From positions 372,001-436,000 of the forward strand of contig NZ_CP007588.1 in the NCBI RefSeq assembly GCF_000732905.1: a DNA stretch of 64,000 bases. The letters are read 5' to 3'. Positions 1-64,000 of this stretch are shown here, in pieces. The position numbers were made by a program, and so were the translations under genes. How positions within the stretch are numbered: position 1 is the first letter of the stretch; each line of letters begins with the position of its first letter. The notes under the pieces were generated by a model, which made no database searches, was not told where the DNA came from, and was given only the letters and a program-made list of their open reading frames with translations. This stretch comes from Weissella tructae (GTDB lineage Bacteria > Bacillota > Bacilli > Lactobacillales > Lactobacillaceae).

Positions 1-398
1 GTGAAATTGAAGGGACACCACAAGATGCAGAATTGGTCAGTTTCTCACCAAACATTGCACCAGAAGAAGAAATTCTTGATTTCACAGGGTCAGCTCAATC
101 AGTACATAACCATGTGCGTGGGTTAAACCCATTCCCAACTGCCCACACAACAATTAATGGTGTGCGCACAAAGATTCAACAAACACATTTGACTGGTGAA
201 ACAACAGAGTTGCCTGCCGGAGCAATTGTTAAAAAGACGAAAAAAGAATTGTGGTTAGCGGCTGGAGATGGTCAAGTTATCGCAATCGATGAACTACAAC
301 CAGCAGGTAAGCCTAAGATGGCCGTTGCTGCATACTTAAATGGCCATGCGGCCTTCAACGAAGGAGATATTGTAATTACTCATGACGAACCAAAGTAA
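1..398 (+). CDS. fmt: Methionyl-tRNA formyltransferase, C-terminal part
   Basis: The reading frame is open from base 3, so the gene enters from upstream and only about the last 130 residues are seen. The enzyme transfers a formyl group from 10-formyl-THF to initiator Met-tRNA. What is visible is the C-terminal OB-fold tRNA-binding domain, with the family's VRGLNPFPTAHT segment, an LWLAAGDGQ strand and the ELQPAGKPKM segment. The catalytic N-terminal domain is outside the window. It overlaps the start of rsmB by 17 nt, so the two are probably translationally coupled, which is a common fmt-rsmB arrangement in Firmicutes. The TTG at 33 is internal and not the real start. Confidence 0.93.
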   Translation, partial: EIEGTPQDAELVSFSPNIAPEEEILDFTGSAQSVHNHVRGLNPFPTAHTTINGVRTKIQQTHLTGETTELPAGAIVKKTKKELWLAAGDGQVIAIDELQPAGKPKMAVAAYLNGHAAFNEGDIVITHDEPK

Positions 399-1755
399 AG
401 GTAAGATCCCACAATGGGAAAAGAACAATGCACGTGCATTAGCCGTACGCACATTGGAAAAGGTCCAAAATGGTGCCTACTCTAATCTACAATTGAATGC
501 GATTGTGAAGCAATCAGAACTAGATAGTCGTGACATCGCCTTTATGACAAACATGGTTTATGGGGTGATTCAACATCGTTTGACATTGAATTACTGGTTG
601 ACGAGTTTTGTTAAGAACCCAGACAAGTTGGATCCATGGGTTCGTGAATTGTTGTTGATTTCAATGTTCCAAATGGTTTACATGGACAAGGTTCCTAAGC
701 ACGCCATTTTTGACGAAGCAATTGAATTAGCAAAGCGTCGTGGGCACGCTGGAATTCGTAAGTTGGTGACGGGTGTCTTGCATGCCATTGATCGTGAAGG
801 TTTGTCAGACTTTTCTGAATTAACAAACTTGTCAGAACGTCTGTCAATTCAATACTCAATGCCAGAATGGTTAGTGGAATCTTTCTTGAACGATTACGGA
901 CAAGAACGTACAGAACAACTGTTGACGAGTGTTAATGAAGCACCTAAGCAATCAGCTCGAGTGAATACAGTTATGAATACAGTTGAAGAAGCCATTGAAA
1001 CTTTGACAGCTGAAGGCTTCACCGTTGAACGTTCTGAAGTGAGCCCAGTTGGTTTGTTGTTGAGCGGCGGTCATGTGGCCAGTTCAGATGCTTTTGCAAA
1101 TGGACTTGTGACATTACAAGACGAATCAGCTATGTTGATGGCGCCAGCGATGACATTGACAGAAAGCATGCAAGTGCTTGATGCTGCAGCTGCACCAGGT
1201 GGAAAGACAACACAAATTGCCACATACCTTGACCCTGCGCAAGGTGGGATGGTCACAGCGTTGGATATCCATGAACATAAGGTCTCATTGATTGAAGATA
1301 ATGCAGCGCGTTTGGCCGTTGCTAAGCAAGTTGATGCACGTTTGCTTGATGCACGTAAGGTTGATGAAGCCTTTGCAGATGCAACTTTCGACCGTATCTT
1401 GGTTGACGCACCATGTTCAGGATTTGGACTATTGCGTCGTAAGCCAGAAATTCGTTACGACAAGTCAATTGCAGATAGTCAAAACTTGCAACGTATTCAA
1501 TTAGCCATTTTGGACGCAGTGGCGGACAAGGTTAAGGTTAACGGGGATATTGTTTACGGTACTTGTACAATTTTGAAGTTGGAAAACACAGACGTTGTGG
1601 ATGCCTTTTTGGCCACACACGATGACTTTGAAGTAGTGCCAACATTCTTGGACAATGACTTAGACGTTCGTACAGCTGATGGTAGCGTACAAATTTTGCC
1701 AGATGATTTTGGTTCAGACGGTTTCTTTATTGCAACACTACGTCGAACAAAGTAA
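382..1755 (+). CDS. rsmB: 16S rRNA m5C967 methyltransferase RsmB
   Basis: A SAM-dependent RNA cytosine-C5 methyltransferase acting on 16S rRNA. At 457 residues it is normal length. The first about 140 residues form a NusB-like RNA-binding domain (ALAVRTLEKVQ at the start). The Rossmann methyltransferase domain follows, with the SAM loop DAAAAPGGKTTQ near residue 272, DAPCSGFG near residue 346 and VYGTCTI near residue 392. The two cysteines in the PCS and TC motifs are the usual pair used for catalysis and product release. ATG 382 lies inside the end of fmt; AAGGAG at 361-366 is a distant ribosome site. The next gene begins 39 nt downstream, consistent with one operon. Confidence 0.95.
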   Translation: MTNQSKGKIPQWEKNNARALAVRTLEKVQNGAYSNLQLNAIVKQSELDSRDIAFMTNMVYGVIQHRLTLNYWLTSFVKNPDKLDPWVRELLLISMFQMVYMDKVPKHAIFDEAIELAKRRGHAGIRKLVTGVLHAIDREGLSDFSELTNLSERLSIQYSMPEWLVESFLNDYGQERTEQLLTSVNEAPKQSARVNTVMNTVEEAIETLTAEGFTVERSEVSPVGLLLSGGHVASSDAFANGLVTLQDESAMLMAPAMTLTESMQVLDAAAAPGGKTTQIATYLDPAQGGMVTALDIHEHKVSLIEDNAARLAVAKQVDARLLDARKVDEAFADATFDRILVDAPCSGFGLLRRKPEIRYDKSIADSQNLQRIQLAILDAVADKVKVNGDIVYGTCTILKLENTDVVDAFLATHDDFEVVPTFLDNDLDVRTADGSVQILPDDFGSDGFFIATLRRTK

Positions 1756-1794
1756 AACGTTCGATTGCTTAAAGAAACGTAGAAAGGAACAAAT

Positions 1795-2535
1795 ATGAAA
1801 ATTTCATATGCGACAGATATTGGTCGTGTTCGAACGAATAATCAAGACTATGTTGGCGTCTACATGAATCAATTTGGGGCACAATTAGCTATCGTGGCTG
1901 ATGGTGTCGGCGGAAGTCGTGGTGGAGATGTTGCATCAACGATGTTGGTGTCAGAATTAGGTCAACTGTGGCAAGCAACTGAATTTGTGAATGCAAGTGA
2001 TGCACATGAATGGATTTCACAACAAACAGTGGAAGTAAATCACCACATTGTGGAAGCCTCTAAGCAATCAGCTAATTTAGAGGGGATGGCAACAACCATG
2101 GTGCTGGCTGCTATCTTTGAAAAGTCAGTTTTGATTGCCAATATTGGGGATTCACGTGCTTACCTGATTCGTCAACAAGTACTTCACCAAATTACTGAAG
2201 ATCATAATATGGCAGCTGAATTGCTAAAAGAAGGTGCCATTACAGAAGCTGAAGTGGAAGTACACCCTGGCCGTAATGTGATTACACGTCAATTAGGTTT
2301 GGATGACATGGTTGATTTGGATATGTATGGCGTTGATTTAGAACCAGATGATCTACTACTGCTAACAACTGACGGGATGCTAAAGCATGTCCCTGAAACG
2401 CAAATTATGGATGTTATCCAACAAAGTGACGACTTGTCCGCAAGTGTTGAACAATTAATTTTGGACACAAATGCGGCAGGTGGAACCGATAATGTCACGG
2501 TCTTGCTTGGTCACCAAGAAAGCGAGGGCGCATAA
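1795..2535 (+). CDS. stp: PP2C-family Ser/Thr protein phosphatase (Stp/PrpC)
   Basis: A metal-dependent PP2C phosphatase that reverses phosphorylation by the kinase encoded next. At 246 residues it has all main motifs: TDIGRVRTNNQD at the N-terminus, VADGVGG with a metal-binding Asp, NIGDSRAYLI, TTDGM and GGTDNVTVLL. No membrane segment or extra domain is seen, so it should be cytoplasmic. AGAAAGGA precedes ATG 1795 at good spacing. Its stop codon overlaps the kinase start (TAATG), a strong sign of coupled translation of the phosphatase-kinase pair, which is the standard Firmicute arrangement. Confidence 0.95.
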   Translation: MKISYATDIGRVRTNNQDYVGVYMNQFGAQLAIVADGVGGSRGGDVASTMLVSELGQLWQATEFVNASDAHEWISQQTVEVNHHIVEASKQSANLEGMATTMVLAAIFEKSVLIANIGDSRAYLIRQQVLHQITEDHNMAAELLKEGAITEAEVEVHPGRNVITRQLGLDDMVDLDMYGVDLEPDDLLLLTTDGMLKHVPETQIMDVIQQSDDLSASVEQLILDTNAAGGTDNVTVLLGHQESEGA

Positions 2536-4259
2536 TGTTAACTGGACACTTAATTGGTGATCGTTATCGTATGATTTCTCGTTTAGGAAAAGGTGGAATG
2601 GCGAATGTCTATCGTGCCTTTGACACCATCCTAGAGCGTGAAGTTGCGGTTAAATTTATGCGCTTGGACTTGAAAGATGATCCGATGGTTCAAAAGCGTT
2701 TTCAAAATGAAATTCAAGCATCATCTGACTTAGTAAATCCACATATTACGCAAGTTTATGACTACGGTGAAGAAAATGGTAGCCAATACTTGGTCACTGA
2801 ATTTGTGGATGGTAAAGATTTAAAGCGATATGAACTAACAGAAAGCCCAATCCCATTAACGAAGATTGTTGACTTGATGTCACAAATTTTGTTGGGGGTT
2901 GAAGCCGCGCATGAACAACACATTATTCATCGTGACTTGAAGCCGCAGAATATTTTGATTTCACTTGATGGTGAAGCTAAAATTACTGACTTTGGAATTG
3001 CTCGTGCGCAGTCTAGCTACGGTATGACGCAAACAAATACGGCCATTGGGTCGGTGCACTACATGGCACCGGAACAAGTCCGTGGTGAAACGGCTAGTGT
3101 TCGTAGTGACATTTATTCACTAGGAATTATGTTATTTGAACTTCTAACGGGTGATGTGCCTTACACAGGCGAAACATCAGTTGCGGTCGCTGTGAAGCAC
3201 ACGACTGAAACGATGCCTTCAGTTCGTGAGCAAGATCCACGTATCCCACAAGCTTTAGAAAATGTTGTGTTAAAAGCCACTGCTAAGCATCCAGCTGATC
3301 GTTATGCCAGCGCTGAAGAGATGCGCGAAGACTTGGAGACGGTGTTGTCACCTGATCGTGTTAATGAAGCAAAGTGGGTTGAATCACGTGTAAGCGAAGA
3401 TTCAACGGTTACAAAGGTGTTGAATTTGTCAGGCGCTGATCGTCATGGTCAAGCCACACAAATGACAACAACGATTGCGACGCAAGTAGTACCTGATCGT
3501 GATGAGATAACGGTTGCACCTATTGGTGATGTGAAGAAACGTCAACCAAAAAAGACATCAAGAAAGCGTTGGTTGATTGCTTTGATTGGTGTTTTGTTGG
3601 TATCAATTGTGGCCGCTGCCTTTATGATTAAAGCGCAACCGCAAACCTATACGGTACCTGATGTTAAGACGATGAACTTGTCACAAGCTAAGGCGGCCTT
3701 GGCAGCTAGTAATTTAGCGTTGGGGGATGTCAAAGAAGAATATTCATCAACGTTAGCTAAGGATATGATCATTGCGTCAACACCAGGATCTGGCACGAAA
3801 GTTCGTAAAGATGCCAAGGTTGATTTGGTTATTTCTAAAGGTCCTGAAAAAGTGCGCTTTGGTGACTATGTGAATGCGAAGTACGCGGATGTTTCCGACG
3901 AATTAAAGCGTAAAGGTTATTTGATTAATCACGATTATCAATATAGCAATTACTATCCTGCGGGTTACATTATTAGTCAAAGCGTGAAGGCTGATGCTAA
4001 GGTTATTCCTGGTGATACAAATGTCACTTTTGTCGTATCAAATGGACCTTTGCCAGTTACACCAACATTGCCATCGACTCGACCAGAGACAAATAGTGGG
4101 GCAAGCGAAAGCAAAGATGAGCCGTCGTCCGAAACGTCTTCATCAGCAGAAGAATCTAAGTCAGAAGACAAAGACTCTGCCAAAGATGACAAAAACACTG
4201 ACGATACAAAAGATGTAGAATCAGAAAAAGAAACAACACCTAAAGACGATAAAGACTAA
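2535..4259 (+). CDS. prkC: PASTA-domain Ser/Thr protein kinase (PrkC/StkP/PknB family)
   Basis: A membrane eukaryotic-type kinase that senses peptidoglycan or lipid II fragments and controls growth and division. The kinase domain covers about residues 11-270: glycine loop GKGGMANV (18-25), Lys40, HRD at 132-134 with catalytic Asp134, DFG at 152-154, and APEQ. One transmembrane helix lies near residues 345-365 after a basic run. Outside are only two recognisable PASTA units (about 373-437 and 438-506, the second divergent), then a tail of about 65 residues rich in Ser, Asp, Glu and Lys. Many homologues carry three or four PASTA units, so this is a short ectodomain. The start overlaps the stp stop by one base. 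Confidence 0.95.
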   Translation: MLTGHLIGDRYRMISRLGKGGMANVYRAFDTILEREVAVKFMRLDLKDDPMVQKRFQNEIQASSDLVNPHITQVYDYGEENGSQYLVTEFVDGKDLKRYELTESPIPLTKIVDLMSQILLGVEAAHEQHIIHRDLKPQNILISLDGEAKITDFGIARAQSSYGMTQTNTAIGSVHYMAPEQVRGETASVRSDIYSLGIMLFELLTGDVPYTGETSVAVAVKHTTETMPSVREQDPRIPQALENVVLKATAKHPADRYASAEEMREDLETVLSPDRVNEAKWVESRVSEDSTVTKVLNLSGADRHGQATQMTTTIATQVVPDRDEITVAPIGDVKKRQPKKTSRKRWLIALIGVLLVSIVAAAFMIKAQPQTYTVPDVKTMNLSQAKAALAASNLALGDVKEEYSSTLAKDMIIASTPGSGTKVRKDAKVDLVISKGPEKVRFGDYVNAKYADVSDELKRKGYLINHDYQYSNYYPAGYIISQSVKADAKVIPGDTNVTFVVSNGPLPVTPTLPSTRPETNSGASESKDEPSSETSSSAEESKSEDKDSAKDDKNTDDTKDVESEKETTPKDDKD

Positions 4260-4295
4260 TTTATTGTCGTTAAGAACATTATAAGGAGGAAACAT

Positions 4296-5210
4296 ATGCC
4301 AAATTATCATGGACAAATCCAATTATCATTAGCCGGATTTTATGACGTTATGACAGATGATGGACAATTAATCCGTACACGTGCACGTGGGAATTTTCGT
4401 AAGCGTGATATTAAGCCAATGGTTGGTGACTTTGTTGAATTTTCAGTAGAACCACCTGAGGATGGATACATTCTAAGTATTGATGAACGTCGCAATAGTT
4501 TAGTACGACCACCTGTTTCTAACGTGGATCAAGCCATTGTGGTGACATCAGTGAAGATTCCTGAGTTTTCAACGAACTTGTTGGATCGCCAACTAGTTGC
4601 TTTGGAAGAAAAAAGTATTGAACCAGTTATCTACATTTCTAAGACTGACTTGTTGTCAGCCGAAGAATTTGCGGAACTATCTGAAATTATTGACGGTTAC
4701 CGTGCGGCTGGATACGATGCAATTTTGCCAGAGAGTTCATTTGATGATGCTAGCTTAGCTGAAGTCAAAGAACGTATGCCTAATCAATTAACAGTATTGA
4801 TGGGACAAACTGGGGCGGGGAAGAGTACACTGCTTAACCATCTGGTTCCTGGTTTGGAACTTGAAACGGGTGAGGTTTCTGAAGCCTTGATGCGTGGAAA
4901 GCACACGACCCGTCAAGTTGGTTTGATTGAAATGTTTGATGGACTTGTAGCGGACACACCTGGATTCTCAGCTTTTGAGGTCTTTGATATGGACGCTCGC
5001 GATTTGACACATTATTTCCGTGAATTTAATCGCTTAAGCCCAATGTGTAAGTACCGTGGATGTGTTCATTTAAACGAACCTGAATGTGCGGTTAAGGAAG
5101 CTTTGGAAGCTGGTGACATTATGGCTTCACGTTATCATAACTATAAAGAATTTTATGATTTGATTGAAGGCCGTCGACCGGTTTATAATAAGCATGATAA
5201 GAAACATTAA
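4296..5210 (+). CDS. rsgA: Ribosome small-subunit-dependent GTPase RsgA
   Basis: A circularly permuted GTPase that checks late maturation of the 30S subunit. Its 304 residues carry an N-terminal OB-fold, then the G motifs in permuted order: the G4 position reads SKTD near residue 113, P-loop GQTGAGKST near residue 169, and DTPGFS for G3. A C-terminal zinc knuckle CKYRGCVHLNEPEC completes the family pattern (Cys-Cys-His-Cys). AAGGAGGA sits seven bases before ATG 4296, a very strong ribosome site. It lies 36 nt after prkC and 26 nt before rpe, the order found across Bacilli. Confidence 0.95.
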   Translation: MPNYHGQIQLSLAGFYDVMTDDGQLIRTRARGNFRKRDIKPMVGDFVEFSVEPPEDGYILSIDERRNSLVRPPVSNVDQAIVVTSVKIPEFSTNLLDRQLVALEEKSIEPVIYISKTDLLSAEEFAELSEIIDGYRAAGYDAILPESSFDDASLAEVKERMPNQLTVLMGQTGAGKSTLLNHLVPGLELETGEVSEALMRGKHTTRQVGLIEMFDGLVADTPGFSAFEVFDMDARDLTHYFREFNRLSPMCKYRGCVHLNEPECAVKEALEAGDIMASRYHNYKEFYDLIEGRRPVYNKHDKKH

Positions 5211-5236
5211 AAATTAATTTGGAAGAGGTAAATATT

Positions 5237-5896
5237 ATGGCTATTAAAGTTGCTCCATCAATTTTGTCTGCAGATTACATGAACTTGCAAAAGGATGTTG
5301 AACTAGTTGAACAAGCTGGTGCAGAAATGTTGCACATCGACGTTATGGACGGAATGTTCGTACCATCAATCTCATTTGGTCCAAACTGGGTTAAGGGATT
5401 GAAGGAATTCGCTAACATTGAATTGGACGTACACTTGATGGTTGAAGAACCTGGTCGTTACGTAGATGTATTTGCTGATGCAGGTGCGGACATCATCGGT
5501 GTTCACTACGAAGCGACACAACACATTCACCGTGTTTTGCAACAAATTAAGAACCGTGGATTGAAGGCTGAAGTTGTCATCAACCCAGGAACATCTGTTG
5601 AATTGTTGGCCCCTGTCTTGGATATGGTTGATCAAGTTTTGATCATGACTGTTAACCCTGGATTTGGTGGACAAAAGTTCTTGCCTGCATCAATCGCTAA
5701 GATTGCACGTTTGCACGAAATGAAGCTTGAAGGTGGTTACGACTTTGATATCCAAGTTGACGGTGGTATCAATGACGAAAGCGCTAAGCTAGTTTACGAT
5801 GCAGGTGCAACTGTTGCGGTTGCCGGATCATATGTTTACGACAAGGTTGATCCAGCTGCTAAGATTGCACGTTTGAAGGAAGTTACGGCTGACTAA
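5237..5896 (+). CDS. rpe: Ribulose-phosphate 3-epimerase
   Basis: Interconverts ribulose-5-phosphate and xylulose-5-phosphate in the pentose phosphate and phosphoketolase routes. The TIM barrel of 219 residues shows the family signatures: KVAPSILSADY at the start, HIDVMDGMFVP, DVHLMVE, MTVNPGFGGQKF and VDGGI. ATG 5237 was chosen over an in-frame TTG 18 bases upstream because it follows GGAAGAGG at normal spacing and gives the usual MAIKVAPSIL start. The stop overlaps the ATG of thiN (TAATG). Codons are strongly biased, suggesting good expression. Confidence 0.95.
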   Translation: MAIKVAPSILSADYMNLQKDVELVEQAGAEMLHIDVMDGMFVPSISFGPNWVKGLKEFANIELDVHLMVEEPGRYVDVFADAGADIIGVHYEATQHIHRVLQQIKNRGLKAEVVINPGTSVELLAPVLDMVDQVLIMTVNPGFGGQKFLPASIAKIARLHEMKLEGGYDFDIQVDGGINDESAKLVYDAGATVAVAGSYVYDKVDPAAKIARLKEVTAD

Positions 5897-6537
5897 TGAA
5901 ACGCATGCGTTTATTAGCTGCAGGTCCTAAGTCAGATTGGCCTGATGCTTTGGTAGAAGGTCAATTAGCAGGTCCGTGGGCTGGGGCTGATCGTGGTGCA
6001 TTACGCTTATTAGCGTTAGGTCAGACGCCTGTCATGGCTGTTGGTGATTTTGATTCCTTAACGGAAGAAGAAGCACAGGTTGTTTTGCCGCAAATTGACC
6101 ATGTTTTTCGTTCGATTCCGGAAAAAGATTATACTGATACTGAACGTTTAGTACGTGAGGTAGAGGAGATGTATCATCCAGATGAAATTGAGATTTATGG
6201 TGCAACAGGAGGTCGAATCGACCAAATGTTGTCAAATTTGTTTATTTTTGCCACCCCTGAGTTACAAGAAATTGCAACAAAGGTACGCTTGATTGATCGT
6301 CGCAATGATATTCGTTTCTATCTACCAGGTGAACATGCCATTACGCATGTGCCGGGGATGAAATATGTGTGTTTCATGCCTTTGACGCCGGTAGAAGAGC
6401 TCGACTTAATGGATGAGAAGTATCCATTAAAGTGGTCGGGGAATCCATATGCCTGGTCTTCAAATGAATTTACTTCTGAAGTAAATCATTTTAGGTTCAA
6501 AACAGGCGTTGTGGCAGTCATTCAAAGCCGTGATTAA
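5896..6537 (+). CDS. thiN: Thiamine pyrophosphokinase
   Basis: Transfers pyrophosphate from ATP to thiamine to make the cofactor TPP, needed by phosphoketolase and transketolase. At 213 residues it is full length. Motifs seen are WAGADRGA near residue 29, VGDFDSL with the acidic metal-binding pair, EKDYTDTE, and GATGGRIDQ. The C-terminal third is the thiamine-binding beta domain. Its start overlaps the rpe stop by one base, so it is probably translated with rpe. It is the last gene of the run from fmt; rpmB after it has its own promoter. Confidence 0.92.
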   Translation: MKRMRLLAAGPKSDWPDALVEGQLAGPWAGADRGALRLLALGQTPVMAVGDFDSLTEEEAQVVLPQIDHVFRSIPEKDYTDTERLVREVEEMYHPDEIEIYGATGGRIDQMLSNLFIFATPELQEIATKVRLIDRRNDIRFYLPGEHAITHVPGMKYVCFMPLTPVEELDLMDEKYPLKWSGNPYAWSSNEFTSEVNHFRFKTGVVAVIQSRD

Positions 6538-6548
6538 AAGAAGTTTCC

Positions 6549-6570
6549 TGTAAAGTAAAAATACTTTACA
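6549..6570. repeat. Inverted repeat TGTAAAG-N8-CTTTACA before rpmB
   Basis: A perfect 9-bp inverted repeat (TGTAAAGTA / TACTTTACA, 4-base centre) placed 8 bases upstream of the -35 box of the rpmB promoter. The inner form TGTAAAG-N8-CTTTACA also occurs at 20115-20136 at the rpsP promoter. It has no following T run, so it is not a normal terminator. Looks like a protein-binding operator; the regulator is unknown. Confidence 0.6.
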
Positions 6571-6578
6571 CAAAACCC

Positions 6579-6607
6579 TTGCACAAGGGTGATTGGTTTG
6601 ATATTAT
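6579..6607 (+). promoter_or_regulatory. rpmB promoter
   Basis: Vegetative promoter: TTGCAC (6579-6584), 17-base spacer, TATTAT (6602-6607). Transcription should start near 6614, about 58 nt before the L28 start codon. Confidence 0.75.
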
Positions 6608-6671
6608 TATTCAAGTAAATAAAAGCACTGAATGTAGAAATTTAAGAGCTTAAGATAGGAGGGGTTAACTT

Positions 6672-6872
6672 ATGGCAGTTGATGCAATTACTGGAAAGCG
6701 TACTCGCTTTGGTAACCAACGTTCACACGCCCTTAACTCAAGTCGTCGTAGCTGGAAGCCAAATTTGCAAAAGGTAACCGTTAAGATTAACGGTTCTGCA
6801 CCAAAGAAGGTTTACTTGTCAGCTCGTACTTTGAAGGCTGGATTGAAGAACGGTTCAATCGAACGTGTTTAA
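6672..6872 (+). CDS. rpmB: 50S ribosomal protein L28
   Basis: Ribosomal large-subunit protein of 66 residues. Visible features are the [15 protein letters not shown]-terminal segment, [11 protein letters not shown], and the C-terminal [12 protein letters not shown]. It has no zinc cysteine pairs (the C-minus form). AGGAGGGG before ATG 6672 is a strong ribosome site. It is a single-gene unit with its own promoter and a strong terminator. In this organism it runs in the same direction as thiN and the Gls24-like gene. Confidence 0.96.
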
Positions 6873-6878
6873 TAGATA

Positions 6879-6904
6879 AAGCTACCAATTTTGGTAGCTT
6901 TTTT
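6879..6904 (+). terminator. Terminator of rpmB
   Basis: Hairpin AAGCTACC / GGTAGCTT with a short loop, followed by a T run. Confidence 0.85.
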
Positions 6905-7016
6905 CTTTTTCTAAGATAAAAAAATGTGTTTGTCACAATAAATATGATGACATTTTTTAACGTCTGTTTTCAGGATGTGATAAAATAGACTATAGTCTAA
7001 ATGGAGGTCATTAAAC

Positions 7017-7379
7017 ATGGCAGTTAAAATTCAAATGAATCAAGGAACGATTGAAATTGAAAATGACGTCATTGCAACGATTGTGGGAGCAGCCGCAACG
7101 GATAACTATGGTGTTATTGGTATGGCAAGTCAAACCCCATTGCGAGATGGCTTCAACCAAATTTTAAATGGAGACAACTTCGCTAAGGGTGTTGTTGTGC
7201 GCCAAAATACAAATGGGGTCGCCGTTGATGTATATATCATCACTGGCTATGGGATGAAAATTTCTGAAATTTCAAAGAGTGTACAAGCACGTGTCAAGAA
7301 TGATTTAAACGTGATGCTTGGCATTATTGCAGACGAAGTCAATGTTATTGTGCAAGGTGTACGCATGTTGGAAGACTAA
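7017..7379 (+). CDS. Asp23/Gls24 family envelope stress protein (YloU-like)
   Basis: A 120-residue Asp23/Gls24-fold protein. It starts MAVKIQMNQGTIEIENDVIATIVGAA and ends in a region near EVNVIVQGVRML, which is typical of YloU. The family is linked to cell-envelope stress, and this subfamily is almost always next to fakA, as here (26 nt downstream). No membrane segment is present. ATGGAGGTC precedes ATG 7017. The exact biochemical role of YloU is not established; its pairing with FakA suggests a link to fatty acid use or the membrane. Confidence 0.9.
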   Translation: MAVKIQMNQGTIEIENDVIATIVGAAATDNYGVIGMASQTPLRDGFNQILNGDNFAKGVVVRQNTNGVAVDVYIITGYGMKISEISKSVQARVKNDLNVMLGIIADEVNVIVQGVRMLED

Positions 7380-7405
7380 TGCCAACACCATAAGGAGTTT
7401 AAATC

Positions 7406-9082
7406 GTGGAAGTTGTAACGAATATTACTGATGTTGAATTCAGTAAGATGATCAAAGCTGCAGCCGGTGCGTTGCAGGAAAATGCTGAAAAAATTAATGA
7501 ATTGAACGTGTTCCCTGTGCCTGATGGTGACACAGGAACCAACATGATGCTTTCTATGGCCAGTGGGGCTGAATATGAAGCAGCTGAAGCTGACACCAAG
7601 GTAGGGGCTTTGGCAAAGGCGACATCAAAGGGATTGTTGATGGGAGCACGTGGTAACTCAGGTGTTATCTTGTCACAAATCTTCCGTGGGTTTGCAACAA
7701 CAATTGCAGACAAGGATGTTTTGACAGCTCGTGATTTGGCAGACGCCTTCATGGGTGGAGCTGAAACAGCTTATAAAGCAGTTATGAAGCCAACTGAAGG
7801 TACAATTTTGACTGTTATCCGTGAAGGGGCTGCAGCAGCTAACCGCTCTGCTAACCAAACAGATAACGCAGTTGAAGTGATGCACGCTACTATGGAAGCT
7901 GCTGAAAAGGCATTGGCCTCAACACCAGATCTATTGCCAGTTTTGAAAGAAGTTGGTGTGGTTGACTCAGGTGGACAAGGATTAACAATTGTTTTCCAAG
8001 CTTTCTATGCAGCCTTGTCAGGTGAAGAAATCAGCTACACAGTATCTGAAGCAGCCGGACTAGAAGCTAAAGTTAAAGAAGTTCATGGTGGTGCACAAGC
8101 ACAAATTAACCCTGAAGATATTGAATTTAGTTACTGTACAGAAATCATGGTCGGTATTGGTGAAGGAACAACCTACACTAAGGACTTTGATTACGACGAA
8201 TTCTACGCACATCTAGCTGATCTTGGTGACTCATTGTTGGTTATCAATGATGATGCTGTTGTGAAGGTTCACGTACACACTGAAAACCCAGGAGCCGTTA
8301 TCTCATGGGGAACGCAATACGGTGATTTGCAAAAGGTTAAGGTCGACAACATGCGTGAGCAACAAGTTGACGCAACTGGTGGGCAAGCCCAAAAAGCAAA
8401 CGCTAAGCCAAAGCAAGACGCTGTTGACTTGGCCATCGTAACAATCGCAAGTGGTGAAGGATTCAATAAGTTGTTCACTGCAGCTGGTGCAACTGTTATC
8501 CTTGATGGAAGCAGTGCACCATCAACGCAAGACCTAGTTAAGGCAGTTAATGCTACTGGGGCCAAGCGTGCGATTATCTTGCCTAACGATAGCAATATCT
8601 TCATGGCAGCTGATCAAGCAATCGAACTAACTGATATTCCAACTGCTGTTGTACGTACACGTACAATGCAACAAGGATTAACATCAATGGTTGTTGGTTA
8701 CACACCTGAAGGTGAACTAGAAGGTACTGTTACGGCTATGACAGGAACTCTAGCAGATATCCAATCAGGAGCGGTTACAACTTCAGTTCGTGATACAACA
8801 TTGAATGGATTAGAAATCCACACTGGTGATGCGATTGGATTGCTTGACGGTAAGATTATCGTGGCAGTTCCAGATGCTGATATCATGACAGCTGCTAAGC
8901 AATTGATGGCTGAAATGTTGGATGAAGATTCAGAACTAGTGACAATTTACTATGGTGAAGAAGCAACACTAGAAATGGCACAAGAACTAGAATCTTATGC
9001 TGTTGAAGTTGATGACGAATTGGAAGCAGAAACATACGATGGTGGTCAACCATTGTACCCAATTTTGATGTCAGTTGAATAA
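7406..9082 (+). CDS. fakA: Fatty acid kinase ATP-binding subunit FakA (DAK domain, YloV)
   Basis: Phosphorylates exogenous fatty acids bound to a FakB partner, feeding them to PlsX/PlsY phospholipid synthesis. The 558 residues include an N-terminal DhaL-like kinase domain with the metal-binding NVFPVPDGDTGTNM motif and GARGNSGVILSQ, a middle domain, and a C-terminal DegV-like region with metal-site HVHTENPG. The start is GTG at 7406, fixed by AAGGAG eight bases upstream. No fakB gene is in the window. plsX lies two genes downstream, which fits the pathway. Confidence 0.93.
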   Translation: MEVVTNITDVEFSKMIKAAAGALQENAEKINELNVFPVPDGDTGTNMMLSMASGAEYEAAEADTKVGALAKATSKGLLMGARGNSGVILSQIFRGFATTIADKDVLTARDLADAFMGGAETAYKAVMKPTEGTILTVIREGAAAANRSANQTDNAVEVMHATMEAAEKALASTPDLLPVLKEVGVVDSGGQGLTIVFQAFYAALSGEEISYTVSEAAGLEAKVKEVHGGAQAQINPEDIEFSYCTEIMVGIGEGTTYTKDFDYDEFYAHLADLGDSLLVINDDAVVKVHVHTENPGAVISWGTQYGDLQKVKVDNMREQQVDATGGQAQKANAKPKQDAVDLAIVTIASGEGFNKLFTAAGATVILDGSSAPSTQDLVKAVNATGAKRAIILPNDSNIFMAADQAIELTDIPTAVVRTRTMQQGLTSMVVGYTPEGELEGTVTAMTGTLADIQSGAVTTSVRDTTLNGLEIHTGDAIGLLDGKIIVAVPDADIMTAAKQLMAEMLDEDSELVTIYYGEEATLEMAQELESYAVEVDDELEAETYDGGQPLYPILMSVE

Positions 9083-9094
9083 AGATAAAAACGT

Positions 9095-9123
9095 AAAGAG
9101 TTAGCCTTGGCTAGCTCTTTTTT
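9095..9123 (+). terminator. Terminator of fakA
   Basis: Hairpin GAGTTAGCC / GGCTAGCTC (one G-U pair) followed by six T residues. Confidence 0.85.
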
Positions 9124-9142
9124 CGTAAAGTAGGTGATGAAT

Positions 9143-11179
9143 ATGATGAGCTTAATGGATTCAGTTGCCGTTTTAAGTGGTGTGGGACCTAAGCGTGAAC
9201 AAGCGTTGAATGAATTAGACATTTATACAATTGCGGATTTATTGAGTTACTACCCAAAACGATATACAGATTTGAGTGAAAAGACGCCAGCGGAAACGCA
9301 AAACGGAGAAAAGATTACGTTTAAAGGTGTGGTCACATCAGATCCTGTTATTTCACGATTTGGTCGGGCTAAAGCGCGTGTAACATTCCGATTAACAGTA
9401 TCGCCAGATACGATTAGTGTGTCTTTTTTTAATCAACCTTGGATTGCGAAGCAAATTGAAATTGGGCAAGAAATCGCGGTTTATGGGACATATGATCAAC
9501 CACGTCAAAGTTTAAGTGGTATTAAGTTGATGAAGAATGAAGATGAGGACAGCCTACAAGGTGTATATCCATCTTCTAAGCAGATTAAGGCAGGGACCAT
9601 TAAAGAGCTTGTACAGCAAGCCCTAGGCCGTTATGACCGTTTAATTCGCCAAGAGTTTGTACCGCAACATATTCGGGAACAGTACAAGCTAATGCCCCAC
9701 TATACGATGATCCACACGATGCATGAACCACAGGATGCTTACACGCTAGAAAAAGCACAGCGTACCGCGAGTTTTGAGGAATTCTTTATTTTTCAGATGC
9801 GCCTGCAATTGATTAAGCAAATGAATCAATCTAATCAAGGTCGTGCTGTGTTATTTGATAATGAAACATTAAAGGCCTTCATTCAAACATTACCGTTTGA
9901 ATTAACAGATGCGCAGAAGAAAGTGGTCAATGAGATTCTACGTGACATGCGTCGTCCTTTGCACATGAATCGTTTGTTGCAAGGGGATGTGGGGTCTGGG
10001 AAGACTGTGGTGGCTGCGTTAGCCATGTATGGCGCAATTACAGCCAATATGCAGGCTGCGATGATGGCGCCAACCGAAATCTTGGCACAACAACATGCAA
10101 AAACAGTTGGTAAGTTTTTTGATCCGAATGAGGTCAGGGTTGAATTATTGACAGGTTCAACCAAAGCAGCGGCTCGTCGCCAAATTTTAGAAGACTTAGA
10201 AAATGGCGAGATTGATATTTTGATTGGAACGCATGCGTTAATCCAACCAGATGTTGCCTTTCATAATTTAGGCTTAGCGATTATCGATGAACAGCATCGT
10301 TTTGGGGTGAAGCAACGTGCGGCCTTACGTGAAATTGGCATGAATCCAGATGTGTTAGCGATGACAGCGACACCAATTCCGCGAACATTGGCCATTACGG
10401 CCTATGGGGAAATGGATGTTTCGGTAATTGATCAATTGCCAGCAGGACGTAAACCAATTGAAACGAAATGGGTTCGTCACCATCAAATGGAGGATACATT
10501 CCAATTTGTCCGTGGTCAGTTAGATCAAGGCGCACAAGCCTATGTTGTCACGCCGTTGATTGAGGAATCTGAAGTATTAGATGCACAGAATGCACAAGCA
10601 ATGTATGAAGAACTCGCCACAGAATTTGCCCCTGAATATAAGGTGGGACTTTTGCATGGGCGTATGACGAATGATGAAAAAGAAACGGTCATGGCCGCTT
10701 TTAAAGCCAATGAATACCAAGTATTGGTTTCAACAACAGTTATTGAAGTTGGGGTCGATGTGCCTAATTCATCTGTCATGATTATTTTAGATGCAGATCG
10801 ATTTGGTCTATCACAATTACATCAATTACGTGGTCGTGTTGGGCGTGGTTCACGTCAGTCATATACTTTCCTAGTGAGTGATCCTAAGACACAATACGGT
10901 GTTGAGCGGATGGATGCGATGGTCAGCACGACAGATGGATTTGTCCTGGCCCAAAAAGATTTGGAATTACGTGGTGCGGGTGATATATTAGGAAAGCGTC
11001 AATCCGGTGTACCAGAGTTCCGTGTTGGTGACCCGGTGCAAGATATTCAAATGATGTCTGTTGCCCAAGAAGAGGCGATTACCGTTGTTAGCCAACCGGA
11101 TTGGGATAAAAATCCAGAGATCACTGGTTTGGTTGAACTACTTGATGAAACAATGGTTCGTTACCGAAACTTTGACTAA
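9143..11179 (+). CDS. recG: ATP-dependent DNA helicase RecG
   Basis: Branch-migration helicase that rescues stalled forks and processes Holliday junctions. About 679 residues. The N-terminal wedge OB domain is followed by the superfamily 2 helicase core: Walker A GDVGSGKT near residue 281, DEQHRFG box near residue 375, ATPIPRTLA, and VIEVGVDVPN and QLRGRVGR in the second RecA lobe. Several close starts exist (GTG 9134, ATG 9137, 9143, 9146); 9143 best fits spacing from the weak AGTAGG ribosome site, so the exact start is uncertain. It follows fakA's terminator by about 20 bases, so it needs its own promoter or read-through. Confidence 0.94.
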   Translation: MMSLMDSVAVLSGVGPKREQALNELDIYTIADLLSYYPKRYTDLSEKTPAETQNGEKITFKGVVTSDPVISRFGRAKARVTFRLTVSPDTISVSFFNQPWIAKQIEIGQEIAVYGTYDQPRQSLSGIKLMKNEDEDSLQGVYPSSKQIKAGTIKELVQQALGRYDRLIRQEFVPQHIREQYKLMPHYTMIHTMHEPQDAYTLEKAQRTASFEEFFIFQMRLQLIKQMNQSNQGRAVLFDNETLKAFIQTLPFELTDAQKKVVNEILRDMRRPLHMNRLLQGDVGSGKTVVAALAMYGAITANMQAAMMAPTEILAQQHAKTVGKFFDPNEVRVELLTGSTKAAARRQILEDLENGEIDILIGTHALIQPDVAFHNLGLAIIDEQHRFGVKQRAALREIGMNPDVLAMTATPIPRTLAITAYGEMDVSVIDQLPAGRKPIETKWVRHHQMEDTFQFVRGQLDQGAQAYVVTPLIEESEVLDAQNAQAMYEELATEFAPEYKVGLLHGRMTNDEKETVMAAFKANEYQVLVSTTVIEVGVDVPNSSVMIILDADRFGLSQLHQLRGRVGRGSRQSYTFLVSDPKTQYGVERMDAMVSTTDGFVLAQKDLELRGAGDILGKRQSGVPEFRVGDPVQDIQMMSVAQEEAITVVSQPDWDKNPEITGLVELLDETMVRYRNFD

Positions 11180-11257
11180 TAGGCGGACAGTTTATATAAT
11201 TGATTGTATTAATCAAAAGAAAACTTGAAATTTCGAAGAAAACGTTGAGGAAAAAAC

Positions 11258-12304
11258 ATGTTTAAAATTGCAGTTGATGCAATGGGGGGCGATAATGCCC
11301 CGGCAGAGATTGTTGCTGGTGTTGAACTAGCACGTGATGCCATGCCAAATATGGCATTCCAACTTTACGGTGATCAAGCGCAAATTGAAGCGGTCCTAGT
11401 AAACAATGATCGTATCGAAATTATGCATGCAGCAGAAATGATTGAAATGGCTGAAGAACCAGTCCGTGCTATCCGTAAGAAGAAGCAAAGCTCATTGGTG
11501 TTAGCAGCGCAAGCTGTTAAGTCTGGTGAAGCAGATGCCTTGTTCTCAGCTGGGAACACAGGTGCTTTGTTAGCTGCTGGAATCTTTATTGTGGGTCGTA
11601 TGAAGGGGATTGATCGTCCTGCTTTGATGACGACTTTGCCAGCTTTTGATGGACCACATCAAGCATTTACAATGATGGACGTGGGTGCCAATGCTGAAAA
11701 TAAGGCCACGCACTTGTACCAATATGGTATCTTGGGATCATTTTATGCCCGCGAAATTCTAGAATTCGATAACCCACGTGTGGGATTGTTGAACAATGGA
11801 AGTGAAGCCGACAAGGGTGACGCCCTACACAAGGAAGCCTATGGTCTTCTTGCGCACGGTGGTGAACAAGGTTACTTGAACTTCATCGGTAACGTTGAAT
11901 CTCGTGACTTGTTGCAAGGTGCTGCTGATGTTGTGGTTGCAGATGGATTTTCTGGAAACGCAACTTTGAAGGCGATTGAAGGTACTGCGAAGACAATGCT
12001 ACGCGTGTTGAAGAGTACAATCATGGATGCTGGCTTGCGTGAAAAGATTGGTGGTGCTTTGCTAAAGCCAGGACTAAAGCGTGTTGCAGCCCGTTTGGAT
12101 TATTCTGAATACGGTGGCGCAGTGGTGATTGGAACTAATCAACCGGTTGTTAAGACTCACGGGTCAGCATCCGCACAAGAAGTAGCCAATACCTTTACTC
12201 AAATTCACACAATGCTAGATGTCGATTTGACAGGTAAAATTCAACGTTTTGTGACGGACCATGCAGATGAATTAGCTGCACGTCCTGAAACTGAAGAAAA
12301 ATAA
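11258..12304 (+). CDS. plsX: Phosphate acyltransferase PlsX
   Basis: Makes acyl-phosphate from acyl-ACP, the first step of phosphatidic acid synthesis with PlsY. The 348-residue protein starts KIAVDAMGGDNAP, the family hallmark, and shows SAGNTGALLA, VGANAE and DGFSGNATLK. It is cytoplasmic and membrane-associated. acpP is 12 nt downstream, supplying its substrate carrier. The fapR, fabD and fabG genes that often flank plsX in Bacillus are absent here. Confidence 0.95.
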   Translation: MFKIAVDAMGGDNAPAEIVAGVELARDAMPNMAFQLYGDQAQIEAVLVNNDRIEIMHAAEMIEMAEEPVRAIRKKKQSSLVLAAQAVKSGEADALFSAGNTGALLAAGIFIVGRMKGIDRPALMTTLPAFDGPHQAFTMMDVGANAENKATHLYQYGILGSFYAREILEFDNPRVGLLNNGSEADKGDALHKEAYGLLAHGGEQGYLNFIGNVESRDLLQGAADVVVADGFSGNATLKAIEGTAKTMLRVLKSTIMDAGLREKIGGALLKPGLKRVAARLDYSEYGGAVVIGTNQPVVKTHGSASAQEVANTFTQIHTMLDVDLTGKIQRFVTDHADELAARPETEEK

Positions 12305-12316
12305 AAGGAGGCTCCC

Positions 12317-12553
12317 ATGAGTCGCGAAGAAGTATTTACAAAAGTAACTGGATTGATTGCTGACCATTTTGAATTGGATCAAGCAAATATTCAAGGATCA
12401 ATGGATTTGATGGCAGATGTTGACGCCGATTCAATTGATTTTGTGGAATTAGTTTTGGAAATGGAAGACGAATTTGACGCTGAAATTTCTGATGACGATG
12501 CTGCCAACTTGAAGACAGTTGATGACATTGTTAACTACATTGCAAGCAAGTAA
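12317..12553 (+). CDS. acpP: Acyl carrier protein
   Basis: A small acidic carrier of 78 residues. The phosphopantetheine attachment serine sits in DADSIDFVEL (near residue 37), a variant of the usual DSLD motif with Ile for Leu. AAAGGAGG before ATG 12317 is a near-perfect ribosome site. It is the last gene of the plsX unit and is closed by a strong terminator. The high acidity and four-helix pattern fit the family well. Confidence 0.96.
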   Translation: MSREEVFTKVTGLIADHFELDQANIQGSMDLMADVDADSIDFVELVLEMEDEFDAEISDDDAANLKTVDDIVNYIASK

Positions 12554-12561
12554 TTTTAATT

Positions 12562-12595
12562 AAAAGACACAGCCAAAATGGTTGTGTCTTTTTTT
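12562..12595 (+). terminator. Terminator of plsX-acpP
   Basis: Hairpin AGACACAGCC / GGTTGTGTCT (one G-U) followed by seven T residues. Confidence 0.88.
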
Positions 12596-12623
12596 GTATC
12601 ATCCGCCATACAATGCCGTTTTC

Positions 12624-12632
12624 TGCTATAAT
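12624..12632 (+). promoter_or_regulatory. Extended -10 promoter of rnc-smc operon
   Basis: TGC-TATAAT, a perfect -10 hexamer (12627-12632) with the extended TGn motif and no good -35, placed 37 bases before the rnc start. Confidence 0.6.
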
Positions 12633-12669
12633 TGTAGTTAACTATAGATTAAAAATGGGGGTAATTTCG

Positions 12670-13374
12670 ATGTTTGACGTATTACAACAAGAATTAGCAA
12701 CAAAGTATGATATTCGCTTTGACAATGAATCACTGTTGGAAGAAGCGTTTACGCAAGCCAACTATATCAATGAACACCCAGACTATGTGGGAAATGATTA
12801 TCAACGTTTAGAATTTTTGGGTGATGCCGTGATGCAACAATCAACGGCCGTTTATTTGTTTAAACGCTACCCAGAATGGGATGAAGGTCGCTTGACAGAA
12901 TTGCGGATTTCAATGGTGCAAACCCGTTCATTTGCAATTTTGTCACGTGAGTTACATCTAGATGAATATGTCCGCTTAGGGCGTGGAGAAGAACTATCTG
13001 GTGCTCGTAAGCGTGACTCATTGTTGGAAGACATTTGGGAAGCCTTTATTGGTGCTTTGTATTTGGATCAAGGTTCAGATACTGTCATGGATTTCTTAGA
13101 ACAAATTATGTTCAAAAAGATTGATGAAGGTTTTTATGAACAATTTGTCGATTATAAGTCAAAGCTTCAAGAATTGTTGCAACAAAAAGGGGCAGTCACG
13201 ATTAAGTATGCAAAGATTGCAGAAGAGCGTATCGAAAATAACAATCAATTGTTTACAGTGGCGGTTACATTAGATGGGCAACAATTAGGCACAGGTCAAG
13301 GTACTTCAACCAAGGCGGCAGAAAAAGATGCGGCACGACAAGCCTATCAACGTCTGAGTCAAGAGGCGAAATAA
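12670..13374 (+). CDS. rnc: Ribonuclease III
   Basis: Double-strand-specific endoribonuclease for rRNA and mRNA processing. 234 residues: catalytic domain with signature QRLEFLGDAVM and second acidic site DSLLEDIWEAFIGALYLD, then a dsRNA-binding domain from about residue 155 (FVDYKSKLQELLQ to the C-terminus). ATG 12670 was preferred to an in-frame ATG 57 bases upstream, because that upstream start lies before the likely transcription start and 12670 follows a GGGGG ribosome site. First gene of rnc-smc-ftsY-ylxM-ffh. Confidence 0.94.
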   Translation: MFDVLQQELATKYDIRFDNESLLEEAFTQANYINEHPDYVGNDYQRLEFLGDAVMQQSTAVYLFKRYPEWDEGRLTELRISMVQTRSFAILSRELHLDEYVRLGRGEELSGARKRDSLLEDIWEAFIGALYLDQGSDTVMDFLEQIMFKKIDEGFYEQFVDYKSKLQELLQQKGAVTIKYAKIAEERIENNNQLFTVAVTLDGQQLGTGQGTSTKAAEKDAARQAYQRLSQEAK

Positions 13375-13400
13375 CTCATTAGTTAGCGTTAGGGAAAACA

Positions 13401-16400
13401 ATGAAACTTAAAAGTTTAGAAATTAGCGGCTTTAAATCTTTTGCGGAGCGAACCAAAATTGATTTCATGCCTGGAATTACAGGTGTGGTTGGACCCAATG
13501 GGTCTGGAAAATCAAATATTATTGAAGCCATTCGTTGGGTCATGGGAGAACAATCTGCACGTGGATTACGTGGGGATAAAATGGCTGACGTTATTTTTGG
13601 TGGAAGTGGTAAACGTGCTGCTTTGAATCGCGCGGAAGTATCAATTACATTCGATAATACAGATCGCTATTTAAAGTCTGAGTATAATGAAATTCGCATT
13701 ACGCGTACGTTATACCGTAATGGAGATTCGAAATACCAAATTAATGGGACAACTGTTCGTTTACGTGATATTCAAGAATTGTTCATGGATTCAGGACTAG
13801 GACGTGAAAGTTTTTCAATTATCTCTCAGGGGCGTGTTGAAAGTATTTTTAGTGCTAAGCCAGAAGAACGTCGTACGATTATTGAAGATGTGGCTGGTGT
13901 CTATAAGTACAAGAAGAATAAAGACAAGGCAACCAAAGAACTAGATAGTGTGCATGATAGTTTGACGCGTGTTGAAGATATTCTGTTTGAATTAAATCAA
14001 CGTATTGAACCTTTGGCTGAGCAAAGCGCAGTTGCACAAGATTATGTCGATCAAAAGGCAAAATTTACGAGTTTAGACCAAGACCGTTTGATTTTGTCAT
14101 TGAATACTTGGCATCAAGAATTGGCGGATTTGCAAACGCAAGTGCATACACAGACTAATCAACGTGAACAAGTCACAACGGATGTAACTGATTTAGAAAA
14201 ACAGTTAGCTAGTCATCAAGAGATGCAAGCAACACATGAAAATCAATTGACTGAGTTGCAACAAGCACTATTGACGTGTACAACACAAGTTGAACGTTTG
14301 ACGGGAGATTTAAATCTGCAAGAAGAACGTCAAGCCAATCGTGAGCACGTCCGTCAGGAATTACAGGCAAAGCTTGGTGATGTTGAAAATGAATTAGCTG
14401 AGTTAACGGAGCAAATGACAACGCTGGTTGCACAAATAACGCAAACCAATGATGCCATTGAACAGTTATCTAGTGAATTAACAGCGCTACGCGTTGATCA
14501 TCCACAACAAAATGTGAGCCAATTAAGTCAACGTATTGAAGAGGTGCGTAGTGACCTGGTTGAAACCTTACAAGCATTAGCGACGGCCAAGAATCAACAA
14601 CAACACTTAACGCAAGAGAATCAACGTCAGGGTGCGCAAAGTGATCGTTTGGTTCATCGCCAAGAGACACTGCAAGCACAGGTTCAAAATACCCAAGTAC
14701 AACAACGTGAACTGACCGATGTTCATCACGCTGCCCAAGCGGAATTAGAAACGGTTCAAACGCAATTAGATAAACTACAGGCGGATGGCAAGTCACAACA
14801 AGAGACTTATCAAGCAGCGCGCCAACAATGGTATGAAGGATTAAATGGCCAACAACGTTTGGAAGCCCGTTATGAATCACTTGTCCGTCTAACCGAAAAT
14901 TATGATGGCTATTACCAAGGTGTGAAACGCTTGATGCAACAGCGTGACCAATTCCCCGGAATTCATGGTGCAGTTGCTGAGATGATGACGGTCTCAAATG
15001 AACATCAAGTAGCGATTGAAACGGCACTAGGAAACGCCTTGCAACAAATCATTGTGGATACAACGCGCACAGCTAAAGAAGTGATTCAATACATGACGAA
15101 AAATCGTTATGGTCGTGTGACCTTGTTGCCAATTGAAACCATGCAAAGTCGTCAATTACGTCCGGACCAAATTACGACAGTGGAACAACAAGCAGGTTTT
15201 GTTGGGATTGGGTCTGATTTAGTTAAAACTAAAGATGACTATGCTAAAATCATGCAGAACTTGCTTGGAACGACAGTCATCATGGATACTTTGGATCATG
15301 CAGTGCAAGCTAGTCGCGCGCTACAGCAACGTGTTCGACTTGTGACACTAGATGGACAAGTGATGAATCCAGGTGGGTCAATGACCGGTGGTGCAAATAA
15401 GCAAAACGGTAATGGTCTGCTTGCACAACAAGCCGAAACTGAAAAAGTTCAAGCTGATTTGACGCAACAAAAGACAGTGGTTTTGGCATTGGAAGAAACG
15501 GTTCGTGAGGCGGAAGCAGCATTGAACATGGCATCTGAAACATACCAGGCCGAACAAAAGCAAGTGATGTTAGTGCATGAAAAGGTCCAACAAGCGGTTG
15601 CGAATATGCAAGTTGGGGCTGACCGTTTGACACAATTAGAAAAAGAATTAACTGCTGTTAATTACGAATTACGTCAATTACAAGCAACCACAGAAGATGC
15701 AGACTTAGCGTCGAATTTAGATGCGATTGCCATGCATACACAAGCACAAGCAGACTTACAGCAACAATTGGATGACTTGCAATTGCAACGTCAACAAGCA
15801 GAGCGTGATGGCCAAGATGTAGATGCGCAAATCGCACAGATTCAAACAGTGTTGGCCACTGAAAAAGCCAATCTGATTGCGCAACAAGATCGTCAGTATG
15901 AGTTAGAGCGTCAAGTTAACAAATGGCAACAAACACAAAATGACGTGACGCAACAATTAGCGGACCTAACAGCAAATCAAGCTGACGTTCAGGCACGTTT
16001 AGAACACGAATTGCAACATACTAAAGCGCAACGTGAAGAATTAGTACAGCGTCAAGTCGTAACAGATACCAGCCTGCAACAAGAAAAGCGTGTTGTGCAA
16101 GAATTGCAGATGACTTTGCAAGAAACGCAACAGAAATTGCAGACCCAACAAGCAGATGAAAATGCTGTCCAGGTAAAATTGACGCAACGTACAACGCAAT
16201 TTGAGCTAGCCCAACAAGAATTGTTGGAAAACTATGAGTTAACATTTGAACAAATTGTCGGGACGGATGTCACTGATAAGCCGCTGGCAGATATTCAACA
16301 AGAGTTAAAGCTTATCAAACGTGGCTTAGCTGATATTGGGGATGTTAACGTTGGGGCAATCCAAGAGTATGAAGAAGTGAAATCACGTCATGATTTCTTG

Positions 16401-16949
16401 CAGCAACAAAAGGATGACCTGTTATCTGCGCGTACGAACTTGCAACAAACAATGGATGAGATGGATCAAGAAGTGGAACGTCGTTTCGCTGAAACATTCC
16501 ATGCCATTGCGACGGCTTTCGAAGCCATCTACGTCAAGATGTTTGGTGGTGGTCAAGCAAAGCTGATTTTGACTGACCCAGAGCATTTGCTAACAACAGG
16601 TGTGGATATTAAGGCCCAACCACCGGGAAAGAAGTTCCAACAAATGAGCTTGCTATCTGGTGGAGAAAAAGCATTAACGGCCATTAGCTTGTTGTTTGCG
16701 ATTCTTGCTGTTCGACCGGTACCGTTTGCAGTATTGGACGAAACAGAAGCTGCCTTGGATGAAGCCAATGTTGATCGTTTTGCCGAGTATTTGCATGAGG
16801 TAAATGCGCATACACAATTTATTGTGATTACGCATCGTAAGGGAACTATGACCAATGCTGATGTCTTGTATGGTGTTACAATGCAAGAGCCAGGTGTGTC
16901 AACGATGGTCTCTGTCGATTTGACTGATGTCACAACACAAACAAATTAG
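13401..16949 (+). CDS. smc: Chromosome segregation protein SMC
   Basis: Condensin ATPase of 1182 residues that organises the nucleoid with ScpAB. Walker A GPNGSGKSN lies at residues 31-39. Two long Gln/Glu-rich coiled coils (about 170-500 and 670-1010) flank a hinge (about 516-660, starting GIHGAVAEMM and ending GGSMTGGANK). The C-terminal head has the signature LSGGEKALTA near residue 1086 and Walker B FAVLDETEAALD near 1112. It lies 26 nt after rnc with AGGGA as ribosome site. Length and order are normal for the family. Confidence 0.97.
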   Translation: MKLKSLEISGFKSFAERTKIDFMPGITGVVGPNGSGKSNIIEAIRWVMGEQSARGLRGDKMADVIFGGSGKRAALNRAEVSITFDNTDRYLKSEYNEIRITRTLYRNGDSKYQINGTTVRLRDIQELFMDSGLGRESFSIISQGRVESIFSAKPEERRTIIEDVAGVYKYKKNKDKATKELDSVHDSLTRVEDILFELNQRIEPLAEQSAVAQDYVDQKAKFTSLDQDRLILSLNTWHQELADLQTQVHTQTNQREQVTTDVTDLEKQLASHQEMQATHENQLTELQQALLTCTTQVERLTGDLNLQEERQANREHVRQELQAKLGDVENELAELTEQMTTLVAQITQTNDAIEQLSSELTALRVDHPQQNVSQLSQRIEEVRSDLVETLQALATAKNQQQHLTQENQRQGAQSDRLVHRQETLQAQVQNTQVQQRELTDVHHAAQAELETVQTQLDKLQADGKSQQETYQAARQQWYEGLNGQQRLEARYESLVRLTENYDGYYQGVKRLMQQRDQFPGIHGAVAEMMTVSNEHQVAIETALGNALQQIIVDTTRTAKEVIQYMTKNRYGRVTLLPIETMQSRQLRPDQITTVEQQAGFVGIGSDLVKTKDDYAKIMQNLLGTTVIMDTLDHAVQASRALQQRVRLVTLDGQVMNPGGSMTGGANKQNGNGLLAQQAETEKVQADLTQQKTVVLALEETVREAEAALNMASETYQAEQKQVMLVHEKVQQAVANMQVGADRLTQLEKELTAVNYELRQLQATTEDADLASNLDAIAMHTQAQADLQQQLDDLQLQRQQAERDGQDVDAQIAQIQTVLATEKANLIAQQDRQYELERQVNKWQQTQNDVTQQLADLTANQADVQARLEHELQHTKAQREELVQRQVVTDTSLQQEKRVVQELQMTLQETQQKLQTQQADENAVQVKLTQRTTQFELAQQELLENYELTFEQIVGTDVTDKPLADIQQELKLIKRGLADIGDVNVGAIQEYEEVKSRHDFLQQQKDDLLSARTNLQQTMDEMDQEVERRFAETFHAIATAFEAIYVKMFGGGQAKLILTDPEHLLTTGVDIKAQPPGKKFQQMSLLSGGEKALTAISLLFAILAVRPVPFAVLDETEAALDEANVDRFAEYLHEVNAHTQFIVITHRKGTMTNADVLYGVTMQEPGVSTMVSVDLTDVTTQTN

Positions 16950-16966
16950 AAACGAGGATACTTATC

Positions 16967-18304
16967 ATGGGATTATTTGATTTTCTGAAAACACCAAAGC
17001 AACCAGCACAACCTAAGGTTGAAGTTGAAATTTTGTATCCACGTGCATTGAATGAAGATGTTAACGCTGAGCTAGCCGAAGTAGTGGTCGTTGAATTGCT
17101 ACCAACACCTGGCATGGCCGTTGAAATTAAATTACCAACTGAAGAAGTGGCACCAGTGATGCCGATTGTTCCGGAAGAAATTGTGGTGGTAGAACTACAA
17201 CCAACACCGGGGATGGCAGTAGACGTTAAGTTGCCAACTGAAGTAGTTGAAGAAACACCAGTCATTGAAGACACTACAGAAGCAGAAGCAGAAGCAGAAG
17301 CAGAAGCAGAAGCAGAAGCAGAAGCAGAAGCAGAAGCAGAAGCAGAAGCAGAAGCAGAAGCAGAAGTTGTCAGTGATACTAATTTGGAAGCTGGATTGAC
17401 GAAGACACGTAAGACATGGGCAGATCGTTGGAATCAATTTATGTCTAACTTCCGAAGTGTTGATGAAGACTTCTTTGATGATTTGGAAGAAACATTGATT
17501 GGTGCCGATGTTGGGGCCAAGACAGCCTTGCAACTGACGGATGAATTACGTGATGAAGTGAAGCTGAAAAATGCGAAGAGCAAGCAAGAAGTTTCACGTA
17601 TCATCATGGACAAGTTGATTGCACTGTACCAATCACAAGGTATCGATGAAGATACAAGCATGCATTTTGCCCCTGAAGGACCAACAGTAATCATGTTTGT
17701 TGGTGTTAATGGAGTGGGAAAGACAACAACGATTGGAAAGTTGTCTGCACGCTATAAGGCCGAAGGTAAGAAAGTCGTCTTGGCTGCAGCGGACACATTC
17801 CGTGCCGGAGCGACTGAACAACTAGAAGAATGGGGCCGTCGCAATGACATTCCTGTTGTGAGTGGTAAGCCACAAGTTGACCCAGCATCTGTTGTTTATG
17901 ATGGTGTTCGTACTGCAATTGATACACAAGCAGATGTTTTGTTTGTTGATACGGCTGGTCGTTTGCAAAACAATGTGAACTTGATGCAAGAATTGGCAAA
18001 GATGAAGCGTATTATTTCGCGTGAATTACCCGCTGAACCACAAGAAGTGTTGTTGGTATTGGATTCAACAACCGGGCAAAATGCCTTGCAACAAGCACGT
18101 TTGTTTAAGGATTCAACTGACGTCACTGGAATTGTTCTAACAAAGCTTGATGGAACTGCTAAGGGTGGAATCATCTTGCCAATTCGTAATGAATTACATT
18201 TGCCAGTTAAGTGGGTTGGTCTGGGTGAACAAGTGGGTGACTTACAACCATTTAAGGCAGATGAGTTCACTAAGGGCTTGTTTAGTGGTTTAATTGAGGA
18301 GTAG
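16967..18304 (+). CDS. ftsY: Signal recognition particle receptor FtsY
   Basis: SRP receptor GTPase that docks ribosomes to the membrane for co-translational insertion. 445 residues. An acidic A domain (1 to about 140) contains two copies of [17 protein letters not shown] and then 14 perfect Glu-Ala dipeptides encoded by (GAAGCA)14. The N and G domains follow: P-loop GVNGVGKTT near residue 245, [17 protein letters not shown] and GLGEQVGDL. The EA tract is unusual and probably length-variable; it would keep the frame since the unit is 6 bases. Position between smc and ylxM-ffh is standard. Confidence 0.96.
17279..17362 (+). repeat. Hexanucleotide microsatellite (GAAGCA)14 in ftsY
   Basis: Fourteen perfect, uninterrupted copies of GAAGCA coding Glu-Ala in the acidic linker of FtsY. 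A slipped-strand hotspot; changes in copy number keep the reading frame. Confidence 0.98.
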
Positions 18305-18306
18305 TT

Positions 18307-18648
18307 ATGGAAATTGAAAAGACAACGCGATTAAATGCGCTATTTGATTTCTATCAACCGCTATTAACAACGCGCCAAAAAGATTATCTGCAATTGTATT
18401 ATGCAGACGATTTCTCATTGGGTGAAATTGCCGAAGAATTCGATATTTCACGCCAAGCGGTTTATGATAATTTGAAACGCAGTACACAATTACTAGAAGA
18501 CTATGAAGCTAAGTTACACATGTTTGAGGATTACTTGAAGCGTGAAGCAGCAGCGACAGCATTGACTAGTTACATTAACGATAAGTATGCCGATGATGCG
18601 CAATTAGCTGGGCTAGTTGCGGAATTAGGCTTGCTAGAAGAGGAGTAA
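18307..18648 (+). CDS. ylxM: YlxM/p13-like helix-turn-helix protein (UPF0122)
   Basis: A 113-residue protein with a sigma-region-4-like helix-turn-helix ([23 protein letters not shown] region split by its turn). The family always sits next to ffh and is reported to modulate SRP GTPase activity in streptococci rather than to act as a classic repressor. It starts 2 nt after ftsY and ends 3 nt before ffh, with GAGGAG ribosome sites at both ends, so all three SRP-pathway genes are one transcript. Confidence 0.93.
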
Positions 18649-18651
18649 ACA

Positions 18652-20091
18652 ATGGCATTTGAAGGATTAACAGAACGCATTCAAAATGCGATGACAGGTC
18701 TTCGCCGTAAGGGGAAGGTTACTGAAGCTGATCTACGTGAGTCATTACGTGAGATCCGTATGGCTATGTTAGATGCCGACGTGAACTACACGGTTGTTAA
18801 GGAATTTATCCGTAACGTCCGTGAAAAGGCCGCCGGTGCTAAGGTGCTTGATGGATTAAACCCAGCACAACAAATCGTTTCTATCGTTAATGAAGAAATG
18901 GTTGCGATGATGGGAGAGACAGACGTCCCATTGAACAAGTCACCAAAGATTCCAACTGTTATTATGATGGTAGGTCTACAAGGGGCTGGTAAGACAACAA
19001 CAGCTGGTAAGCTTGCTTACAAGTTGAAGGAAGAAAACAATGCACGTCCATTTATGATCGCAGCTGACATTTACCGTCCAGCGGCCATTGATCAATTAAA
19101 GGTTTTGGGACAACAAATTGACGTACCTGTCTTTGACTTAGGGACTGATGTTGACCCACGTGAAATTGTTCGTCAAGGTATGGACGCTGCCCGCGAAGCT
19201 AAGGCTGACTATGTCTTCATTGATGCGGCTGGTCGTTTACAAATCGATGAAGCTTTGATGCAAGAATTGGCTGACATTAAGGAAATTGCACAACCAGATG
19301 AAATCATGTTGGTTGTTGATGCAATGACTGGGCAAAATGCCACAGAAACAGCTGAAGGATTTAACGAACGTCTAGGTATTACTGGGGTAACACTAACGAA
19401 GTTAGATGGTGACACACGTGGTGGAGCCGCTTTGTCAATTCGTGCCGTGACAGGACAACCAATCAAGTTCGTTGGTCAAGGTGAAAAGATGACTGATCTG
19501 GATGTCTTCCATCCAGATCGTATGGCAAGTCGTATCCTAGGTATGGGTGACATGCTGACTTTGATTGAAAAGGCCCAAAAGGACTTTGATGAAAAGCAAG
19601 CACAAGCCACAATGGAAAAGATGAAGGACAAGACTTTTGACTTCAACGATTTCTTGGATCAAATGCAACAAGTACAAAACATGGGACCGATGGAAGATAT
19701 CTTGAAGATGATTCCAGGTATGGCAAATAACCCAGCTTTGCAAAATGTTCAAATCAACGATAAGGACATGGCGCACATTAAGGCGATTGTTTATTCAATG
19801 ACACCAGCCGAACGTGAAAACCCAGATTTGTTGAACCCATCTCGTCGTCGTCGTTTAGCAGCTGGAGCAGGTCGTCCAGTTGTTGAAGTTAACAAGCTTA
19901 TCAAACAATTCAATGAAATGAAGAAGATGATGGGACAAGTTATGAACGGTAATATGGCTGGTATGGAACAAATGATGGGTGCCATGGGAATGGGCGGTCA
20001 AGGTTCTGGTATGAAGGGTAAGATGGCTAATATGGCGATGAAGCAAATGGCTCGTCGTGTTCAAAAGGCCAAGAAAAAGCGTAAGCGTTAA
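18652..20091 (+). CDS. ffh: Signal recognition particle protein Ffh
   Basis: SRP54 GTPase that binds signal sequences with the SRP RNA. 479 residues: N domain (1-85), G domain with GLQGAGKTTT near residue 107, DAAGRLQ and TKLDGDTRGG, and an M domain from about residue 300 that ends in a long Met- and Gly-rich stretch and a basic tail (KKKRKR). DIYRPAAIDQL is also seen. The Met-rich M-domain binds signal peptides. The SRP RNA gene (ffs) was not found in this window. Confidence 0.97.
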   Translation: MAFEGLTERIQNAMTGLRRKGKVTEADLRESLREIRMAMLDADVNYTVVKEFIRNVREKAAGAKVLDGLNPAQQIVSIVNEEMVAMMGETDVPLNKSPKIPTVIMMVGLQGAGKTTTAGKLAYKLKEENNARPFMIAADIYRPAAIDQLKVLGQQIDVPVFDLGTDVDPREIVRQGMDAAREAKADYVFIDAAGRLQIDEALMQELADIKEIAQPDEIMLVVDAMTGQNATETAEGFNERLGITGVTLTKLDGDTRGGAALSIRAVTGQPIKFVGQGEKMTDLDVFHPDRMASRILGMGDMLTLIEKAQKDFDEKQAQATMEKMKDKTFDFNDFLDQMQQVQNMGPMEDILKMIPGMANNPALQNVQINDKDMAHIKAIVYSMTPAERENPDLLNPSRRRRLAAGAGRPVVEVNKLIKQFNEMKKMMGQVMNGNMAGMEQMMGAMGMGGQGSGMKGKMANMAMKQMARRVQKAKKKRKR

Positions 20092-20113
20092 GCAAAATAA
20101 TATTTTTTTACAA

Positions 20114-20137
20114 GTGTAAAGGAAAAACACTTTACAC
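20114..20137. repeat. Inverted repeat at the rpsP promoter
   Basis: GTGTAAAG-N8-CTTTACAC, perfect 8-bp arms. The right arm overlaps the -35 hexamer of the rpsP promoter. The inner motif TGTAAAG-N8-CTTTACA is identical in arms and spacing to the element at 6549-6570 before rpmB. Confidence 0.65.
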
Positions 20138-20159
20138 ACATGGAAAGTCCTGTTATATT
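20131..20159 (+). promoter_or_regulatory. rpsP promoter
   Basis: TTTACA (20131-20136), 17-base spacer, TATATT (20154-20159) with TGT just before the -10. The -35 lies inside the inverted repeat. Confidence 0.7.
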
Positions 20160-20194
20160 ATTACTTGTAGAAAAATTACTGGAGGAAATTACAC

Positions 20195-20467
20195 ATGGCT
20201 ACAAAGATCCGTTTGAAGCGTATGGGTTCAAAGAAGCGCCCATTTTACCGTGTTGTAGTGGCTGACTCACGTGCACCTCGTGATGGTCGCTTTATCGAAA
20301 CTGTTGGAACATACAACCCATTGACTCAACCTGCAGAGGTTAAGTTGGATGAAGAAGTTGTACTTTCATGGTTGAGCAAGGGTGCTCAACCTTCAGATAC
20401 TGTTAAGAACTTGTTCTCTAACGCTGGTATCATGAAGAAGTTCCACGAATCAAAGCTTGCTAAGTAA
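20195..20467 (+). CDS. rpsP: 30S ribosomal protein S16
   Basis: Small-subunit ribosomal protein of 90 residues. It shows the standard start [21 protein letters not shown] and the [12 protein letters not shown] segment. CTGGAGGAAAT precedes ATG 20195. It has its own promoter and terminator, so it is a single-gene unit. In many Lactobacillales a KH-domain RNA-binding gene (khpA) follows rpsP; here the next gene is rimM, and the 160-base gap holds only a terminator and a promoter. Confidence 0.97.
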
Positions 20468-20482
20468 TTAGTTGCTTGATTT

Positions 20483-20518
20483 AAAAAAAGAGTTACTCAT
20501 CTGAGTAGCTCTTTTTTT
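20483..20518 (+). terminator. Terminator of rpsP
   Basis: Hairpin AAAGAGTTACTC / GAGTAGCTCTTT followed by T residues, preceded by an A run. Confidence 0.88.
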
Positions 20519-20585
20519 GTTTTATTCAAGCATTAAGAATTAGTCTTTGGTGTGGAAACTACACTACATAGATGTTTTTATTTTA

Positions 20586-20594
20586 TGCTATACT
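20586..20594 (+). promoter_or_regulatory. Extended -10 promoter of rimM-trmD
   Basis: TGC-TATACT (hexamer 20589-20594), 35 bases before the rimM start; the -35 is poor. Confidence 0.5.
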
Positions 20595-20629
20595 GATATA
20601 CATAATTTTAAACACTTGAAGGAGCAATT

Positions 20630-21133
20630 ATGACTTTATATAAAGTAGGAAATATCGTGAACACACACGGTATTCGTGGCGAATTGAAAGTAATGGCAAC
20701 AACTGATTTTCCAGAAGAGCGTTTCGTAAAGGGACAAGAATTGGTAATCGATGGGCAAACACCTGTTAACGTAACTATTCAAACTGTTCGTCAACACAAG
20801 CAATTCTTCTTGATTTCATTCAAGGATATGCAAAACATCAACGACGTTGAAAAGTACAAGGGTCGTGAATTGATGATCGATGGTGAAGAACTACAAGATC
20901 TAGATGATGATGAATTCTACTACCACGAAATTGTTGGTTTGACTGTTATCGATAACGAAAACGGTGAAACACTTGGAACAGTTAAGGAAATCATGGAATT
21001 ACCAGCGAACGACGTTTGGGTTGTTAGCCGTAAGGGACATGATGACATTTACTTGCCATACATCGAATCTGTTGTGACAGAAATCGATTTGGATGCCAAG
21101 ACAGCTCACGTGACACAACTAGAGGAAATCTAA
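20630..21133 (+). CDS. rimM: Ribosome maturation factor RimM
   Basis: Binds S19 and helps assemble the 30S head. 167 residues: N-terminal RimM beta-barrel starting [18 protein letters not shown] and a C-terminal PRC-barrel ([12 protein letters not shown] to the end, with the DDIYLPYIE segment). GAAGGAG precedes ATG 20630. It is followed one base after its stop by trmD, so the pair is translated together, as in most bacteria. Confidence 0.96.
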
Positions 21134-21134
21134 C

Positions 21135-21872
21135 ATGCGTATTGATGTTTTAAGTTTGTTCCCAAATATGTTTGCGCCAATGCGTGAATCAATTATTGGT
21201 AAGACAGTTGAAAAAGGACTAGTCGACTTTAATGTTGTGGACTTCCGTGATCACACAGATAACAAGCACAACAAAGTAGATGATGAAATTTACGGTGGTG
21301 GTCAAGGGATGCTTTTGATGCCACAACCCATCTATGCTGCAATGGATGCCATTGAAGCAGAAGCAGGTTCACGTGGGCGTGTTATCTTGTTGGATCCAGC
21401 AGGAGAAACATTTACGCAAGCCAAGGCAGAAGAATTTGCTAAGGAAGAGCATTTGACGTTTATTGCAGGGCATTACGAAGGTTATGACGAGCGTATTCGT
21501 GACTTAGTGACAGATGAAATCTCATTGGGTGACTTTGTTCTAACTGGTGGTGAATTAGGTGCCATGACAGTGATTGACGCTACAGTTCGTCTATTAGATG
21601 AAGCGTTGGGTGATCAAATGTCAGCCGTTGATGATTCATTTTCAACAGGGCTATTAGAATATCCACAATATACACGACCTGCTGATTTTCAAGGTAAGAA
21701 GGTGCCTGAAGTGCTAACTTCTGGACATCATGCGAATATTAAAAAGTGGAAGCAAAAAGAATCATTACGACGTACATACTTGCGTCGTCCAGATTTGTTA
21801 GAGAGTTACGACTTGTCAAAAGAAGAAGCTATTCTATTAGCCGAAGTTAAGGCAGAAGAATCTGAAAAATAA
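21135..21872 (+). CDS. trmD: tRNA (guanine-37-N1)-methyltransferase TrmD
   Basis: SPOUT-family methyltransferase that makes m1G37 in tRNAs and prevents +1 frameshifting. 245 residues with [13 protein letters not shown] at the start, GGGQGML, the trefoil-knot SAM site [10 protein letters not shown] and [11 protein letters not shown], and a C-terminal basic domain. AGAGGAAATC in the end of rimM acts as ribosome site. The downstream L19 gene has its own promoter and leader. Confidence 0.97.
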
Positions 21873-21876
21873 TGTC

Positions 21877-21905
21877 TTGCACTTTAATAGTATAAGCGTT
21901 ATATT
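21877..21905 (+). promoter_or_regulatory. rplS promoter
   Basis: TTGCAC (21877-21882), 17-base spacer, TATATT (21900-21905). The start point falls at about 21912, exactly where the leader hairpin begins. Confidence 0.65.
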
Positions 21906-21911
21906 TATATA

Positions 21912-21978
21912 CGGTGTTCGCACCAAAATAAAACCCAATAATCCGCTGGCCAAATGGTGAAAGATTGTTGATGAGGAG
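21912..21978 (+). ncRNA. Probable L19 autoregulatory leader RNA
   Basis: The rplS 5' leader folds into GGTG-TTCG-CACC (21913-21924), then a stem CAATAATC (21936-21943) / GATTGTTG (21963-21970) enclosing an inner GCC-AAAT-GGT hairpin, directly before the GAGGAG ribosome site. Firmicute rplS genes are known to carry a structured L19 leader (Rfam L19_leader); position and shape fit, but I could not run a covariance model. Confidence 0.5.
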
Positions 21979-21984
21979 ATTAAC

Positions 21985-22338
21985 ATGCGTCAAAATGCTT
22001 TGTTGGAAAAGTTAACTGCAGATCAACTACGTACGGACTTGCCTGAATTCCGTGCAGGAGATACTGTTCGTGTACACGCCCGTATCGTCGAAGGAACACG
22101 TGAACGTGTTCAATTGTTCGAAGGGGTTGTTATCAAGCGTCAAGGTACTGGTATCCAAGCTACGTACACTGTTCGTAAGATTTCAAGTGGTGTTGGTGTG
22201 GAACGTACATTCCCACTACACTCACCACGTGTAGATAAGATTGAAGTAGTACGTTACGGTCGCGTTCGTCGTGCCAAGTTGTACTACCTACGTGCATTGC
22301 ACGGTAAGGCTGCTCGTATTCCTGAAGCACGCCGTTAA
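21985..22338 (+). CDS. rplS: 50S ribosomal protein L19
   Basis: Large-subunit protein of 117 residues at the 30S-50S interface. Features: [48 protein letters not shown] and the C-terminal [19 protein letters not shown] sits before ATG 21985. It is probably autoregulated through the structured leader just upstream and is closed by a strong terminator. Confidence 0.97.
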
Positions 22339-22353
22339 TCCTAGGATTAACAA

Positions 22354-22383
22354 AAACCATCTCATTCGTGAGGTGGTTTTTTT
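22354..22383 (+). terminator. Terminator of rplS
   Basis: Hairpin AACCATCTCA / TGAGGTGGTT capped by a TTCG tetraloop, followed by seven T residues. Confidence 0.88.
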
Positions 22384-22461
22384 ATTGTTTTGGCATAAAA
22401 GACTAGCCGGAAGTGTAAAATTATTGCATAATTAAACAACGACTAAAAGTGAGGTGTCTTT

Positions 22462-23412
22462 ATGGACTTTTTACAGTTAAAAACATGGTTAACGCGCATT
22501 GCCGTCTTTATTTTCTCAGGCGTCATCGTAGCCATTGCCATGAATAACTTTTTGATCCCAAATAATATTTTCTCAAGTGGATTTAATGGGGTCGCACAAT
22601 TGATAGCACTCTTTATTGAAGCTGTGTTCCATACACAAGTGGATGTTGGAGTTATTATTATGATTTTCAATCTACCTATTTTGTTGATTGGATTGAAATT
22701 TGCGGGTAAGCGATTTACATTAATTTCATTTTTAAACAGTTTCTTTATTTCATTCATGATGATTGTTATGCCACAAGGATCAGTTGTTGATCACGAACCT
22801 ATTTTAGCTGGTTTGTTTGGTGGATTATTGGTCGGAGTGGCAATTGGACTAACCTTTAAGTTTGGTTTTTCTACAGGTGGTATGGATATTATTGCCATGG
22901 CTGTACAAAAGGCAACTGGTAAGTCAATTGGAAGTATCAGTATGTTTATCAATGGAGCCATCGTTATTATTGCTGGAGCTTTTATTGGTTGGCAAAATGC
23001 GATGTACACAATTATTGGTATCTACGCGACTTCAGTAGCGATTGATTCGATTCACACACGTTACCAAAAGTTGACCGTATTTATTGTGACACGTCGTGCA
23101 AACGAAGTAGCCGAAGCGCTACAAAACCGTTTGATCCGTGGTATCACGATCATGCCATCAATGGGTGCCTTCTCACATGAAGCGTCATCAACATTGATGA
23201 TGGTTATTTCAAAGTACGAAGTAGCCGAAGTAACTGAAGTAACTAAGATGGTTGACCAAGATGCCTTCTTAAACATCGTTGAAACGGTGGAAGTGCCACA
23301 GAACTTCTATAATGAAGATCTACAAGCACAAATCCGTAACGAACGTCGTGCGGCAAAGAATCAAATCGATGCGGCATTAAATGTTGAAGAAACAATGGAA
23401 CAAGGTCAATAA
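22462..23412 (+). CDS. YitT family membrane protein (first paralogue)
   Basis: A 316-residue membrane protein of the YitT family (DUF161 plus C-terminal DUF2179). Five or six hydrophobic segments fill residues 10-195, with the family pattern [20 protein letters not shown] and [23 protein letters not shown] segments (each read in short blocks). The cytoplasmic DUF2179 domain runs from about 215 to 285 ([14 protein letters not shown]-like, then RGITIM). Transport substrate is unknown. A second member is at 54848-55729. AGTGAGGTG before ATG 22462 is the ribosome site. Confidence 0.9.
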
Positions 23413-23443
23413 CACGAATTTTGAATCTCAAAGGAGTAAGAAG

Positions 23444-23629
23444 ATGCCATTTGTACATGTAGAACTTGTTGAAGGCCGTTCTGACGAACAATTGAAGGCT
23501 ATGATGGCTGATATTACAACAGCCGTTGAAAAGAATACTGGGGCACCTCGTGAAGCGATTAAGGTAATCGTAAATGAAATGTCTGCAAATCGCTTTATGG
23601 ACGGTGGAACTTTGCGTTCAGAGAAGTAA
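23444..23629 (+). CDS. 4-oxalocrotonate tautomerase family enzyme
   Basis: A tautomerase of 61 residues. The start [16 protein letters not shown] leaves Pro2 as the N-terminal residue after Met removal, which is the catalytic base of the family; Arg residues in the core (for example in APREAIKV) fit the active site. AAAGGAG eight bases before ATG 23444 fixes the start against upstream in-frame ATG codons. The true substrate in lactic acid bacteria is unknown. It is a short unit, probably read with the YitT gene 31 nt upstream. Confidence 0.9.
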
Positions 23630-23640
23630 TTCAGTACAAT

Positions 23641-23676
23641 AAAAGGAGTTGATTATTTAATCAACTCCTTTTAATT
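23641..23676. terminator. Terminator after tautomerase gene
   Basis: Perfect 15-bp inverted repeat AAAAGGAGTTGATTA / TAATCAACTCCTTTT with 2-base centre; ends in a T run on the plus strand and, by symmetry, on the minus strand. Confidence 0.8.
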
Positions 23677-23728
23677 TTATAAAAAATAATTTGTCAAAAA
23701 ACTAACTGAAGAAACTAGGAGTAACGCC

Positions 23729-25231
23729 ATGGCTGATCAATATATTTTATCTATTGACCAAGGGACAACAAGCACCCGTGCTATTTTGTTTGATCATGAT
23801 GGTCAAGCAGTTGCAAGTGCACAAAAAGAACTACCACAAATCTTTAAACAACCGGGTTGGGTTGAACATGACGCTGAAACAATTTGGGATGATACACGCC
23901 AAGTAATGGCAGAAGTGATTATTAAAACCAATATTGAACCATACAAAGTAGCTGGAATTGGATTAACAAATCAACGTGAGACAACTGTGATTTGGGATCG
24001 TATTACTGGTGAACCGATTGCACCGGCAGTCGTATGGCAATCAAAGCAAAGTGATGGCTTTGCTCAAGCGTTAAAAGATGCTGGGCATGCAGACATGATC
24101 TACGAGAAGACTGGACTATGGGTTGATGCGTATTTCTCTGCAACAAAGATTATGTGGTTGTTAGATACTGTTCCTGGTGCACGTGAACGTGCTGAACGTG
24201 GTGAACTACTGTTTGGAACAATTGATACATGGTTGTTGTATAAGCTAACTGGTGGGGCAGTACACGCTACTGACGTATCGAATGCTTCACGTACAATGAT
24301 GTTTAATATTCACACATTGGCATGGGATCAAGAATTACTAGACCTATTTGATATTCCTGCTGCAATGTTGCCAAAGGTAAAAGATTCTTCAGGACATTTT
24401 GGTCATACTGCTGACTTTGCTTTCTTTGGGATTCAAGTTCCTATTTCAGGAATTGCCGGTGACCAACAAGCAGCATTGTTTGGACACCATGCTTTTAATG
24501 CAGGGGATGTTAAGAATACGTATGGAACTGGATCATTTATTATGATGAATACAGGGGATACGATTTCAACGTCTGATAACGGTTTGCTAACAACGATTGG
24601 TTACGGTTTGAATGGAAAAGTGACTTATGCGTTAGAAGGATCTGTCTTTATCGCTGGGGCAGCCATTCAATGGTTGCGTGATGGGTTAGAGTTGATTTCA
24701 GATGCGCGTGAAACGGCAGAATTAGCCGCTGTGTCGCGTGAACGTCATCCTGAACGTATTTATATGGTACCAGCCTTTACCGGGCTAGGAGCGCCGTATT
24801 GGGACCAAAATACACGTGGTGCTATGTTTGGGCTAACACGTGCGACATCTAAAGCAGATTTGGTCCGTGCGACGATTGAAGCTTTGGCTTATCAGACCAA
24901 AGATGTGTTGCTTGCGATGGAAAATGATACGCAATTACACGTTGGAAGTTTGGTAATTGACGGTGGTGCGGCCGCTAATACGTATCTACAACAATTCCAA
25001 GCTGATTTGATTAATGTGCCAGTTCAACGACCTGCCCATCTAGAAACAACTGCACTTGGGGCAGCTTTCTTAGCTGGGCTTGGTGTTGGTTTCTGGGAGA
25101 ATCAAGCGGATTTGCCGGTTACAACTGATGGACAACACAGTTATCCGGATGCAACGCGTGAAGAGGAAATGGTTACGGCCTATAAGGGATGGTTGAAAGC
25201 TGTTGCTGCGGCACGTACATTCCAAGATTAA
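23729..25231 (+). CDS. glpK: Glycerol kinase
   Basis: Phosphorylates glycerol to glycerol-3-phosphate. 500 residues of the FGGY family: DQGTTSTRAILFD at the start, TNQRETTVIWD, GTGSF, and GGAAANTYLQQ. GLGAPYWD is also present. No glpF or glycerol-phosphate oxidase or dehydrogenase is adjacent. In Gram-positive GlpK the segment just before the conserved GDQQAALFG region normally reads YHFYG, with the His phosphorylated by HPr; here the same place reads FAFFG, with Ala231 in place of His, so PTS activation is probably lost. CTAGGAG precedes ATG 23729. Confidence 0.95.
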   Translation: MADQYILSIDQGTTSTRAILFDHDGQAVASAQKELPQIFKQPGWVEHDAETIWDDTRQVMAEVIIKTNIEPYKVAGIGLTNQRETTVIWDRITGEPIAPAVVWQSKQSDGFAQALKDAGHADMIYEKTGLWVDAYFSATKIMWLLDTVPGARERAERGELLFGTIDTWLLYKLTGGAVHATDVSNASRTMMFNIHTLAWDQELLDLFDIPAAMLPKVKDSSGHFGHTADFAFFGIQVPISGIAGDQQAALFGHHAFNAGDVKNTYGTGSFIMMNTGDTISTSDNGLLTTIGYGLNGKVTYALEGSVFIAGAAIQWLRDGLELISDARETAELAAVSRERHPERIYMVPAFTGLGAPYWDQNTRGAMFGLTRATSKADLVRATIEALAYQTKDVLLAMENDTQLHVGSLVIDGGAAANTYLQQFQADLINVPVQRPAHLETTALGAAFLAGLGVGFWENQADLPVTTDGQHSYPDATREEEMVTAYKGWLKAVAAARTFQD

Positions 25232-25251
25232 TCACAACATAATGAATAAAC

Positions 25252-25283
25252 AAAAACCCGTTAGGATAGTCTGACGGGTTTTT
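25252..25283 (+). terminator. Terminator of glpK
   Basis: Hairpin ACCCGTTAG / CTGACGGGT inside A and T runs. Confidence 0.88.
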
Positions 25284-25366
25284 CTGTGCATGTGAATCCA
25301 TCTAATGATAGACTTTAAGTAAGTAGAAAAATTGATTATTGTATTGGGGATGAATAGGGGGAGAAT

Positions 25367-25816
25367 ATGTCACATTACGAGAATCCGTCGGCCGTATATG
25401 CTTTTATGTTTGATGAAGCTAAAGAGCATATTTTAGTCCATCAACGAATGAATACAGGGAAGCGTGATGGCTTTTACGATGTGGCCGCATCAGGTCATGT
25501 GGATGAAAATGAAGCCATGAAAACCGCGTTAGTACGTGAGTTAAAAGAAGAAATTGGTATTGATGTTGCTGAAGAAGATCTCACATTTGCGGTGATGATA
25601 CATCAACGTTATGGCTCAGCTGGTTTGATTTACTATAACGGATATTTCGTTGTAGAAAAGTATGCGGGAATTCCAACGGTCAAAGAACCGCATAAAAGTG
25701 GTGGATTAAAGTGGGTGCCGATTAATGATTTGCCTGAGCAATTTATTCCTGATCGCAAATTAGCGCTAGATAGTTATTTCAAAGGCATACCTTATGTTGA
25801 AAATGGTTGGTCATAA
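25367..25816 (+). CDS. Nudix hydrolase
   Basis: A 149-residue Nudix enzyme. The Nudix box is complete: Gly in SGHVDENE, then the REL-KEE-IGI core (G-x5-E-x7-REUxEExGU) around residues 44-66. The N-terminal part (VHQRMNTGKRDGFYDVAA) resembles the IPP-isomerase/ADP-ribose-like group, but the substrate cannot be told from sequence. GGGGGAGAAT precedes ATG 25367. It is a single-gene unit that converges on the deoxynucleoside kinase gene, sharing a bidirectional terminator. Confidence 0.9.
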   Translation: MSHYENPSAVYAFMFDEAKEHILVHQRMNTGKRDGFYDVAASGHVDENEAMKTALVRELKEEIGIDVAEEDLTFAVMIHQRYGSAGLIYYNGYFVVEKYAGIPTVKEPHKSGGLKWVPINDLPEQFIPDRKLALDSYFKGIPYVENGWS

Positions 25817-25854
25817 GACGACGACTATTACATGCGAAATGATTATGCTGCAAT

Positions 25855-25898
25855 AAAAAAACTCGAAATTGACGGTTAGGTCAGTTTCGAGTTTTTTG
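25855..25898. terminator. Bidirectional terminator between Nudix and kinase genes
   Basis: Long hairpin AAAAAACTCGAAATTGAC / GTCAGTTTCGAGTTTTTT; T runs on both strands. Confidence 0.88.
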
Positions 25899-25904
25899 TT
25901 AGCA

Positions 25905-26549
25905 TTATTTTTGATCAGCGTCTAATTCAGCCAAACGTGCATCAATTTCTGCCAAGATAACAGCTTGGTTATCTGGATTTTCTAGGTCGTACTTTTGCAA
26001 ATCAACCATCATCTTTGGTGAAGCATCATAGTCTTCATACCATTGTTGGTAGGCTGTCCACATCTTGAAGTAGTAATCACGCAATTCTTCGTTATCGTCG
26101 AATTGTTCGTAATCACGTCCACGCTTCTTGATACGGTACAAAATCGTTTCAAAATCAGCGTTAGCAAAAACCATCAAATCAGGACGGCGCTTTTCCATCG
26201 TTTGCAATTCAGCCATCATGTTGTCTAACAACTTCATGTAGACGTCCATTTCAGCGTCTGAAATGTTTCCTTCACGGTGATTTTCTTTTGTAAACAACGC
26301 ATCTTCATAGATTGAACGATCAAGAATGTTATTGTCTGCGCTCAAGGCCTTCTTAATCATCGCGAAACGCTTATTCAAGAAATAAATTTGTAGTAGGAAT
26401 CCGTATTGCTTTGGATCTGCGTAATAAAGAGGGAGTACTGGATTTTCACCAACGGGCTCAAAGAAAGCCTCTGTTCCCAAATGTTCTGCTAATAAACCTG
26501 TTAATGTTGTCTTACCGACACCAATCATCCCAGCTGTGATAATCACCAT
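25905..26549 (-). CDS. Deoxynucleoside kinase
   Basis: Salvage kinase of the deoxyadenosine/deoxyguanosine/deoxycytidine kinase family, 214 residues. P-loop GMIGVGKTT is at residues 7-15, the DRSIYED motif (ERS-type sugar-binding and catalytic site) is near residue 78, and the LID arginines are in RIKKRGRDYEQ. Lactobacilli often have two such subunits side by side; only one gene is here, so the base preference is open. GAAGGTC before the ATG is the ribosome site on the minus strand. Fits with the nucleoside deoxyribosyltransferase gene elsewhere in the window. Confidence 0.9.
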   Translation of the reverse strand: MVIITAGMIGVGKTTLTGLLAEHLGTEAFFEPVGENPVLPLYYADPKQYGFLLQIYFLNKRFAMIKKALSADNNILDRSIYEDALFTKENHREGNISDAEMDVYMKLLDNMMAELQTMEKRRPDLMVFANADFETILYRIKKRGRDYEQFDDNEELRDYYFKMWTAYQQWYEDYDASPKMMVDLQKYDLENPDNQAVILAEIDARLAELDADQK

Positions 26550-26648
26550 GGTCGACCTTCTTCTTCTAAAATTTCGTTTTGATTATGTGAATCAATTCGT
26601 TGTTCCTATCTTAGCTAAAAGAAAACTTGAATGCAATTCTTGACATTA

Positions 26649-26682
26649 GAAAAAGGTACTGGGTCAAAGACTCAGTACCTTG
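26649..26682 (-). terminator. Terminator of mscL
   Basis: On the minus strand GGTACTGAGT / ACCCAGTACC with 5-base loop followed by TTTTTC. Confidence 0.8.
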
Positions 26683-26710
26683 TTTTGAGCGGTTTATCCG
26701 CACATATAAA

Positions 26711-27079
26711 TTACTTTTGGCGTGCCAATTCGTCACGAATTTCAGTCAAAAGTGCAACCGTAGGGTCGATTTCTTCTTCGGCAGGCTTACGCAACTTGTT
26801 CATGATCTTTACCAAGATAAAGACAACGAATCCAGTTAGGATGAAGATAATCATGTTGCTCAAGAATGAACCAATCTTAACTTCAGCGGCACCGATAACC
26901 CAAACCATATCGTTCAAGGCAATTGAACCAGTCAATACACCGATGAATGGCATGAAGATGTCATTAACCAATGATGTTAGTAGAACTTGGAAAGCTCCTC
27001 CAACGATAAAGGCAATTGCCATGTCTAACATGCTTCCTTGTGTCAAGAAAGTCTTAAATTCTGAGATAAACTTACGCAT
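26711..27079 (-). CDS. mscL: Large-conductance mechanosensitive channel
   Basis: Emergency-release channel opened by membrane tension in hypo-osmotic shock. 122 residues with the family layout: amphipathic N-terminal helix (EFKTFLTQGSMLDMAIAFIVGGAF read in blocks), first transmembrane helix with Gly/Ala packing, periplasmic-like loop, a second transmembrane helix (IIFILTGFVVFILVKIM) and a charged C-terminal helix. AAAGGAG lies before the ATG. It is a single gene on the minus strand with its own terminator. Confidence 0.95.
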   Translation of the reverse strand: MRKFISEFKTFLTQGSMLDMAIAFIVGGAFQVLLTSLVNDIFMPFIGVLTGSIALNDMVWVIGAAEVKIGSFLSNMIIFILTGFVVFILVKIMNKLRKPAEEEIDPTVALLTEIRDELARQK

Positions 27080-27216
27080 TTTGTGCTCCTTTTCTATTAG
27101 AACCGTATAATATTTCTTATCTGTTTAATTTTAAAACAAAAGCCGTGAAATGCCAAACGGAAAGGTGAATTTCTGGTAAAATAGACATATAAATGTAGCG
27201 AAGCGGGGAAATGAAA

Positions 27217-28053
27217 ATGACTTATAAAATGTTGGTATCCGATTTAGACGAAACATTGTTGAACAACGATGGGACTGTTCATGCAGAAAATGTACGTGCA
27301 ATCAAAGAAGCGATTGCGCAAGGTTTTAAATTTGTCCCCAATACTGGACGTGCATTTAGTTCAGTACAAGAATTGTTGAAAACATTAGGATTGTATGATG
27401 AAGCCGGACAATATGTGATTTCATACAATGGTGCTGCAATTGTTGAAAATGAAGGGAATAAAGTCCTAGTAACACGCGGAATGAAATTACCTTTAGCGCA
27501 ACGTATTTTAGATGCTGGTTTGATTGATGAGACAGTTGATGCCCACATCTACACAGTGGACACATTGTTTATTTACAATATTTCAGCATCTGACGCAAAG
27601 TACATGGCTGAACGTGGCGTGTCATACAAAGAAGTCGAAACATCAGATTTGTCATTCCTAGTGAATGAAGCACCGGTGATGAAGGTTATTTTTGAACACG
27701 AAGATTTAGCAGTTCGCGAAGCAATTAAGGCGTCTGTACTAGCGGCCGTGGGTGAAGAAACTGTGGAAGCAACATTCTCATCAGGTCGTTACATTGAATT
27801 TAATATGGCAGGTGTCGATAAGGGAAGTGCAAGTTTGATGCTTGGTGAGCGCCTAGGAATCACACGTGATGAAATTATTGCAGCTGGTGATAATAACAAT
27901 GATTTGAAGATGCTAACTGCAGTTGGACTAGGGGTTAGTGTTGCCAACGGAATCCCAGCAGTTCAAGAAGCCGCTGACATTGTTACTGAACGTACAAATA
28001 ACGAAGGTGCTGTTGCTGAAATCTTGGATCGTTTCGTGCTTGGAAAAGACTAA
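27217..28053 (+). CDS. Cof-type HAD-IIB family phosphatase
   Basis: A haloacid-dehalogenase phosphatase of about 278 residues. Motif I SDLDETLL, motif II in the ISYNGA segment, and motif III/IV AAGDNNNDLKML near residue 226 are all present; the C2B cap is between. The family hydrolyses sugar phosphates or flavin phosphates, with broad specificity. ATG 27217 is preferred over ATG 27211 because GGGGA then has normal spacing. Its stop overlaps the next start (TAATG). An extended -10 (TGG-TAAAAT, about 27174-27182) is upstream. Confidence 0.88.
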   Translation: MTYKMLVSDLDETLLNNDGTVHAENVRAIKEAIAQGFKFVPNTGRAFSSVQELLKTLGLYDEAGQYVISYNGAAIVENEGNKVLVTRGMKLPLAQRILDAGLIDETVDAHIYTVDTLFIYNISASDAKYMAERGVSYKEVETSDLSFLVNEAPVMKVIFEHEDLAVREAIKASVLAAVGEETVEATFSSGRYIEFNMAGVDKGSASLMLGERLGITRDEIIAAGDNNNDLKMLTAVGLGVSVANGIPAVQEAADIVTERTNNEGAVAEILDRFVLGKD

Positions 28054-28265
28054 TGATTAAATTAATGTACGTACTCTCAAGCGTGGTGACGATACTGGTA
28101 TTAATTGGTATTGCACTGCTTGGTGAACATCTTGCTTGGTCGCCAATGATGTTTATGAGTATGATATTGATTGGAGCGGTTGGTATGACTGTTCTGATGA
28201 CAGCTATCACGATATTATTGCAACGGTGGCAAAAGGAGCGTGAACAAAATGACGACAAGAGATGA
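28053..28265 (+). CDS. Small two-helix membrane protein of unknown function
   Basis: A 70-residue protein with two hydrophobic helices (about 5-25 and 31-57) and a charged C-terminus (QRWQKEREQNDDKR). I do not recognise a family. Its ATG overlaps the stop of the HAD gene (TAATG) and its end overlaps the CPBP protease start by 17 bases, so all three should be translated together. It has no own ribosome site beyond coupling. Real coding is supported by this tight fit and by amino-acid composition, not by a motif. Confidence 0.65.
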   Translation: MIKLMYVLSSVVTILVLIGIALLGEHLAWSPMMFMSMILIGAVGMTVLMTAITILLQRWQKEREQNDDKR

Positions 28266-28959
28266 TTGGCTGAATGGTGCCTTGTGGTTGATTGGTGGGA
28301 TTATTTTAGATTTCGCCATTCAAATTTTAGGTGTTGGTGCTAGCCAAGGGTTAGCCATGGTCTTTGGACAACCGGCAAATGGACTATTAGCAACTGTATT
28401 ACTGATTTTGATTGTGTTAGCGATGACTTACGGGATTGCAACATTACTGATTTATGCGGTCAGACTAAAGTCACCAAATTTACGTTTACATCCGATTAAG
28501 TGGGATCGATTGAAGTATGTATTCCTAGGATATGTTGGGATTGTTGTCGGGATTATGTTGGTCAATTTTGTCCGTGTGTTACTGACCGGTGATGTAGATG
28601 TTGCGACTAACCAACAAGTCTTACAAGATACGTTCAATCAAGGTCCATACGGGATTGTATTTGTTGGGGTACTAGCGATTATTGTGGCGCCGATTGTGGA
28701 AGAATTGATTTTCCGTGGGATTGTGATGAACTACTTTTTTAAAAATAAGGGGTGGTGGTGGAATATTATCTTATCAGCTGGTCTGTTTGGTTATTTCCAC
28801 GTCTATGCGGCTTTCAATCCATTCGACTTTTTACAATACGCCTTAATGGGTGGTATCCTAGCATATATCTACAAAAAGACGCATCAACTCCAATATGCAA
28901 TGTTGGCGCATGCGTTGAACAACACACTTTCATTCCTAGCCATGATGGCAATGCTATAA
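28249..28959 (+). CDS. CPBP family intramembrane metalloprotease
   Basis: A polytopic membrane protein of 236 residues in the CPBP (CAAX protease/bacteriocin-processing) family. The three motifs are present: EELIFRG (EExxxR), FGYFHVYAA with a metal-binding His, and HALNN (HxxxN) near the C-terminus. Roughly six to seven hydrophobic segments are seen. ATG 28249 follows AAAGGAG by 10 bases and is preferred to GTG 28240. Such proteins are linked to bacteriocin self-immunity or prenyl-protein-like processing; no bacteriocin gene is near, so the substrate is unknown. Confidence 0.9.
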   Translation: MTTRDDWLNGALWLIGGIILDFAIQILGVGASQGLAMVFGQPANGLLATVLLILIVLAMTYGIATLLIYAVRLKSPNLRLHPIKWDRLKYVFLGYVGIVVGIMLVNFVRVLLTGDVDVATNQQVLQDTFNQGPYGIVFVGVLAIIVAPIVEELIFRGIVMNYFFKNKGWWWNIILSAGLFGYFHVYAAFNPFDFLQYALMGGILAYIYKKTHQLQYAMLAHALNNTLSFLAMMAML

Positions 28960-28999
28960 ACGTTTAACTGGGAATTAAGCACAATATAGGAGGCATGAC

Positions 29000-29518
29000 A
29001 TGACAGAATATCTATACACAACTTTTGGTAGTGAAGAAGTTTTACAAATGGTTCGAGAAGCTAATCCCGAACGTGGGTTAATGTTGACGGTGGACGATAC
29101 TGATCCATTGCGTTACCAACTGCTTGATAAGACGACAGCTAAGTCTGTGTTCAGTACACCAACAAGTTATGAAATTTTATCTCAAACAGGTAAGTCTAAG
29201 GAAATTCGTGGATGGATGAATTTCACATTTTTGACTATTTCAGACCAAGAACGTGCCAACTTTATCCGTCGTTGGGAAACATTCCAAACACATGGATTTG
29301 ATCAAGTTGATGGTTTCATGAGCGCCTTCTTGCTACAACGTACTGATGAACCGCAACAAATGGCTATTTTGACAACGTGGACGTTAAAGGAATTCTGGAC
29401 AATTTGGGATGATGAAACAGAAAATCCATTAACACCATATGAAGCTATGGCATCACGTTACGGACTACGTAATAGTCAATACTCATTTGCTGCCTTTAGT
29501 AAGCAAACGCTAGATTAG
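29000..29518 (+). CDS. ABM-like (antibiotic biosynthesis monooxygenase fold) protein
   Basis: A 172-residue protein. The part from about residue 70 (FTFLTISDQERANFIRRWE) through VDGFMSAFLLQR and TTWTLKEFWTIW has the pattern of a dimeric alpha-beta barrel, as in the ABM and HmoB-like group. The length is close to that of Bacillus HmoB, a heme-degrading monooxygenase, but I cannot confirm heme ligands, so no enzyme name is given. AGGAGGC precedes ATG 29000. It is 15 nt from psiE, so they are probably one unit. Confidence 0.6.
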   Translation: MTEYLYTTFGSEEVLQMVREANPERGLMLTVDDTDPLRYQLLDKTTAKSVFSTPTSYEILSQTGKSKEIRGWMNFTFLTISDQERANFIRRWETFQTHGFDQVDGFMSAFLLQRTDEPQQMAILTTWTLKEFWTIWDDETENPLTPYEAMASRYGLRNSQYSFAAFSKQTLD

Positions 29519-29533
29519 ACAGGAAAGTAACAC

Positions 29534-29998
29534 ATGAAAAAAATTGTAACTGGCTTTTATGAACACACGCTTGAATGGGGAATGTTAGCGTTAGGAGTGA
29601 TCTTGTTAGGTTTCTTTTTCCGCGACACCTTCTTATTGGCACAAATGGTGTTCACGGCCAACATGACAGCAGATTTTTATGCTATCAGTGAATTAGTTTT
29701 AGAAACATTTTTGTTTTTTGAATTTGTGGTTTTGACGCGTGAATATTTCATCACCAACCATATTTCATTAACAAACTTTATGTACATCGGAATTACAGCC
29801 ATGTTACGTAATTTATTGGTCAATCATGCCAACGCAACTGAAGTGTTGATTCAAGCGTTTGCTATTGTGGTACTATTGCTTGGGTTGATGGGATATTTGT
29901 TGGTTAACCAACGCCTAACGAACTTAAAGCATGCGGATGAACGTGATACGATTGACTTTGAAATCAAGCATGAAGCCGATCGCTTAAAGCGCGACTAA
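29534..29998 (+). CDS. psiE: PsiE family (phosphate-starvation-inducible) membrane protein
   Basis: A 154-residue membrane protein with four hydrophobic helices. The block FFEFVVLTREYF, followed by ISLTNFMYIGITAMLRNLLV, matches the PsiE pattern. PsiE is induced by phosphate starvation in E. coli, but its role is unknown, and in lactic acid bacteria there is no data I can rely on. AGGAAAG precedes ATG 29534. The gene is between the ABM-like protein and mecA and shares their direction. Confidence 0.82.
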   Translation: MKKIVTGFYEHTLEWGMLALGVILLGFFFRDTFLLAQMVFTANMTADFYAISELVLETFLFFEFVVLTREYFITNHISLTNFMYIGITAMLRNLLVNHANATEVLIQAFAIVVLLLGLMGYLLVNQRLTNLKHADERDTIDFEIKHEADRLKRD

Positions 29999-30032
29999 AG
30001 AATGATAAATAGCACTGAAAGGAGCAGTTTAA

Positions 30033-30722
30033 ATGGATTACGAACGAATTAATGAAGATACTATTCGTGTGATGATGACACCAGATGATTTATCTGATTA
30101 CGATGTTGCACTAATGGACTTATTAGAAAGCCAAGAAAAAATGGAACGTTTCTTCTACTCAGTGCTGGAAGACGTTGATGCTGATCACGACTTTATGGAT
30201 AATGATGCCGTAACGTTCCAAATTTTGCCGAGTGGTCAAGGCTTAGAACTCTTTATTTCTAAGAACCTAAGTGACCATACGGGGATGAGTAAGGCTGTTG
30301 CAAATGCATTGAATCAAACAGAAGGTGATGAGCCTGATGATGATGTTAAGGAAGAACTATTGAATCGCTTATTGGGATTTGATGATACGACACCTAAGCA
30401 TGATGATCGTAAAACAGTCGTTGCAGATGAAACGGTGGAAACACAAATCCAAGTTGAATTTGCCACGTTTGAAGATGTTTTGCATTTCGCGCAAATGCAA
30501 CCTAAGCTATATGCAACTGAACAATTGTTCCGTTACCAAGATAAATATTATTTGGTTATGACCTTTGATGAAGCACATGAAATGGCAACAATCAAAGATA
30601 GCACAGCAATTGCCCGTGAATATGGGACAGTAAGTCCAGTTTCAGCGGATGTTTTGCATGAACACGGTGAACAGATTTTTGCGGAAGAGGCAACGAGCCA
30701 ATTACGCCATTATTTTGACTAA
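30033..30722 (+). CDS. mecA: Adaptor protein MecA
   Basis: Adaptor that brings substrates to the ClpC unfoldase, with roles in competence and stress control. 229 residues. The N-terminal substrate-binding part (MDYERINEDTIRVMMTPDDL in parts) is followed by an acidic linker (DEPDDDVKEE) and the C-terminal ClpC-binding ferredoxin-like domain (QVEFATFEDVLHFA onward). GAAAGGAG precedes ATG 30033. A terminator follows immediately. Confidence 0.93.
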   Translation: MDYERINEDTIRVMMTPDDLSDYDVALMDLLESQEKMERFFYSVLEDVDADHDFMDNDAVTFQILPSGQGLELFISKNLSDHTGMSKAVANALNQTEGDEPDDDVKEELLNRLLGFDDTTPKHDDRKTVVADETVETQIQVEFATFEDVLHFAQMQPKLYATEQLFRYQDKYYLVMTFDEAHEMATIKDSTAIAREYGTVSPVSADVLHEHGEQIFAEEATSQLRHYFD

Positions 30723-30745
30723 AAATAGCATGCAATATTTAGAAG

Positions 30746-30768
30746 AATCGCCTTAGGGCGATTTTTTT
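30746..30768 (+). terminator. Terminator of mecA
   Basis: AATCGCC / GGCGATT with TTAG loop followed by seven T residues. Confidence 0.82.
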
Positions 30769-30813
30769 ATTGGCTAAAAAATTAGAGGGAACCCACGAAA
30801 GACTCTGTAAAAA

Positions 30814-30822
30814 TGGTACAAT
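30814..30822 (+). promoter_or_regulatory. Extended -10 promoter of pepF
   Basis: TGG-TACAAT (hexamer 30817-30822), 32 bases before the pepF start; -35 not recognisable. Confidence 0.45.
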
Positions 30823-30854
30823 ACTAGCAATAAAATTAATTGGAGGACCGATAG

Positions 30855-32666
30855 ATGAGTCAAGAACTTTTACAACGAGATGAATTGCCAACGGCAATGA
30901 CTTGGGATCTCGCAACTATTTTTCCAAATGATGATGCTTGGGAAGATTTATTTGAAGATGTTGCTGAACGTCTAGAGTCAGCTGAATACTTTGCCGGAAC
31001 TGTTACAAATTCAGGACCACAATTGTTAGGTGCCTTACAATATGGTTTGAACTTGATGCGTGACTTAGAAAAAGTTTACGTATATGCATCAATGAAAAGT
31101 GACCAAGATACAGCGAATGGTTATTACCAAGCGATGAATAATCGTGCGGAAGCGTTGGGTGCCCAAGTTGGTGCAGCGATTGCTTTCTTTGATCCAGCTA
31201 TCTTGGCCTTAACAGAAGCAGAATTAGCGGCTTTGTTTGAAGAGACACCAGAATTAGCACAATTCGAACATTACTTTGAAAGCCTATTAACACAACGTGG
31301 CCACGTGTTACCAGCGGAACAAGAAACATTATTGGCTGCGGCTGGAGATATCTTTGGTGCCTCACAACGTACCTTTAGTGTCTTAGACAACGCTGACATT
31401 CAATTTGGGCGTGTTGAAAACGCTGATGGTGAATGGGAACAATTGTCAAATGGTGTGTATTCAAAGTTACTAGAATCAACAGATGGGCGTGTTCGTCAAG
31501 ATGCCTTCCAAACATTCTATGAATCATATATCGCTTTAGAAAACACATTGGCCTCAACATTAGCTAGTCATGTTAAGGGACACAATTATATGGCTCGTGT
31601 TCATAATTATGAAACAGCCCGTCAATCTTCATTGGCAAGTAACCATGTACCAGAAGCAGTGTATGAAACATTGGTGACAGAAACAAACAAGGCACTACCA
31701 TTGCTACACCGTTACGTGGCTTTGCGTAAGCGTTTATTAGGTGTTTCAGAACTACATTCATATGATTTGTACACACCAATCTTGGGTGAACCAGATTACG
31801 CCATCGATTATACATCTGCACAAGCGACAGCGTTAGAAGCGTTGCGTCCATTAGGGGATGACTATTTAGATGTTGTAAACAAGGCATTTGATGAACGTTG
31901 GATTGACGTACCTGAAAACAAGGGAAAGCGCTCAGGGGCTTATTCTGGTGGTTCTTATGATACGAATCCGTTTATTTTGTTGAATTGGGTTGATAACTTG
32001 AACAACTTGTACACATTGGTGCATGAGATGGGGCACAGTGTTCACAGTTACTTAACACGTCAAAATCAACCATATCACTACGGTGATTACCCAATCTTCT
32101 TGGCGGAAATTGCCTCAACAACGAATGAAAATCTGTTAACAGATTATTTGTTGGAAACAATTGATGATAAGGCGTTACGTGCGTTTGTATTGAATCAATA
32201 TTTAGATGGTGTAAAGGGAACGATGTTCCGTCAAACACAATTTGCGGAATTTGAACAATGGATGCATCATCAAGATGCGCAAGGTATTCCGTTGACGGCT
32301 GATGTTTTGAACGAAGCGTATGCTGAATTAAACCAACGTTACTACGGTCCAAGTCTTGAAGTTGATCCAGAAATTGCGAATGAATGGTCACGTATTCCAC
32401 ACTTCTACTACAATTTCTATGTCTTCCAATACAGTACTGGATTCGCTGCTGCAACAGCGATGGCACATGAAATGAAGACAAAGGGTGCGACAGCCGTGGA
32501 TGCATACAAGAACTATTTGAAGGCTGGTTCATCAGCGTTCCCAATTGATGTGATGAAGACAGCAGGGGTTGATATGTTACAACCAACATACTTGCAAGAA
32601 ACATTTGCGATTTTTGAAGAACGACTAAATGAATTTGAAGCATTAGTTAATGAATTAGATATGTAA
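30855..32666 (+). CDS. pepF: Oligoendopeptidase F
   Basis: M3B zinc metallopeptidase that degrades oligopeptides in the cytosol. 603 residues with no signal peptide. The zinc motif HEMGH is in LVHEMGHSVHSYL (near residue 391), and the third ligand Glu lies in FLAEIASTTNE about 25 residues later. GGAGG precedes ATG 30855. In lactic acid bacteria it works with the casein-peptide uptake systems; none are adjacent here. It has its own promoter. Confidence 0.96.
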   Translation: MSQELLQRDELPTAMTWDLATIFPNDDAWEDLFEDVAERLESAEYFAGTVTNSGPQLLGALQYGLNLMRDLEKVYVYASMKSDQDTANGYYQAMNNRAEALGAQVGAAIAFFDPAILALTEAELAALFEETPELAQFEHYFESLLTQRGHVLPAEQETLLAAAGDIFGASQRTFSVLDNADIQFGRVENADGEWEQLSNGVYSKLLESTDGRVRQDAFQTFYESYIALENTLASTLASHVKGHNYMARVHNYETARQSSLASNHVPEAVYETLVTETNKALPLLHRYVALRKRLLGVSELHSYDLYTPILGEPDYAIDYTSAQATALEALRPLGDDYLDVVNKAFDERWIDVPENKGKRSGAYSGGSYDTNPFILLNWVDNLNNLYTLVHEMGHSVHSYLTRQNQPYHYGDYPIFLAEIASTTNENLLTDYLLETIDDKALRAFVLNQYLDGVKGTMFRQTQFAEFEQWMHHQDAQGIPLTADVLNEAYAELNQRYYGPSLEVDPEIANEWSRIPHFYYNFYVFQYSTGFAAATAMAHEMKTKGATAVDAYKNYLKAGSSAFPIDVMKTAGVDMLQPTYLQETFAIFEERLNEFEALVNELDM

Positions 32667-32752
32667 GTTCTATGCATTTTCAAGGCATTCACTTGTCGCA
32701 TAATCGATAAACATGTAGAATTACAGTTATAAAAGAAATTGGAGGGATTTAT

Positions 32753-33109
32753 ATGACACTGGGAGGAATTGCGTGGCTGATTGTCGCGATTGCGATTTTG
32801 TTGTTTTTGGGGTCAATTAGTTTCATGATTTTCCGCATTACGCAACCGTTGAAGAATGTGTTGAAGGACGTTGATATCATTGCTCGTGAAGCAGATGACT
32901 TGTTGGTAAATACTAACGTGTTGTTGGAAGATGTTAACGGTAAGGTCGAAGTTCTTGACCCAGCCTTCCAAGCGGTAGCGGATTTGGGAGAATCAGTTTC
33001 TGATTTGAACGACGCAGCTCGTAACTTGACGACTAAGATCGGTACAAGCAACATGTCAAAGATGGGACTATTATTTGCGACATTTAACGGAATGCGTAAG
33101 GGATCATAA
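32753..33109 (+). CDS. DUF948 membrane-anchored protein
   Basis: A 118-residue protein with one N-terminal transmembrane helix (IAWLIVAIAILLFLGSISFM) followed by a long helical part rich in Asp, Leu and Val (heptad-like NVLLEDVNGKVEVLD). It matches DUF948, found next to YtxH-like genes in Lactobacillales. Role unknown; probably a cell-envelope protein. GGAGGGATT precedes ATG 32753. Confidence 0.85.
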   Translation: MTLGGIAWLIVAIAILLFLGSISFMIFRITQPLKNVLKDVDIIAREADDLLVNTNVLLEDVNGKVEVLDPAFQAVADLGESVSDLNDAARNLTTKIGTSNMSKMGLLFATFNGMRKGS

Positions 33110-33141
33110 AAACGCATAGCTTATAAACTGGAGGGGAAACC

Positions 33142-33870
33142 ATGGCAAACGGATTTATTAAGGGATTGTTGGTAGGTGGAGCAGCCGCTGCTGCTGGATA
33201 CGCTGGATACAAGATGTTGAATGAAAATCAAAAGAAGGAAGTTAACCGCAAAGTTGCGGATGCAACTGACTCAGTGATTGAATACATCTTAGATGCTGAA
33301 GCAATTGCAAGCGCTACTTTTGCTGCTGCAAAGGCTAAGGCAGAAGATTCACTTGAAGAAGCTGGTTTGGAAGAAAAGTTTGGTGCCTTGAAGGATCAAG
33401 CTGAAGGTTTCGTGAACCAAGCTATGGATAAGGCACAATCTTTTAAGGATGATGCTGAATTAGTTGAAGCTGTTACTGAAGCTGACATTTTGTTGGATGC
33501 AAGTGACTTGGCTGCTGAAGTAACAACACCTGAAAAGGTTGAAGTTGTTGTTTTGGAAGCACGTCCATTGCCAGAAAAGGAAGTTCCAGAAGCTGAATTG
33601 AAGGCAACTGCAAAGGAACAAGTTAAGAGCTTGGCTAAGTCAAGCAAGAAGCCTTTGTCAGAATCAAAGAAGCAAGGTTTGGCTGAAGAAACAGAAGACA
33701 AGAACAAGTCTGCTGCTAAGTCAAAGTCAACTAAGAAGTCTAGCTCACCAAAGAAGAAGGCTGCTAAGTCAAAGTCAGATACATTATCAAAGTCTGATCG
33801 TCCTGCATTGTCAAAGAGTGAAAAGTCATTGGCAGATACAGACAAGAAGGGTTTGGCTGATAAGAAGTAA
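33142..33870 (+). CDS. YtxH-like envelope protein with Lys/Ser-rich tail
   Basis: A 242-residue protein. It starts with a short glycine-alanine helix (IKGLLVGGAAAAAGYAGYKM) as in YtxH proteins, then an alpha-helical acidic middle (residues 30-150). The last about 85 residues are Lys, Ser and Ala-rich, with KSKSTKKSSSPKKKAAKS and repeated LSKSD/LADKK blocks, recalling histone-like tails or LTA-binding tails. The tail could bind nucleic acid or teichoic acid; this is inference. GGAGGGG precedes ATG 33142. Order DUF948-YtxH-pepQ-ccpA is common in lactobacilli. Confidence 0.82.
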   Translation: MANGFIKGLLVGGAAAAAGYAGYKMLNENQKKEVNRKVADATDSVIEYILDAEAIASATFAAAKAKAEDSLEEAGLEEKFGALKDQAEGFVNQAMDKAQSFKDDAELVEAVTEADILLDASDLAAEVTTPEKVEVVVLEARPLPEKEVPEAELKATAKEQVKSLAKSSKKPLSESKKQGLAEETEDKNKSAAKSKSTKKSSSPKKKAAKSKSDTLSKSDRPALSKSEKSLADTDKKGLADKK

Positions 33871-33888
33871 TTTATCAATGTCATCAAT

Positions 33889-33921
33889 GAAAAAACCACA
33901 TCGTAGAGATGTGGTTTTTTT
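33889..33921. terminator. Bidirectional terminator between YtxH-like gene and pepQ
   Basis: AAAACCACATC / GATGTGGTTTT with 5-base loop, A and T runs on both sides; it touches the stop codon of pepQ. Confidence 0.88.
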
Positions 33922-35022
33922 TTAGTCAATAATAAGTAGTTCTTTTGATGTATGTGTAAATGATTCAGATCCTGATTCAGTCACAACAACGGAATCTTCA
34001 ATACGAATACCTAAATCACCGGGGATGTAAATTCCGGGTTCGATAGAAAAAGTCATACCGGGTTCCAGAATAACATCATTGCCAGCCGCAATTTGTAGTG
34101 ATTCATGAACAGATGAACCCAAACCATGGCCTAGGCGATGGATAAAGAAATCACCGAATCCACCCTCAGTAATAATGTCACGAGCAATCTTATCTAAGCT
34201 ACCTGTTGTAATACCAGGCTTAACCGCTGCTTGCGCTTCACGTTGTGCCTTTAGAACTAGTTGGTAGATATCACGTTGACGGAATGAAACGGAATTAAAG
34301 GCCACTGTTCGGGTCGCATCTGATACATAACCATCATAGATTGTTCCCAAGTCGAATAGGGCCATTTGTCCACCTTTAAGCTTAGTATCGTTCGTTGCGC
34401 CGTGTGGATCTGCCGCATGCGGACCAAATTGTACCATGGTGTCAAAAGACATGCCTGTAACACCGTTCATCTTTAATTTATATTCTAATTCGGCTTGGAC
34501 GCTTAATTCAGTGATACCGGTACGTAATGCATCAAAACCATATTGGAAAGCTAGGTCAGCATCACGACCAGCTGCGTGCATTTTAGCGATTTCATCGGGG
34601 GTCTTAATAAGACGCATACGTTCAATAATTGGTGACAAATCAGCCGTAAACTTTAAATCAGGGAATGCCGTTTGTAAGGCATTCGCTTTATTAAGGGTTA
34701 ATTGTTGTTGTTCAACGGCCCAGCGTGTTGTGTGTGCTGTTGTCTCACGAATGTGTTCGGCGATTAGAGCAAATGGATTTTCAGAATCTTGGTAACCATA
34801 GACTGGATATTGCCAACCCGTTGCTCTTACTGCTTGAACTTCTAATGCGGGTGCAAAAATGAACGGATCATTTTGCGGAAAAACAAATAATGCTAGAATT
34901 CGTTCGATTGGATCTGATTCAAATCCTGTTAAATATGAGATTGAATGGAAATCAGAAAAGTAGGCAACATCAATGCCTTCAGTGTTAAGCCAGTTTTGGA
35001 CTTGCGTTAGATGTGTCGTCAT
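33922..35022 (-). CDS. pepQ: Xaa-Pro dipeptidase PepQ
   Basis: M24B metallopeptidase cleaving Xaa-Pro dipeptides. 366 residues with the five metal ligands of the pita-bread fold: Asp in FDLGTIYDGYVSDATRT (two ligands), His in HRLGHGLGSSVHE, Glu in SIEPGIYIPG, and Glu in RIEDSVVV. The N-terminal creatinase-like domain is present. It is divergent from ccpA, a conserved arrangement in lactobacilli; the intergenic region has a palindrome and a cre site. AAAGGAG lies before the ATG. Confidence 0.96.
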   Translation of the reverse strand: MTTHLTQVQNWLNTEGIDVAYFSDFHSISYLTGFESDPIERILALFVFPQNDPFIFAPALEVQAVRATGWQYPVYGYQDSENPFALIAEHIRETTAHTTRWAVEQQQLTLNKANALQTAFPDLKFTADLSPIIERMRLIKTPDEIAKMHAAGRDADLAFQYGFDALRTGITELSVQAELEYKLKMNGVTGMSFDTMVQFGPHAADPHGATNDTKLKGGQMALFDLGTIYDGYVSDATRTVAFNSVSFRQRDIYQLVLKAQREAQAAVKPGITTGSLDKIARDIITEGGFGDFFIHRLGHGLGSSVHESLQIAAGNDVILEPGMTFSIEPGIYIPGDLGIRIEDSVVVTESGSESFTHTSKELLIID

Positions 35023-35079
35023 ATCAGAACTCCTTTGATTGAATTATATCTATTGTACTCTTTTAATTAAAAAATGTTT

Positions 35080-35095
35080 GTGCTAAAATTAGCAC
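35080..35095. repeat. Palindrome GTGCTAA-AA-TTAGCAC in pepQ-ccpA intergenic region
   Basis: Perfect 7-bp arms with two-base centre, in the 174-base gap between the divergent genes. Likely an operator; regulator unknown. It is not a CIRCE element, as the arms are in reverse order. Confidence 0.55.
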
Positions 35096-35101
35096 TTGGC
35101 T

Positions 35102-35131
35102 TTGAAAAGATTAATGAAAACGTGTTATACT
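35102..35131 (+). promoter_or_regulatory. ccpA promoter
   Basis: TTGAAA (35102-35107), 18-base spacer, TATACT (35126-35131), with TGT just before the -10. The start point falls at about 35138, on the cre site. Confidence 0.65.
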
Positions 35132-35136
35132 TACCG

Positions 35137-35150
35137 AGTAAGCGCTTTCT
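35137..35150. promoter_or_regulatory. cre site at ccpA
   Basis: AGTAAGCGCTTTCT matches the consensus TGWAANCGNTNWCA at all but the two end bases. It overlaps the predicted transcription start of ccpA, suggesting autoregulation. Confidence 0.75.
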
Positions 35151-35196
35151 GAAATACTCCCCCAGATTTTAATCTCAGGGAATGAGGAGAATTATA

Positions 35197-36198
35197 ATGG
35201 AAAAACAAACCGTAACAATTTATGATGTCGCGCGTGAAGCCAATGTATCAATGGCAACAGTATCACGTGTTGTGAATGGAAATGCAAATGTTAAGGCTGG
35301 AACTAAAGAAAAGGTTCAAGCTGTTATTAAAGAATTAGGCTACCGTCCAAATGCGATTGCACGTGGATTGGCCTCAAAGCGAACAACAACAATTGGATTA
35401 ATTCTACCTGATTTAACTGATCAATATTACGTTGAATTAGCCCGTGGGATTGATGACGTCGCTAAGATGTACAAATACCAAATTATCCTAACAAGTGCTG
35501 GGGAATCAAACGAAAAGAACTTAGAAGTTATTGATAACCTACTTGGAAAGCAAGTTGATGGGATTATCTACATGGGAAACCATATTGATGAAGACGTGGA
35601 TGAACGCCTAGACTCAATTGATGTGCCTGTTGTATTTGCTGGATCAGTGGATTCAGAAAACCAACACCCATCAGTAAACATCAACTACATCGAAGCGTTT
35701 GAACAAGCGACTGGTATGTTGTTGGCGAATGATCATGAAAAGGTGGCCTTTATTTCTGGTGATCTAGAACATGCTATTAACAAGGACCATAAGTTGAAGG
35801 GATATCAAGTTGCATTGGAAAAGAAGGGTATGGCTGTTGACCCAGACCTAATTTTCCAAGGTAGCTATGTATATGAATCTGGATACGCAATGGCTAAGGA
35901 CATTATTGCAACAGGCGCAACTGCGGCGATTGCTGTTAATGATTCTATGGCTGCGGGTGTACTAAATGGATTGACTGATGCTGGCGTGAAAATCCCAGCA
36001 GATTTTGAAATCATTACGAGTAACAACACTGCGTTGACAAGTATGACGCGTCCGCAATTGAGCTCAATTACACAACCAATCTATGATCTTGGAGCGGTTG
36101 CAATGCGTGTTTTGACAAAGTTGTTGGATCATGATGAATTAGCTGAAAAGCAAATTGAATTACCACATGGTTATGTGGAACGTGCTACAACAAATTAA
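35197..36198 (+). CDS. ccpA: Catabolite control protein A
   Basis: LacI/GalR-family global regulator that binds cre sites with HPr-Ser46-P. 333 residues: N-terminal HTH TIYDVAREANVSMATVSRVV (20 residues) with hinge helix, then the periplasmic-binding-like core (GLILPDLTDQYY; SSITQPIYDLG at the end). Start ATG 35197 follows GAGGAG at 7 bases; the ATG 15 bases upstream is not preferred. It probably controls the cre at 62764 and its own gene. Highly biased codons suggest strong expression. Confidence 0.96.
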   Translation: MEKQTVTIYDVAREANVSMATVSRVVNGNANVKAGTKEKVQAVIKELGYRPNAIARGLASKRTTTIGLILPDLTDQYYVELARGIDDVAKMYKYQIILTSAGESNEKNLEVIDNLLGKQVDGIIYMGNHIDEDVDERLDSIDVPVVFAGSVDSENQHPSVNINYIEAFEQATGMLLANDHEKVAFISGDLEHAINKDHKLKGYQVALEKKGMAVDPDLIFQGSYVYESGYAMAKDIIATGATAAIAVNDSMAAGVLNGLTDAGVKIPADFEIITSNNTALTSMTRPQLSSITQPIYDLGAVAMRVLTKLLDHDELAEKQIELPHGYVERATTN

Positions 36199-36256
36199 AA
36201 CGCAATATAAGCTCATATGAGCGAATTACGTATTACGTGGATAAAGATATAAGAAT

Positions 36257-36296
36257 AGCCGTCAGAAGTCATTTGAAAGCTTCTGACGGCTTTTTT
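36257..36296 (+). terminator. Terminator of ccpA
   Basis: AGCCGTCAGAAG / CTTCTGACGGCT with 11-base loop, then six T residues. Confidence 0.88.
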
Positions 36297-36297
36297 G

Positions 36298-36331
36298 AAA
36301 CGTTTTAAAGGTAAGAGGAGTTAAAACGTTT
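36298..36331. repeat. Inverted repeat AAACGTTTTAA / TTAAAACGTTT
   Basis: Perfect 11-bp arms with 12-base centre, just after the ccpA terminator. Each arm holds the palindromic core AAACGTTT seen in LacI-family operators. The 13-mer TTGAAACGTTTTA at 36295-36307 recurs at 38836-38848 before the lectin-type gene. Confidence 0.6.
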
Positions 36332-36360
36332 AATTTTGAGAGAAGACCACGAAAGAAAAT

Positions 36361-36397
36361 AAAAACAGAGTGACACTGTTATGTGTGACTCTGTTTT
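36361..36397. terminator. Bidirectional terminator downstream of tRNA-Ser
   Basis: AAAAACAGAGTGACAC / GTGTGACTCTGTTTTT (one mismatch), T run on both strands. Ends the minus-strand tRNA-Ser transcript. Confidence 0.78.
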
Positions 36398-36433
36398 TGA
36401 AATGCTGACTTAGCGATGATAGATGGGTTTAAA

Positions 36434-36521
36434 GGAGACAACGGGATTTGAACCCGTGCACCGATTTATCACCGGTTCGGCGGATTTCGAATCCGCTGCA
36501 TTACCACTCTGCCATGTCTCC
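36434..36521 (-). tRNA. tRNA-Ser (CGA)
   Basis: 88 nt, class II tRNA with long variable arm. The anticodon stem GCGGA/TCCGC encloses loop TTCGAAA, giving anticodon CGA (codon UCG). Acceptor GGAGACA / TGTCTCC and T arm GGGTTCAAATCCC are intact. CCA is not encoded. Confidence 0.93.
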
Positions 36522-36538
36522 AGTTACAGAACATGTTC

Positions 36539-36567
36539 ATTATATCGAGGGGGAAAAGGGGATTCAA
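36539..36567 (-). promoter_or_regulatory. Promoter of tRNA-Ser
   Basis: On the minus strand TTGAAT, 17-base spacer, perfect TATAAT. It lies between the tRNA-Glu terminator and tRNA-Ser, so the two are separate units. Confidence 0.75.
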
Positions 36568-36569
36568 GC

Positions 36570-36597
36570 AAAAAAAAAACAACGCCGTAGCGTTGTT
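36570..36597 (-). terminator. Terminator of the tRNA-Glu cluster
   Basis: On the minus strand AACAACGC / GCGTTGTT with a four-base loop followed by a long T run. Confidence 0.82.
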
Positions 36598-36601
36598 GAG
36601 A

Positions 36602-36673
36602 TAGCCCATCAGGGAATTGAACCCTGGATGCCGGTGTGAAAAACCGGAGTCTTAACCACTTGACCAATGGGCC
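36602..36673 (-). tRNA. tRNA-Glu (UUC), copy 4 in transcript order
   Basis: 72 nt. Anticodon stem CCGGT/ACCGG with loop TTTTCAC gives UUC. Acceptor type GGCCCAT. CCA not encoded. The body is identical to the three other copies. Confidence 0.94.
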
Positions 36674-36693
36674 AGGCTTGTTTTAAAAACAAA

Positions 36694-36765
36694 TAGCTCA
36701 TCAGGGAATTGAACCCTGGATGCCGGTGTGAAAAACCGGAGTCTTAACCACTTGACCAATGAGCC
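36694..36765 (-). tRNA. tRNA-Glu (UUC), copy 3
   Basis: 72 nt, same body; acceptor type GGCTCAT with matching 3' side, a compensated change compared with copies 4 and 2. Confidence 0.94.
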
Positions 36766-36779
36766 AAAATATCGAGCAA

Positions 36780-36851
36780 TAGCCCATCAGGGAATTGAAC
36801 CCTGGATGCCGGTGTGAAAAACCGGAGTCTTAACCACTTGACCAATGGGCC
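36780..36851 (-). tRNA. tRNA-Glu (UUC), copy 2
   Basis: 72 nt, acceptor type GGCCCAT. It repeats the pattern of copy 4, 178 bases away. Confidence 0.94.
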
Positions 36852-36873
36852 GATAGTTTGTTTTAAAAACAAA

Positions 36874-36945
36874 TAGCTCATCAGGGAATTGAACCCTGGA
36901 TGCCGGTGTGAAAAACCGGAGTCTTAACCACTTGACCAATGAGCC
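36874..36945 (-). tRNA. tRNA-Glu (UUC), copy 1 in transcript order
   Basis: 72 nt, acceptor type GGCTCAT. The upstream spacer TTGTTTTAAAAACAAA is also found between the other pair, showing that a two-gene unit was duplicated. Confidence 0.94.
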
Positions 36946-36977
36946 ATGAATGTTGCATGTCTTAAACAACAGAGATT

Positions 36978-37006
36978 AATATACCAAGTTTTAAAACCTT
37001 TGACAA
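36978..37006 (-). promoter_or_regulatory. Promoter of the tRNA-Glu cluster
   Basis: On the minus strand TTGTCA (37001-37006), 17-base spacer, TATATT (36978-36983), about 30 bases before the first tRNA-Glu. Confidence 0.72.
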
Positions 37007-37112
37007 GTCTTTTTTCAAAAAAAAAAAAATAAAATGTGTGTGTTGCGTATTTTGCTTAACTTGCTTACACTGGTAACAAAGTCATACGTGAGAAAAAGGG
37101 TTAGGGAGAATT

Positions 37113-38660
37113 ATGAATCTTTTACGTTGGATGTTGGATAGACATGAACAAGAAGTATTGGAGTTGCATGACTATTTGATATTGCATGAAGGGGAAAAGC
37201 TGTTACTTAAGACAGTGATAGAAGAATTGGGATGGTCACGATATCGTGTTGTGACTGCATTTAATAGTTTAATCGATGATCTGAACTTAGTTGATCAACA
37301 TGCGGTGTCAGAAGAAAAGTTTATTTATGACACGAAATATATTGAAGTAAAAAAGCAAAATCAAGCAGCTGTTTTAGAATTAGAACATTATTACCGCCAA
37401 AATTCAGTTATTTGGTGGTTCTTAGTTGATAGCTTAATGGAAGATGTTACATCATATGAAAACTTTGCTGTGAAACATAATACCAGTGTGTCTGTCATTC
37501 GTTCATCTAAAGAACGTGCGACTGAAGCACTAAGCAAGCATGGCATTAAGATTACCAAGAATAATCATTTGGTGGGAGATGAAGCAACGCTTCGTACATT
37601 CTTTGTTCATATTATGAATCAGTATCATAGTTATACTGAAATGCCATTGGATGAATTCGAAAATGACGAAATTGAAGATATTGTGGATATTGTGGTAGAT
37701 ATCTTTGATATCGAGAACCGTCAATCATTGCGTCAGTCACTTCGTATTCAAGTGATGATTGCGATTATTCGTATTCGAAAAGGACATTATCTACGCGATG
37801 TTGATATGCCAAAAATTGTACGTCCGTCTGATGAATGGCCACCAGATCAAAAAATTCGATACCAAAAGTATCGTGCATTATTCCAGGAGACATTTGACTT
37901 ACCAGAACACGTCATTCATACAGAAGTAGTGTTCAGTATTTTAAGTTTATTTGTTAGTGGGATTATTCGCGATGCACCTCGTGGGGTATTGACGGATAAG
38001 ATGCGTAAGCATTTTACAGAAGACCGTGAACGTTTTGTACATCGTTTTGAGCAATTCTTTGGGAAGGAATTGCCAGACGAATATCAATATCGTTTGAGTC
38101 TTGCTTTAGCAGGACCAAATATGCGACAAGCATACTTTGAAAACACCTATGATCGTAAACGTCATAGTATGCAGTTCTTAGAAGAGAACTTTCCGATTCA
38201 GTCGCGTTTCATTGACTGTGTCATGGCGGATTTCAAACGAGAACGTCTTTCTTGGACGCCGAATGCTGATCGTAAGGTAGAAAATCTATCGCAAGAATAT
38301 TTCAATGCGATGGTTGCCATTGTTCCAGCAGATATGATTTTACCTAAAATTCATATTGCGTTGGATTTCTTATATTTCCCAGGACTAGAAACTGTCTTGC
38401 GTCGTATTTTTGAAAGCCAATGGCAAATTAATTTTGTGTTTAATGAAATTGAGGATCCGGATTTTTACATTTCAGACATGGAATTAGACACTTTCGAAAA
38501 TACAAAAGCATTGGTTTGGACTACTTTCCCGGATGCATCTACATTAGGTCAATTTATTAAAGAAGCGATGGCACTAAGTGAACGTAAGTTCTTAGAACAG
38601 CGTAATGTGGATAATTGGGAAGAGTTAACGGCTCAATTGGCGCCGAAAGAAGTTGAATAG
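37113..38660 (+). CDS. Mga-like transcriptional regulator
   Basis: A 515-residue protein of the Mga/AtxA type. The N-terminal part has a winged HTH (LLLKTVIEELGWSRYRVVTA) and a second HTH (NTSVSVIRSSKERATEAL region); the middle resembles PRD domains and the C-terminal part an EIIB-like fold. In streptococci Mga controls surface adhesins and M proteins; here two large surface-protein genes follow, so control of them is a fair inference. No PRD histidines could be assigned with certainty. AGGGAG precedes ATG 37113. Confidence 0.78.
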   Translation: MNLLRWMLDRHEQEVLELHDYLILHEGEKLLLKTVIEELGWSRYRVVTAFNSLIDDLNLVDQHAVSEEKFIYDTKYIEVKKQNQAAVLELEHYYRQNSVIWWFLVDSLMEDVTSYENFAVKHNTSVSVIRSSKERATEALSKHGIKITKNNHLVGDEATLRTFFVHIMNQYHSYTEMPLDEFENDEIEDIVDIVVDIFDIENRQSLRQSLRIQVMIAIIRIRKGHYLRDVDMPKIVRPSDEWPPDQKIRYQKYRALFQETFDLPEHVIHTEVVFSILSLFVSGIIRDAPRGVLTDKMRKHFTEDRERFVHRFEQFFGKELPDEYQYRLSLALAGPNMRQAYFENTYDRKRHSMQFLEENFPIQSRFIDCVMADFKRERLSWTPNADRKVENLSQEYFNAMVAIVPADMILPKIHIALDFLYFPGLETVLRRIFESQWQINFVFNEIEDPDFYISDMELDTFENTKALVWTTFPDASTLGQFIKEAMALSERKFLEQRNVDNWEELTAQLAPKEVE

Positions 38661-38678
38661 TTATTATATAAATATATA

Positions 38679-38714
38679 AACGGTAACGAACATTTTGTTT
38701 GTTGCCGTTTTTTT
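38679..38714 (+). terminator. Terminator of the Mga-like gene
   Basis: AACGGTAACGAAC / GTTTGTTGCCGTT (two G-U pairs) followed by seven T residues. Confidence 0.82.
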
Positions 38715-38971
38715 AATATATATTCTAATGATTTATTTTTATTCGTTGTATTTATATGCATTTTTATAATATTTGTTTCTTCGATTACTTATTATATAAA
38801 AGAATTAGATGTGTTTTTAAGTGTCTGTAGACTTATTGAAACGTTTTACTAGAAAAATAAATACAAAAAAAGATTATTTTAAATGTTTTATGTAGATTAA
38901 AAATTTTAAATAATGTATTATTTTGAGTGTAAGAACGGGAAATGTATGTAATGTATAAAAGGAGATTTCTA
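38715..38971 (+). other. AT-rich upstream region of lectin-type gene
   Basis: About 255 bases, very A+T-rich, with no gene. It holds the 13-mer TTGAAACGTTTTA at 38836-38848, an AAAGGAG ribosome site (38958-38964) and no clear -35/-10 pair. Its base composition differs from its neighbours and could bind the Mga-like regulator. Confidence 0.5.
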
Positions 38972-41900
38972 ATGGGATTTAAAATGTATAAGGCTGGTAA
39001 ATTTTGGGTATTTAGTGCAGCTGTTTTGACTGTCGTGGGTGCGGCAGGTGTAATGGATGCGAATAGTCAAATTTACGCGAATTCAGAAGCGACGCAAGGT
39101 GGGCAACTTGCAGCGACTTCAAAAGAATTAATTGTTAATAAAGATAATTTTGAAGAACATTTCAATATTAACGGGGCAGCAACGTATGATAAAGATACGG
39201 GAATTGCAACCCTAACGCCATTCCAACAACGTGTTTCTGGGAATATTTCTATGAAACATAAGTTTGATGCAACGCAAGATTTCTCTATTTCTGGAGAAAT
39301 TAATCTAGGAGCGAATAAGAACGGGTCTGGAATCAGTGGGTCTGGAACAAATCGTGGTGGTGATGGAATCGGAATTTTGTTCCACCCAGGGGATCCTAAA
39401 GTTGTTGGTGGAAAAGGTGGAGCTATCGGAATCGGTGGTGTACCAAATGGATTTGGATTTAAGTTTGACACATATTGGAATCGAAATGATTCAAACGCAG
39501 CTGATGCTTGGGCAGTAAAAGACCCTAAGACAAATGCTGCTGGGGAGAGCTTAGAACTAAAGTCTTTTGGTGCATTCGTTAAGAACCGAGCAGATAATGC
39601 TGCGGAAACAGTTGTAGAAGCAGGAACGGCTGACCCTAAGTTAATTGGAGAACCGGATGGAAACACATTCAAGCCGATGGAACTTAAGTATACTGCTGCA
39701 ACAAAGACTTTGACTGTGACTTATGAAGGAAAGACATGGTCACGATCAATCGCAGACTGGATTACGCAAGATGAATTGTCATTTGCTATTTCTGCATCAA
39801 CAGGGCCAGCGTTGAACCTACAACAATTCCGTATGAACGAATTGCGTATGACACAAAATGTGCCAGAAACACCAACGCGTCCGGTAGATGAAAAGGGAAA
39901 TCCAATTGAAGTTCCAGCAGATAAGACAATGCCAATTGTTGATGGATTCCCAGGTGATGAAGTTGAAATTGATATTAAGGATATTCCTGATATCCCAGGA
40001 TACGATAAGCCGGTAGCTGATGAAAATGGTAAGGTGAAAGTTAAAGTTCCCGAAGCAGGAAAGATGATTGACTTACCATATACTGAAAAGTCAACACCAA
40101 CACGTCCAGTGGATGAAAAGGGAAACCCAATTGAAGTTCCGGCAGGAGAAACAATGCCAGAAGTAAAGGGTGAACCAGGAGACGAAGTTGAATTGAATGT
40201 TGATGACTTGCCAAACATTCCAGGTTACGAAAAGCCAAAGGGTGACGAAAATGGTAAGGTAAAGGTCAAGATTGTTGATGATGGTAAGGGTGGAAAAGTC
40301 TACGATGTAACTTACACTGAAAAGTCAACACCAACACGTCCTGTAGATGAAAAAGGAAACCCAATCGACGTACCTAAGGATACGAAGATGCCAGATGTGA
40401 AGGGTGAACCAGGAGACGAAGTTGAACTTGATGTAAATGAGTTGCCAGACATCCCAGGATACGCTAAGCCAGAAGCCGATGAAAACGGTAAGGTAAAGGT
40501 CAAAATCAAGGATGATGGTAAGGGTGGAAAGGTATATGACGTAACTTACGCTGAAAAGACAACACCAACACGTCCAGTAGATGAAAAGGGAAACCCAATC
40601 GACGTACCTAAGGATACGAAGATGCCAGAAGTAAAGGGTGAACCAGGAGACGAAGTTGAACTTGATGTGAATGACTTGCCAGACATCCCAGGATACGCTA
40701 AGCCAGAAGCCGATGAAAACGGTAAGGTAAAGGTCAAAATCAAGGATGATGGTAAGGGTGGAAAGGTATATGACGTACCTTATACACAAGCTACACCAAC
40801 ACGTCCAGTAGACGAAAAGGGAAACCCAATCGACGTACCTAAGGATGCGAAGATGCCAGAAGTAAAGGGTGAACCAGGAGACGAAGTTGAGCTTGATGTA
40901 AATGACTTGCCGGATATCCCAGGCTACGAAAAGCCAAAGGGTGACGAAAATGGTAAGGTAAAGGTCAAGATTGTTGATGATGGTAAGGGTGGAAAGGTCT
41001 ACGATGTAACTTACACTGACAAGAAGACACCATCACGTCCAATCGACGAAAAGACTGGGGAAGAAATCAAGTTGCCAGAAGGTAAGACAATGCCTGAACT
41101 TGACGGAAAGCCAGGAGAAGAAGTTGAAATTGATGTGAACGACTTGCCAGACATCCCAGGATACGACAAGCCAAAGGGAGACAAGAACGGTAAGATCAAG
41201 GTGCAAATTCCAGAAGATGGAAAGCCAGCTGATGTGCCATACACACCAGCCGAAGATAAGAAGACACCATCACGTCCAGTAGATGAAAAGACTGGGGAAG
41301 AAATCAAGTTGCCAGAAGGTAAGACAATGCCTGAACTTGACGGAAAGCCAGGAGAAGAAGTTGAAATTGATGTGAACGACTTGCCAGACATCCCAGGTTA
41401 CGATAAGCCAAAGGGTGACGAAAACGGTAAAATCAAGGTGCAAATTCCAGAAGATGGAAAGCCAGCTGACGTGCCATACACACCAGCCGAAGATAAGAAG
41501 ACACCATCACGTCCAATCGACGAAAAGACTGGGGAAGAAATCAAGTTGCCAGAAGGTAAGACAATGCCTGAACTTGACGGAAAGCCAGGAGAAGAAGTTG
41601 AAATCGATGTGAACGACTTGCCAGATATCCCAGGATACGACAAGCCAAAGGGAGACGAAAACGGTAAGATCAAGGTGAAGGTACCAGAAGATGGAAAGCC
41701 AGCTGACGTGCCATACACACCAGCCGAAGACAAGAAGACACCATCACGTCCAGTAGATGAAAAGACTGGGGAAGAAATCAAGTTGCCAGAAGGTAAGACA
41801 ATGCCTGAACTTGACGGAAAGCCAGGAGAAGAAGTTGAAATCGATGTGAACGACTTGCCAGATATCCCAGGATACGACAAGCCAAAGGGAGACAAGAACG

Positions 41901-43327
41901 GTAAGATCAAGGTTCAAATTCCAGAAGATGGAAAGTCAGTTGATGTCCCATACACACCAGCCGAAGATAAGAAGACACCATCACGTCCAGTAGATGAAAA
42001 GACTGGGGAAGAAATCAAGTTACCAGAAGGTAAGACAATGCCTGAACTTGACGGAAAGCCAGGAGAAGAAGTTGAAATCGACGTGAACGACTTGCCAGAT
42101 ATCCCAGGTTACGATAAGCCAAAGGGAGACAAGAACGGTAAGATCAAGGTGCAAATTCCAGAAGATGGAAAGCCAGCTGACGTGCCATACACACCAGCCG
42201 AAGACAAGAAGACACCATCACGTCCAGTAGATGAAAAGACTGGGGAAGAAATCAAGTTACCAGAAGGTAAGACAATGCCTGAACTTGACGGAAAGCCAGG
42301 AGAAGAAGTTGAAATCGACGTGAACGACTTACCAGATATCCCAGGATACGACAAGCCAAAGGGAGACAAGAACGGTAAGATCAAGGTGCAAATTCCGGAA
42401 GATGGAAAGTCAGTTGATGTGCCATACACACCAAAGAAGAACACGACACCATCACGTCCAGTAGACAAGAACACTGGTAAGGAAATCAAGACAGACAAGA
42501 GTTTCCCAATCCTAGAAGGAAAGCCAGGAGAAGAAGTTGAAATCGACGTGAACGACTTACCAGAAATCCCAGGTTACGATAAGCCAAAGGGAGACAAGAA
42601 CGGTAAGATCAAGGTTCAAATTCCAGAAGATGGAAAGTCAGTTGATGTGCCATACACACCAAAGAAGAACACGGCACCATCACGTCCAGTAGACAAGAAC
42701 ACTGGTAAGGAAATCAAGACAGACAAGAGTTTCCCAATCCTAGAAGGAAAGCCAGGAGATGTTGTTGAAATCGACGTGAACGACTTACCAGAAATCCCAG
42801 GTTACGATAAGCCAAAGGGAGACAAGAACGGTAAGATCAAGGTTCAAATTCCAGAAGATGGAAAGTCAGTTGATGTCCCATACACACCAAAGAAGAACAC
42901 GACACCATCACGTCCAGTAGACAAGAACACTGGTAAGGAAATCAAGACAGACAAGAGTTTCCCAATTCTAGAAGGAAAGCCAGGAGATGTTGTTGAAATT
43001 GATGTGAACGACTTGCCAGATATCCCAGGTTACGATAAGCCAAAGGGAGACAAGAATGGTAAGATCAAGGTTACTATTCCTGAAAACGGAATGATTGACT
43101 TTGGTTACACACCAATTGAAGCTGGAAAGCCTGGTCAATCACAACAAAACAACAATGGTTCAAAGAACACACCTGACAACAACGCTCCTCAAAAGGGAAA
43201 GTCAAAGGGTGATGCAGCATATCCAAACACAGGATCAGAAACAAATGCACTTGTTTCAGCTCTTGGTGCAGCTATGTTGGCTTTGACAGGATTATTTGCA
43301 GGGTTGACTAAGTTGCGTAAGAAGTAA
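38972..43327 (+). CDS. Cell-wall-anchored L-type lectin protein with 14 repeats, YPNTG anchor
   Basis: A secreted surface protein of 1451 residues. The start MGFKMYKAGKFWVFS carries the KxYKxGKxW signal-peptide motif. Residues about 40-290 form an L-type lectin-like domain (FNINGAATYD, GGDGIGILFHPGD, GFGFKFDTYWN, ADAWAV). Fourteen repeats of 75-79 residues follow (39869 to about 43112), then a low-complexity part and a sorting signal: AYPNTGSE, hydrophobic segment, and tail TKLRKK. The sorting motif has Tyr for the usual Leu. Start ATG 38972 fits AAAGGAG by 7 bases. No sortase gene is nearby. Likely sugar-binding adhesin; the ligand is unknown. Confidence 0.88.
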   Translation: MGFKMYKAGKFWVFSAAVLTVVGAAGVMDANSQIYANSEATQGGQLAATSKELIVNKDNFEEHFNINGAATYDKDTGIATLTPFQQRVSGNISMKHKFDATQDFSISGEINLGANKNGSGISGSGTNRGGDGIGILFHPGDPKVVGGKGGAIGIGGVPNGFGFKFDTYWNRNDSNAADAWAVKDPKTNAAGESLELKSFGAFVKNRADNAAETVVEAGTADPKLIGEPDGNTFKPMELKYTAATKTLTVTYEGKTWSRSIADWITQDELSFAISASTGPALNLQQFRMNELRMTQNVPETPTRPVDEKGNPIEVPADKTMPIVDGFPGDEVEIDIKDIPDIPGYDKPVADENGKVKVKVPEAGKMIDLPYTEKSTPTRPVDEKGNPIEVPAGETMPEVKGEPGDEVELNVDDLPNIPGYEKPKGDENGKVKVKIVDDGKGGKVYDVTYTEKSTPTRPVDEKGNPIDVPKDTKMPDVKGEPGDEVELDVNELPDIPGYAKPEADENGKVKVKIKDDGKGGKVYDVTYAEKTTPTRPVDEKGNPIDVPKDTKMPEVKGEPGDEVELDVNDLPDIPGYAKPEADENGKVKVKIKDDGKGGKVYDVPYTQATPTRPVDEKGNPIDVPKDAKMPEVKGEPGDEVELDVNDLPDIPGYEKPKGDENGKVKVKIVDDGKGGKVYDVTYTDKKTPSRPIDEKTGEEIKLPEGKTMPELDGKPGEEVEIDVNDLPDIPGYDKPKGDKNGKIKVQIPEDGKPADVPYTPAEDKKTPSRPVDEKTGEEIKLPEGKTMPELDGKPGEEVEIDVNDLPDIPGYDKPKGDENGKIKVQIPEDGKPADVPYTPAEDKKTPSRPIDEKTGEEIKLPEGKTMPELDGKPGEEVEIDVNDLPDIPGYDKPKGDENGKIKVKVPEDGKPADVPYTPAEDKKTPSRPVDEKTGEEIKLPEGKTMPELDGKPGEEVEIDVNDLPDIPGYDKPKGDKNGKIKVQIPEDGKSVDVPYTPAEDKKTPSRPVDEKTGEEIKLPEGKTMPELDGKPGEEVEIDVNDLPDIPGYDKPKGDKNGKIKVQIPEDGKPADVPYTPAEDKKTPSRPVDEKTGEEIKLPEGKTMPELDGKPGEEVEIDVNDLPDIPGYDKPKGDKNGKIKVQIPEDGKSVDVPYTPKKNTTPSRPVDKNTGKEIKTDKSFPILEGKPGEEVEIDVNDLPEIPGYDKPKGDKNGKIKVQIPEDGKSVDVPYTPKKNTAPSRPVDKNTGKEIKTDKSFPILEGKPGDVVEIDVNDLPEIPGYDKPKGDKNGKIKVQIPEDGKSVDVPYTPKKNTTPSRPVDKNTGKEIKTDKSFPILEGKPGDVVEIDVNDLPDIPGYDKPKGDKNGKIKVTIPENGMIDFGYTPIEAGKPGQSQQNNNGSKNTPDNNAPQKGKSKGDAAYPNTGSETNALVSALGAAMLALTGLFAGLTKLRKK
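39869..43112 (+). repeat. Fourteen tandem 75-79-residue repeats in lectin-type protein
   Basis: Units start at 39869, 40094, 40328, 40562, 40793, 41027, 41264, 41501, 41738, 41975, 42212, 42446, 42674 and 42902. Units 1-5 (DEKGNPI type), 6-11 (DEKTGEEIKLPEG type, 237-base period) and 12-14 (DKNTGKEIKTDK type, 228-base period) form three groups. Shared core: RPVDE-G-I, MP-G-PG-EVE, DLPDIPGYDKP, NGKIKV, DVPYT. Near-identity within groups shows recent expansion. Confidence 0.95.
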
Positions 43328-43369
43328 TTTGAAACTGCGTATCATTTAAGTGAATAGCTTTTTGTAAAG

Positions 43370-43404
43370 AACCCTCGGAAATTAACCTTTCCGAGGGTTT
43401 TTAT
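43370..43404 (+). terminator. Terminator of lectin-type gene
   Basis: AACCCTCGGAAA / TTTCCGAGGGTT followed by T residues. Confidence 0.88.
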
Positions 43405-43716
43405 AATTAATTATAAAAGTCGTACAAAAATATTGTTTTAAATATTTGAAACTGGCAGTTATATGGTAAAATGTAATGTGTGATAATAGTATTGTTTGTT
43501 ATTAATGTGTTACATGGGAATGTGACGCGTATAACAGAAAGGGGTGTTTGTTAGTATAATGGGCATTGGGTAAGGGACGTGTATTTGTTAGATGGGATTT
43601 AACCTGACAAATACATTTGAATATTGTAGTTGTTGCTATTTCAGCCGTGTAATTCACGTCTGGCAGGGGCAATCTATGATTTTTTGTAGGATAATATGTT
43701 TACGAAGGAGAAGTAT
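43405..43716 (+). promoter_or_regulatory. Long leader of the MucBP gene with strong hairpin
   Basis: No gene is seen. An extended -10 (TGG-TAAAAT) lies near 43463-43471. About 240 bases of leader follow. It contains a 12-bp stem TGTATTTGTTAG / CTGACAAATACA (43580-43615, 12-base loop) with no T run, a smaller stem CGTG-TAATT-CACG near 43653, then AAGGAG and the start. A regulatory leader is suspected. Confidence 0.45.
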
Positions 43717-46700
43717 ATGGCGAAGAGCATTAAGAAAATGTTCATTATCATGATGGCAATGGTATTGTCATTCTCAGGTGTACCGGCCTCAGTATTTGCG
43801 GCTGATTTAAACCCGGGCGATTATGTTGATAAAGTGCAATATGGAAAAGAAGAAGTAACTTCAGGTGACTATGTCAGTTTGAGAGTTGACTTTAATGAGA
43901 AGGGTGTTGAAGGAGAACCTGGAGCGAAATTATTCGCTGCAGGGGACACTGTTACACTACCCCTACCACCAGAACTAAAGGCATTGAAGCAAAACATCAA
44001 ATTAGGAGAATATGGTGAAGTTGTTGTGACTGGTGACAAAATGGTCATCACGTTTAACGACAAAGCCACAACGATGGAACACATCAAGGGATACTTCGAA
44101 ATTGAATTGTTTGTGGAACGTGTTGAGGACGGATCAGAACAAGATGTTGTTGCTGATTTGAACACAGGACTGGGAACAAAGTTGAAGGTCAAGGGATACC
44201 CAATTCGTGAAGGTGGCGAAGAAGGTGAACGTGGTCGCTACGACTTTGGATACAAGGGTGGAAACGTTAACCGTGATGAACCAACAATTATTGATTGGTA
44301 CATTGTTGCTAACGCAAACCAAGACGAATTGAATGATGACATTATCATCAAGGACGTTTTCGGTGAAGGTCAATCAATGGTGGATGGTACATTTACAATC
44401 ATGTACGAAAAGCCAGAAGAAGCTGAAGGTATCAAGTTTGTTCCAAACGGAAGTGGATTTGATCTTGTAATCAGCAAGGACTTCGCAAACAAGCGTTCTG
44501 TTCAAATGAGTTACCAAACAAAGATTAATGACGATTCTAAAAAGCAAAAGATTTTTAAGAATGAAGCAGAAATTAAGTTTGACTCAGCTATCGATGGTAA
44601 GGGTGAATTTACTGCTAAGAGTGAAGTTCAAAACCGTTTGTCAGTAGACGGTGGTGCTGAAGGTGATCAAGTATTCGAATTGGTAGTTGAATATCAAGAC
44701 GAAGACGGAAACACAATTGCCCCTTCAACTGCACCAAAGGACTACACGGACGGTGCAGACTACACAACTGATCCTATTGACATTGACGGATACGAATTTG
44801 TGAAGGTTGATGAAAACAATGACCCACAAAACGGAAAGATCAATGGTAAGGACGCCAAGGTTATCTACGTCTACAAGAAGAAGGCTGAAGAACCAAAGCA
44901 ACACAAGTTGGACGTAATCTATGTTGACGAAGAAGGTAATGAAATTTCAGAACCTGACGAAACAAAGACATTGGATGACAAGTCAGATTACAAGACAACA
45001 CAAAAGGACATCGACGGTTACGAATTCGTAAAGGTTGACGAAGAAAACGGTGACAAGGCCAACGGAACAATCGATGGTAAGGACGCCAAGGTTATCTACG
45101 TCTACAAGAAGAAGGAAGAACCAAAGCAACACAAGTTGGACGTAATCTATGTTGACGAAGATGGTAAGGAAATCGCACCAGCTGATGAAACAAAGACATT
45201 GGATGACAAGTCAGATTACAAGACAACACAAAAGGACATCGACGGTTACGAATTCGTAAAGGTTGACGAAGAAAACGGGGACAAGGCCAACGGAACAATC
45301 GATGGTAAGGACGCCAAGGTTATCTACGTCTACAAGAAGAAGGCCGAAGAACCAAAGCAACACAAGTTGGACGTAATCTATGTGGACGAAGATGGTAAGG
45401 AAATCGCACCAGCTGACGAAACAAAGACATTGGATGACAAGTCAGATTACAAGACAACACAAAAGGACATCGATGGTTACGAATTTGTAAAGGTTGACGA
45501 AGAAAACGGTGACAAGGCCAACGGAACGATCGATGGTAAGGACGCCAAGGTTATCTACGTCTACAAGAAGAAGGCCGAAGAACCAAAGCAACACAAGTTG
45601 GACGTAATCTATGTTGACGAAGATGGTAAGGAAATCGCACCAGCTGACGAAACAAAGACATTGGATGACAAGTCAGATTACAAGACAACACAAAAGGACA
45701 TCGATGGTTACGAATTTGTAAAGGTTGACGAAGAAAACGGTGACAAGGCCAACGGAACGATCGATGGTAAGGACGCCAAGGTTATCTACGTCTACAAGAA
45801 GAAGGAAGAACCAAAGCCAGAAACAAAGCCAGAAACAAAGCAACACAAGTTGGACGTAATCTATGTTGACGAAGATGGTAAGGAAATCGCACCAGCTGAT
45901 GAAACAAAGACATTGGATGACAAGTCAGATTACAAGACAACACAAAAGGATATCGACGGTTACGAATTCGTAAAGGTTGACGAAGAAAACGGTGACAAGG
46001 CCAACGGAACAATCGATGGTAAGGACGCCAAGGTTATCTACGTCTACAAGAAAAAGGCCGAAGAACCAAAGCAACACAAGTTGGACGTAATCTATGTTGA
46101 TGAAGAGGGTAATGAAATTTCAGAACCTGACGCAACAAAGACATTGGATGACAAGTCAGATTACAAGACAACACAAAAGGACATCGACGGTTACGAATTC
46201 GTAAAGGTTGACGAAGAAAACGGTGACAAGGCCAACGGAACAATCGATGGTAAGGACGCCAAGGTTATCTACGTCTACAAGAAGAAGGCCGAAGAACCAA
46301 AGCAACACAAGTTGGACGTAATCTATGTGGATGAAGAGGGTAATGAAATTTCAGAACCTGACGCAACAAAGACATTGGATGACAAGTCAGATTACAAGAC
46401 AACACAAAAGGACATCGACGGTTACGAATTCGTAAAGGTTGACGAAGAAAACGGTGACAAGGCCAACGGAACGATCGATGGTAAGGACGCCAAGGTTATC
46501 TACGTCTACAAGAAGAAGGCCGAAGAACCAAAGCAACACAAGTTGGACGTAATCTATGTTGACGAAGAAGGTAATGAAATTTCAGAACCTGACGCAACAA
46601 AGACATTGGATGACAAGTCAGATTACAAGACAACACAAAAGGACATCGATGGTTACGAATTCGTAAAGGTTGACGAAGAAAACGGTGACAAGGCCAACGG

Positions 46701-47334
46701 AACAATCGATGGTAAGGACGCCAAGGTTATCTACGTCTACAAGAAGAAGGTCGAAGAACCAAAGCCAGAACCAAAGCAACACAAGCTGGACGTAATCTAT
46801 GTTGATGAAGATGGTAAGGAAATCGCACCAGCTGACGAAACAAAGACATTGGATGACAAGTCAGATTACAAGACAACACAAAAGGACATCGACGGTTACG
46901 AATTCGTAAAGGTTGACGAAGAAAACGGTGACAAGGCCAACGGAACAATCGATGGTAAAGACGCCAAGGTTATCTACGTCTACAAGAAGAAGGTCGCAGA
47001 ACCAAAGCCTGAGCCAAAGCCTGAGCCAAAGCCAGAACCAAAGCCAAAGCCAGAACCAAAGCCTGAGCCAAAGCCAAAGCCAAAGCCAGAACCAAAGCCT
47101 GAGCCAAAGCCAGAACCAAAGCCAAAGGCTAACAACAAGCCAGCAGAAGGTAAGAAGACAACAGAAACAAAGTCAACTCCTTCTCAAAAGCAAGTTGAAA
47201 AGAAGTCAGAAGCTAAGAAGGGTGAATCTTTGCCTAACACTGGATCAAAGAAGAACATCTTCGTTTCAGTTGCTGGATTGATTCTTTTGATTGGGGCACT
47301 TGCATTTGCTATCCGTAAGCGTAAGCAACAATAA
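43717..47334 (+). CDS. LPXTG surface adhesin with collagen-adhesin-like head and 10 MucBP units
   Basis: A secreted wall protein of 1205 residues. Signal peptide: basic start, hydrophobic core FIIMMAMVLSF, and cleavage near VFAAD. Residues about 30-320 look like two Ig-like subdomains of the collagen-binding/SDR adhesin type (LFAAGDTVTLPLPPEL; TIIDWYIVANANQDEL). Ten MucBP domains follow, the first divergent and nine nearly identical. A Pro-Lys-Glu wall-spanning tract (PKPEP type) precedes SLPNTGSKK, a transmembrane helix and tail RKRKQQ. ATG 43717 fits AAGGAG by 6 bases. Likely mucus or matrix adhesin. Confidence 0.9.
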   Translation: MAKSIKKMFIIMMAMVLSFSGVPASVFAADLNPGDYVDKVQYGKEEVTSGDYVSLRVDFNEKGVEGEPGAKLFAAGDTVTLPLPPELKALKQNIKLGEYGEVVVTGDKMVITFNDKATTMEHIKGYFEIELFVERVEDGSEQDVVADLNTGLGTKLKVKGYPIREGGEEGERGRYDFGYKGGNVNRDEPTIIDWYIVANANQDELNDDIIIKDVFGEGQSMVDGTFTIMYEKPEEAEGIKFVPNGSGFDLVISKDFANKRSVQMSYQTKINDDSKKQKIFKNEAEIKFDSAIDGKGEFTAKSEVQNRLSVDGGAEGDQVFELVVEYQDEDGNTIAPSTAPKDYTDGADYTTDPIDIDGYEFVKVDENNDPQNGKINGKDAKVIYVYKKKAEEPKQHKLDVIYVDEEGNEISEPDETKTLDDKSDYKTTQKDIDGYEFVKVDEENGDKANGTIDGKDAKVIYVYKKKEEPKQHKLDVIYVDEDGKEIAPADETKTLDDKSDYKTTQKDIDGYEFVKVDEENGDKANGTIDGKDAKVIYVYKKKAEEPKQHKLDVIYVDEDGKEIAPADETKTLDDKSDYKTTQKDIDGYEFVKVDEENGDKANGTIDGKDAKVIYVYKKKAEEPKQHKLDVIYVDEDGKEIAPADETKTLDDKSDYKTTQKDIDGYEFVKVDEENGDKANGTIDGKDAKVIYVYKKKEEPKPETKPETKQHKLDVIYVDEDGKEIAPADETKTLDDKSDYKTTQKDIDGYEFVKVDEENGDKANGTIDGKDAKVIYVYKKKAEEPKQHKLDVIYVDEEGNEISEPDATKTLDDKSDYKTTQKDIDGYEFVKVDEENGDKANGTIDGKDAKVIYVYKKKAEEPKQHKLDVIYVDEEGNEISEPDATKTLDDKSDYKTTQKDIDGYEFVKVDEENGDKANGTIDGKDAKVIYVYKKKAEEPKQHKLDVIYVDEEGNEISEPDATKTLDDKSDYKTTQKDIDGYEFVKVDEENGDKANGTIDGKDAKVIYVYKKKVEEPKPEPKQHKLDVIYVDEDGKEIAPADETKTLDDKSDYKTTQKDIDGYEFVKVDEENGDKANGTIDGKDAKVIYVYKKKVAEPKPEPKPEPKPEPKPKPEPKPEPKPKPKPEPKPEPKPEPKPKANNKPAEGKKTTETKSTPSQKQVEKKSEAKKGESLPNTGSKKNIFVSVAGLILLIGALAFAIRKRKQQ
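44671..46995 (+). repeat. Tandem MucBP repeat array
   Basis: The divergent first unit begins at 44671; near-identical units begin at 44899, 45127, 45358, 45589, 45841, 46072, 46303, 46534 and 46777, mostly with a 231-base period. Two unit types alternate in blocks: EDGKEIAPADE and EEGNEISEPDA/E. Linkers of EEPK length vary (PETKPETK after unit 5, KPEPK after unit 9). Confidence 0.96.
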
Positions 47335-47368
47335 TTTTTAATTAAATATGTAAGTGGTTTGTAAATAG

Positions 47369-47405
47369 AAACGAACGGTAGAATTATTTTGCCGTTCGTT
47401 TTTTA
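47369..47405 (+). terminator. Terminator of MucBP gene
   Basis: AAACGAACGG / CCGTTCGTTT with 13-base loop, then T residues. Confidence 0.83.
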
Positions 47406-47471
47406 TTTTGTCTTTTTTAAGGGCAATAACATAAGCTAGGAGAGTTAAAGCCTTATTTTACGCTTATTCAG

Positions 47472-47499
47472 TTGGTGTTTAAGAAAAGCATGTTAAAAT
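47472..47499 (+). promoter_or_regulatory. coaBC promoter
   Basis: TTGGTG (47472-47477), 16-base spacer, TAAAAT (47494-47499) with TGT before the -10. Confidence 0.55.
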
Positions 47500-47536
47500 G
47501 TAAGTATGTAATTAAGTCAAAGTAGGAGAACGATAT

Positions 47537-48730
47537 ATGTTCACAGATAAAAAAATTGTGGTCATGATAAGTGGTGGTATCGCAGCATATAAATCAATCG
47601 TATTAGTACGTGGTCTCCAGAAATTAGGTGCACAAGTACGTGTGGCAATGACGGAATCTGCTACTGGATTTATTGTGCCAAAAACATTGGCTGTGTTAAC
47701 AAACGCACCTGTATTAACTGATTTGTTTGCATCAGATGATCAACAAATTGGGCATATTGAACTATCTGATTGGGCGGATTTGATGATTGTTGCGCCAGCA
47801 ACTGCAAATCTGATTGGTAAGATGGCGAATGGTATTGCGGATGATGCAGTGAGTTCTGTACTAAGTGCACGACATGTTCCAACATTTGTCGTGCCAGCAA
47901 TGAATGTACATATGTGGGAAAACCCAGCTCTTCAAAGAAATCTTTCTGTGTTGAAAGCGGATGGTGTACATATCATAGAGCCAGCTGTCGGATTACTTGC
48001 AGAAGGTTATGAAGGTAAGGGCCGTTTGGCAGAGCCAGAAGATGTTATTGCGCAACTTGAGGCGTATTTAAATCGGGATATGGTGCTAGCTGGTCGGCGA
48101 GTATTAATTAGCGCTGGAGGAACGATTGAGCCAATTGACCCTGTTCGCTTTATTGGAAATCGCTCATCAGGAAAAATGGGCTATGCATTAGCTGAAGAAG
48201 CGCGCCAACTTGGTGCAGACGTAACGCTTGTTACGACCGTAAAACGCGCAGTCCACGCTGATATTCATGTTTTGATGGTTGAAACAGCGCAACAATTAGA
48301 TATGACGATGAAAGAACAATTTGATGCGGCCGATATCGTTATTATGGCTGCGGCTGTTGCGGACTTTCGAGTCGCGGAAATTGCAGAACATAAGATGAAA
48401 AAGACCGATGGTGATGACACAATGACATTATCATTAGTGAAAAATCCAGATATTCTGGCTGGATTAAGTGCATTGAAAACACATCAATACATGGTTGGTT
48501 TTGCGGCAGAAACACAAAATGTGATTGACTATGCACAGAAAAAATTAGCCAAGAAACGTGTTGATATGATTGTTGCCAATGACGTTTCTCAGGAGAATAT
48601 TGGGTTTGCCCATGACACAAATGCAGTCAGTTTGGTCACAGAAAATCAGGTAGAGACGTTACCTCTAGCAACGAAAAATGATATTGCCCACGCAATTTTA
48701 ATGCGTATTAGTGAAAGGTTACAAAAATAG
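47537..48730 (+). CDS. coaBC: Phosphopantothenoylcysteine decarboxylase/synthetase
   Basis: Bifunctional coenzyme A enzyme of 397 residues. The N-terminal flavin-dependent decarboxylase half (CoaC) has ISGGIAAYK, DWADLMIVAPATAN and the PAMNVHMW motif; the C-terminal synthetase half (CoaB) from about residue 185 has ISAGGTIEPIDPVRFIGN and AAAVADF. Many Lactobacillales have CoaB and CoaC as two separate genes; here they are fused as in most bacteria. TAGGAG precedes ATG 47537. mvaS starts one base after its stop, so the pair is one transcript. Confidence 0.95.
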   Translation: MFTDKKIVVMISGGIAAYKSIVLVRGLQKLGAQVRVAMTESATGFIVPKTLAVLTNAPVLTDLFASDDQQIGHIELSDWADLMIVAPATANLIGKMANGIADDAVSSVLSARHVPTFVVPAMNVHMWENPALQRNLSVLKADGVHIIEPAVGLLAEGYEGKGRLAEPEDVIAQLEAYLNRDMVLAGRRVLISAGGTIEPIDPVRFIGNRSSGKMGYALAEEARQLGADVTLVTTVKRAVHADIHVLMVETAQQLDMTMKEQFDAADIVIMAAAVADFRVAEIAEHKMKKTDGDDTMTLSLVKNPDILAGLSALKTHQYMVGFAAETQNVIDYAQKKLAKKRVDMIVANDVSQENIGFAHDTNAVSLVTENQVETLPLATKNDIAHAILMRISERLQK

Positions 48731-48731
48731 C

Positions 48732-49901
48732 ATGAATATTGGAATTGATAAAATAAATTTTTTCTCCCCAAACCTATACTTAGATATGGTCGACTTAGCT
48801 GAAGCACGTGGTGAAGATCCTAACAAGTACTTAATTGGTATCGGACAAACACAACAAGCGGTTATCCCGGCGACACAAGATATTGTGACTATGGCCGCTA
48901 ATGCTGCGGATGCAATCTTGACTGATGAAGACCGTGAAAATATTGAAGAAATTATTGTGGCAACAGAATCAGGGATTGATCAATCTAAATCTGCCGCTGT
49001 TTACGTGCAAAGCCTACTAGGGTTGAACAAGTATGCCCGCACAATTGAAATGAAGCAGGCATGTTATGCGGGAACATATGGTCTGATGCATGCTCGTGAT
49101 TTTGTGGCTGCCCATCCGGATAAAAAAGTCTTAGTGATTGCGACAGATATTGCGCGCTATGGGCTTGAAACTGGTGGTGAAGTGACGCAAGGTGGTGGAG
49201 CTGTTGCAATGCTTGTTTCAGCAAATCCACGTATTATGACAATTAATCAAGATAGTGTCTACATGACCGCAGATATTATGGACTTTTGGCGTCCAAATTA
49301 CACAAGTGAAGCTGTTGTTGATGGTAAGTTTTCAGCGAATATTTATCGTGATTTCTTTGGTGAGCTATGGGCCCGTTACAAGGACAAGAACAATCTGTCA
49401 TTAACAGATATGTCAGCATTTGTGTATCATCTACCATTTACAAAGATGGGCTTGAAGGCATTGCGTGATATTTTGCCAGAAGTTGATGAGGATAAGCAAG
49501 CAGCCTTTTTAGCAGCATTTGAAGACAGCCGTGCCTACAATCAACAAGTAGGGAATCTGTACACGGGTTCAACCTACTTGAGCTTGTTGTCATTGTTGGA
49601 GAACACAAAAACGCTTGAAGCTGGTGATCGTATTGGAATCTTCTCATATGGTTCAGGTGCAGAAGGTGAAGTGTTCACGGTAACATTACAACCAGAATTT
49701 AAGTCTGCCTTACCGTTGGGAAACTTCGCAGACTTGTTGGCTAATCGTCGTCGTGTCACAGTGGCTGAATATGAAAAGATTTTTAAGTCAGTTCTATCAG
49801 GATCACAAGATCGTGAATTAGATGTGAGCGCAGATTCAGCACGTTTTGTGTTAGCTGGTTTGAAGGAACAACAACGTCAATACCTTGATCAAAACGATTA
49901 A
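48732..49901 (+). CDS. mvaS: Hydroxymethylglutaryl-CoA synthase
   Basis: Condenses acetyl-CoA and acetoacetyl-CoA in the mevalonate pathway, the isoprenoid route of lactic acid bacteria. 389 residues. The catalytic triad is visible: Glu in ATESGID (near residue 79), Cys in EMKQACYAGTYGL (near residue 111) and His in VYHLPFTKMGL (near residue 233). ATG 48732 is preferred to an in-frame ATG inside coaBC; GAAAGG is the ribosome site. Other mevalonate genes are not in the window. Confidence 0.95.
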   Translation: MNIGIDKINFFSPNLYLDMVDLAEARGEDPNKYLIGIGQTQQAVIPATQDIVTMAANAADAILTDEDRENIEEIIVATESGIDQSKSAAVYVQSLLGLNKYARTIEMKQACYAGTYGLMHARDFVAAHPDKKVLVIATDIARYGLETGGEVTQGGGAVAMLVSANPRIMTINQDSVYMTADIMDFWRPNYTSEAVVDGKFSANIYRDFFGELWARYKDKNNLSLTDMSAFVYHLPFTKMGLKALRDILPEVDEDKQAAFLAAFEDSRAYNQQVGNLYTGSTYLSLLSLLENTKTLEAGDRIGIFSYGSGAEGEVFTVTLQPEFKSALPLGNFADLLANRRRVTVAEYEKIFKSVLSGSQDRELDVSADSARFVLAGLKEQQRQYLDQND

Positions 49902-49932
49902 GGGAATACTACATTATTTGGGGGAATGAAGC

Positions 49933-50376
49933 ATGACAAAGATTTACCTAGCAGGACCATTTTTTGATGATGAACAAATTGAACGTATTAGCCGTATGGA
50001 AGAGGCTTTGACAGCCAATCCAACGGTGGCATCGTTTTTTAGTCCACGTAAAGAAGAGTTTGAAAATCGTGTGATGGGAACACCAGAATGGGCCGCCGAT
50101 GTATTTGAGATGGATCGTGTCAACATTGATAACGCTGATGTTGTGACAGCGGTTATTGATTATGAAGGAACGTACGTAGACCCGGGGACTGCTTGGGAAA
50201 TTGGATATGCAAATGCGATGGGAAAGCCTGTTCTATTGATCAAGGAAAAAGCAGAAGGTAGTGTGAACTTGATGATGGGAATTCCAGCGCACGGTGTTTT
50301 GACAGACGTGGCTGAAATTGCGAACTATGATTTTAATGAGATGCCACGTAGCTCATGGCAAGGTGATATGTTTTAA
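49933..50376 (+). CDS. ntd: Nucleoside 2-deoxyribosyltransferase
   Basis: Swaps bases between deoxynucleosides in the salvage route of lactobacilli. 147 residues: KIYLAGPFF at the start, FFSPRKEEFE, DADVV-type segment (NADVVTAVID), and DPGTAWEIGYA with the catalytic Glu near residue 95. The DMF C-terminus is also typical. GGGGGAA precedes ATG 49933. It belongs functionally with the deoxynucleoside kinase at 25905-26549 and the 5'-nucleotidase at 62801. Confidence 0.92.
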   Translation: MTKIYLAGPFFDDEQIERISRMEEALTANPTVASFFSPRKEEFENRVMGTPEWAADVFEMDRVNIDNADVVTAVIDYEGTYVDPGTAWEIGYANAMGKPVLLIKEKAEGSVNLMMGIPAHGVLTDVAEIANYDFNEMPRSSWQGDMF

Positions 50377-50391
50377 TTGAATCAATTTGAG

Positions 50392-50440
50392 AGAATCTTT
50401 GATACAGACAGTCTTTTTTCTGTGTTAAGGGTTCTTTTTT
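50392..50440 (+). terminator. Terminator of ntd
   Basis: AGAATCTTTGATACAG / CTGTGTTAAGGGTTCT, a 16-bp stem with several G-U pairs, then six T residues. Confidence 0.72.
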
Positions 50441-50538
50441 GTACAGATTAGATTAAAATAGAAGACATGAAGTTGTACGGAGATGCATCCGCAATGCATT
50501 TAAAAAGGGGACGTACGGAGAAGGAGTTTCGTGGGGGA

Positions 50539-51402
50539 ATGTTGAAAATAAAATTAAGGGAATATTGGATACCTTTAGTCATATCAGGGATTATGATTGG
50601 CTTAGCAATTTGGTTGACCATGTTCTTACTATATAAACAACAAGTAACGGTTCAAGTGAATCAAGTGCCAATTCGAGATGCACGTGGCTATCAAGCTAAG
50701 AAACTTGGGACTTTAGAACAAGGTGAACATTTACAGATTTTGAAAAGACAAGATAATTGGTATGAGGTGCGTCGTGAAGACGAATCAACAGGATGGGTAG
50801 CAAGTTGGTTAGTAGAACGCAAGCTACCGCTAGATGAAATTACGCCACTATCTGAAATGACCATTGTGGTTGATGCTGGACACGGGGGAAGTGATCCGGG
50901 GTCATTGGCTAATAATGGTTCTGAAGAAAAGCAATACACACTAGAGACGGCACAAAAGATGCAAAGCCAGTTAGAAAGTCGTGGGGCAAACGTAGTTATG
51001 ACACGCAGTGGAGATACTGATGTGACGTTAGAAGAGATTGCTAGCCTACCGAAGAAAGCAGCTGCAGACTTATTTGTATCCATTCATTTTGACGCCGTAA
51101 AGAAGAATCAAGCGCGTGGATTTACAACATTTTATTACCATGACGATGGTTCTATTGCATTTGGTGAGGCGATTAATAATGAACTAGCCAAACGTGTGCC
51201 AGAAAAGATGCCGAATCGTGGTAATGACTTTGGGGATTATTATGTGTTACGTAAGAATACAGTCCCCGCTGTCTTAATTGAAGGTGGTTATATTGATTCA
51301 GATAAAGACTTTAGTTACATTAAAGACGGAAATTATCAAAACAAACTAGCAAAGAGTGTGGTTGCTGGAATTGATCAATATAATGTCGAGAAAAACGGGT
51401 AG
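50539..51402 (+). CDS. N-acetylmuramoyl-L-alanine amidase with SH3b domain
   Basis: A cell-wall amidase (Amidase_3) of about 287 residues. An N-terminal membrane anchor (IPLVISGIMIGLAIWLTMFL) is followed by a bacterial SH3 domain (VTVQVNQVPIRDARG to WVASWLV) and the catalytic domain: zinc His in VVDAGHGGSDPGS, Glu in the KQYTLETA region, His in SIHFDA, and catalytic Glu in IEGGYIDSD. The start is not certain: ATG 50539 has only an adjacent GGGGGA, and in-frame ATGs at 50467 and 50494 are possible. Single gene upstream of the hisS T-box. Confidence 0.88.
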   Translation: MLKIKLREYWIPLVISGIMIGLAIWLTMFLLYKQQVTVQVNQVPIRDARGYQAKKLGTLEQGEHLQILKRQDNWYEVRREDESTGWVASWLVERKLPLDEITPLSEMTIVVDAGHGGSDPGSLANNGSEEKQYTLETAQKMQSQLESRGANVVMTRSGDTDVTLEEIASLPKKAAADLFVSIHFDAVKKNQARGFTTFYYHDDGSIAFGEAINNELAKRVPEKMPNRGNDFGDYYVLRKNTVPAVLIEGGYIDSDKDFSYIKDGNYQNKLAKSVVAGIDQYNVEKNG

Positions 51403-51410
51403 CTCTAGGC

Positions 51411-51439
51411 TTGACGTTGTCTACTGGATATTAGATAAT
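51411..51439 (+). promoter_or_regulatory. Promoter of hisS T-box transcript
   Basis: TTGACG (51411-51416), 17-base spacer, GATAAT (51434-51439). Confidence 0.68.
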
Positions 51440-51440
51440 A

Positions 51441-51658
51441 AAAGACGATATATAAACCAGTGATGAAATGAATTTTATGTCTAACAAGCCAAGCGAGTGG
51501 GAAATGGTGCAAGCCCACATTGTCAGCATAGAAGGGACACTTCTGAGGTCGCGTTGCGCGGATGTACACCGTTATCGTACGTTGAGAACCAAAACAAGGT
51601 GGTACCGCGCGTGAATGCGCCCTTGATAACATATTTTTTGTTATCGAGGGCTTTTTTT
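51441..51658 (+). promoter_or_regulatory. T-box leader of hisS-aspS
   Basis: Stem I is recognisable by a kink-turn pair (TGATGA / CTGAG) and the distal AAGCGAG...ATGGTG...AAGCCC region. The specifier side holds GACAC (51536-51540), overlapping Asp GAC and His CAC codons. The T-box AAGGTGGTACCGCG is at 51596-51609 and the terminator at 51619-51658. Senses uncharged tRNA and lets both synthetase genes be read. Confidence 0.88.
51619..51658 (+). terminator. T-box terminator of hisS
   Basis: GCCCTTGATAACA / TGTTATCGAGGGC followed by seven T residues; competes with the antiterminator that uses the T-box. Confidence 0.88.
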
Positions 51659-51688
51659 ATAGCCTGGTATCGTGAAAGGACTTTAATT

Positions 51689-52996
51689 ATGGCAAAATCA
51701 AATTTCCAAAAGCCAAAAGGAACGGCAGACTTACTACCAGGAGAATCATATAAGTGGCATTTCGTTGAAGAAACAGCCCGTTTGTTGTTTTCTGATTACC
51801 AATACCAAGAAATTCGCACACCATTGTTTGAAAACTTCGATGTTTTTGCGCGTTCAGCGGGAGATACATCTGATGTGGTAACAAAGGAAATGTATGACTT
51901 CTACGATAAGGGAGAACGTCATATTGCATTGCGTCCAGAAGGAACAGCTGGAGTTGTGCGTTCATTTGTTGAAAACAAGTTATTCGGACCAGAATTCCAA
52001 AAGCCATACAAGGCATTCTACATTGGACCAATGTTCCGTTATGAACGCCCACAAGCAGGCCGTATGCGTCAATTCCACCAAATTGGGGTTGAAGCATTAG
52101 GATCAGAATCACCAGCATTAGATGCTGAAACAATCGCTATGGCCGTTGATTTGTTCCAAACACTTGGACTAACAGATCTAAAGGTAACGATTAACTCATT
52201 GGGTGATCCAGAATCACGTGAAGCCTACCGTAATGCATTGATTGATTACCTACGTCCATTGGCTGATGAATTATCAGCTGACTCAAAGCAACGTTTGGAA
52301 CAAAATCCATTACGTGTCCTTGATTCTAAGGACGCACATGATCAAGAATTGGTTGCGGATGCGCCATCAATTTTGGATTACTTAACACCTGAAGCCCAAT
52401 TGCATTGGGATAAGGTTCAAACATACTTGGATGCTTTGGGGCTAGATTACGAAATTGACGCGAACACTGTTCGTGGTTTGGATTACTACAACCACACAAT
52501 TTTTGAAATTATGACACAAAACGCTGTTCTTGGCCGTGGTTGGACAACCATTGCGGGTGGTGGGCGTTACAATGGCCTAGTACAAGAATTTGGTGGACCT
52601 GAAATGCCAGGTGTTGGATTCGGAATCGGGCTAGAACGTTTGATGTTGTTGCTAAATGAAATGGATGCAAACTTGGGGATGGCACCAAAGGTAGATATCT
52701 TTGTGGCTAACCAAGGTGAAGGCACGGATGTTGCTGCTATGCAAATGCTACAAGCCGTTCGTTCATTTGGTTACAGTGCAGAACGTGATTACCAAGATCG
52801 TAAGCTAAAGGGACAATTTAAGGCTGCTGACCGTATGCAAGCGCGTTACATGATTATCATTGGGGAACGTGAATTGGCGGATCAAGTCGCTAACTTGAAG
52901 GACTTGGAAACAGGTGTTGAACGTACTGAAAAGTTAACAGACTTGTACACAGCATTGCCTGATTTGTTAGAAGCAACTGTAATTGATGGAGAATAA
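51689..52996 (+). CDS. hisS: Histidine--tRNA ligase
   Basis: Class II synthetase of 435 residues. Features: [12 protein letters not shown] at the start, motif 2 [19 protein letters not shown] (in short parts), the His-specific [12 protein letters not shown], motif 3 [11 protein letters not shown], and a C-terminal anticodon-binding domain. ATG 51689 is preferred over an upstream in-frame ATG because that lies inside the T-box leader. GAAAGGA is the ribosome site. aspS starts 4 bases after its stop. Confidence 0.97.
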
Positions 52997-53000
52997 AAAT

Positions 53001-54806
53001 ATGAAGCGAACTAATTATGCTGGACTAATTGATGAAACTTACTTAGGACAACGTGTGACACTTGATGGTTGGGTACAAAAGCGCCGTGACTTTGGTGGTG
53101 TGTTGTTTGTCGATTTGCGTGACCGTGAAGGGCTTGTGCAATTATCATTTTCAGACGAAATTAATGCAGATGCGATGGCTATTGCATCAGACATTCGTAC
53201 AGAATATGTGATTGAAGTACAAGGAACAGTTACAGAACGTATTGAAGGGGCACAAAACCCTAACTTGCGTTCTGGAAAGATTGAAGTTCGTGTCGACCAT
53301 ATCGAAGTATTGTCAGAAGCAAAGACAACACCATTTGAAATTGAAGACAAGATTGAAACAGCTGACGAACTACGTTTGAAGTACCGCTACTTGGATTTGC
53401 GTCGTCCTGAAATGCAACGTAACCTACGTATTCGTTCAAAGATTACAGCGGCAACACATGACTTCTTGGATAATGCTGGTTTTATCGATATTGAAACACC
53501 TATCTTGGCTAAGTCTACACCTGAAGGTGCGCGTGACTACCTAGTACCATCACGTATCTACCCAGGATCATTCTATGCATTACCACAATCACCACAATTG
53601 TTTAAGCAATTGTTGATGGGTGCTGGTTTTGACCGTTACTACCAAGTTGCACGTGCATTCCGTGACGAAGACCTTCGTGGAGATCGTCAACCTGAATTCA
53701 CGCAATTGGACTTGGAAACATCATTCATGAGCCAAGATGAAATCATGGCATTAGTGAGCGAATGGGTTGCCCACATCATGAAGAAGACGGTTAACTATGA
53801 CCTTGCAATTGATCAAATTCCTACATTGGAATGGTCAGAAGCCATGGAACGTTTTGGAACAGATAAGCCAGACATGCGTTTTGGCATGGAATTGCAAAAC
53901 TTGACTGACTTGATGGCTGATTCAGACTTTGGAGTCTTCTCTAACGCTGTTAAGAACGGTGGACAAGTTAAGGCCATTGTTGTTCCTGGTGGCGCTGAGA
54001 ACTATTCACGTAAAGATATCGACAAGATGGGACAATTCATCGAACGTTTTGGTGCCAAGGGACTAGCATGGTTGAAGGTATCAGAAGCAGGGATTGAAGG
54101 GCCAATCGCTAAGTTCTTGACTGAAAAGGCCGATGCTTTGCTAGCACAAACAGATGCCCAAGTTGGTGATTTGCTGTTGTTTGCAGCCGACCAACCAGGT
54201 GTTGTTGCGGCTAGTTTGGATGCTTTGCGTCGTTCAGCCGCTGAAAAGTTGAACTTGATTGATGAATCAAAGTGGGCATTTGCTTGGATCATCAACTGGC
54301 CACTATTTGAATACCAAGCTGAAGAAGATCGTTGGATTGCAGCGCACCACCCATTCACAATGCCAAATGAAGAAGATTTGCTATTGATGGATACAGTTGA
54401 AGGTGCACACAAGGCCCATGCTCAATCATATGACTTGGTTTTGAATGGATATGAATTGGGATCAGGTTCAATCCGTATTCACCGTATGGACATTCAACAA
54501 AAGATGTTGCAAGCCATCGGATTCACACCGGAATCAGCCAAGGAAGCATTTGGTTTCTTGCTAGAAGGTATGGAATACGGATTCCCACCAATGGGTGGAA
54601 TCGCACTTGGTCTAGATCGTTTGGCTATGCTGTTGGCTGGACGTGACAACATTCGTGATGTCATTGCATTCCCTAAGAATTCAAAGGCCACAGAACCAAT
54701 GACTGATGCGCCAACACCAGCAAGTCGTCAACAAATTGTTGAAGACTTGGGCTTGGTCTCACCTGTTTACGCTGAAACAGATGTACCAAACATGGCCGAA
54801 GAATAA
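53001..54806 (+). CDS. aspS: Aspartate--tRNA ligase (bacterial type)
   Basis: Class II synthetase of 601 residues. N-terminal OB anticodon-binding domain ([18 protein letters not shown]), catalytic motif 2 [18 protein letters not shown], a GAD-type insertion (about 290-420) as in bacterial AspRS, and motif 3 [11 protein letters not shown]. The sequence does not tell if it also charges tRNA-Asn; that depends on whether the cell has GatCAB/AsnRS. Expressed with hisS from the same T-box. Confidence 0.97.
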
Positions 54807-54847
54807 ATCACGCTCATATCATTTTTCGTTATTAGAATGGAGGAAGC

Positions 54848-55729
54848 ATGAGCTCGATTATAAAGTTTTTTGACCAACACGAATCTGCTTCGCGCGTCTT
54901 TACAGCATTGTTGTACGCATTGACCTCAGCCATTGCGTTGAATTTTTTCTGGATTCCTGGAAATATTTATTCATCCGGATTTACTGGGTTAGCCCAAATT
55001 GTGAATACGATTAGTAATCGCTACATGGGTATCGATATTCCGATTGGTGTTTTGATTATCCTATTAAACGCACCGTTACTAGTTTTGGCGTACATTAAAA
55101 TTAGTCGTCGATTCGCCTTGTTTACAACGGTTGCCTTGGTTGGAGCCGCAATATCTATTCGATTTGTAACCGGACCAACGATTCCTTGGAGTACAGATCC
55201 ATTAGTACTTGCTATCTTTGGTGGTGCTGTTAATGGATTCGGAACCGGATTTGCCCTGCGTAACGGGATTTCCACTGGTGGATTAGATATTATTGGAATT
55301 CTAGTCCGTAAGAAGACGGGGATGCGTATGGGGGCTGTTAATCTAACCTTCAATGCCTTTATCGTCTTAACAGCTGGATTTTTGTTTGGACCGCAATTTG
55401 CGCTTTACACAATTATTAGCTTAGTGGTGAATGCGAATGTGTTAGACGGTGTCTATACACGTCAACAACAATTACAAGTCATGATTGTCACAGACAAGCC
55501 TGCACAAGTGATTGAATTAGTACAAAAGGAATTGCGTCGTGGAATTACGATTGTTCACGGGGCAGAAGGGGCTTATACGCATGCGCCTAAGGAAGTGCTG
55601 TTTACAGTTATTTCGGCGTATGAACGATATGAATTCCGTGATGCCTTAGCAGAGGCTGATCCTAGTGCATGGGCGTCAACTTGGCGTATTGAACGAACGA
55701 TTGGTCGTTTCTTCGAACCTAAGTTATAA
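54848..55729 (+). CDS. YitT family membrane protein (second paralogue)
   Basis: A 293-residue member of the same family as the gene at 22462. It has the same order: hydrophobic segments including FFWIPGNIYSSGFTGLAQI, ISTGGLDIIGIL, then a C-terminal DUF2179 domain (QVMIVTDKPAQVIELV; RRGITIVHG). Sequence is clearly different from the first copy outside these blocks, so the duplication is old. AATGGAGGAAGC before ATG 54848 is the ribosome site. No substrate is known. Confidence 0.88.
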   Translation: MSSIIKFFDQHESASRVFTALLYALTSAIALNFFWIPGNIYSSGFTGLAQIVNTISNRYMGIDIPIGVLIILLNAPLLVLAYIKISRRFALFTTVALVGAAISIRFVTGPTIPWSTDPLVLAIFGGAVNGFGTGFALRNGISTGGLDIIGILVRKKTGMRMGAVNLTFNAFIVLTAGFLFGPQFALYTIISLVVNANVLDGVYTRQQQLQVMIVTDKPAQVIELVQKELRRGITIVHGAEGAYTHAPKEVLFTVISAYERYEFRDALAEADPSAWASTWRIERTIGRFFEPKL

Positions 55730-55766
55730 CTGGATTGATATTTAGAAAAAGTCATTGTTTTTCTGT

Positions 55767-55795
55767 TTGACAATGGCATTTAAGATGTATAAAAT
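55767..55795 (+). promoter_or_regulatory. rpsU promoter
   Basis: Perfect TTGACA (55767-55772), 17-base spacer, TAAAAT (55790-55795). A CATTGT-N11-ACAATG inverted repeat (55753-55775) covers the -35. Confidence 0.8.
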
Positions 55796-55861
55796 AGTAA
55801 AGAACAAAGTGTGCAACGTTAAATGGTTGAATTTTTCACACGGGAAGGGAGGGTAAACATT

Positions 55862-56047
55862 ATGACTATGACTGTTGTTCGTAAGAATGAGTCACTAGAT
55901 GATGCACTCCGTCGCTTCAAGCGTGGAGTCTCAAAGGATGGTACTCTTCAAGAATACCGTAAGCGTGAGTTCTACATTAAGCCATCAGTTCAACGTAAGT
56001 TGAAGGCTGAAGCTGCTCGTAAGCGCAAGAACAAGAAGGGACGTTAA
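55862..56047 (+). CDS. rpsU: 30S ribosomal protein S21
   Basis: 61 residues with [18 protein letters not shown] and a basic C-terminus (KRKNKKGR). ATG 55862 follows GGGAGGG; an in-frame ATG upstream is too far and has no ribosome site. It forms its own unit with strong promoter and terminator, ahead of yqeY. In Firmicutes rpsU-yqeY-(phoH)-ybeY order is common; phoH is not present here. Confidence 0.96.
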
Positions 56048-56055
56048 TTCGTTCT

Positions 56056-56090
56056 AGCCGGGCTACCGTTGGGTGGTCCGGTTTTGTTTT
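56056..56090 (+). terminator. Terminator of rpsU
   Basis: CCGGGCTACC / GGTGGTCCGG (two G-U pairs) followed by a TTTTGTTTT run. Confidence 0.78.
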
Positions 56091-56139
56091 ATATATTTGT
56101 TAAATACATGTTTTTCTCGTTAATAGAAAGGACTTAAAA

Positions 56140-56583
56140 ATGTCATTAATTGAAACACTATCAGCTGATATGAAGACAGCCATGAAGGCTAAGGACAAGC
56201 AAACACTTGGTGTTGTGCGTATGTTGAAGTCTGCATTGTCAAACGAACAAATCAAGTTGGGTGCTGACCTAACTGAAGAACAAGAAGTTGCGGTTTTGTC
56301 ACGTGAAATGAAGCAACGTGTTGAAGAACTTGAAGGAAATCAAGCAGCTGGCCGTGATGACCTAGCCGAAGAAGTTCAAGGTCAAATGGACGTTTTGAAG
56401 CGTTACTTGCCAGAACAATTGTCAGATGAAGAAGTTGAAGCAATTGTTGTGGAAACAATCGCGCAAGTTGGTGCAACAAGCAAGGCCGACCTTGGTAAGG
56501 TGATGGGTGCTTTGATGCCTAAGGTTAAGGGGAAGGCTGACGGTAAGTTGGTTAACCGCTTGGTTATGGAAAAGCTTGCCTAG
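56140..56583 (+). CDS. yqeY: GatB/YqeY domain protein
   Basis: A 147-residue helical protein with the YqeY domain: DMKTAMKAKDKQTLGVVRMLKSA (in parts), VEELEGNQAAGRDDLAEEV, LKRYLPEQLSDEE and GKVMGALMPKVKGKADG. The same fold is the C-terminal tRNA-binding tail of GatB; the free YqeY protein has no proven role. GAAAGGAC precedes ATG 56140. It follows rpsU, as in most Firmicutes. Confidence 0.93.
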   Translation: MSLIETLSADMKTAMKAKDKQTLGVVRMLKSALSNEQIKLGADLTEEQEVAVLSREMKQRVEELEGNQAAGRDDLAEEVQGQMDVLKRYLPEQLSDEEVEAIVVETIAQVGATSKADLGKVMGALMPKVKGKADGKLVNRLVMEKLA

Positions 56584-56660
56584 TAAGTACGGGACTATTC
56601 CCGGTACATAAAAGTGCGGTATAATTAAGTATTCAGCAAGATTAATGGAGGAATAAGTCA

Positions 56661-57143
56661 ATGGATGTTGCTATGATAGACCAGTCAACCCCTGGGTTGA
56701 CGACTGAACAAACAGCCTTAGTCACTGATATCTTGGATTTTGCCGGTAAGTATCTAGAATTACCCGCAGACACTGAAATGTCAGTTACATTTATGCATAA
56801 TGATGAAATTCAACGTTATAATCGTGAATATCGTGATAAGGATCGCGCAACTGACGTGATTTCTTTTGCAATCGAAGATGACGATGAAGATATGCCTTTG
56901 ATGTTTGATGAAGACATGCAAGCTGATTTGGCAAAAAACCTTGGTGATATTTTAGTTTCAGTTGATAAAGTTGCTGAACAAGCTAAGGAATACGAACATT
57001 CATATGATCGTGAACTAGGATTTTTGGTTGTTCATGGTTTCTTGCACTTAAATGGATATGACCACACATTAAGTGAAGCGGATGAAAAGGAAATGTTTGG
57101 TCTCCAAACAGAAATTCTGGATCAATATGGATTGGAACGCTAA
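56661..57143 (+). CDS. ybeY: Endoribonuclease YbeY
   Basis: rRNA maturation and quality-control endonuclease. 160 residues. The zinc motif HGFLHLNGYDH (H-x3-H-x5-H) is near residue 125, and NREYRDKDRATDVISFA is the conserved block before it. TGGAGGAATAAG precedes ATG 56661; a TATAAT at 56620-56625 may be its promoter. The dgkA gene starts within its last 17 bases, a normal order (ybeY-dgkA-era). Confidence 0.94.
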   Translation: MDVAMIDQSTPGLTTEQTALVTDILDFAGKYLELPADTEMSVTFMHNDEIQRYNREYRDKDRATDVISFAIEDDDEDMPLMFDEDMQADLAKNLGDILVSVDKVAEQAKEYEHSYDRELGFLVVHGFLHLNGYDHTLSEADEKEMFGLQTEILDQYGLER

Positions 57144-57531
57144 AGACCAACAAACAGAAAAAAACACGTGCTTTCTACAATCCTTTGGTCATGCTGTAGA
57201 TGGGATTAAAGTTGTTTTAGAGCGCGAACGTAATATGCGTTTTCACTTATTAGCAACTTTGGTCGTGATTGCAGGTGGTTTGTGGTTAGGAATTGGTCGT
57301 TCAGATTGGATCTGGATTACAATTTCAGTGTTTATTGTCGTGGTCGCCGAATTTACCAACACAATGGTTGAGGCGATTGTCGACTTGATTGTCGGAGAAA
57401 CGTATGCACCATTAGCAAAGGTCGCCAAAGATGTGGCTGCTGGTGGTGTATTGGTTGCTGCAGGTACGGCAATGATTATCGGTAGTTTGATTTTTCTACC
57501 ATACATTTTCCCCCTTTTGGGTTGGAAATAG
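57127..57531 (+). CDS. dgkA: Undecaprenol/diacylglycerol kinase
   Basis: Small membrane kinase of about 134 residues. Motifs: RNMRFHLLATL, EFTNTMVEAIVDL (the E-x2-NT-x2-E catalytic site) and AKDVAAGGVLVAA, with three transmembrane helices. In Gram-positives the substrate is mainly undecaprenol, so it helps recycle the wall lipid carrier. ATG 57127 is inside the ybeY end; other in-frame starts upstream are less likely. The era gene is 20 bases downstream. Confidence 0.92.
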   Translation: MDWNAKDQQTEKNTCFLQSFGHAVDGIKVVLERERNMRFHLLATLVVIAGGLWLGIGRSDWIWITISVFIVVVAEFTNTMVEAIVDLIVGETYAPLAKVAKDVAAGGVLVAAGTAMIIGSLIFLPYIFPLLGWK

Positions 57532-57551
57532 CGGAAAGTTAAGGAATAAAT

Positions 57552-58460
57552 ATGAGCGAACAAGCATTTAAGTCAGGTTTTGTGGCCATCGTTGGGCGTC
57601 CTAACGTTGGAAAGTCAACATTGATGAATGAAATGATTGGTGAAAAGATTGCCATCATGTCACCCAAAGCCCAAACAACACGTAACAAGATTCAAGGAAT
57701 CTACACAAATGATGACGGGCAAATTGTCTTTATTGACACTCCTGGAATCCATAAGCCTCAAAACGGATTGGGTGACTTCATGGTGAAGACAGCAATGTCA
57801 TCACTTGGTGAAGCTGACATGATCTGGTTTGTTGTGAATGCTGATCAAAAGCGCGGTGCTGGAGATGACTTTATTATTAATCGTTTGAAGACAGTGGATA
57901 CACCTGTTTACTTGATTATTAACAAGGTTGACTTGGTTCACCCACAAGAATTATTGGCAATTATTGACGATTACCGTCAACAAATGGAATTTGCGGAAAT
58001 TTTCCCAATTTCAGCGTTGGATGGTGATGGTGTGCCAGAACTATTGAACGTGACAATGGGTCACATGGAAGAAGGACCACAATACTACCCTGAAGATCAA
58101 ATTACTGATCACCCAGAACGTTTTATTATGGCCGAATTAATCCGTGAAAAGGTCCTACAATTGACACGTCAAGAAGTGCCTCATTCAGTTGCGGTTGTTA
58201 TCGAAACAATCGAACGTGAAGGAGATGCTAAGCTACACATTCAAGCAGCGATTGTTGTTGAACGTCCAACCCAAAAGAACATTGTTATTGGTAAGGGTGG
58301 CGCAATGATTAAGGAAATCGGAACGCGTGCGCGTAAGGATATCGAACGCTTGATGGGTGAAAAGATTTTCCTTGAATTGTGGGTAAAGGTTGAAGATCGC
58401 TGGCGTGATAAGCCACAATCTTTGAATGCCTTTGGTTACAACGAAGATTCAGAAGTTTAA
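57552..58460 (+). CDS. era: GTPase Era
   Basis: Essential GTPase in 16S rRNA maturation. 302 residues with G1 [15 protein letters not shown]3 DTPGIHKP, G4 NKVDLV, G5 SALDGDGV, and a C-terminal KH domain with [26 protein letters not shown] precedes ATG 57552. Order dgkA-era-recO is standard for the group. Confidence 0.97.
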
Positions 58461-58494
58461 TCTATTCATGATTTAGTTAACGAGGGAGGTTGCC

Positions 58495-59277
58495 ATGGCA
58501 GATGTTTTTGATGCAATTGTGATGTATCAACGCCCTCACAAAGAGCATGATTTAATGGTTAAAATGCTGACTAAAGATTATGGTAAGCGAATGTTTTACA
58601 TTCGCCATGGTAAGTCTAAGCGCTATGCATATGCAGCAGATGTACAACCGTTTACAATTGGTAAATACGAAGGGTCAATTAATGCAACTGGCTTGAGTTT
58701 TATGAATGATGTTAAACAAAGTCATATGTCGCGTACTTTTTTGGAAGATATGCATCGCACTGCCTACATGACTTACATTATGGGGTTGGTCGATGCCGCA
58801 TTCGTGGACAATCAACCTTTGCCAGCTTGGTTTGATGAAATTGCATTAGCAATTGAAAAAATGGAAGCAGATTTTAGTTCAGCGGCTTTAGCCCATTATT
58901 TTGAGCTCAAGTTGTTGCCTGCATTTGGTGTGCATATTGATTGGACGCATTGTGTGGTGTGTGAAGAAACCACGCCACAAATGGATTTCTCCATGAAATT
59001 AGGTGGTTTATTATGTGCAAAACATTTTGGACAAGACGAACATCGGATGCAAATCGTGCCTAAGGCACTGTATATTTTGCGTCAATTTAGTCAAATTAGC
59101 CTAAAGCAAATGCATTCATTACAAGTTAAATCGAGTACGAGTCAAGAAATGACACGTGTCTTAGATGCGATTTATGATGACCAAGTAGGAATTCAACTTA
59201 AAGCAAAGTCGTTTATCAATCAATTACAGAGCTGGGAATCTCGCTTACAAACGCGACAATCTGATGCAAATAATTGA
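58495..59277 (+). CDS. recO: DNA repair protein RecO
   Basis: Recombination mediator that anneals ssDNA and loads RecA with RecF/RecR. 260 residues: N-terminal OB-fold, then a helical domain with one cysteine pair CVVCEETTPQ and a distant Cys in GGLLCAKH. These may bind zinc as in some RecO proteins. GGGAGGTTGCC precedes ATG 58495. Its stop codon overlaps the -35 of the glyQS promoter. Confidence 0.93.
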   Translation: MADVFDAIVMYQRPHKEHDLMVKMLTKDYGKRMFYIRHGKSKRYAYAADVQPFTIGKYEGSINATGLSFMNDVKQSHMSRTFLEDMHRTAYMTYIMGLVDAAFVDNQPLPAWFDEIALAIEKMEADFSSAALAHYFELKLLPAFGVHIDWTHCVVCEETTPQMDFSMKLGGLLCAKHFGQDEHRMQIVPKALYILRQFSQISLKQMHSLQVKSSTSQEMTRVLDAIYDDQVGIQLKAKSFINQLQSWESRLQTRQSDANN

Positions 59278-59301
59278 CAATTGATAGCGGTGGCGTAAAA
59301 T
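59274..59301 (+). promoter_or_regulatory. Promoter of glyQS T-box transcript
   Basis: Perfect TTGACA (59274-59279), 16-base spacer, TAAAAT (59296-59301). The -35 overlaps the recO stop codon. Confidence 0.78.
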
Positions 59302-59307
59302 AGAAGT

Positions 59308-59509
59308 TAAGCGATGAGAACAGAAGAAACGTGTCTAAAAGCACAGCGAGCTACCGATGGTGTGAGGGTAGCCTTTGAAGCATGTGGGGAGCTGTTTGAG
59401 CATTTAATTAGATAATTAAGCTGCCGGATTCATTCGGAAGTAGGGTGGAACCGCGATAACATCGTCCCTACATCAATCACGTTATGTGGTTGGTGTAGGG
59501 ACTTTTTTT
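59308..59509 (+). promoter_or_regulatory. T-box leader of glyQS
   Basis: Stem I with kink-turn (GATGAG / TGAGC), specifier-loop stem AACAG / CTGTT, distal AGCGAG...GATGGTG, and likely Gly specifier GGA near 59388-59390. T-box AGGGTGGAACCGCG at 59442-59455 and terminator at 59464-59509. The short form without stems II is typical for glyQS. Confidence 0.92.
59464..59509 (+). terminator. T-box terminator of glyQS
   Basis: GTCCCTACATCAA / TTGGTGTAGGGAC followed by seven T residues. Confidence 0.9.
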
Positions 59510-59536
59510 CTGCACTGCCACAGGAAGGAAACACTA

Positions 59537-60466
59537 ATGAGCACAAAAATGAGTGTCCAAGATATTATTTTAACGCTTCAAACATTCTGGGCGAAGCAAG
59601 GTGCCATGTTAATGGAAGCCTACGATACTGAAAAGGGAGCTGGGACTATGAGCCCATACACGTTCTTACGTGCGAATGGACCAGAACCTTGGAATGCTGC
59701 CTATGTTGAACCATCACGTCGTCCAGCGGATGGACGTTATGGAGACAACCCTAATCGTTTGTACCAACACCACCAATTCCAAGTGGTTATGAAGCCATCT
59801 CCTGATAACATTCAAGAACTATACCTAGAATCATTGGAAGCATTGGGAATTGATCCACTTGCTCACGATATTCGTTTCGTTGAAGATAACTGGGAAAACC
59901 CATCAATGGGTGCGGCTGGAATCGGTTGGGAAATCTGGTTAGACGGAATGGAAGTGACGCAATTTACGTACTTCCAACAAGTTGGGGGAATCCCAGTTGA
60001 TGCCGTTACATCAGAAATCACATACGGTTTGGAGCGTTTGGCGTCATACATTCAAGACGTACCAACTGTTTACGATCTAGAATGGGGAAATGGTGTTCTT
60101 TACGGTGACATCTTTAAGGAACCAGAATTCGAACACTCAACATACTCATTTGATACATCTGATGCAGAGATGTTATTGCGTCACTTCAATGAATACGAAG
60201 TTGAAGCAAAGCGTGCATTGGAAGCTGGTTTAGTACACCCCGCCTATGACTACATTCTAAAGGCATCACACACATTTAACTTGTTAGATGCACGTGGAAC
60301 GGTATCTGTTACAGAACGTGCGAAGTACTTGAGCCGTATCCGTAACATGGCTCGTATGGTGGCTAAGGCCTTTATCGCTGAACGTAAGAAGCTTGGTTTC
60401 CCTCTTTTGAAGGACGAAGCATTGCGTGAAAAGTACTTACCAACGCAAGAAGAGGAGGCCAAGTAA
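59537..60466 (+). CDS. glyQ: Glycine--tRNA ligase alpha subunit
   Basis: Alpha subunit of the alpha2-beta2 GlyRS, holding the aminoacylation active site. 309 residues with [31 protein letters not shown] (in parts), [14 protein letters not shown] and motif-3-like [15 protein letters not shown] 59537 follows AGGAAGG; an in-frame ATG 51 bases upstream is inside the terminator and is rejected. glyS starts one base after its stop. Confidence 0.97.
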
Positions 60467-60467
60467 C

Positions 60468-62546
60468 ATGGCAGATTTTCTATTAGAAATTGGACTAGAA
60501 GAAGTTCCAGCGCATTTGGTTTCACCAGCGCGCGAACAATTGGTTGAACGTACAGAAGCGTTTTTGACAGAAGAACGTTTGGCCTATGGCAAGGTTGAAG
60601 CTTTTTCAACACCTCGTCGTCTAGCTATCCTAGTACGTGATTTGGCGGATAAAGCTGAAGATATCGCACTTGAAATCAAGGGACCTATTAAGCGCGCAGC
60701 CGTAGATGCTGATGGTAACTACACAAAGGCAGCGCAAGGATTCGTTCGTGGACAAGGTATGACAACTGATGACATCATCATCAAGGAATCAAACGGAAAC
60801 GAACACATCTTTGTTTCTAAGTTTGAAGCTGGTCAAGCTGCAGCTGAAGTTTTGCAAGGATTTAAGTCAGTGGTTGAAGCAATGCAATTCCCAACAATGA
60901 TGCGTTGGGGACGTCACAGCTTTGAATACGTTCGACCAATCCGTTGGATGGTCGCCTTGTTAGATGAAAACATTGTGCCATTTAACGTTTTGGATGTTGC
61001 GACAGGACGTACATCACGTGGACACCGTTTCTTAGGACAAGATACTGAAATTGCAACAGCAACGGCATATGTCGATGCGCTAGACGCACAAGCAGTATTG
61101 GCTGATTCTGAAGCACGTAAAGGACAAATTTGGCAACAAATTGAAGCCATTGCGGCTGCGAATAACTGGTCAGTTGTTCGTGACGAAGACTTGCTAGAAG
61201 AAGTTAACAATTTGGTTGAATTCCCAACGGCATTTAACGGAAACTTCGATGCTAAGTACCTAGACTTGCCAGATGAAGTGTTGATTACATCAATGCGTGA
61301 ACACCAACGTTTCTTCCACGTTGTCGATGAAAAGGGTGCGCTATTGCCACACTTTATTTCTGTTCGTAATGGTAATGACCAACACTTGGATAACGTGATT
61401 GCTGGTAACGAAAAGGTGCTTATTGCCCGTCTTGAAGACGCCGTATTCTTCTACGGTGAAGACCAAAAGCATGATATTGCTTACTACAATGACAAGTTGA
61501 ACAATGTTTCATTCCACGCAAAGTTGGGATCTGTTGCAGATCACACACGTCGTGCCCAATTGCTAGCTGCTTTGTTAGCTGACCGTTTGGACTTGAATGA
61601 AGAACAACAAGTTAAGTTGGCTGAAGCTGCATCAATCTACAAGTTTGACTTGATGACTGGTATGGTTGGTGAATTTGACGAATTGCAAGGTATCATGGGT
61701 GAAAAGTATGCCAACTTGTTTGGCGAAGCACCTGAAGTTGCGGCCGCAATTCGTGAACACTACATGCCAATCAGTGCGGGTGGTGAACTGCCTGCAACTG
61801 ACTTGGGTAAGATTTTGTCTTTGGCAGATAAGCTTGATACATTGGTCTCATTCTTTGCTGGTGAAATGATTCCTTCTGGATCAAATGACCCATACGCTTT
61901 GCGTCGTGCCGCATCAGGTGTTGTAAACATCTTGCATGCGAACGATTGGGCTTTTGACTTGAATGAATTGCTAGTCACATACGTTGCTGCCATTACAGAA
62001 AGTGAAGACCATGTTGGTTTGCCAGAAGACGTGGTTGCGCGTTTGGTAGCCAGTGTTGCTGATGTAAACGACTTTTTGACAGACCGTGTTATTAAGGACT
62101 TGCAAGATCAACATGTTCGTCACGACGTGATTAATGCTGTGACACAAGCAAACTTAACAAGCACAACACAAATGTTTGATTCAGCTGCGGCTTTGTTAGC
62201 ACATCAAGATGATGCTAACTTCCGTGGTGGTGTTGAAGGATTGACACGTATCATGCGTTTGACAGCCAAGAACCCAACTGACGCAGAAGTATCAGTAGAA
62301 TTGTTTGAAAACGATGCAGAAGCAGCCTTGTACGCTGCTACAACAGCGTTGGATGCAGAAACAACTGATGACTTGTTAGTTGATTTGTTGGCCCTAGAAC
62401 CAATGATCGCCGCATACTTTGATGTAACAATGGTTATGGTTGAAGATGAAGCGGTCCAACAAAATCGTCTTGCAACCTTAGCGGTTGTGAGTGAGATTGC
62501 TGGTCAAATTGCAAACTTCATGCAATTGGATGTTAAGAGTAAATAA
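60468..62546 (+). CDS. glyS: Glycine--tRNA ligase beta subunit
   Basis: Beta subunit of 692 residues that recognises tRNA-Gly. It starts MADFLLEIGLEEVPAHL and holds FSTPRRLAILVRDL and GSNDPYALRRAASGV, then an HD-like domain and a C-terminal anticodon-binding domain. AAGAGGAGG at the end of glyQ is the ribosome site. Expression depends on the T-box ahead of glyQ. Confidence 0.97.
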   Translation: MADFLLEIGLEEVPAHLVSPAREQLVERTEAFLTEERLAYGKVEAFSTPRRLAILVRDLADKAEDIALEIKGPIKRAAVDADGNYTKAAQGFVRGQGMTTDDIIIKESNGNEHIFVSKFEAGQAAAEVLQGFKSVVEAMQFPTMMRWGRHSFEYVRPIRWMVALLDENIVPFNVLDVATGRTSRGHRFLGQDTEIATATAYVDALDAQAVLADSEARKGQIWQQIEAIAAANNWSVVRDEDLLEEVNNLVEFPTAFNGNFDAKYLDLPDEVLITSMREHQRFFHVVDEKGALLPHFISVRNGNDQHLDNVIAGNEKVLIARLEDAVFFYGEDQKHDIAYYNDKLNNVSFHAKLGSVADHTRRAQLLAALLADRLDLNEEQQVKLAEAASIYKFDLMTGMVGEFDELQGIMGEKYANLFGEAPEVAAAIREHYMPISAGGELPATDLGKILSLADKLDTLVSFFAGEMIPSGSNDPYALRRAASGVVNILHANDWAFDLNELLVTYVAAITESEDHVGLPEDVVARLVASVADVNDFLTDRVIKDLQDQHVRHDVINAVTQANLTSTTQMFDSAAALLAHQDDANFRGGVEGLTRIMRLTAKNPTDAEVSVELFENDAEAALYAATTALDAETTDDLLVDLLALEPMIAAYFDVTMVMVEDEAVQQNRLATLAVVSEIAGQIANFMQLDVKSK

Positions 62547-62556
62547 ATCCGATAAT

Positions 62557-62592
62557 GAAAAGAGGTACAGCCTATGCTGTACCTCTTTTTTT
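62557..62592 (+). terminator. Terminator of glyQS
   Basis: AGAGGTACAGC / GCTGTACCTCT with 4-base loop, then seven T residues. Confidence 0.9.
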
Positions 62593-62719
62593 AGTATATA
62601 TAAGTATACCAATTATTTGTTTTCATAATAAATGTGTTTATGGTGGGGGTTTAGATAGTGTTAATGCGGTATTTTTAAAACCTGACTAGTATCTGTTAAT
62701 CATGAATACCAATTGTGTG

Positions 62720-62748
62720 TTTACATTTTTGATAGAATAGTTGATAAT
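62720..62748 (+). promoter_or_regulatory. Promoter of nucleotidase-aldolase unit
   Basis: TTTACA (62720-62725), 17-base spacer, GATAAT (62743-62748). Confidence 0.55.
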
Positions 62749-62763
62749 AGTCAATATCGAAAA

Positions 62764-62777
62764 TGAAAGCGTTTACC
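62764..62777. promoter_or_regulatory. cre site before nucleotidase-aldolase unit
   Basis: TGAAAGCGTTTACC matches the cre consensus TGWAANCGNTNWCA at all but the last base. It lies just after the likely start point, the usual place for CcpA repression. Confidence 0.75.
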
Positions 62778-62800
62778 AAAAACGCAATGAGGGAGAGAAG

Positions 62801-63397
62801 ATGAATAAGCCGAAGTTATATTTAGATATGGATAATGTGTTGGTAGATACATTGCCGGTGTTGAATGCGTATGCGCAAGAACATCCAGATGCAGGGAAGC
62901 CAGATCGTATACCAGGAATATTCGCTGATTTACCAATTAAAGATGGTGTTGCAATGGCCATTAAATGTTTGGCACCTTATTTTGATCTCTATATTTTATC
63001 AACAGCACCTTGGCATAATCCAAGTGCTTGGCAAGACAAGATGATTTGGTTAGAAAAACATTTTGGCGAAGGGGAATTAAACCCATTTTATAAAAAAGTG
63101 ATTATGACACATGACAAAGGATTAGTGCATCAATCAGGCGGTATTTTAGTCGATGACCGTCCATACCATGGTGCCAGCGCATGGGCTGACGCTGAAAGTG
63201 ATAGCGTGTGGATTCAATATGGGTATACGTCAGAATTAACATGGGAAAAGGATTTAGTACCGTATTTAATTGATATCTCAACGACGTACGGCCAAATGAT
63301 GACCCCTAATTTAACGCAAGCAGTTGCAGAAGCAGATACGATCACAGGTGCAATTCATGGTGATTTGGTGACATTTGAAAAAGAAAGTTGGGAATAA
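62801..63397 (+). CDS. 5'(3')-deoxyribonucleotidase-like HAD phosphatase (NT5C type)
   Basis: A 198-residue HAD phosphatase of the NT5C family. Motif I LDMDNVLVDT, motif II in LSTAPW, and VDDRP for motif IV; a Lys in the KVIMTHDKG block is the likely motif III residue. These enzymes dephosphorylate dUMP/dTMP-type nucleotides. ATG 62801 fits GGGAGAG; an upstream ATG overlaps the promoter and cre. It is followed 12 nt later by the aldolase gene, so the pair is one operon under likely CcpA control. Confidence 0.85.
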   Translation: MNKPKLYLDMDNVLVDTLPVLNAYAQEHPDAGKPDRIPGIFADLPIKDGVAMAIKCLAPYFDLYILSTAPWHNPSAWQDKMIWLEKHFGEGELNPFYKKVIMTHDKGLVHQSGGILVDDRPYHGASAWADAESDSVWIQYGYTSELTWEKDLVPYLIDISTTYGQMMTPNLTQAVAEADTITGAIHGDLVTFEKESWE

Positions 63398-63409
63398 GGA
63401 GAGCTAATC

Positions 63410-64000
63410 ATGATTACAAATAGTACTGAAATGTTGCAGGCGGCACGCCAAGGTGGCTATGCTGTACCTGCATTTAATGCGAATAATTTGGAATGGGTGA
63501 AGGCGATTCTACAAGCAGCCCAAAAGACAAACTCACCAGTGATTGTGCAAGTAACTGGTGGCGCGGCTAAGTATATGGGAAGTTTTAAAGTGGCCCATGA
63601 TTTAATTGTAAATTTGCACGATGCATTAAACATTACTGTGCCAGTTGCGATTCATCTAGATCATGGTGCATATTTAGAAACCCAAGAAGCATTAGCCGCA
63701 GGGTTCACGTCAATTATGTTTGACGGTTCTTCACTAGATATTGATGACAATTTAGTCCAAACGACCAAGTTAGCGGTGCAATTACATGCACGTGATGTCA
63801 CCTTAGAAGGTGAAGTTGGTACCATTGGTGGTGAAGAAGATGGAATTGTGGCGCAAGGTGAAATTGCCCCTGTAGAAGATGCGGTTAGAATGGCAGAGTC
63901 AGGGGTGGATATGTTGGCGGTGGGTATTGGAAATATTCATGGTCCATATCCTGATGATTGGCAAGGATTAGATTTTGATCACTTAAGAGCCATTACAGCG
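63410..64000 (+). CDS. fba: Class II fructose-bisphosphate aldolase family, N-terminal part
   Basis: Zinc-dependent aldolase; 197 residues are seen and the gene leaves the window. Features: LQAARQGGYAVPAFNANNLE, the zinc-binding HLDHG, IMFDGSS, LEGEVGTIGG, and NIHGPYP. The family includes fructose-1,6- and tagatose-1,6-bisphosphate aldolases (Fba, GatY/LacD-like), and the substrate cannot be settled from this part. AAGGAGAG precedes ATG 63410. Its link to a cre-controlled nucleotidase gene is unusual for a glycolytic fba, so an alternative sugar role is possible. Confidence 0.9.
   Translation, partial: MITNSTEMLQAARQGGYAVPAFNANNLEWVKAILQAAQKTNSPVIVQVTGGAAKYMGSFKVAHDLIVNLHDALNITVPVAIHLDHGAYLETQEALAAGFTSIMFDGSSLDIDDNLVQTTKLAVQLHARDVTLEGEVGTIGGEEDGIVAQGEIAPVEDAVRMAESGVDMLAVGIGNIHGPYPDDWQGLDFDHLRAITA

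Follow-up and report, generated by a model that had tools for sequence, protein, structure and literature searches.

Fourteen DUF5978 repeats as probable stalk domains of an L-type lectin adhesin in Weissella

The window, a stretch of 64,000 nt from the Weissella tructae genome, carries on its forward strand an ORF (38942..43327) for a 1461-aa surface protein with 14 acidic tandem units, which we annotate from the ORF and its Pfam matches as an L-type lectin fibrillar adhesin. A KxYKxGKxW signal peptide (aa 13–43, 38978..39070; PF19258, 29.8 bits, cut-off 23.6; TIGR03715, 24.6 bits, cut-off 18) is followed by an L-type (legume) lectin domain (aa 65–299, 39134..39838; PF18483, 225.7 bits) with the motifs FDTYWN and GGDG and an STG-loop, by the repeats (aa 311–1392), and by a C-terminal sortase signal (aa 1420–1460, 43199..43321) made up of YPNTG, a hydrophobic stretch and KLRKK. 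The sortase signal was recognised by TIGR01167 (19.1 bits, cut-off 15.9), while PF00746 scored 18.4 bits, just below its cut-off of 20. The next gene (43696–47334) contains 10 MucBP stretches (393 bits), and the genome also encodes a paralogue of the adhesin that shares its plan and has 17 units. Judged from the tag of the adjoining ten-unit MucBP gene, WS08_0361, the adhesin gene is apparently WS08_0360 of W. ceti WS08. In the sections of the 2015 study cited here (PMC4687380), WS08_0360 is listed among adhesins with strain-variable repeats, and of the six adhesin groups only two have fixed repeat numbers, neither of them the group of WS08_0360; the variation described there concerns adhesin-group repeats rather than numbers of DUF5978 units per strain.

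The lectin domain matched both SraP (4m01; E 6.4e-45) and YwfG (7yl4; E 1.3e-41) in phmmer, with the aligned motifs DTYxN and GGDG/GADG. By our own mapping, FDTYWN and GGDG fall on the Asp/Tyr/Asn and the Asp sites reported for YwfG; the family match and these calcium-site positions place the domain among the bacterial L-type lectins of the SraP/YwfG type, and from this we infer a putative, calcium-dependent glycan-binding function. In the sugar loop, STG-PA of this protein stands against STG-AF in YwfG and STG-GA in SraP, so that the mannose-contacting Ala251 of YwfG corresponds by alignment to Pro and the bound sugar may differ from that of YwfG. A fibrillar adhesin is defined by Monzon et al. 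2021, in the part of the paper relied on here (PMC8286594), by at least one adhesive domain together with stalk domains, the adhesive end being distal to the anchor, and the protein has this arrangement if its lectin is taken as the adhesive domain.

The unit array spans 39872 to ~43117, and the 14 repeats that the original prediction had placed at 39869–43112 were recovered with both ends within 5 bases. From PF19405 (DUF5978) matches and spacing, units 1 to 7 lie at 39872..40096 (divergent in its DNA identity), 40097..40330, 40331..40564, 40565..40795, 40796..41029, 41030..41266 (the modelled unit 6) and 41267..41503, and units 8 to 13 at 41504..41740, 41741..41977, 41978..42214, 42215..42448, 42449..42676 and 42677..42904; the last unit, 14, lies at 42905..43117 and shares 87% DNA identity with its counterpart at the end of the paralogue's array. 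The spacings are 75, 78, 78, 77, 78, 79, 79, 79, 79, 79, 78, 76 and 76 aa, as had been predicted (75–79 residues), and the last unit has ~71 aa. Tandem Repeats Finder (score threshold 50) reported two arrays, at 40085–41207 (score 1372) and 41021–43071 (score 2833). The predicted acidic, Lys/Asp/Glu- and Pro-rich composition was evident: the repeat region has a pI of 4.61, a net charge of -77 over 1082 aa, 52% K+D+E+P and no Cys, Trp or His. Each element of the proposed register (VDE-G-I, G-PG, DIPGY and Y-T) was present, with P-GY, I, V and Y conserved in the units as well as in aligned distant relatives.

DNA identity supports block-wise amplification of the units, in agreement with the step-wise expansion first proposed. 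Units 2–5 are 82–95% identical to each other and units 6–11 are 91–96% identical, while units 12 and 13 share 98% and unit 14 is 88–90% identical to both; across the groups, units 1–5 show only 66–77% identity to units 6–14. Thus the predicted grouping of 5, 6 and 3 units holds, except that unit 1 stands apart from all the others (66–74%), so the first group is better described as 1+4. In raw codon counts, synonymous differences outnumbered non-synonymous ones in four of the five pairs counted among units 6–10, but in only 5 of all 10 pairs compared, three of which differ in length, and the counts therefore do not establish purifying selection. Recombination between near-identical units may change the copy number, which would tune the length of the stalk.

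The whole protein matched Pfam PF19405 in 14 stretches (1574.2 bits, cut-off 25), the best of which covers positions 1–73 of the 73 in the model. Each unit also matched singly with 115.6–132.5 bits, 13 of them over positions 1–73 and unit 1 over 3–73, so that these full-model matches above the curated cut-off make the units members of PF19405. The repeat had originally been thought possibly undescribed; this idea is abandoned, as a full-length match to a named domain was the outcome set in advance as deciding against it. According to the section of Monzon et al. cited here (PMC8286594), PF19403–PF19408 were built in 2021 as stalk domains of fibrillar adhesins; PF19405 falls in this block, and its putative stalk role is thus already published. 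Within the library of papers searched, the strings DUF5978 and PF19405 gave no match, and no binding or structural experiment on the domain was found. Two further Pfam hits, DUF3048_C (40.8 bits, cut-off 25) and PITM1-3 (40.2 bits, cut-off 27.7), were discarded as repeat artefacts, being sums of weak pieces in which no single stretch passes. The repeat type is therefore already catalogued, and offers nothing unusual beyond a hint at the ancestry of the domain.

AlphaFold predicted a folded unit, not the disordered one that would have counted against the original prediction. The model of unit 6 has a pLDDT of 93.2 and a pTM of 0.76, with 66 of 73 residues at pLDDT ≥90 and none <70; a three-unit model reached a pLDDT of 92.9, and its pTM of only 0.64 means that the relative placement of the units is not fixed. 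The alignments behind the two models were shallow, with 16 and 8 rows of similar sequences. That the repeats form a flexible, disordered wall spacer, as their Pro/Lys/Asp/Glu-rich composition and the absence of Cys, Trp and His might suggest, is very improbable given these confidence values and the P-GY, I, V and Y positions that persist even in distant relatives.

The kind of fold was less clear. Foldseek comparisons of the single- and three-unit models with solved structures gave no match at E ≤0.001, which does not in itself make the fold new, and sequence searches of solved structures with one unit and two profiles gave nothing credible; the sole row <0.01, 3io3 (E 0.0014 over 34 positions), was taken as chance. 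The structural matches were weak and fell partly on MucBP/beta-grasp and partly on pilin domains, with all Z scores in a range where only common arrangements may match. Pilins of the SpaA type, through their C-terminal domains, took the top rows (Z 3.9 with one unit, 4.6 with three), consistent with a prealbumin-like stalk domain of the SpaA/Cna_B pilin type in place of a beta-grasp MucBP relative, and SpaA also scored on the paralogue, though below threshold (17.1 bits, cut-off 23.1). We nevertheless regard this fold as unlikely: the highest-scoring MucBP-type rows (2kyw; Z 3.0 and 4.1) lie within ~1 Z unit, only four strands of the model are ≥3 residues long, and profile–profile comparison gave SpaA 13% over 20 columns against 65% over 34 for MucBP. 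Pfam SpaA had no match on the 1461-aa protein. For the beta-grasp fold proposed originally, the analysis gave a confident four-strand model whose best MucBP-type rows scored below the best pilin rows.

The original prediction also regarded the units as divergent relatives of MucBP, and this was upheld only in part. A Pfam scan of the full protein (E up to 1) gave no MucBP (PF06458) hit, nor did MucBP match any of five single DUF5978 units (two from the window, one from the paralogue and two from other genomes) at E up to 10, so direct MucBP membership, a match above the curated cut-off, was rejected. What remains is a weak profile–profile link: with 33 DUF5978 units (thinned by similarity from 55) and 76 MucBP sequences (from 89 distinct stretches of 176), the 65% score was obtained in the proposed register, whereas a first comparison of 11 with 8 sequences gave only 14%. 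None of 200 column permutations scored as high as MucBP, but one equalled the 3% of Muc_B2, so this null, which destroys the natural column order of a profile, is lenient. SpaA and Rib (0.3%) are the fairer control, with only two families, built from fetched loci. MucBP and DUF5978 have in common the VDE-G-I, G-GD, GY and final Y-T register, a similar model length (63 against 73 positions) and weak profile and fold similarity; they differ in that MucBP has no direct profile match to the array.

A link to the MUB-type proteins was also found. Lactobacillus colini L046 encodes one with three DUF5978 stretches (52.6 bits in total, cut-off 25), and the third MUB module, which follows Muc_B2, aligned with DUF5978 at 97% over 60 columns. 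Muc_B2 itself (73 distinct stretches of 80, thinned to 69) was rejected as the closest relative, with only 3–9%. The third module occurs as single copies between other domains, unlike the tandem units here; it is without the DUF5978 loop GDxNGK and carries an NDPxDPTK motif that DUF5978 does not have. On its own, the third-module profile gave 60–74% to Muc_B2 over 22–36 columns and 10–22% to MucBP, and this greater nearness to Muc_B2 speaks against simple descent of the module from MucBP. DUF5978 may be a free-standing, amplified MUB third module and, together with it, a branch of the MucBP beta-grasp group that has diverged very far; in Weissella ceti, what had been a linker between binding domains would then have become nothing but a tandem stalk. 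To this ancestry we give slightly less than an even chance.

In an alternative reading, the units are themselves adhesive as divergent MucBP-like repeats and would bind mucin glycans or immunoglobulin along the whole stalk with avidity, the lectin being a second site. The MucBP profile link and its shared register, the DUF5978 stretches in the L. colini MUB-type protein, and the binding of mucin glycans and Ig reported for Mub-R5 and Mub-RV in the part of the YwfG paper cited here (PMC9815576) would fit this role, as would the three-unit Foldseek top rows, which include, weakly, a Ruminococcus gnavus immunoglobulin-binding protein (E 0.012, TM 0.21) and YwfG (E 0.024, probability 0.92, TM 0.27). 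Adhesive units are nonetheless improbable in our assessment, since none of the five single units matched MucBP and, in the relevant section of the SraP study (PMC4047093), the beta-grasp module directly after the lectin bound no IgG, IgA or IgM and was taken as a stem.

At E ≤0.001, DUF5978 was found in 9 of 251 family genomes (5 above the cut-off), 5 of 395 order genomes (2 above it) and 1 of 398 phylum genomes, the last being the genome studied here; these are samples from larger groups, with this genome in all three and some others recurring. None of the 10 other listed genomes of the genus in the family sample had it at that threshold. A protein pattern search confirmed one locus, in L. 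colini, of 395 pattern stretches in genome contigs and none of 57 in viral contigs, and tblastn gave no match on plasmids.

In summary, the DUF5978 repeats probably form the stalk of a fibrillar adhesin with a sortase anchor and hold a presumably calcium-dependent lectin of the SraP/YwfG type off the cell wall. Each unit is predicted to fold into a small four-strand beta domain, and the units, following one another head to tail with a short, strand-like linker in between, would form an extended, acidic, cysteine-free stalk, presumably acting as a spacer between lectin and wall; the stalk domains may descend distantly from the MucBP beta-grasp group. On the sequence evidence, a putative stalk that holds a sugar-binding tip off the surface of this fish-pathogenic bacterium is the most likely role. 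A false lead is closed, since Pfam already lists the repeat type and a putative stalk role has been published for it; the small remaining value lies in the link of DUF5978 to the MUB third module, and perhaps to MucBP, and in the lectin of this trout pathogen, whose sugar site is largely conserved.

Compared with known systems, the array differs in nothing that matters from PF19405 as described, the profile match of all 14 units, the tandem layout, an N-terminal adhesive domain and a C-terminal anchor being common to both. SraP of Staphylococcus aureus (4m00–4m02), as described in the cited part of PMC4047093, has the same lectin type followed by a projecting beta-domain stem, which is rigid. 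It differs in its serine-rich repeats: Ser makes up 1.7% of the repeat region here, so the protein was not assigned to the serine-rich repeat glycoproteins of the SraP class. W. ceti is reported without SecA2-SecY2 in the section of PMC4687380 cited. YwfG of Lactococcus lactis (7yl4–7yl6), in the portion of PMC9815576 used here, likewise has an L-type lectin of this kind at its N-terminus, with an aligning calcium-site motif, and carries it at the tip of a repeat column of 600–650 Å. Muc_B2 and MucBP_2 had no match on the whole protein (Pfam, E up to 1), and where the YwfG column consists of one Mbp and four MubR domains, the protein described here has 14 DUF5978 units.

The lectin-type surface adhesin is encoded by an ORF of 1461 aa on the forward strand (38942..43327). 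In order, it comprises a signal peptide of the KxYKxGKxW type (aa 13-43), the L-type lectin domain at aa 65-299, a run of 14 acidic tandem units (aa 311 to about 1392; DNA 39872 to about 43117, forward strand) and a sortase signal at the C-terminal end. The units are spaced 75-79 aa apart, confirming the number and position of the repeats in the original prediction, and the repeat region has a pI of 4.61 and a net charge of -77. DNA identity between units resolves three blocks (units 2-5, 6-11 and 12-14), with the divergent unit 1 standing apart; the repeats are amplified in blocks, in agreement with the step-wise expansion that had been proposed.

The repeat type itself had been considered possibly undescribed. 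Using hmmscan, we found that the adhesin has 14 stretches of PF19405 (DUF5978), scoring 1574 bits (cut-off 25), the best covering positions 1-73 of 73. As the original prediction had itself counted a full-length match to a named domain against novelty, the suggestion of a new type is withdrawn: the observation in the window is correct, but the stalk domain is already catalogued. PF19405 lies within the block PF19403-PF19408, six families of stalk domains constructed by Monzon et al. for a 2021 survey of fibrillar adhesins (PMC8286594), whose proteome table gives W. ceti 5 adhesin-like proteins of 1338. A literature search returned no paper with the strings DUF5978 or PF19405; PMC8286594 writes the range.

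The adhesin carrying these repeats also appears to be already listed in print, among the six groups of putative W. ceti adhesins given in PMC4687380. There, WS08_0360 is a 'hypothetical protein' in the table, its NC36 counterpart is termed a platelet-associated adhesin in the text, and the adjoining WS08_0361 is a MucBP protein with ten MucBP domains reported in WS08. Because the window has a matching pair, the adhesin gene and a 43696-47334 protein with 10 MucBP stretches by profile scan, the adhesin gene appears to be WS08_0360. According to the same source, the tandem-repeat number is fixed across strains only in WS08_0071 and WS08_0583; it gives no unit counts for WS08_0360. The neighbour (43696-47334, forward strand), apparently WS08_0361, matches PF06458 and also SSSPR-51 at these stretches, and has N-terminal collagen-adhesin-like matches that are weak and far under their cut-offs, a wall region rich in Pro/Lys/Glu and an LPNTG anchor.

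Directly upstream of the adhesin, on the same strand, a Mga-type regulator (PF05043; 37113-38660) scores 81 bits to the AcpB/EbpR/MafR family, under the cut-off of 130, and may regulate the adhesin genes; a terminator-like hairpin follows at 38678-38710. Four tandem tRNA-Glu(TTC) genes lie at 36600-36946 on the reverse strand, with tRNA-Ser beside them. Elsewhere in the window, 15 perfect copies of the hexanucleotide CAGAAG (17277-17366, forward strand) encode a run of Ala-Glu within the acidic N-terminal part of a 445-aa protein (16967-18304), which we take to be an FtsY-like GTPase; the tract is possibly length-variable.

The proposal that the units are divergent relatives of MucBP stood in part. 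Direct profile scans of the whole adhesin (E up to 1) and of five single DUF5978 units (E up to 10) gave no MucBP match. In profile-profile comparison, the probability for MucBP was 14% with 11 units against 8 sequences and 65% with 33 units against 76 sequences, and thus varies with the depth of the profiles compared; at 65%, 34 of 64 columns were aligned, following the proposed register VDE-G-I / G-GD / GY. None of 200 column permutations scored as high, a null that is lenient because Muc_B2, at only 3%, was equalled by just 1 of 200. The same comparison gave 13% for SpaA and 0.3% for Rib; as yardsticks, Muc_B2 reached 91% to MucBP, and MucBP 2% to SpaA. DUF5978 was linked at 97% over 60 columns to the MUB third module, the small module after Muc_B2 in MUB-type mucus-binding proteins. 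This module alone gives 60-74% to Muc_B2 and 10-22% to MucBP and is therefore a poor fit with simple descent from MucBP. In Lactobacillus colini, one protein carries DUF5978 three times (52.6 bits in all) and Muc_B2 three times; its best DUF5978 stretch, at aa 958-1005, comes directly after a Muc_B2 stretch (853-956), and the other two are likewise placed on reading the sequence. Distant kinship with MucBP is plausible, and the new element that remains is that DUF5978 may be the amplified form of the MUB third module and a distant MucBP relative.

AlphaFold, given 16 sequences (13 of the 14 window units and three from L. colini), predicted a confidently folded unit (pLDDT 93.2, pTM 0.76) with strands at 2-6, 31-35, 55-59 and 67-72. 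In the model of three consecutive units (pLDDT 92.9, pTM 0.64), a strand continues almost directly from unit to unit. Structural matches are weak, and split between pilin and MucBP/beta-grasp rows. Foldseek returned no match at E 0.001 or better for either model; the best rows for three units, whose TM-scores were 0.21-0.27, belonged to an immunoglobulin-binding protein of R. gnavus (E 0.012) and to YwfG (E 0.024). For a single unit, VIA-align against 131 chains gave eight rows with Z of at least 2, all weak: pilin domains (3.9, 3.4), an adhesion domain from Pediococcus (2kyw, 3.0), fragments of SraP that cover its beta-grasp module (2.9, 2.5), the MucBP domains 3q69 and 3nz3 (2.8, 2.1) and a transthyretin-like domain (2.6). 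The best rows of the three-unit model, Z 4.6 for a pilin and Z 4.1 for the MucBP type (2kyw, spanning more than one unit), were also weak.

A paralogous lectin adhesin of 1806 aa with the same plan lies in the same genome (G000:C1:514811-520231; 1312-6732 of L029, the stretch around it). It has 17 DUF5978 stretches and one Big_6 domain; its units are of two lengths, 9 short and 8 long, the first nine being without a four-residue loop. The two lectins share 49% identity over 230 aligned residues, and the C-terminal tails 88% DNA identity. Downstream (L029:7229-8500) a further ORF, open at the stretch end, starts with a KxYKxGKxW-like signal (FKMYKSGKSWVFSAS). The family is rare outside W. ceti. 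Matches at E 0.001 or better, with the own genome included in each count, occurred in 9 of 251 family genomes sampled (5 above cut-off), 5 of 395 order genomes (2 above cut-off) and 1 of 398 phylum genomes, the own genome; 10 other genomes of the same genus were listed, none of them with a match, and three genomes of one other genus in the family sample had 8 each. A genome belonging to a different family within the order (L155, G735) has tandem units that read FVPVDPDNNPIPG-..-PGKPGD-..-PTIPGY and score 21.7 bits against the DUF5978 cut-off of 25; these near-cut-off units suggest that DUF5978 extends beyond its Pfam model.

The best matches of the lectin are SraP (E 6.4e-45) and YwfG (E 1.3e-41), and its alignment with them keeps the DTYxN and GGDG positions. 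The calcium and mannose ligands of YwfG, Asp152, Tyr154, Asn156 and Asp117 (PMC9815576), would by our own placement map onto these motifs. The lectin may be calcium dependent, with a glycan as its probable target. The tip loop reads STG-PA, unlike both SraP and YwfG, and Ala251 of YwfG is replaced by Pro. The fourteen DUF5978 units most likely serve as a stalk, with a length of perhaps some tens of nanometres, which would hold the lectin off the cell wall; its length would be set by putative recombination between units. This role is proposed by analogy with SraP, whose rigid stem is made up of one beta-grasp and two cadherin-like modules (PMC4047093), and with YwfG, whose 600-650 angstrom column comprises one Mbp and four Mub repeats (PMC9815576).
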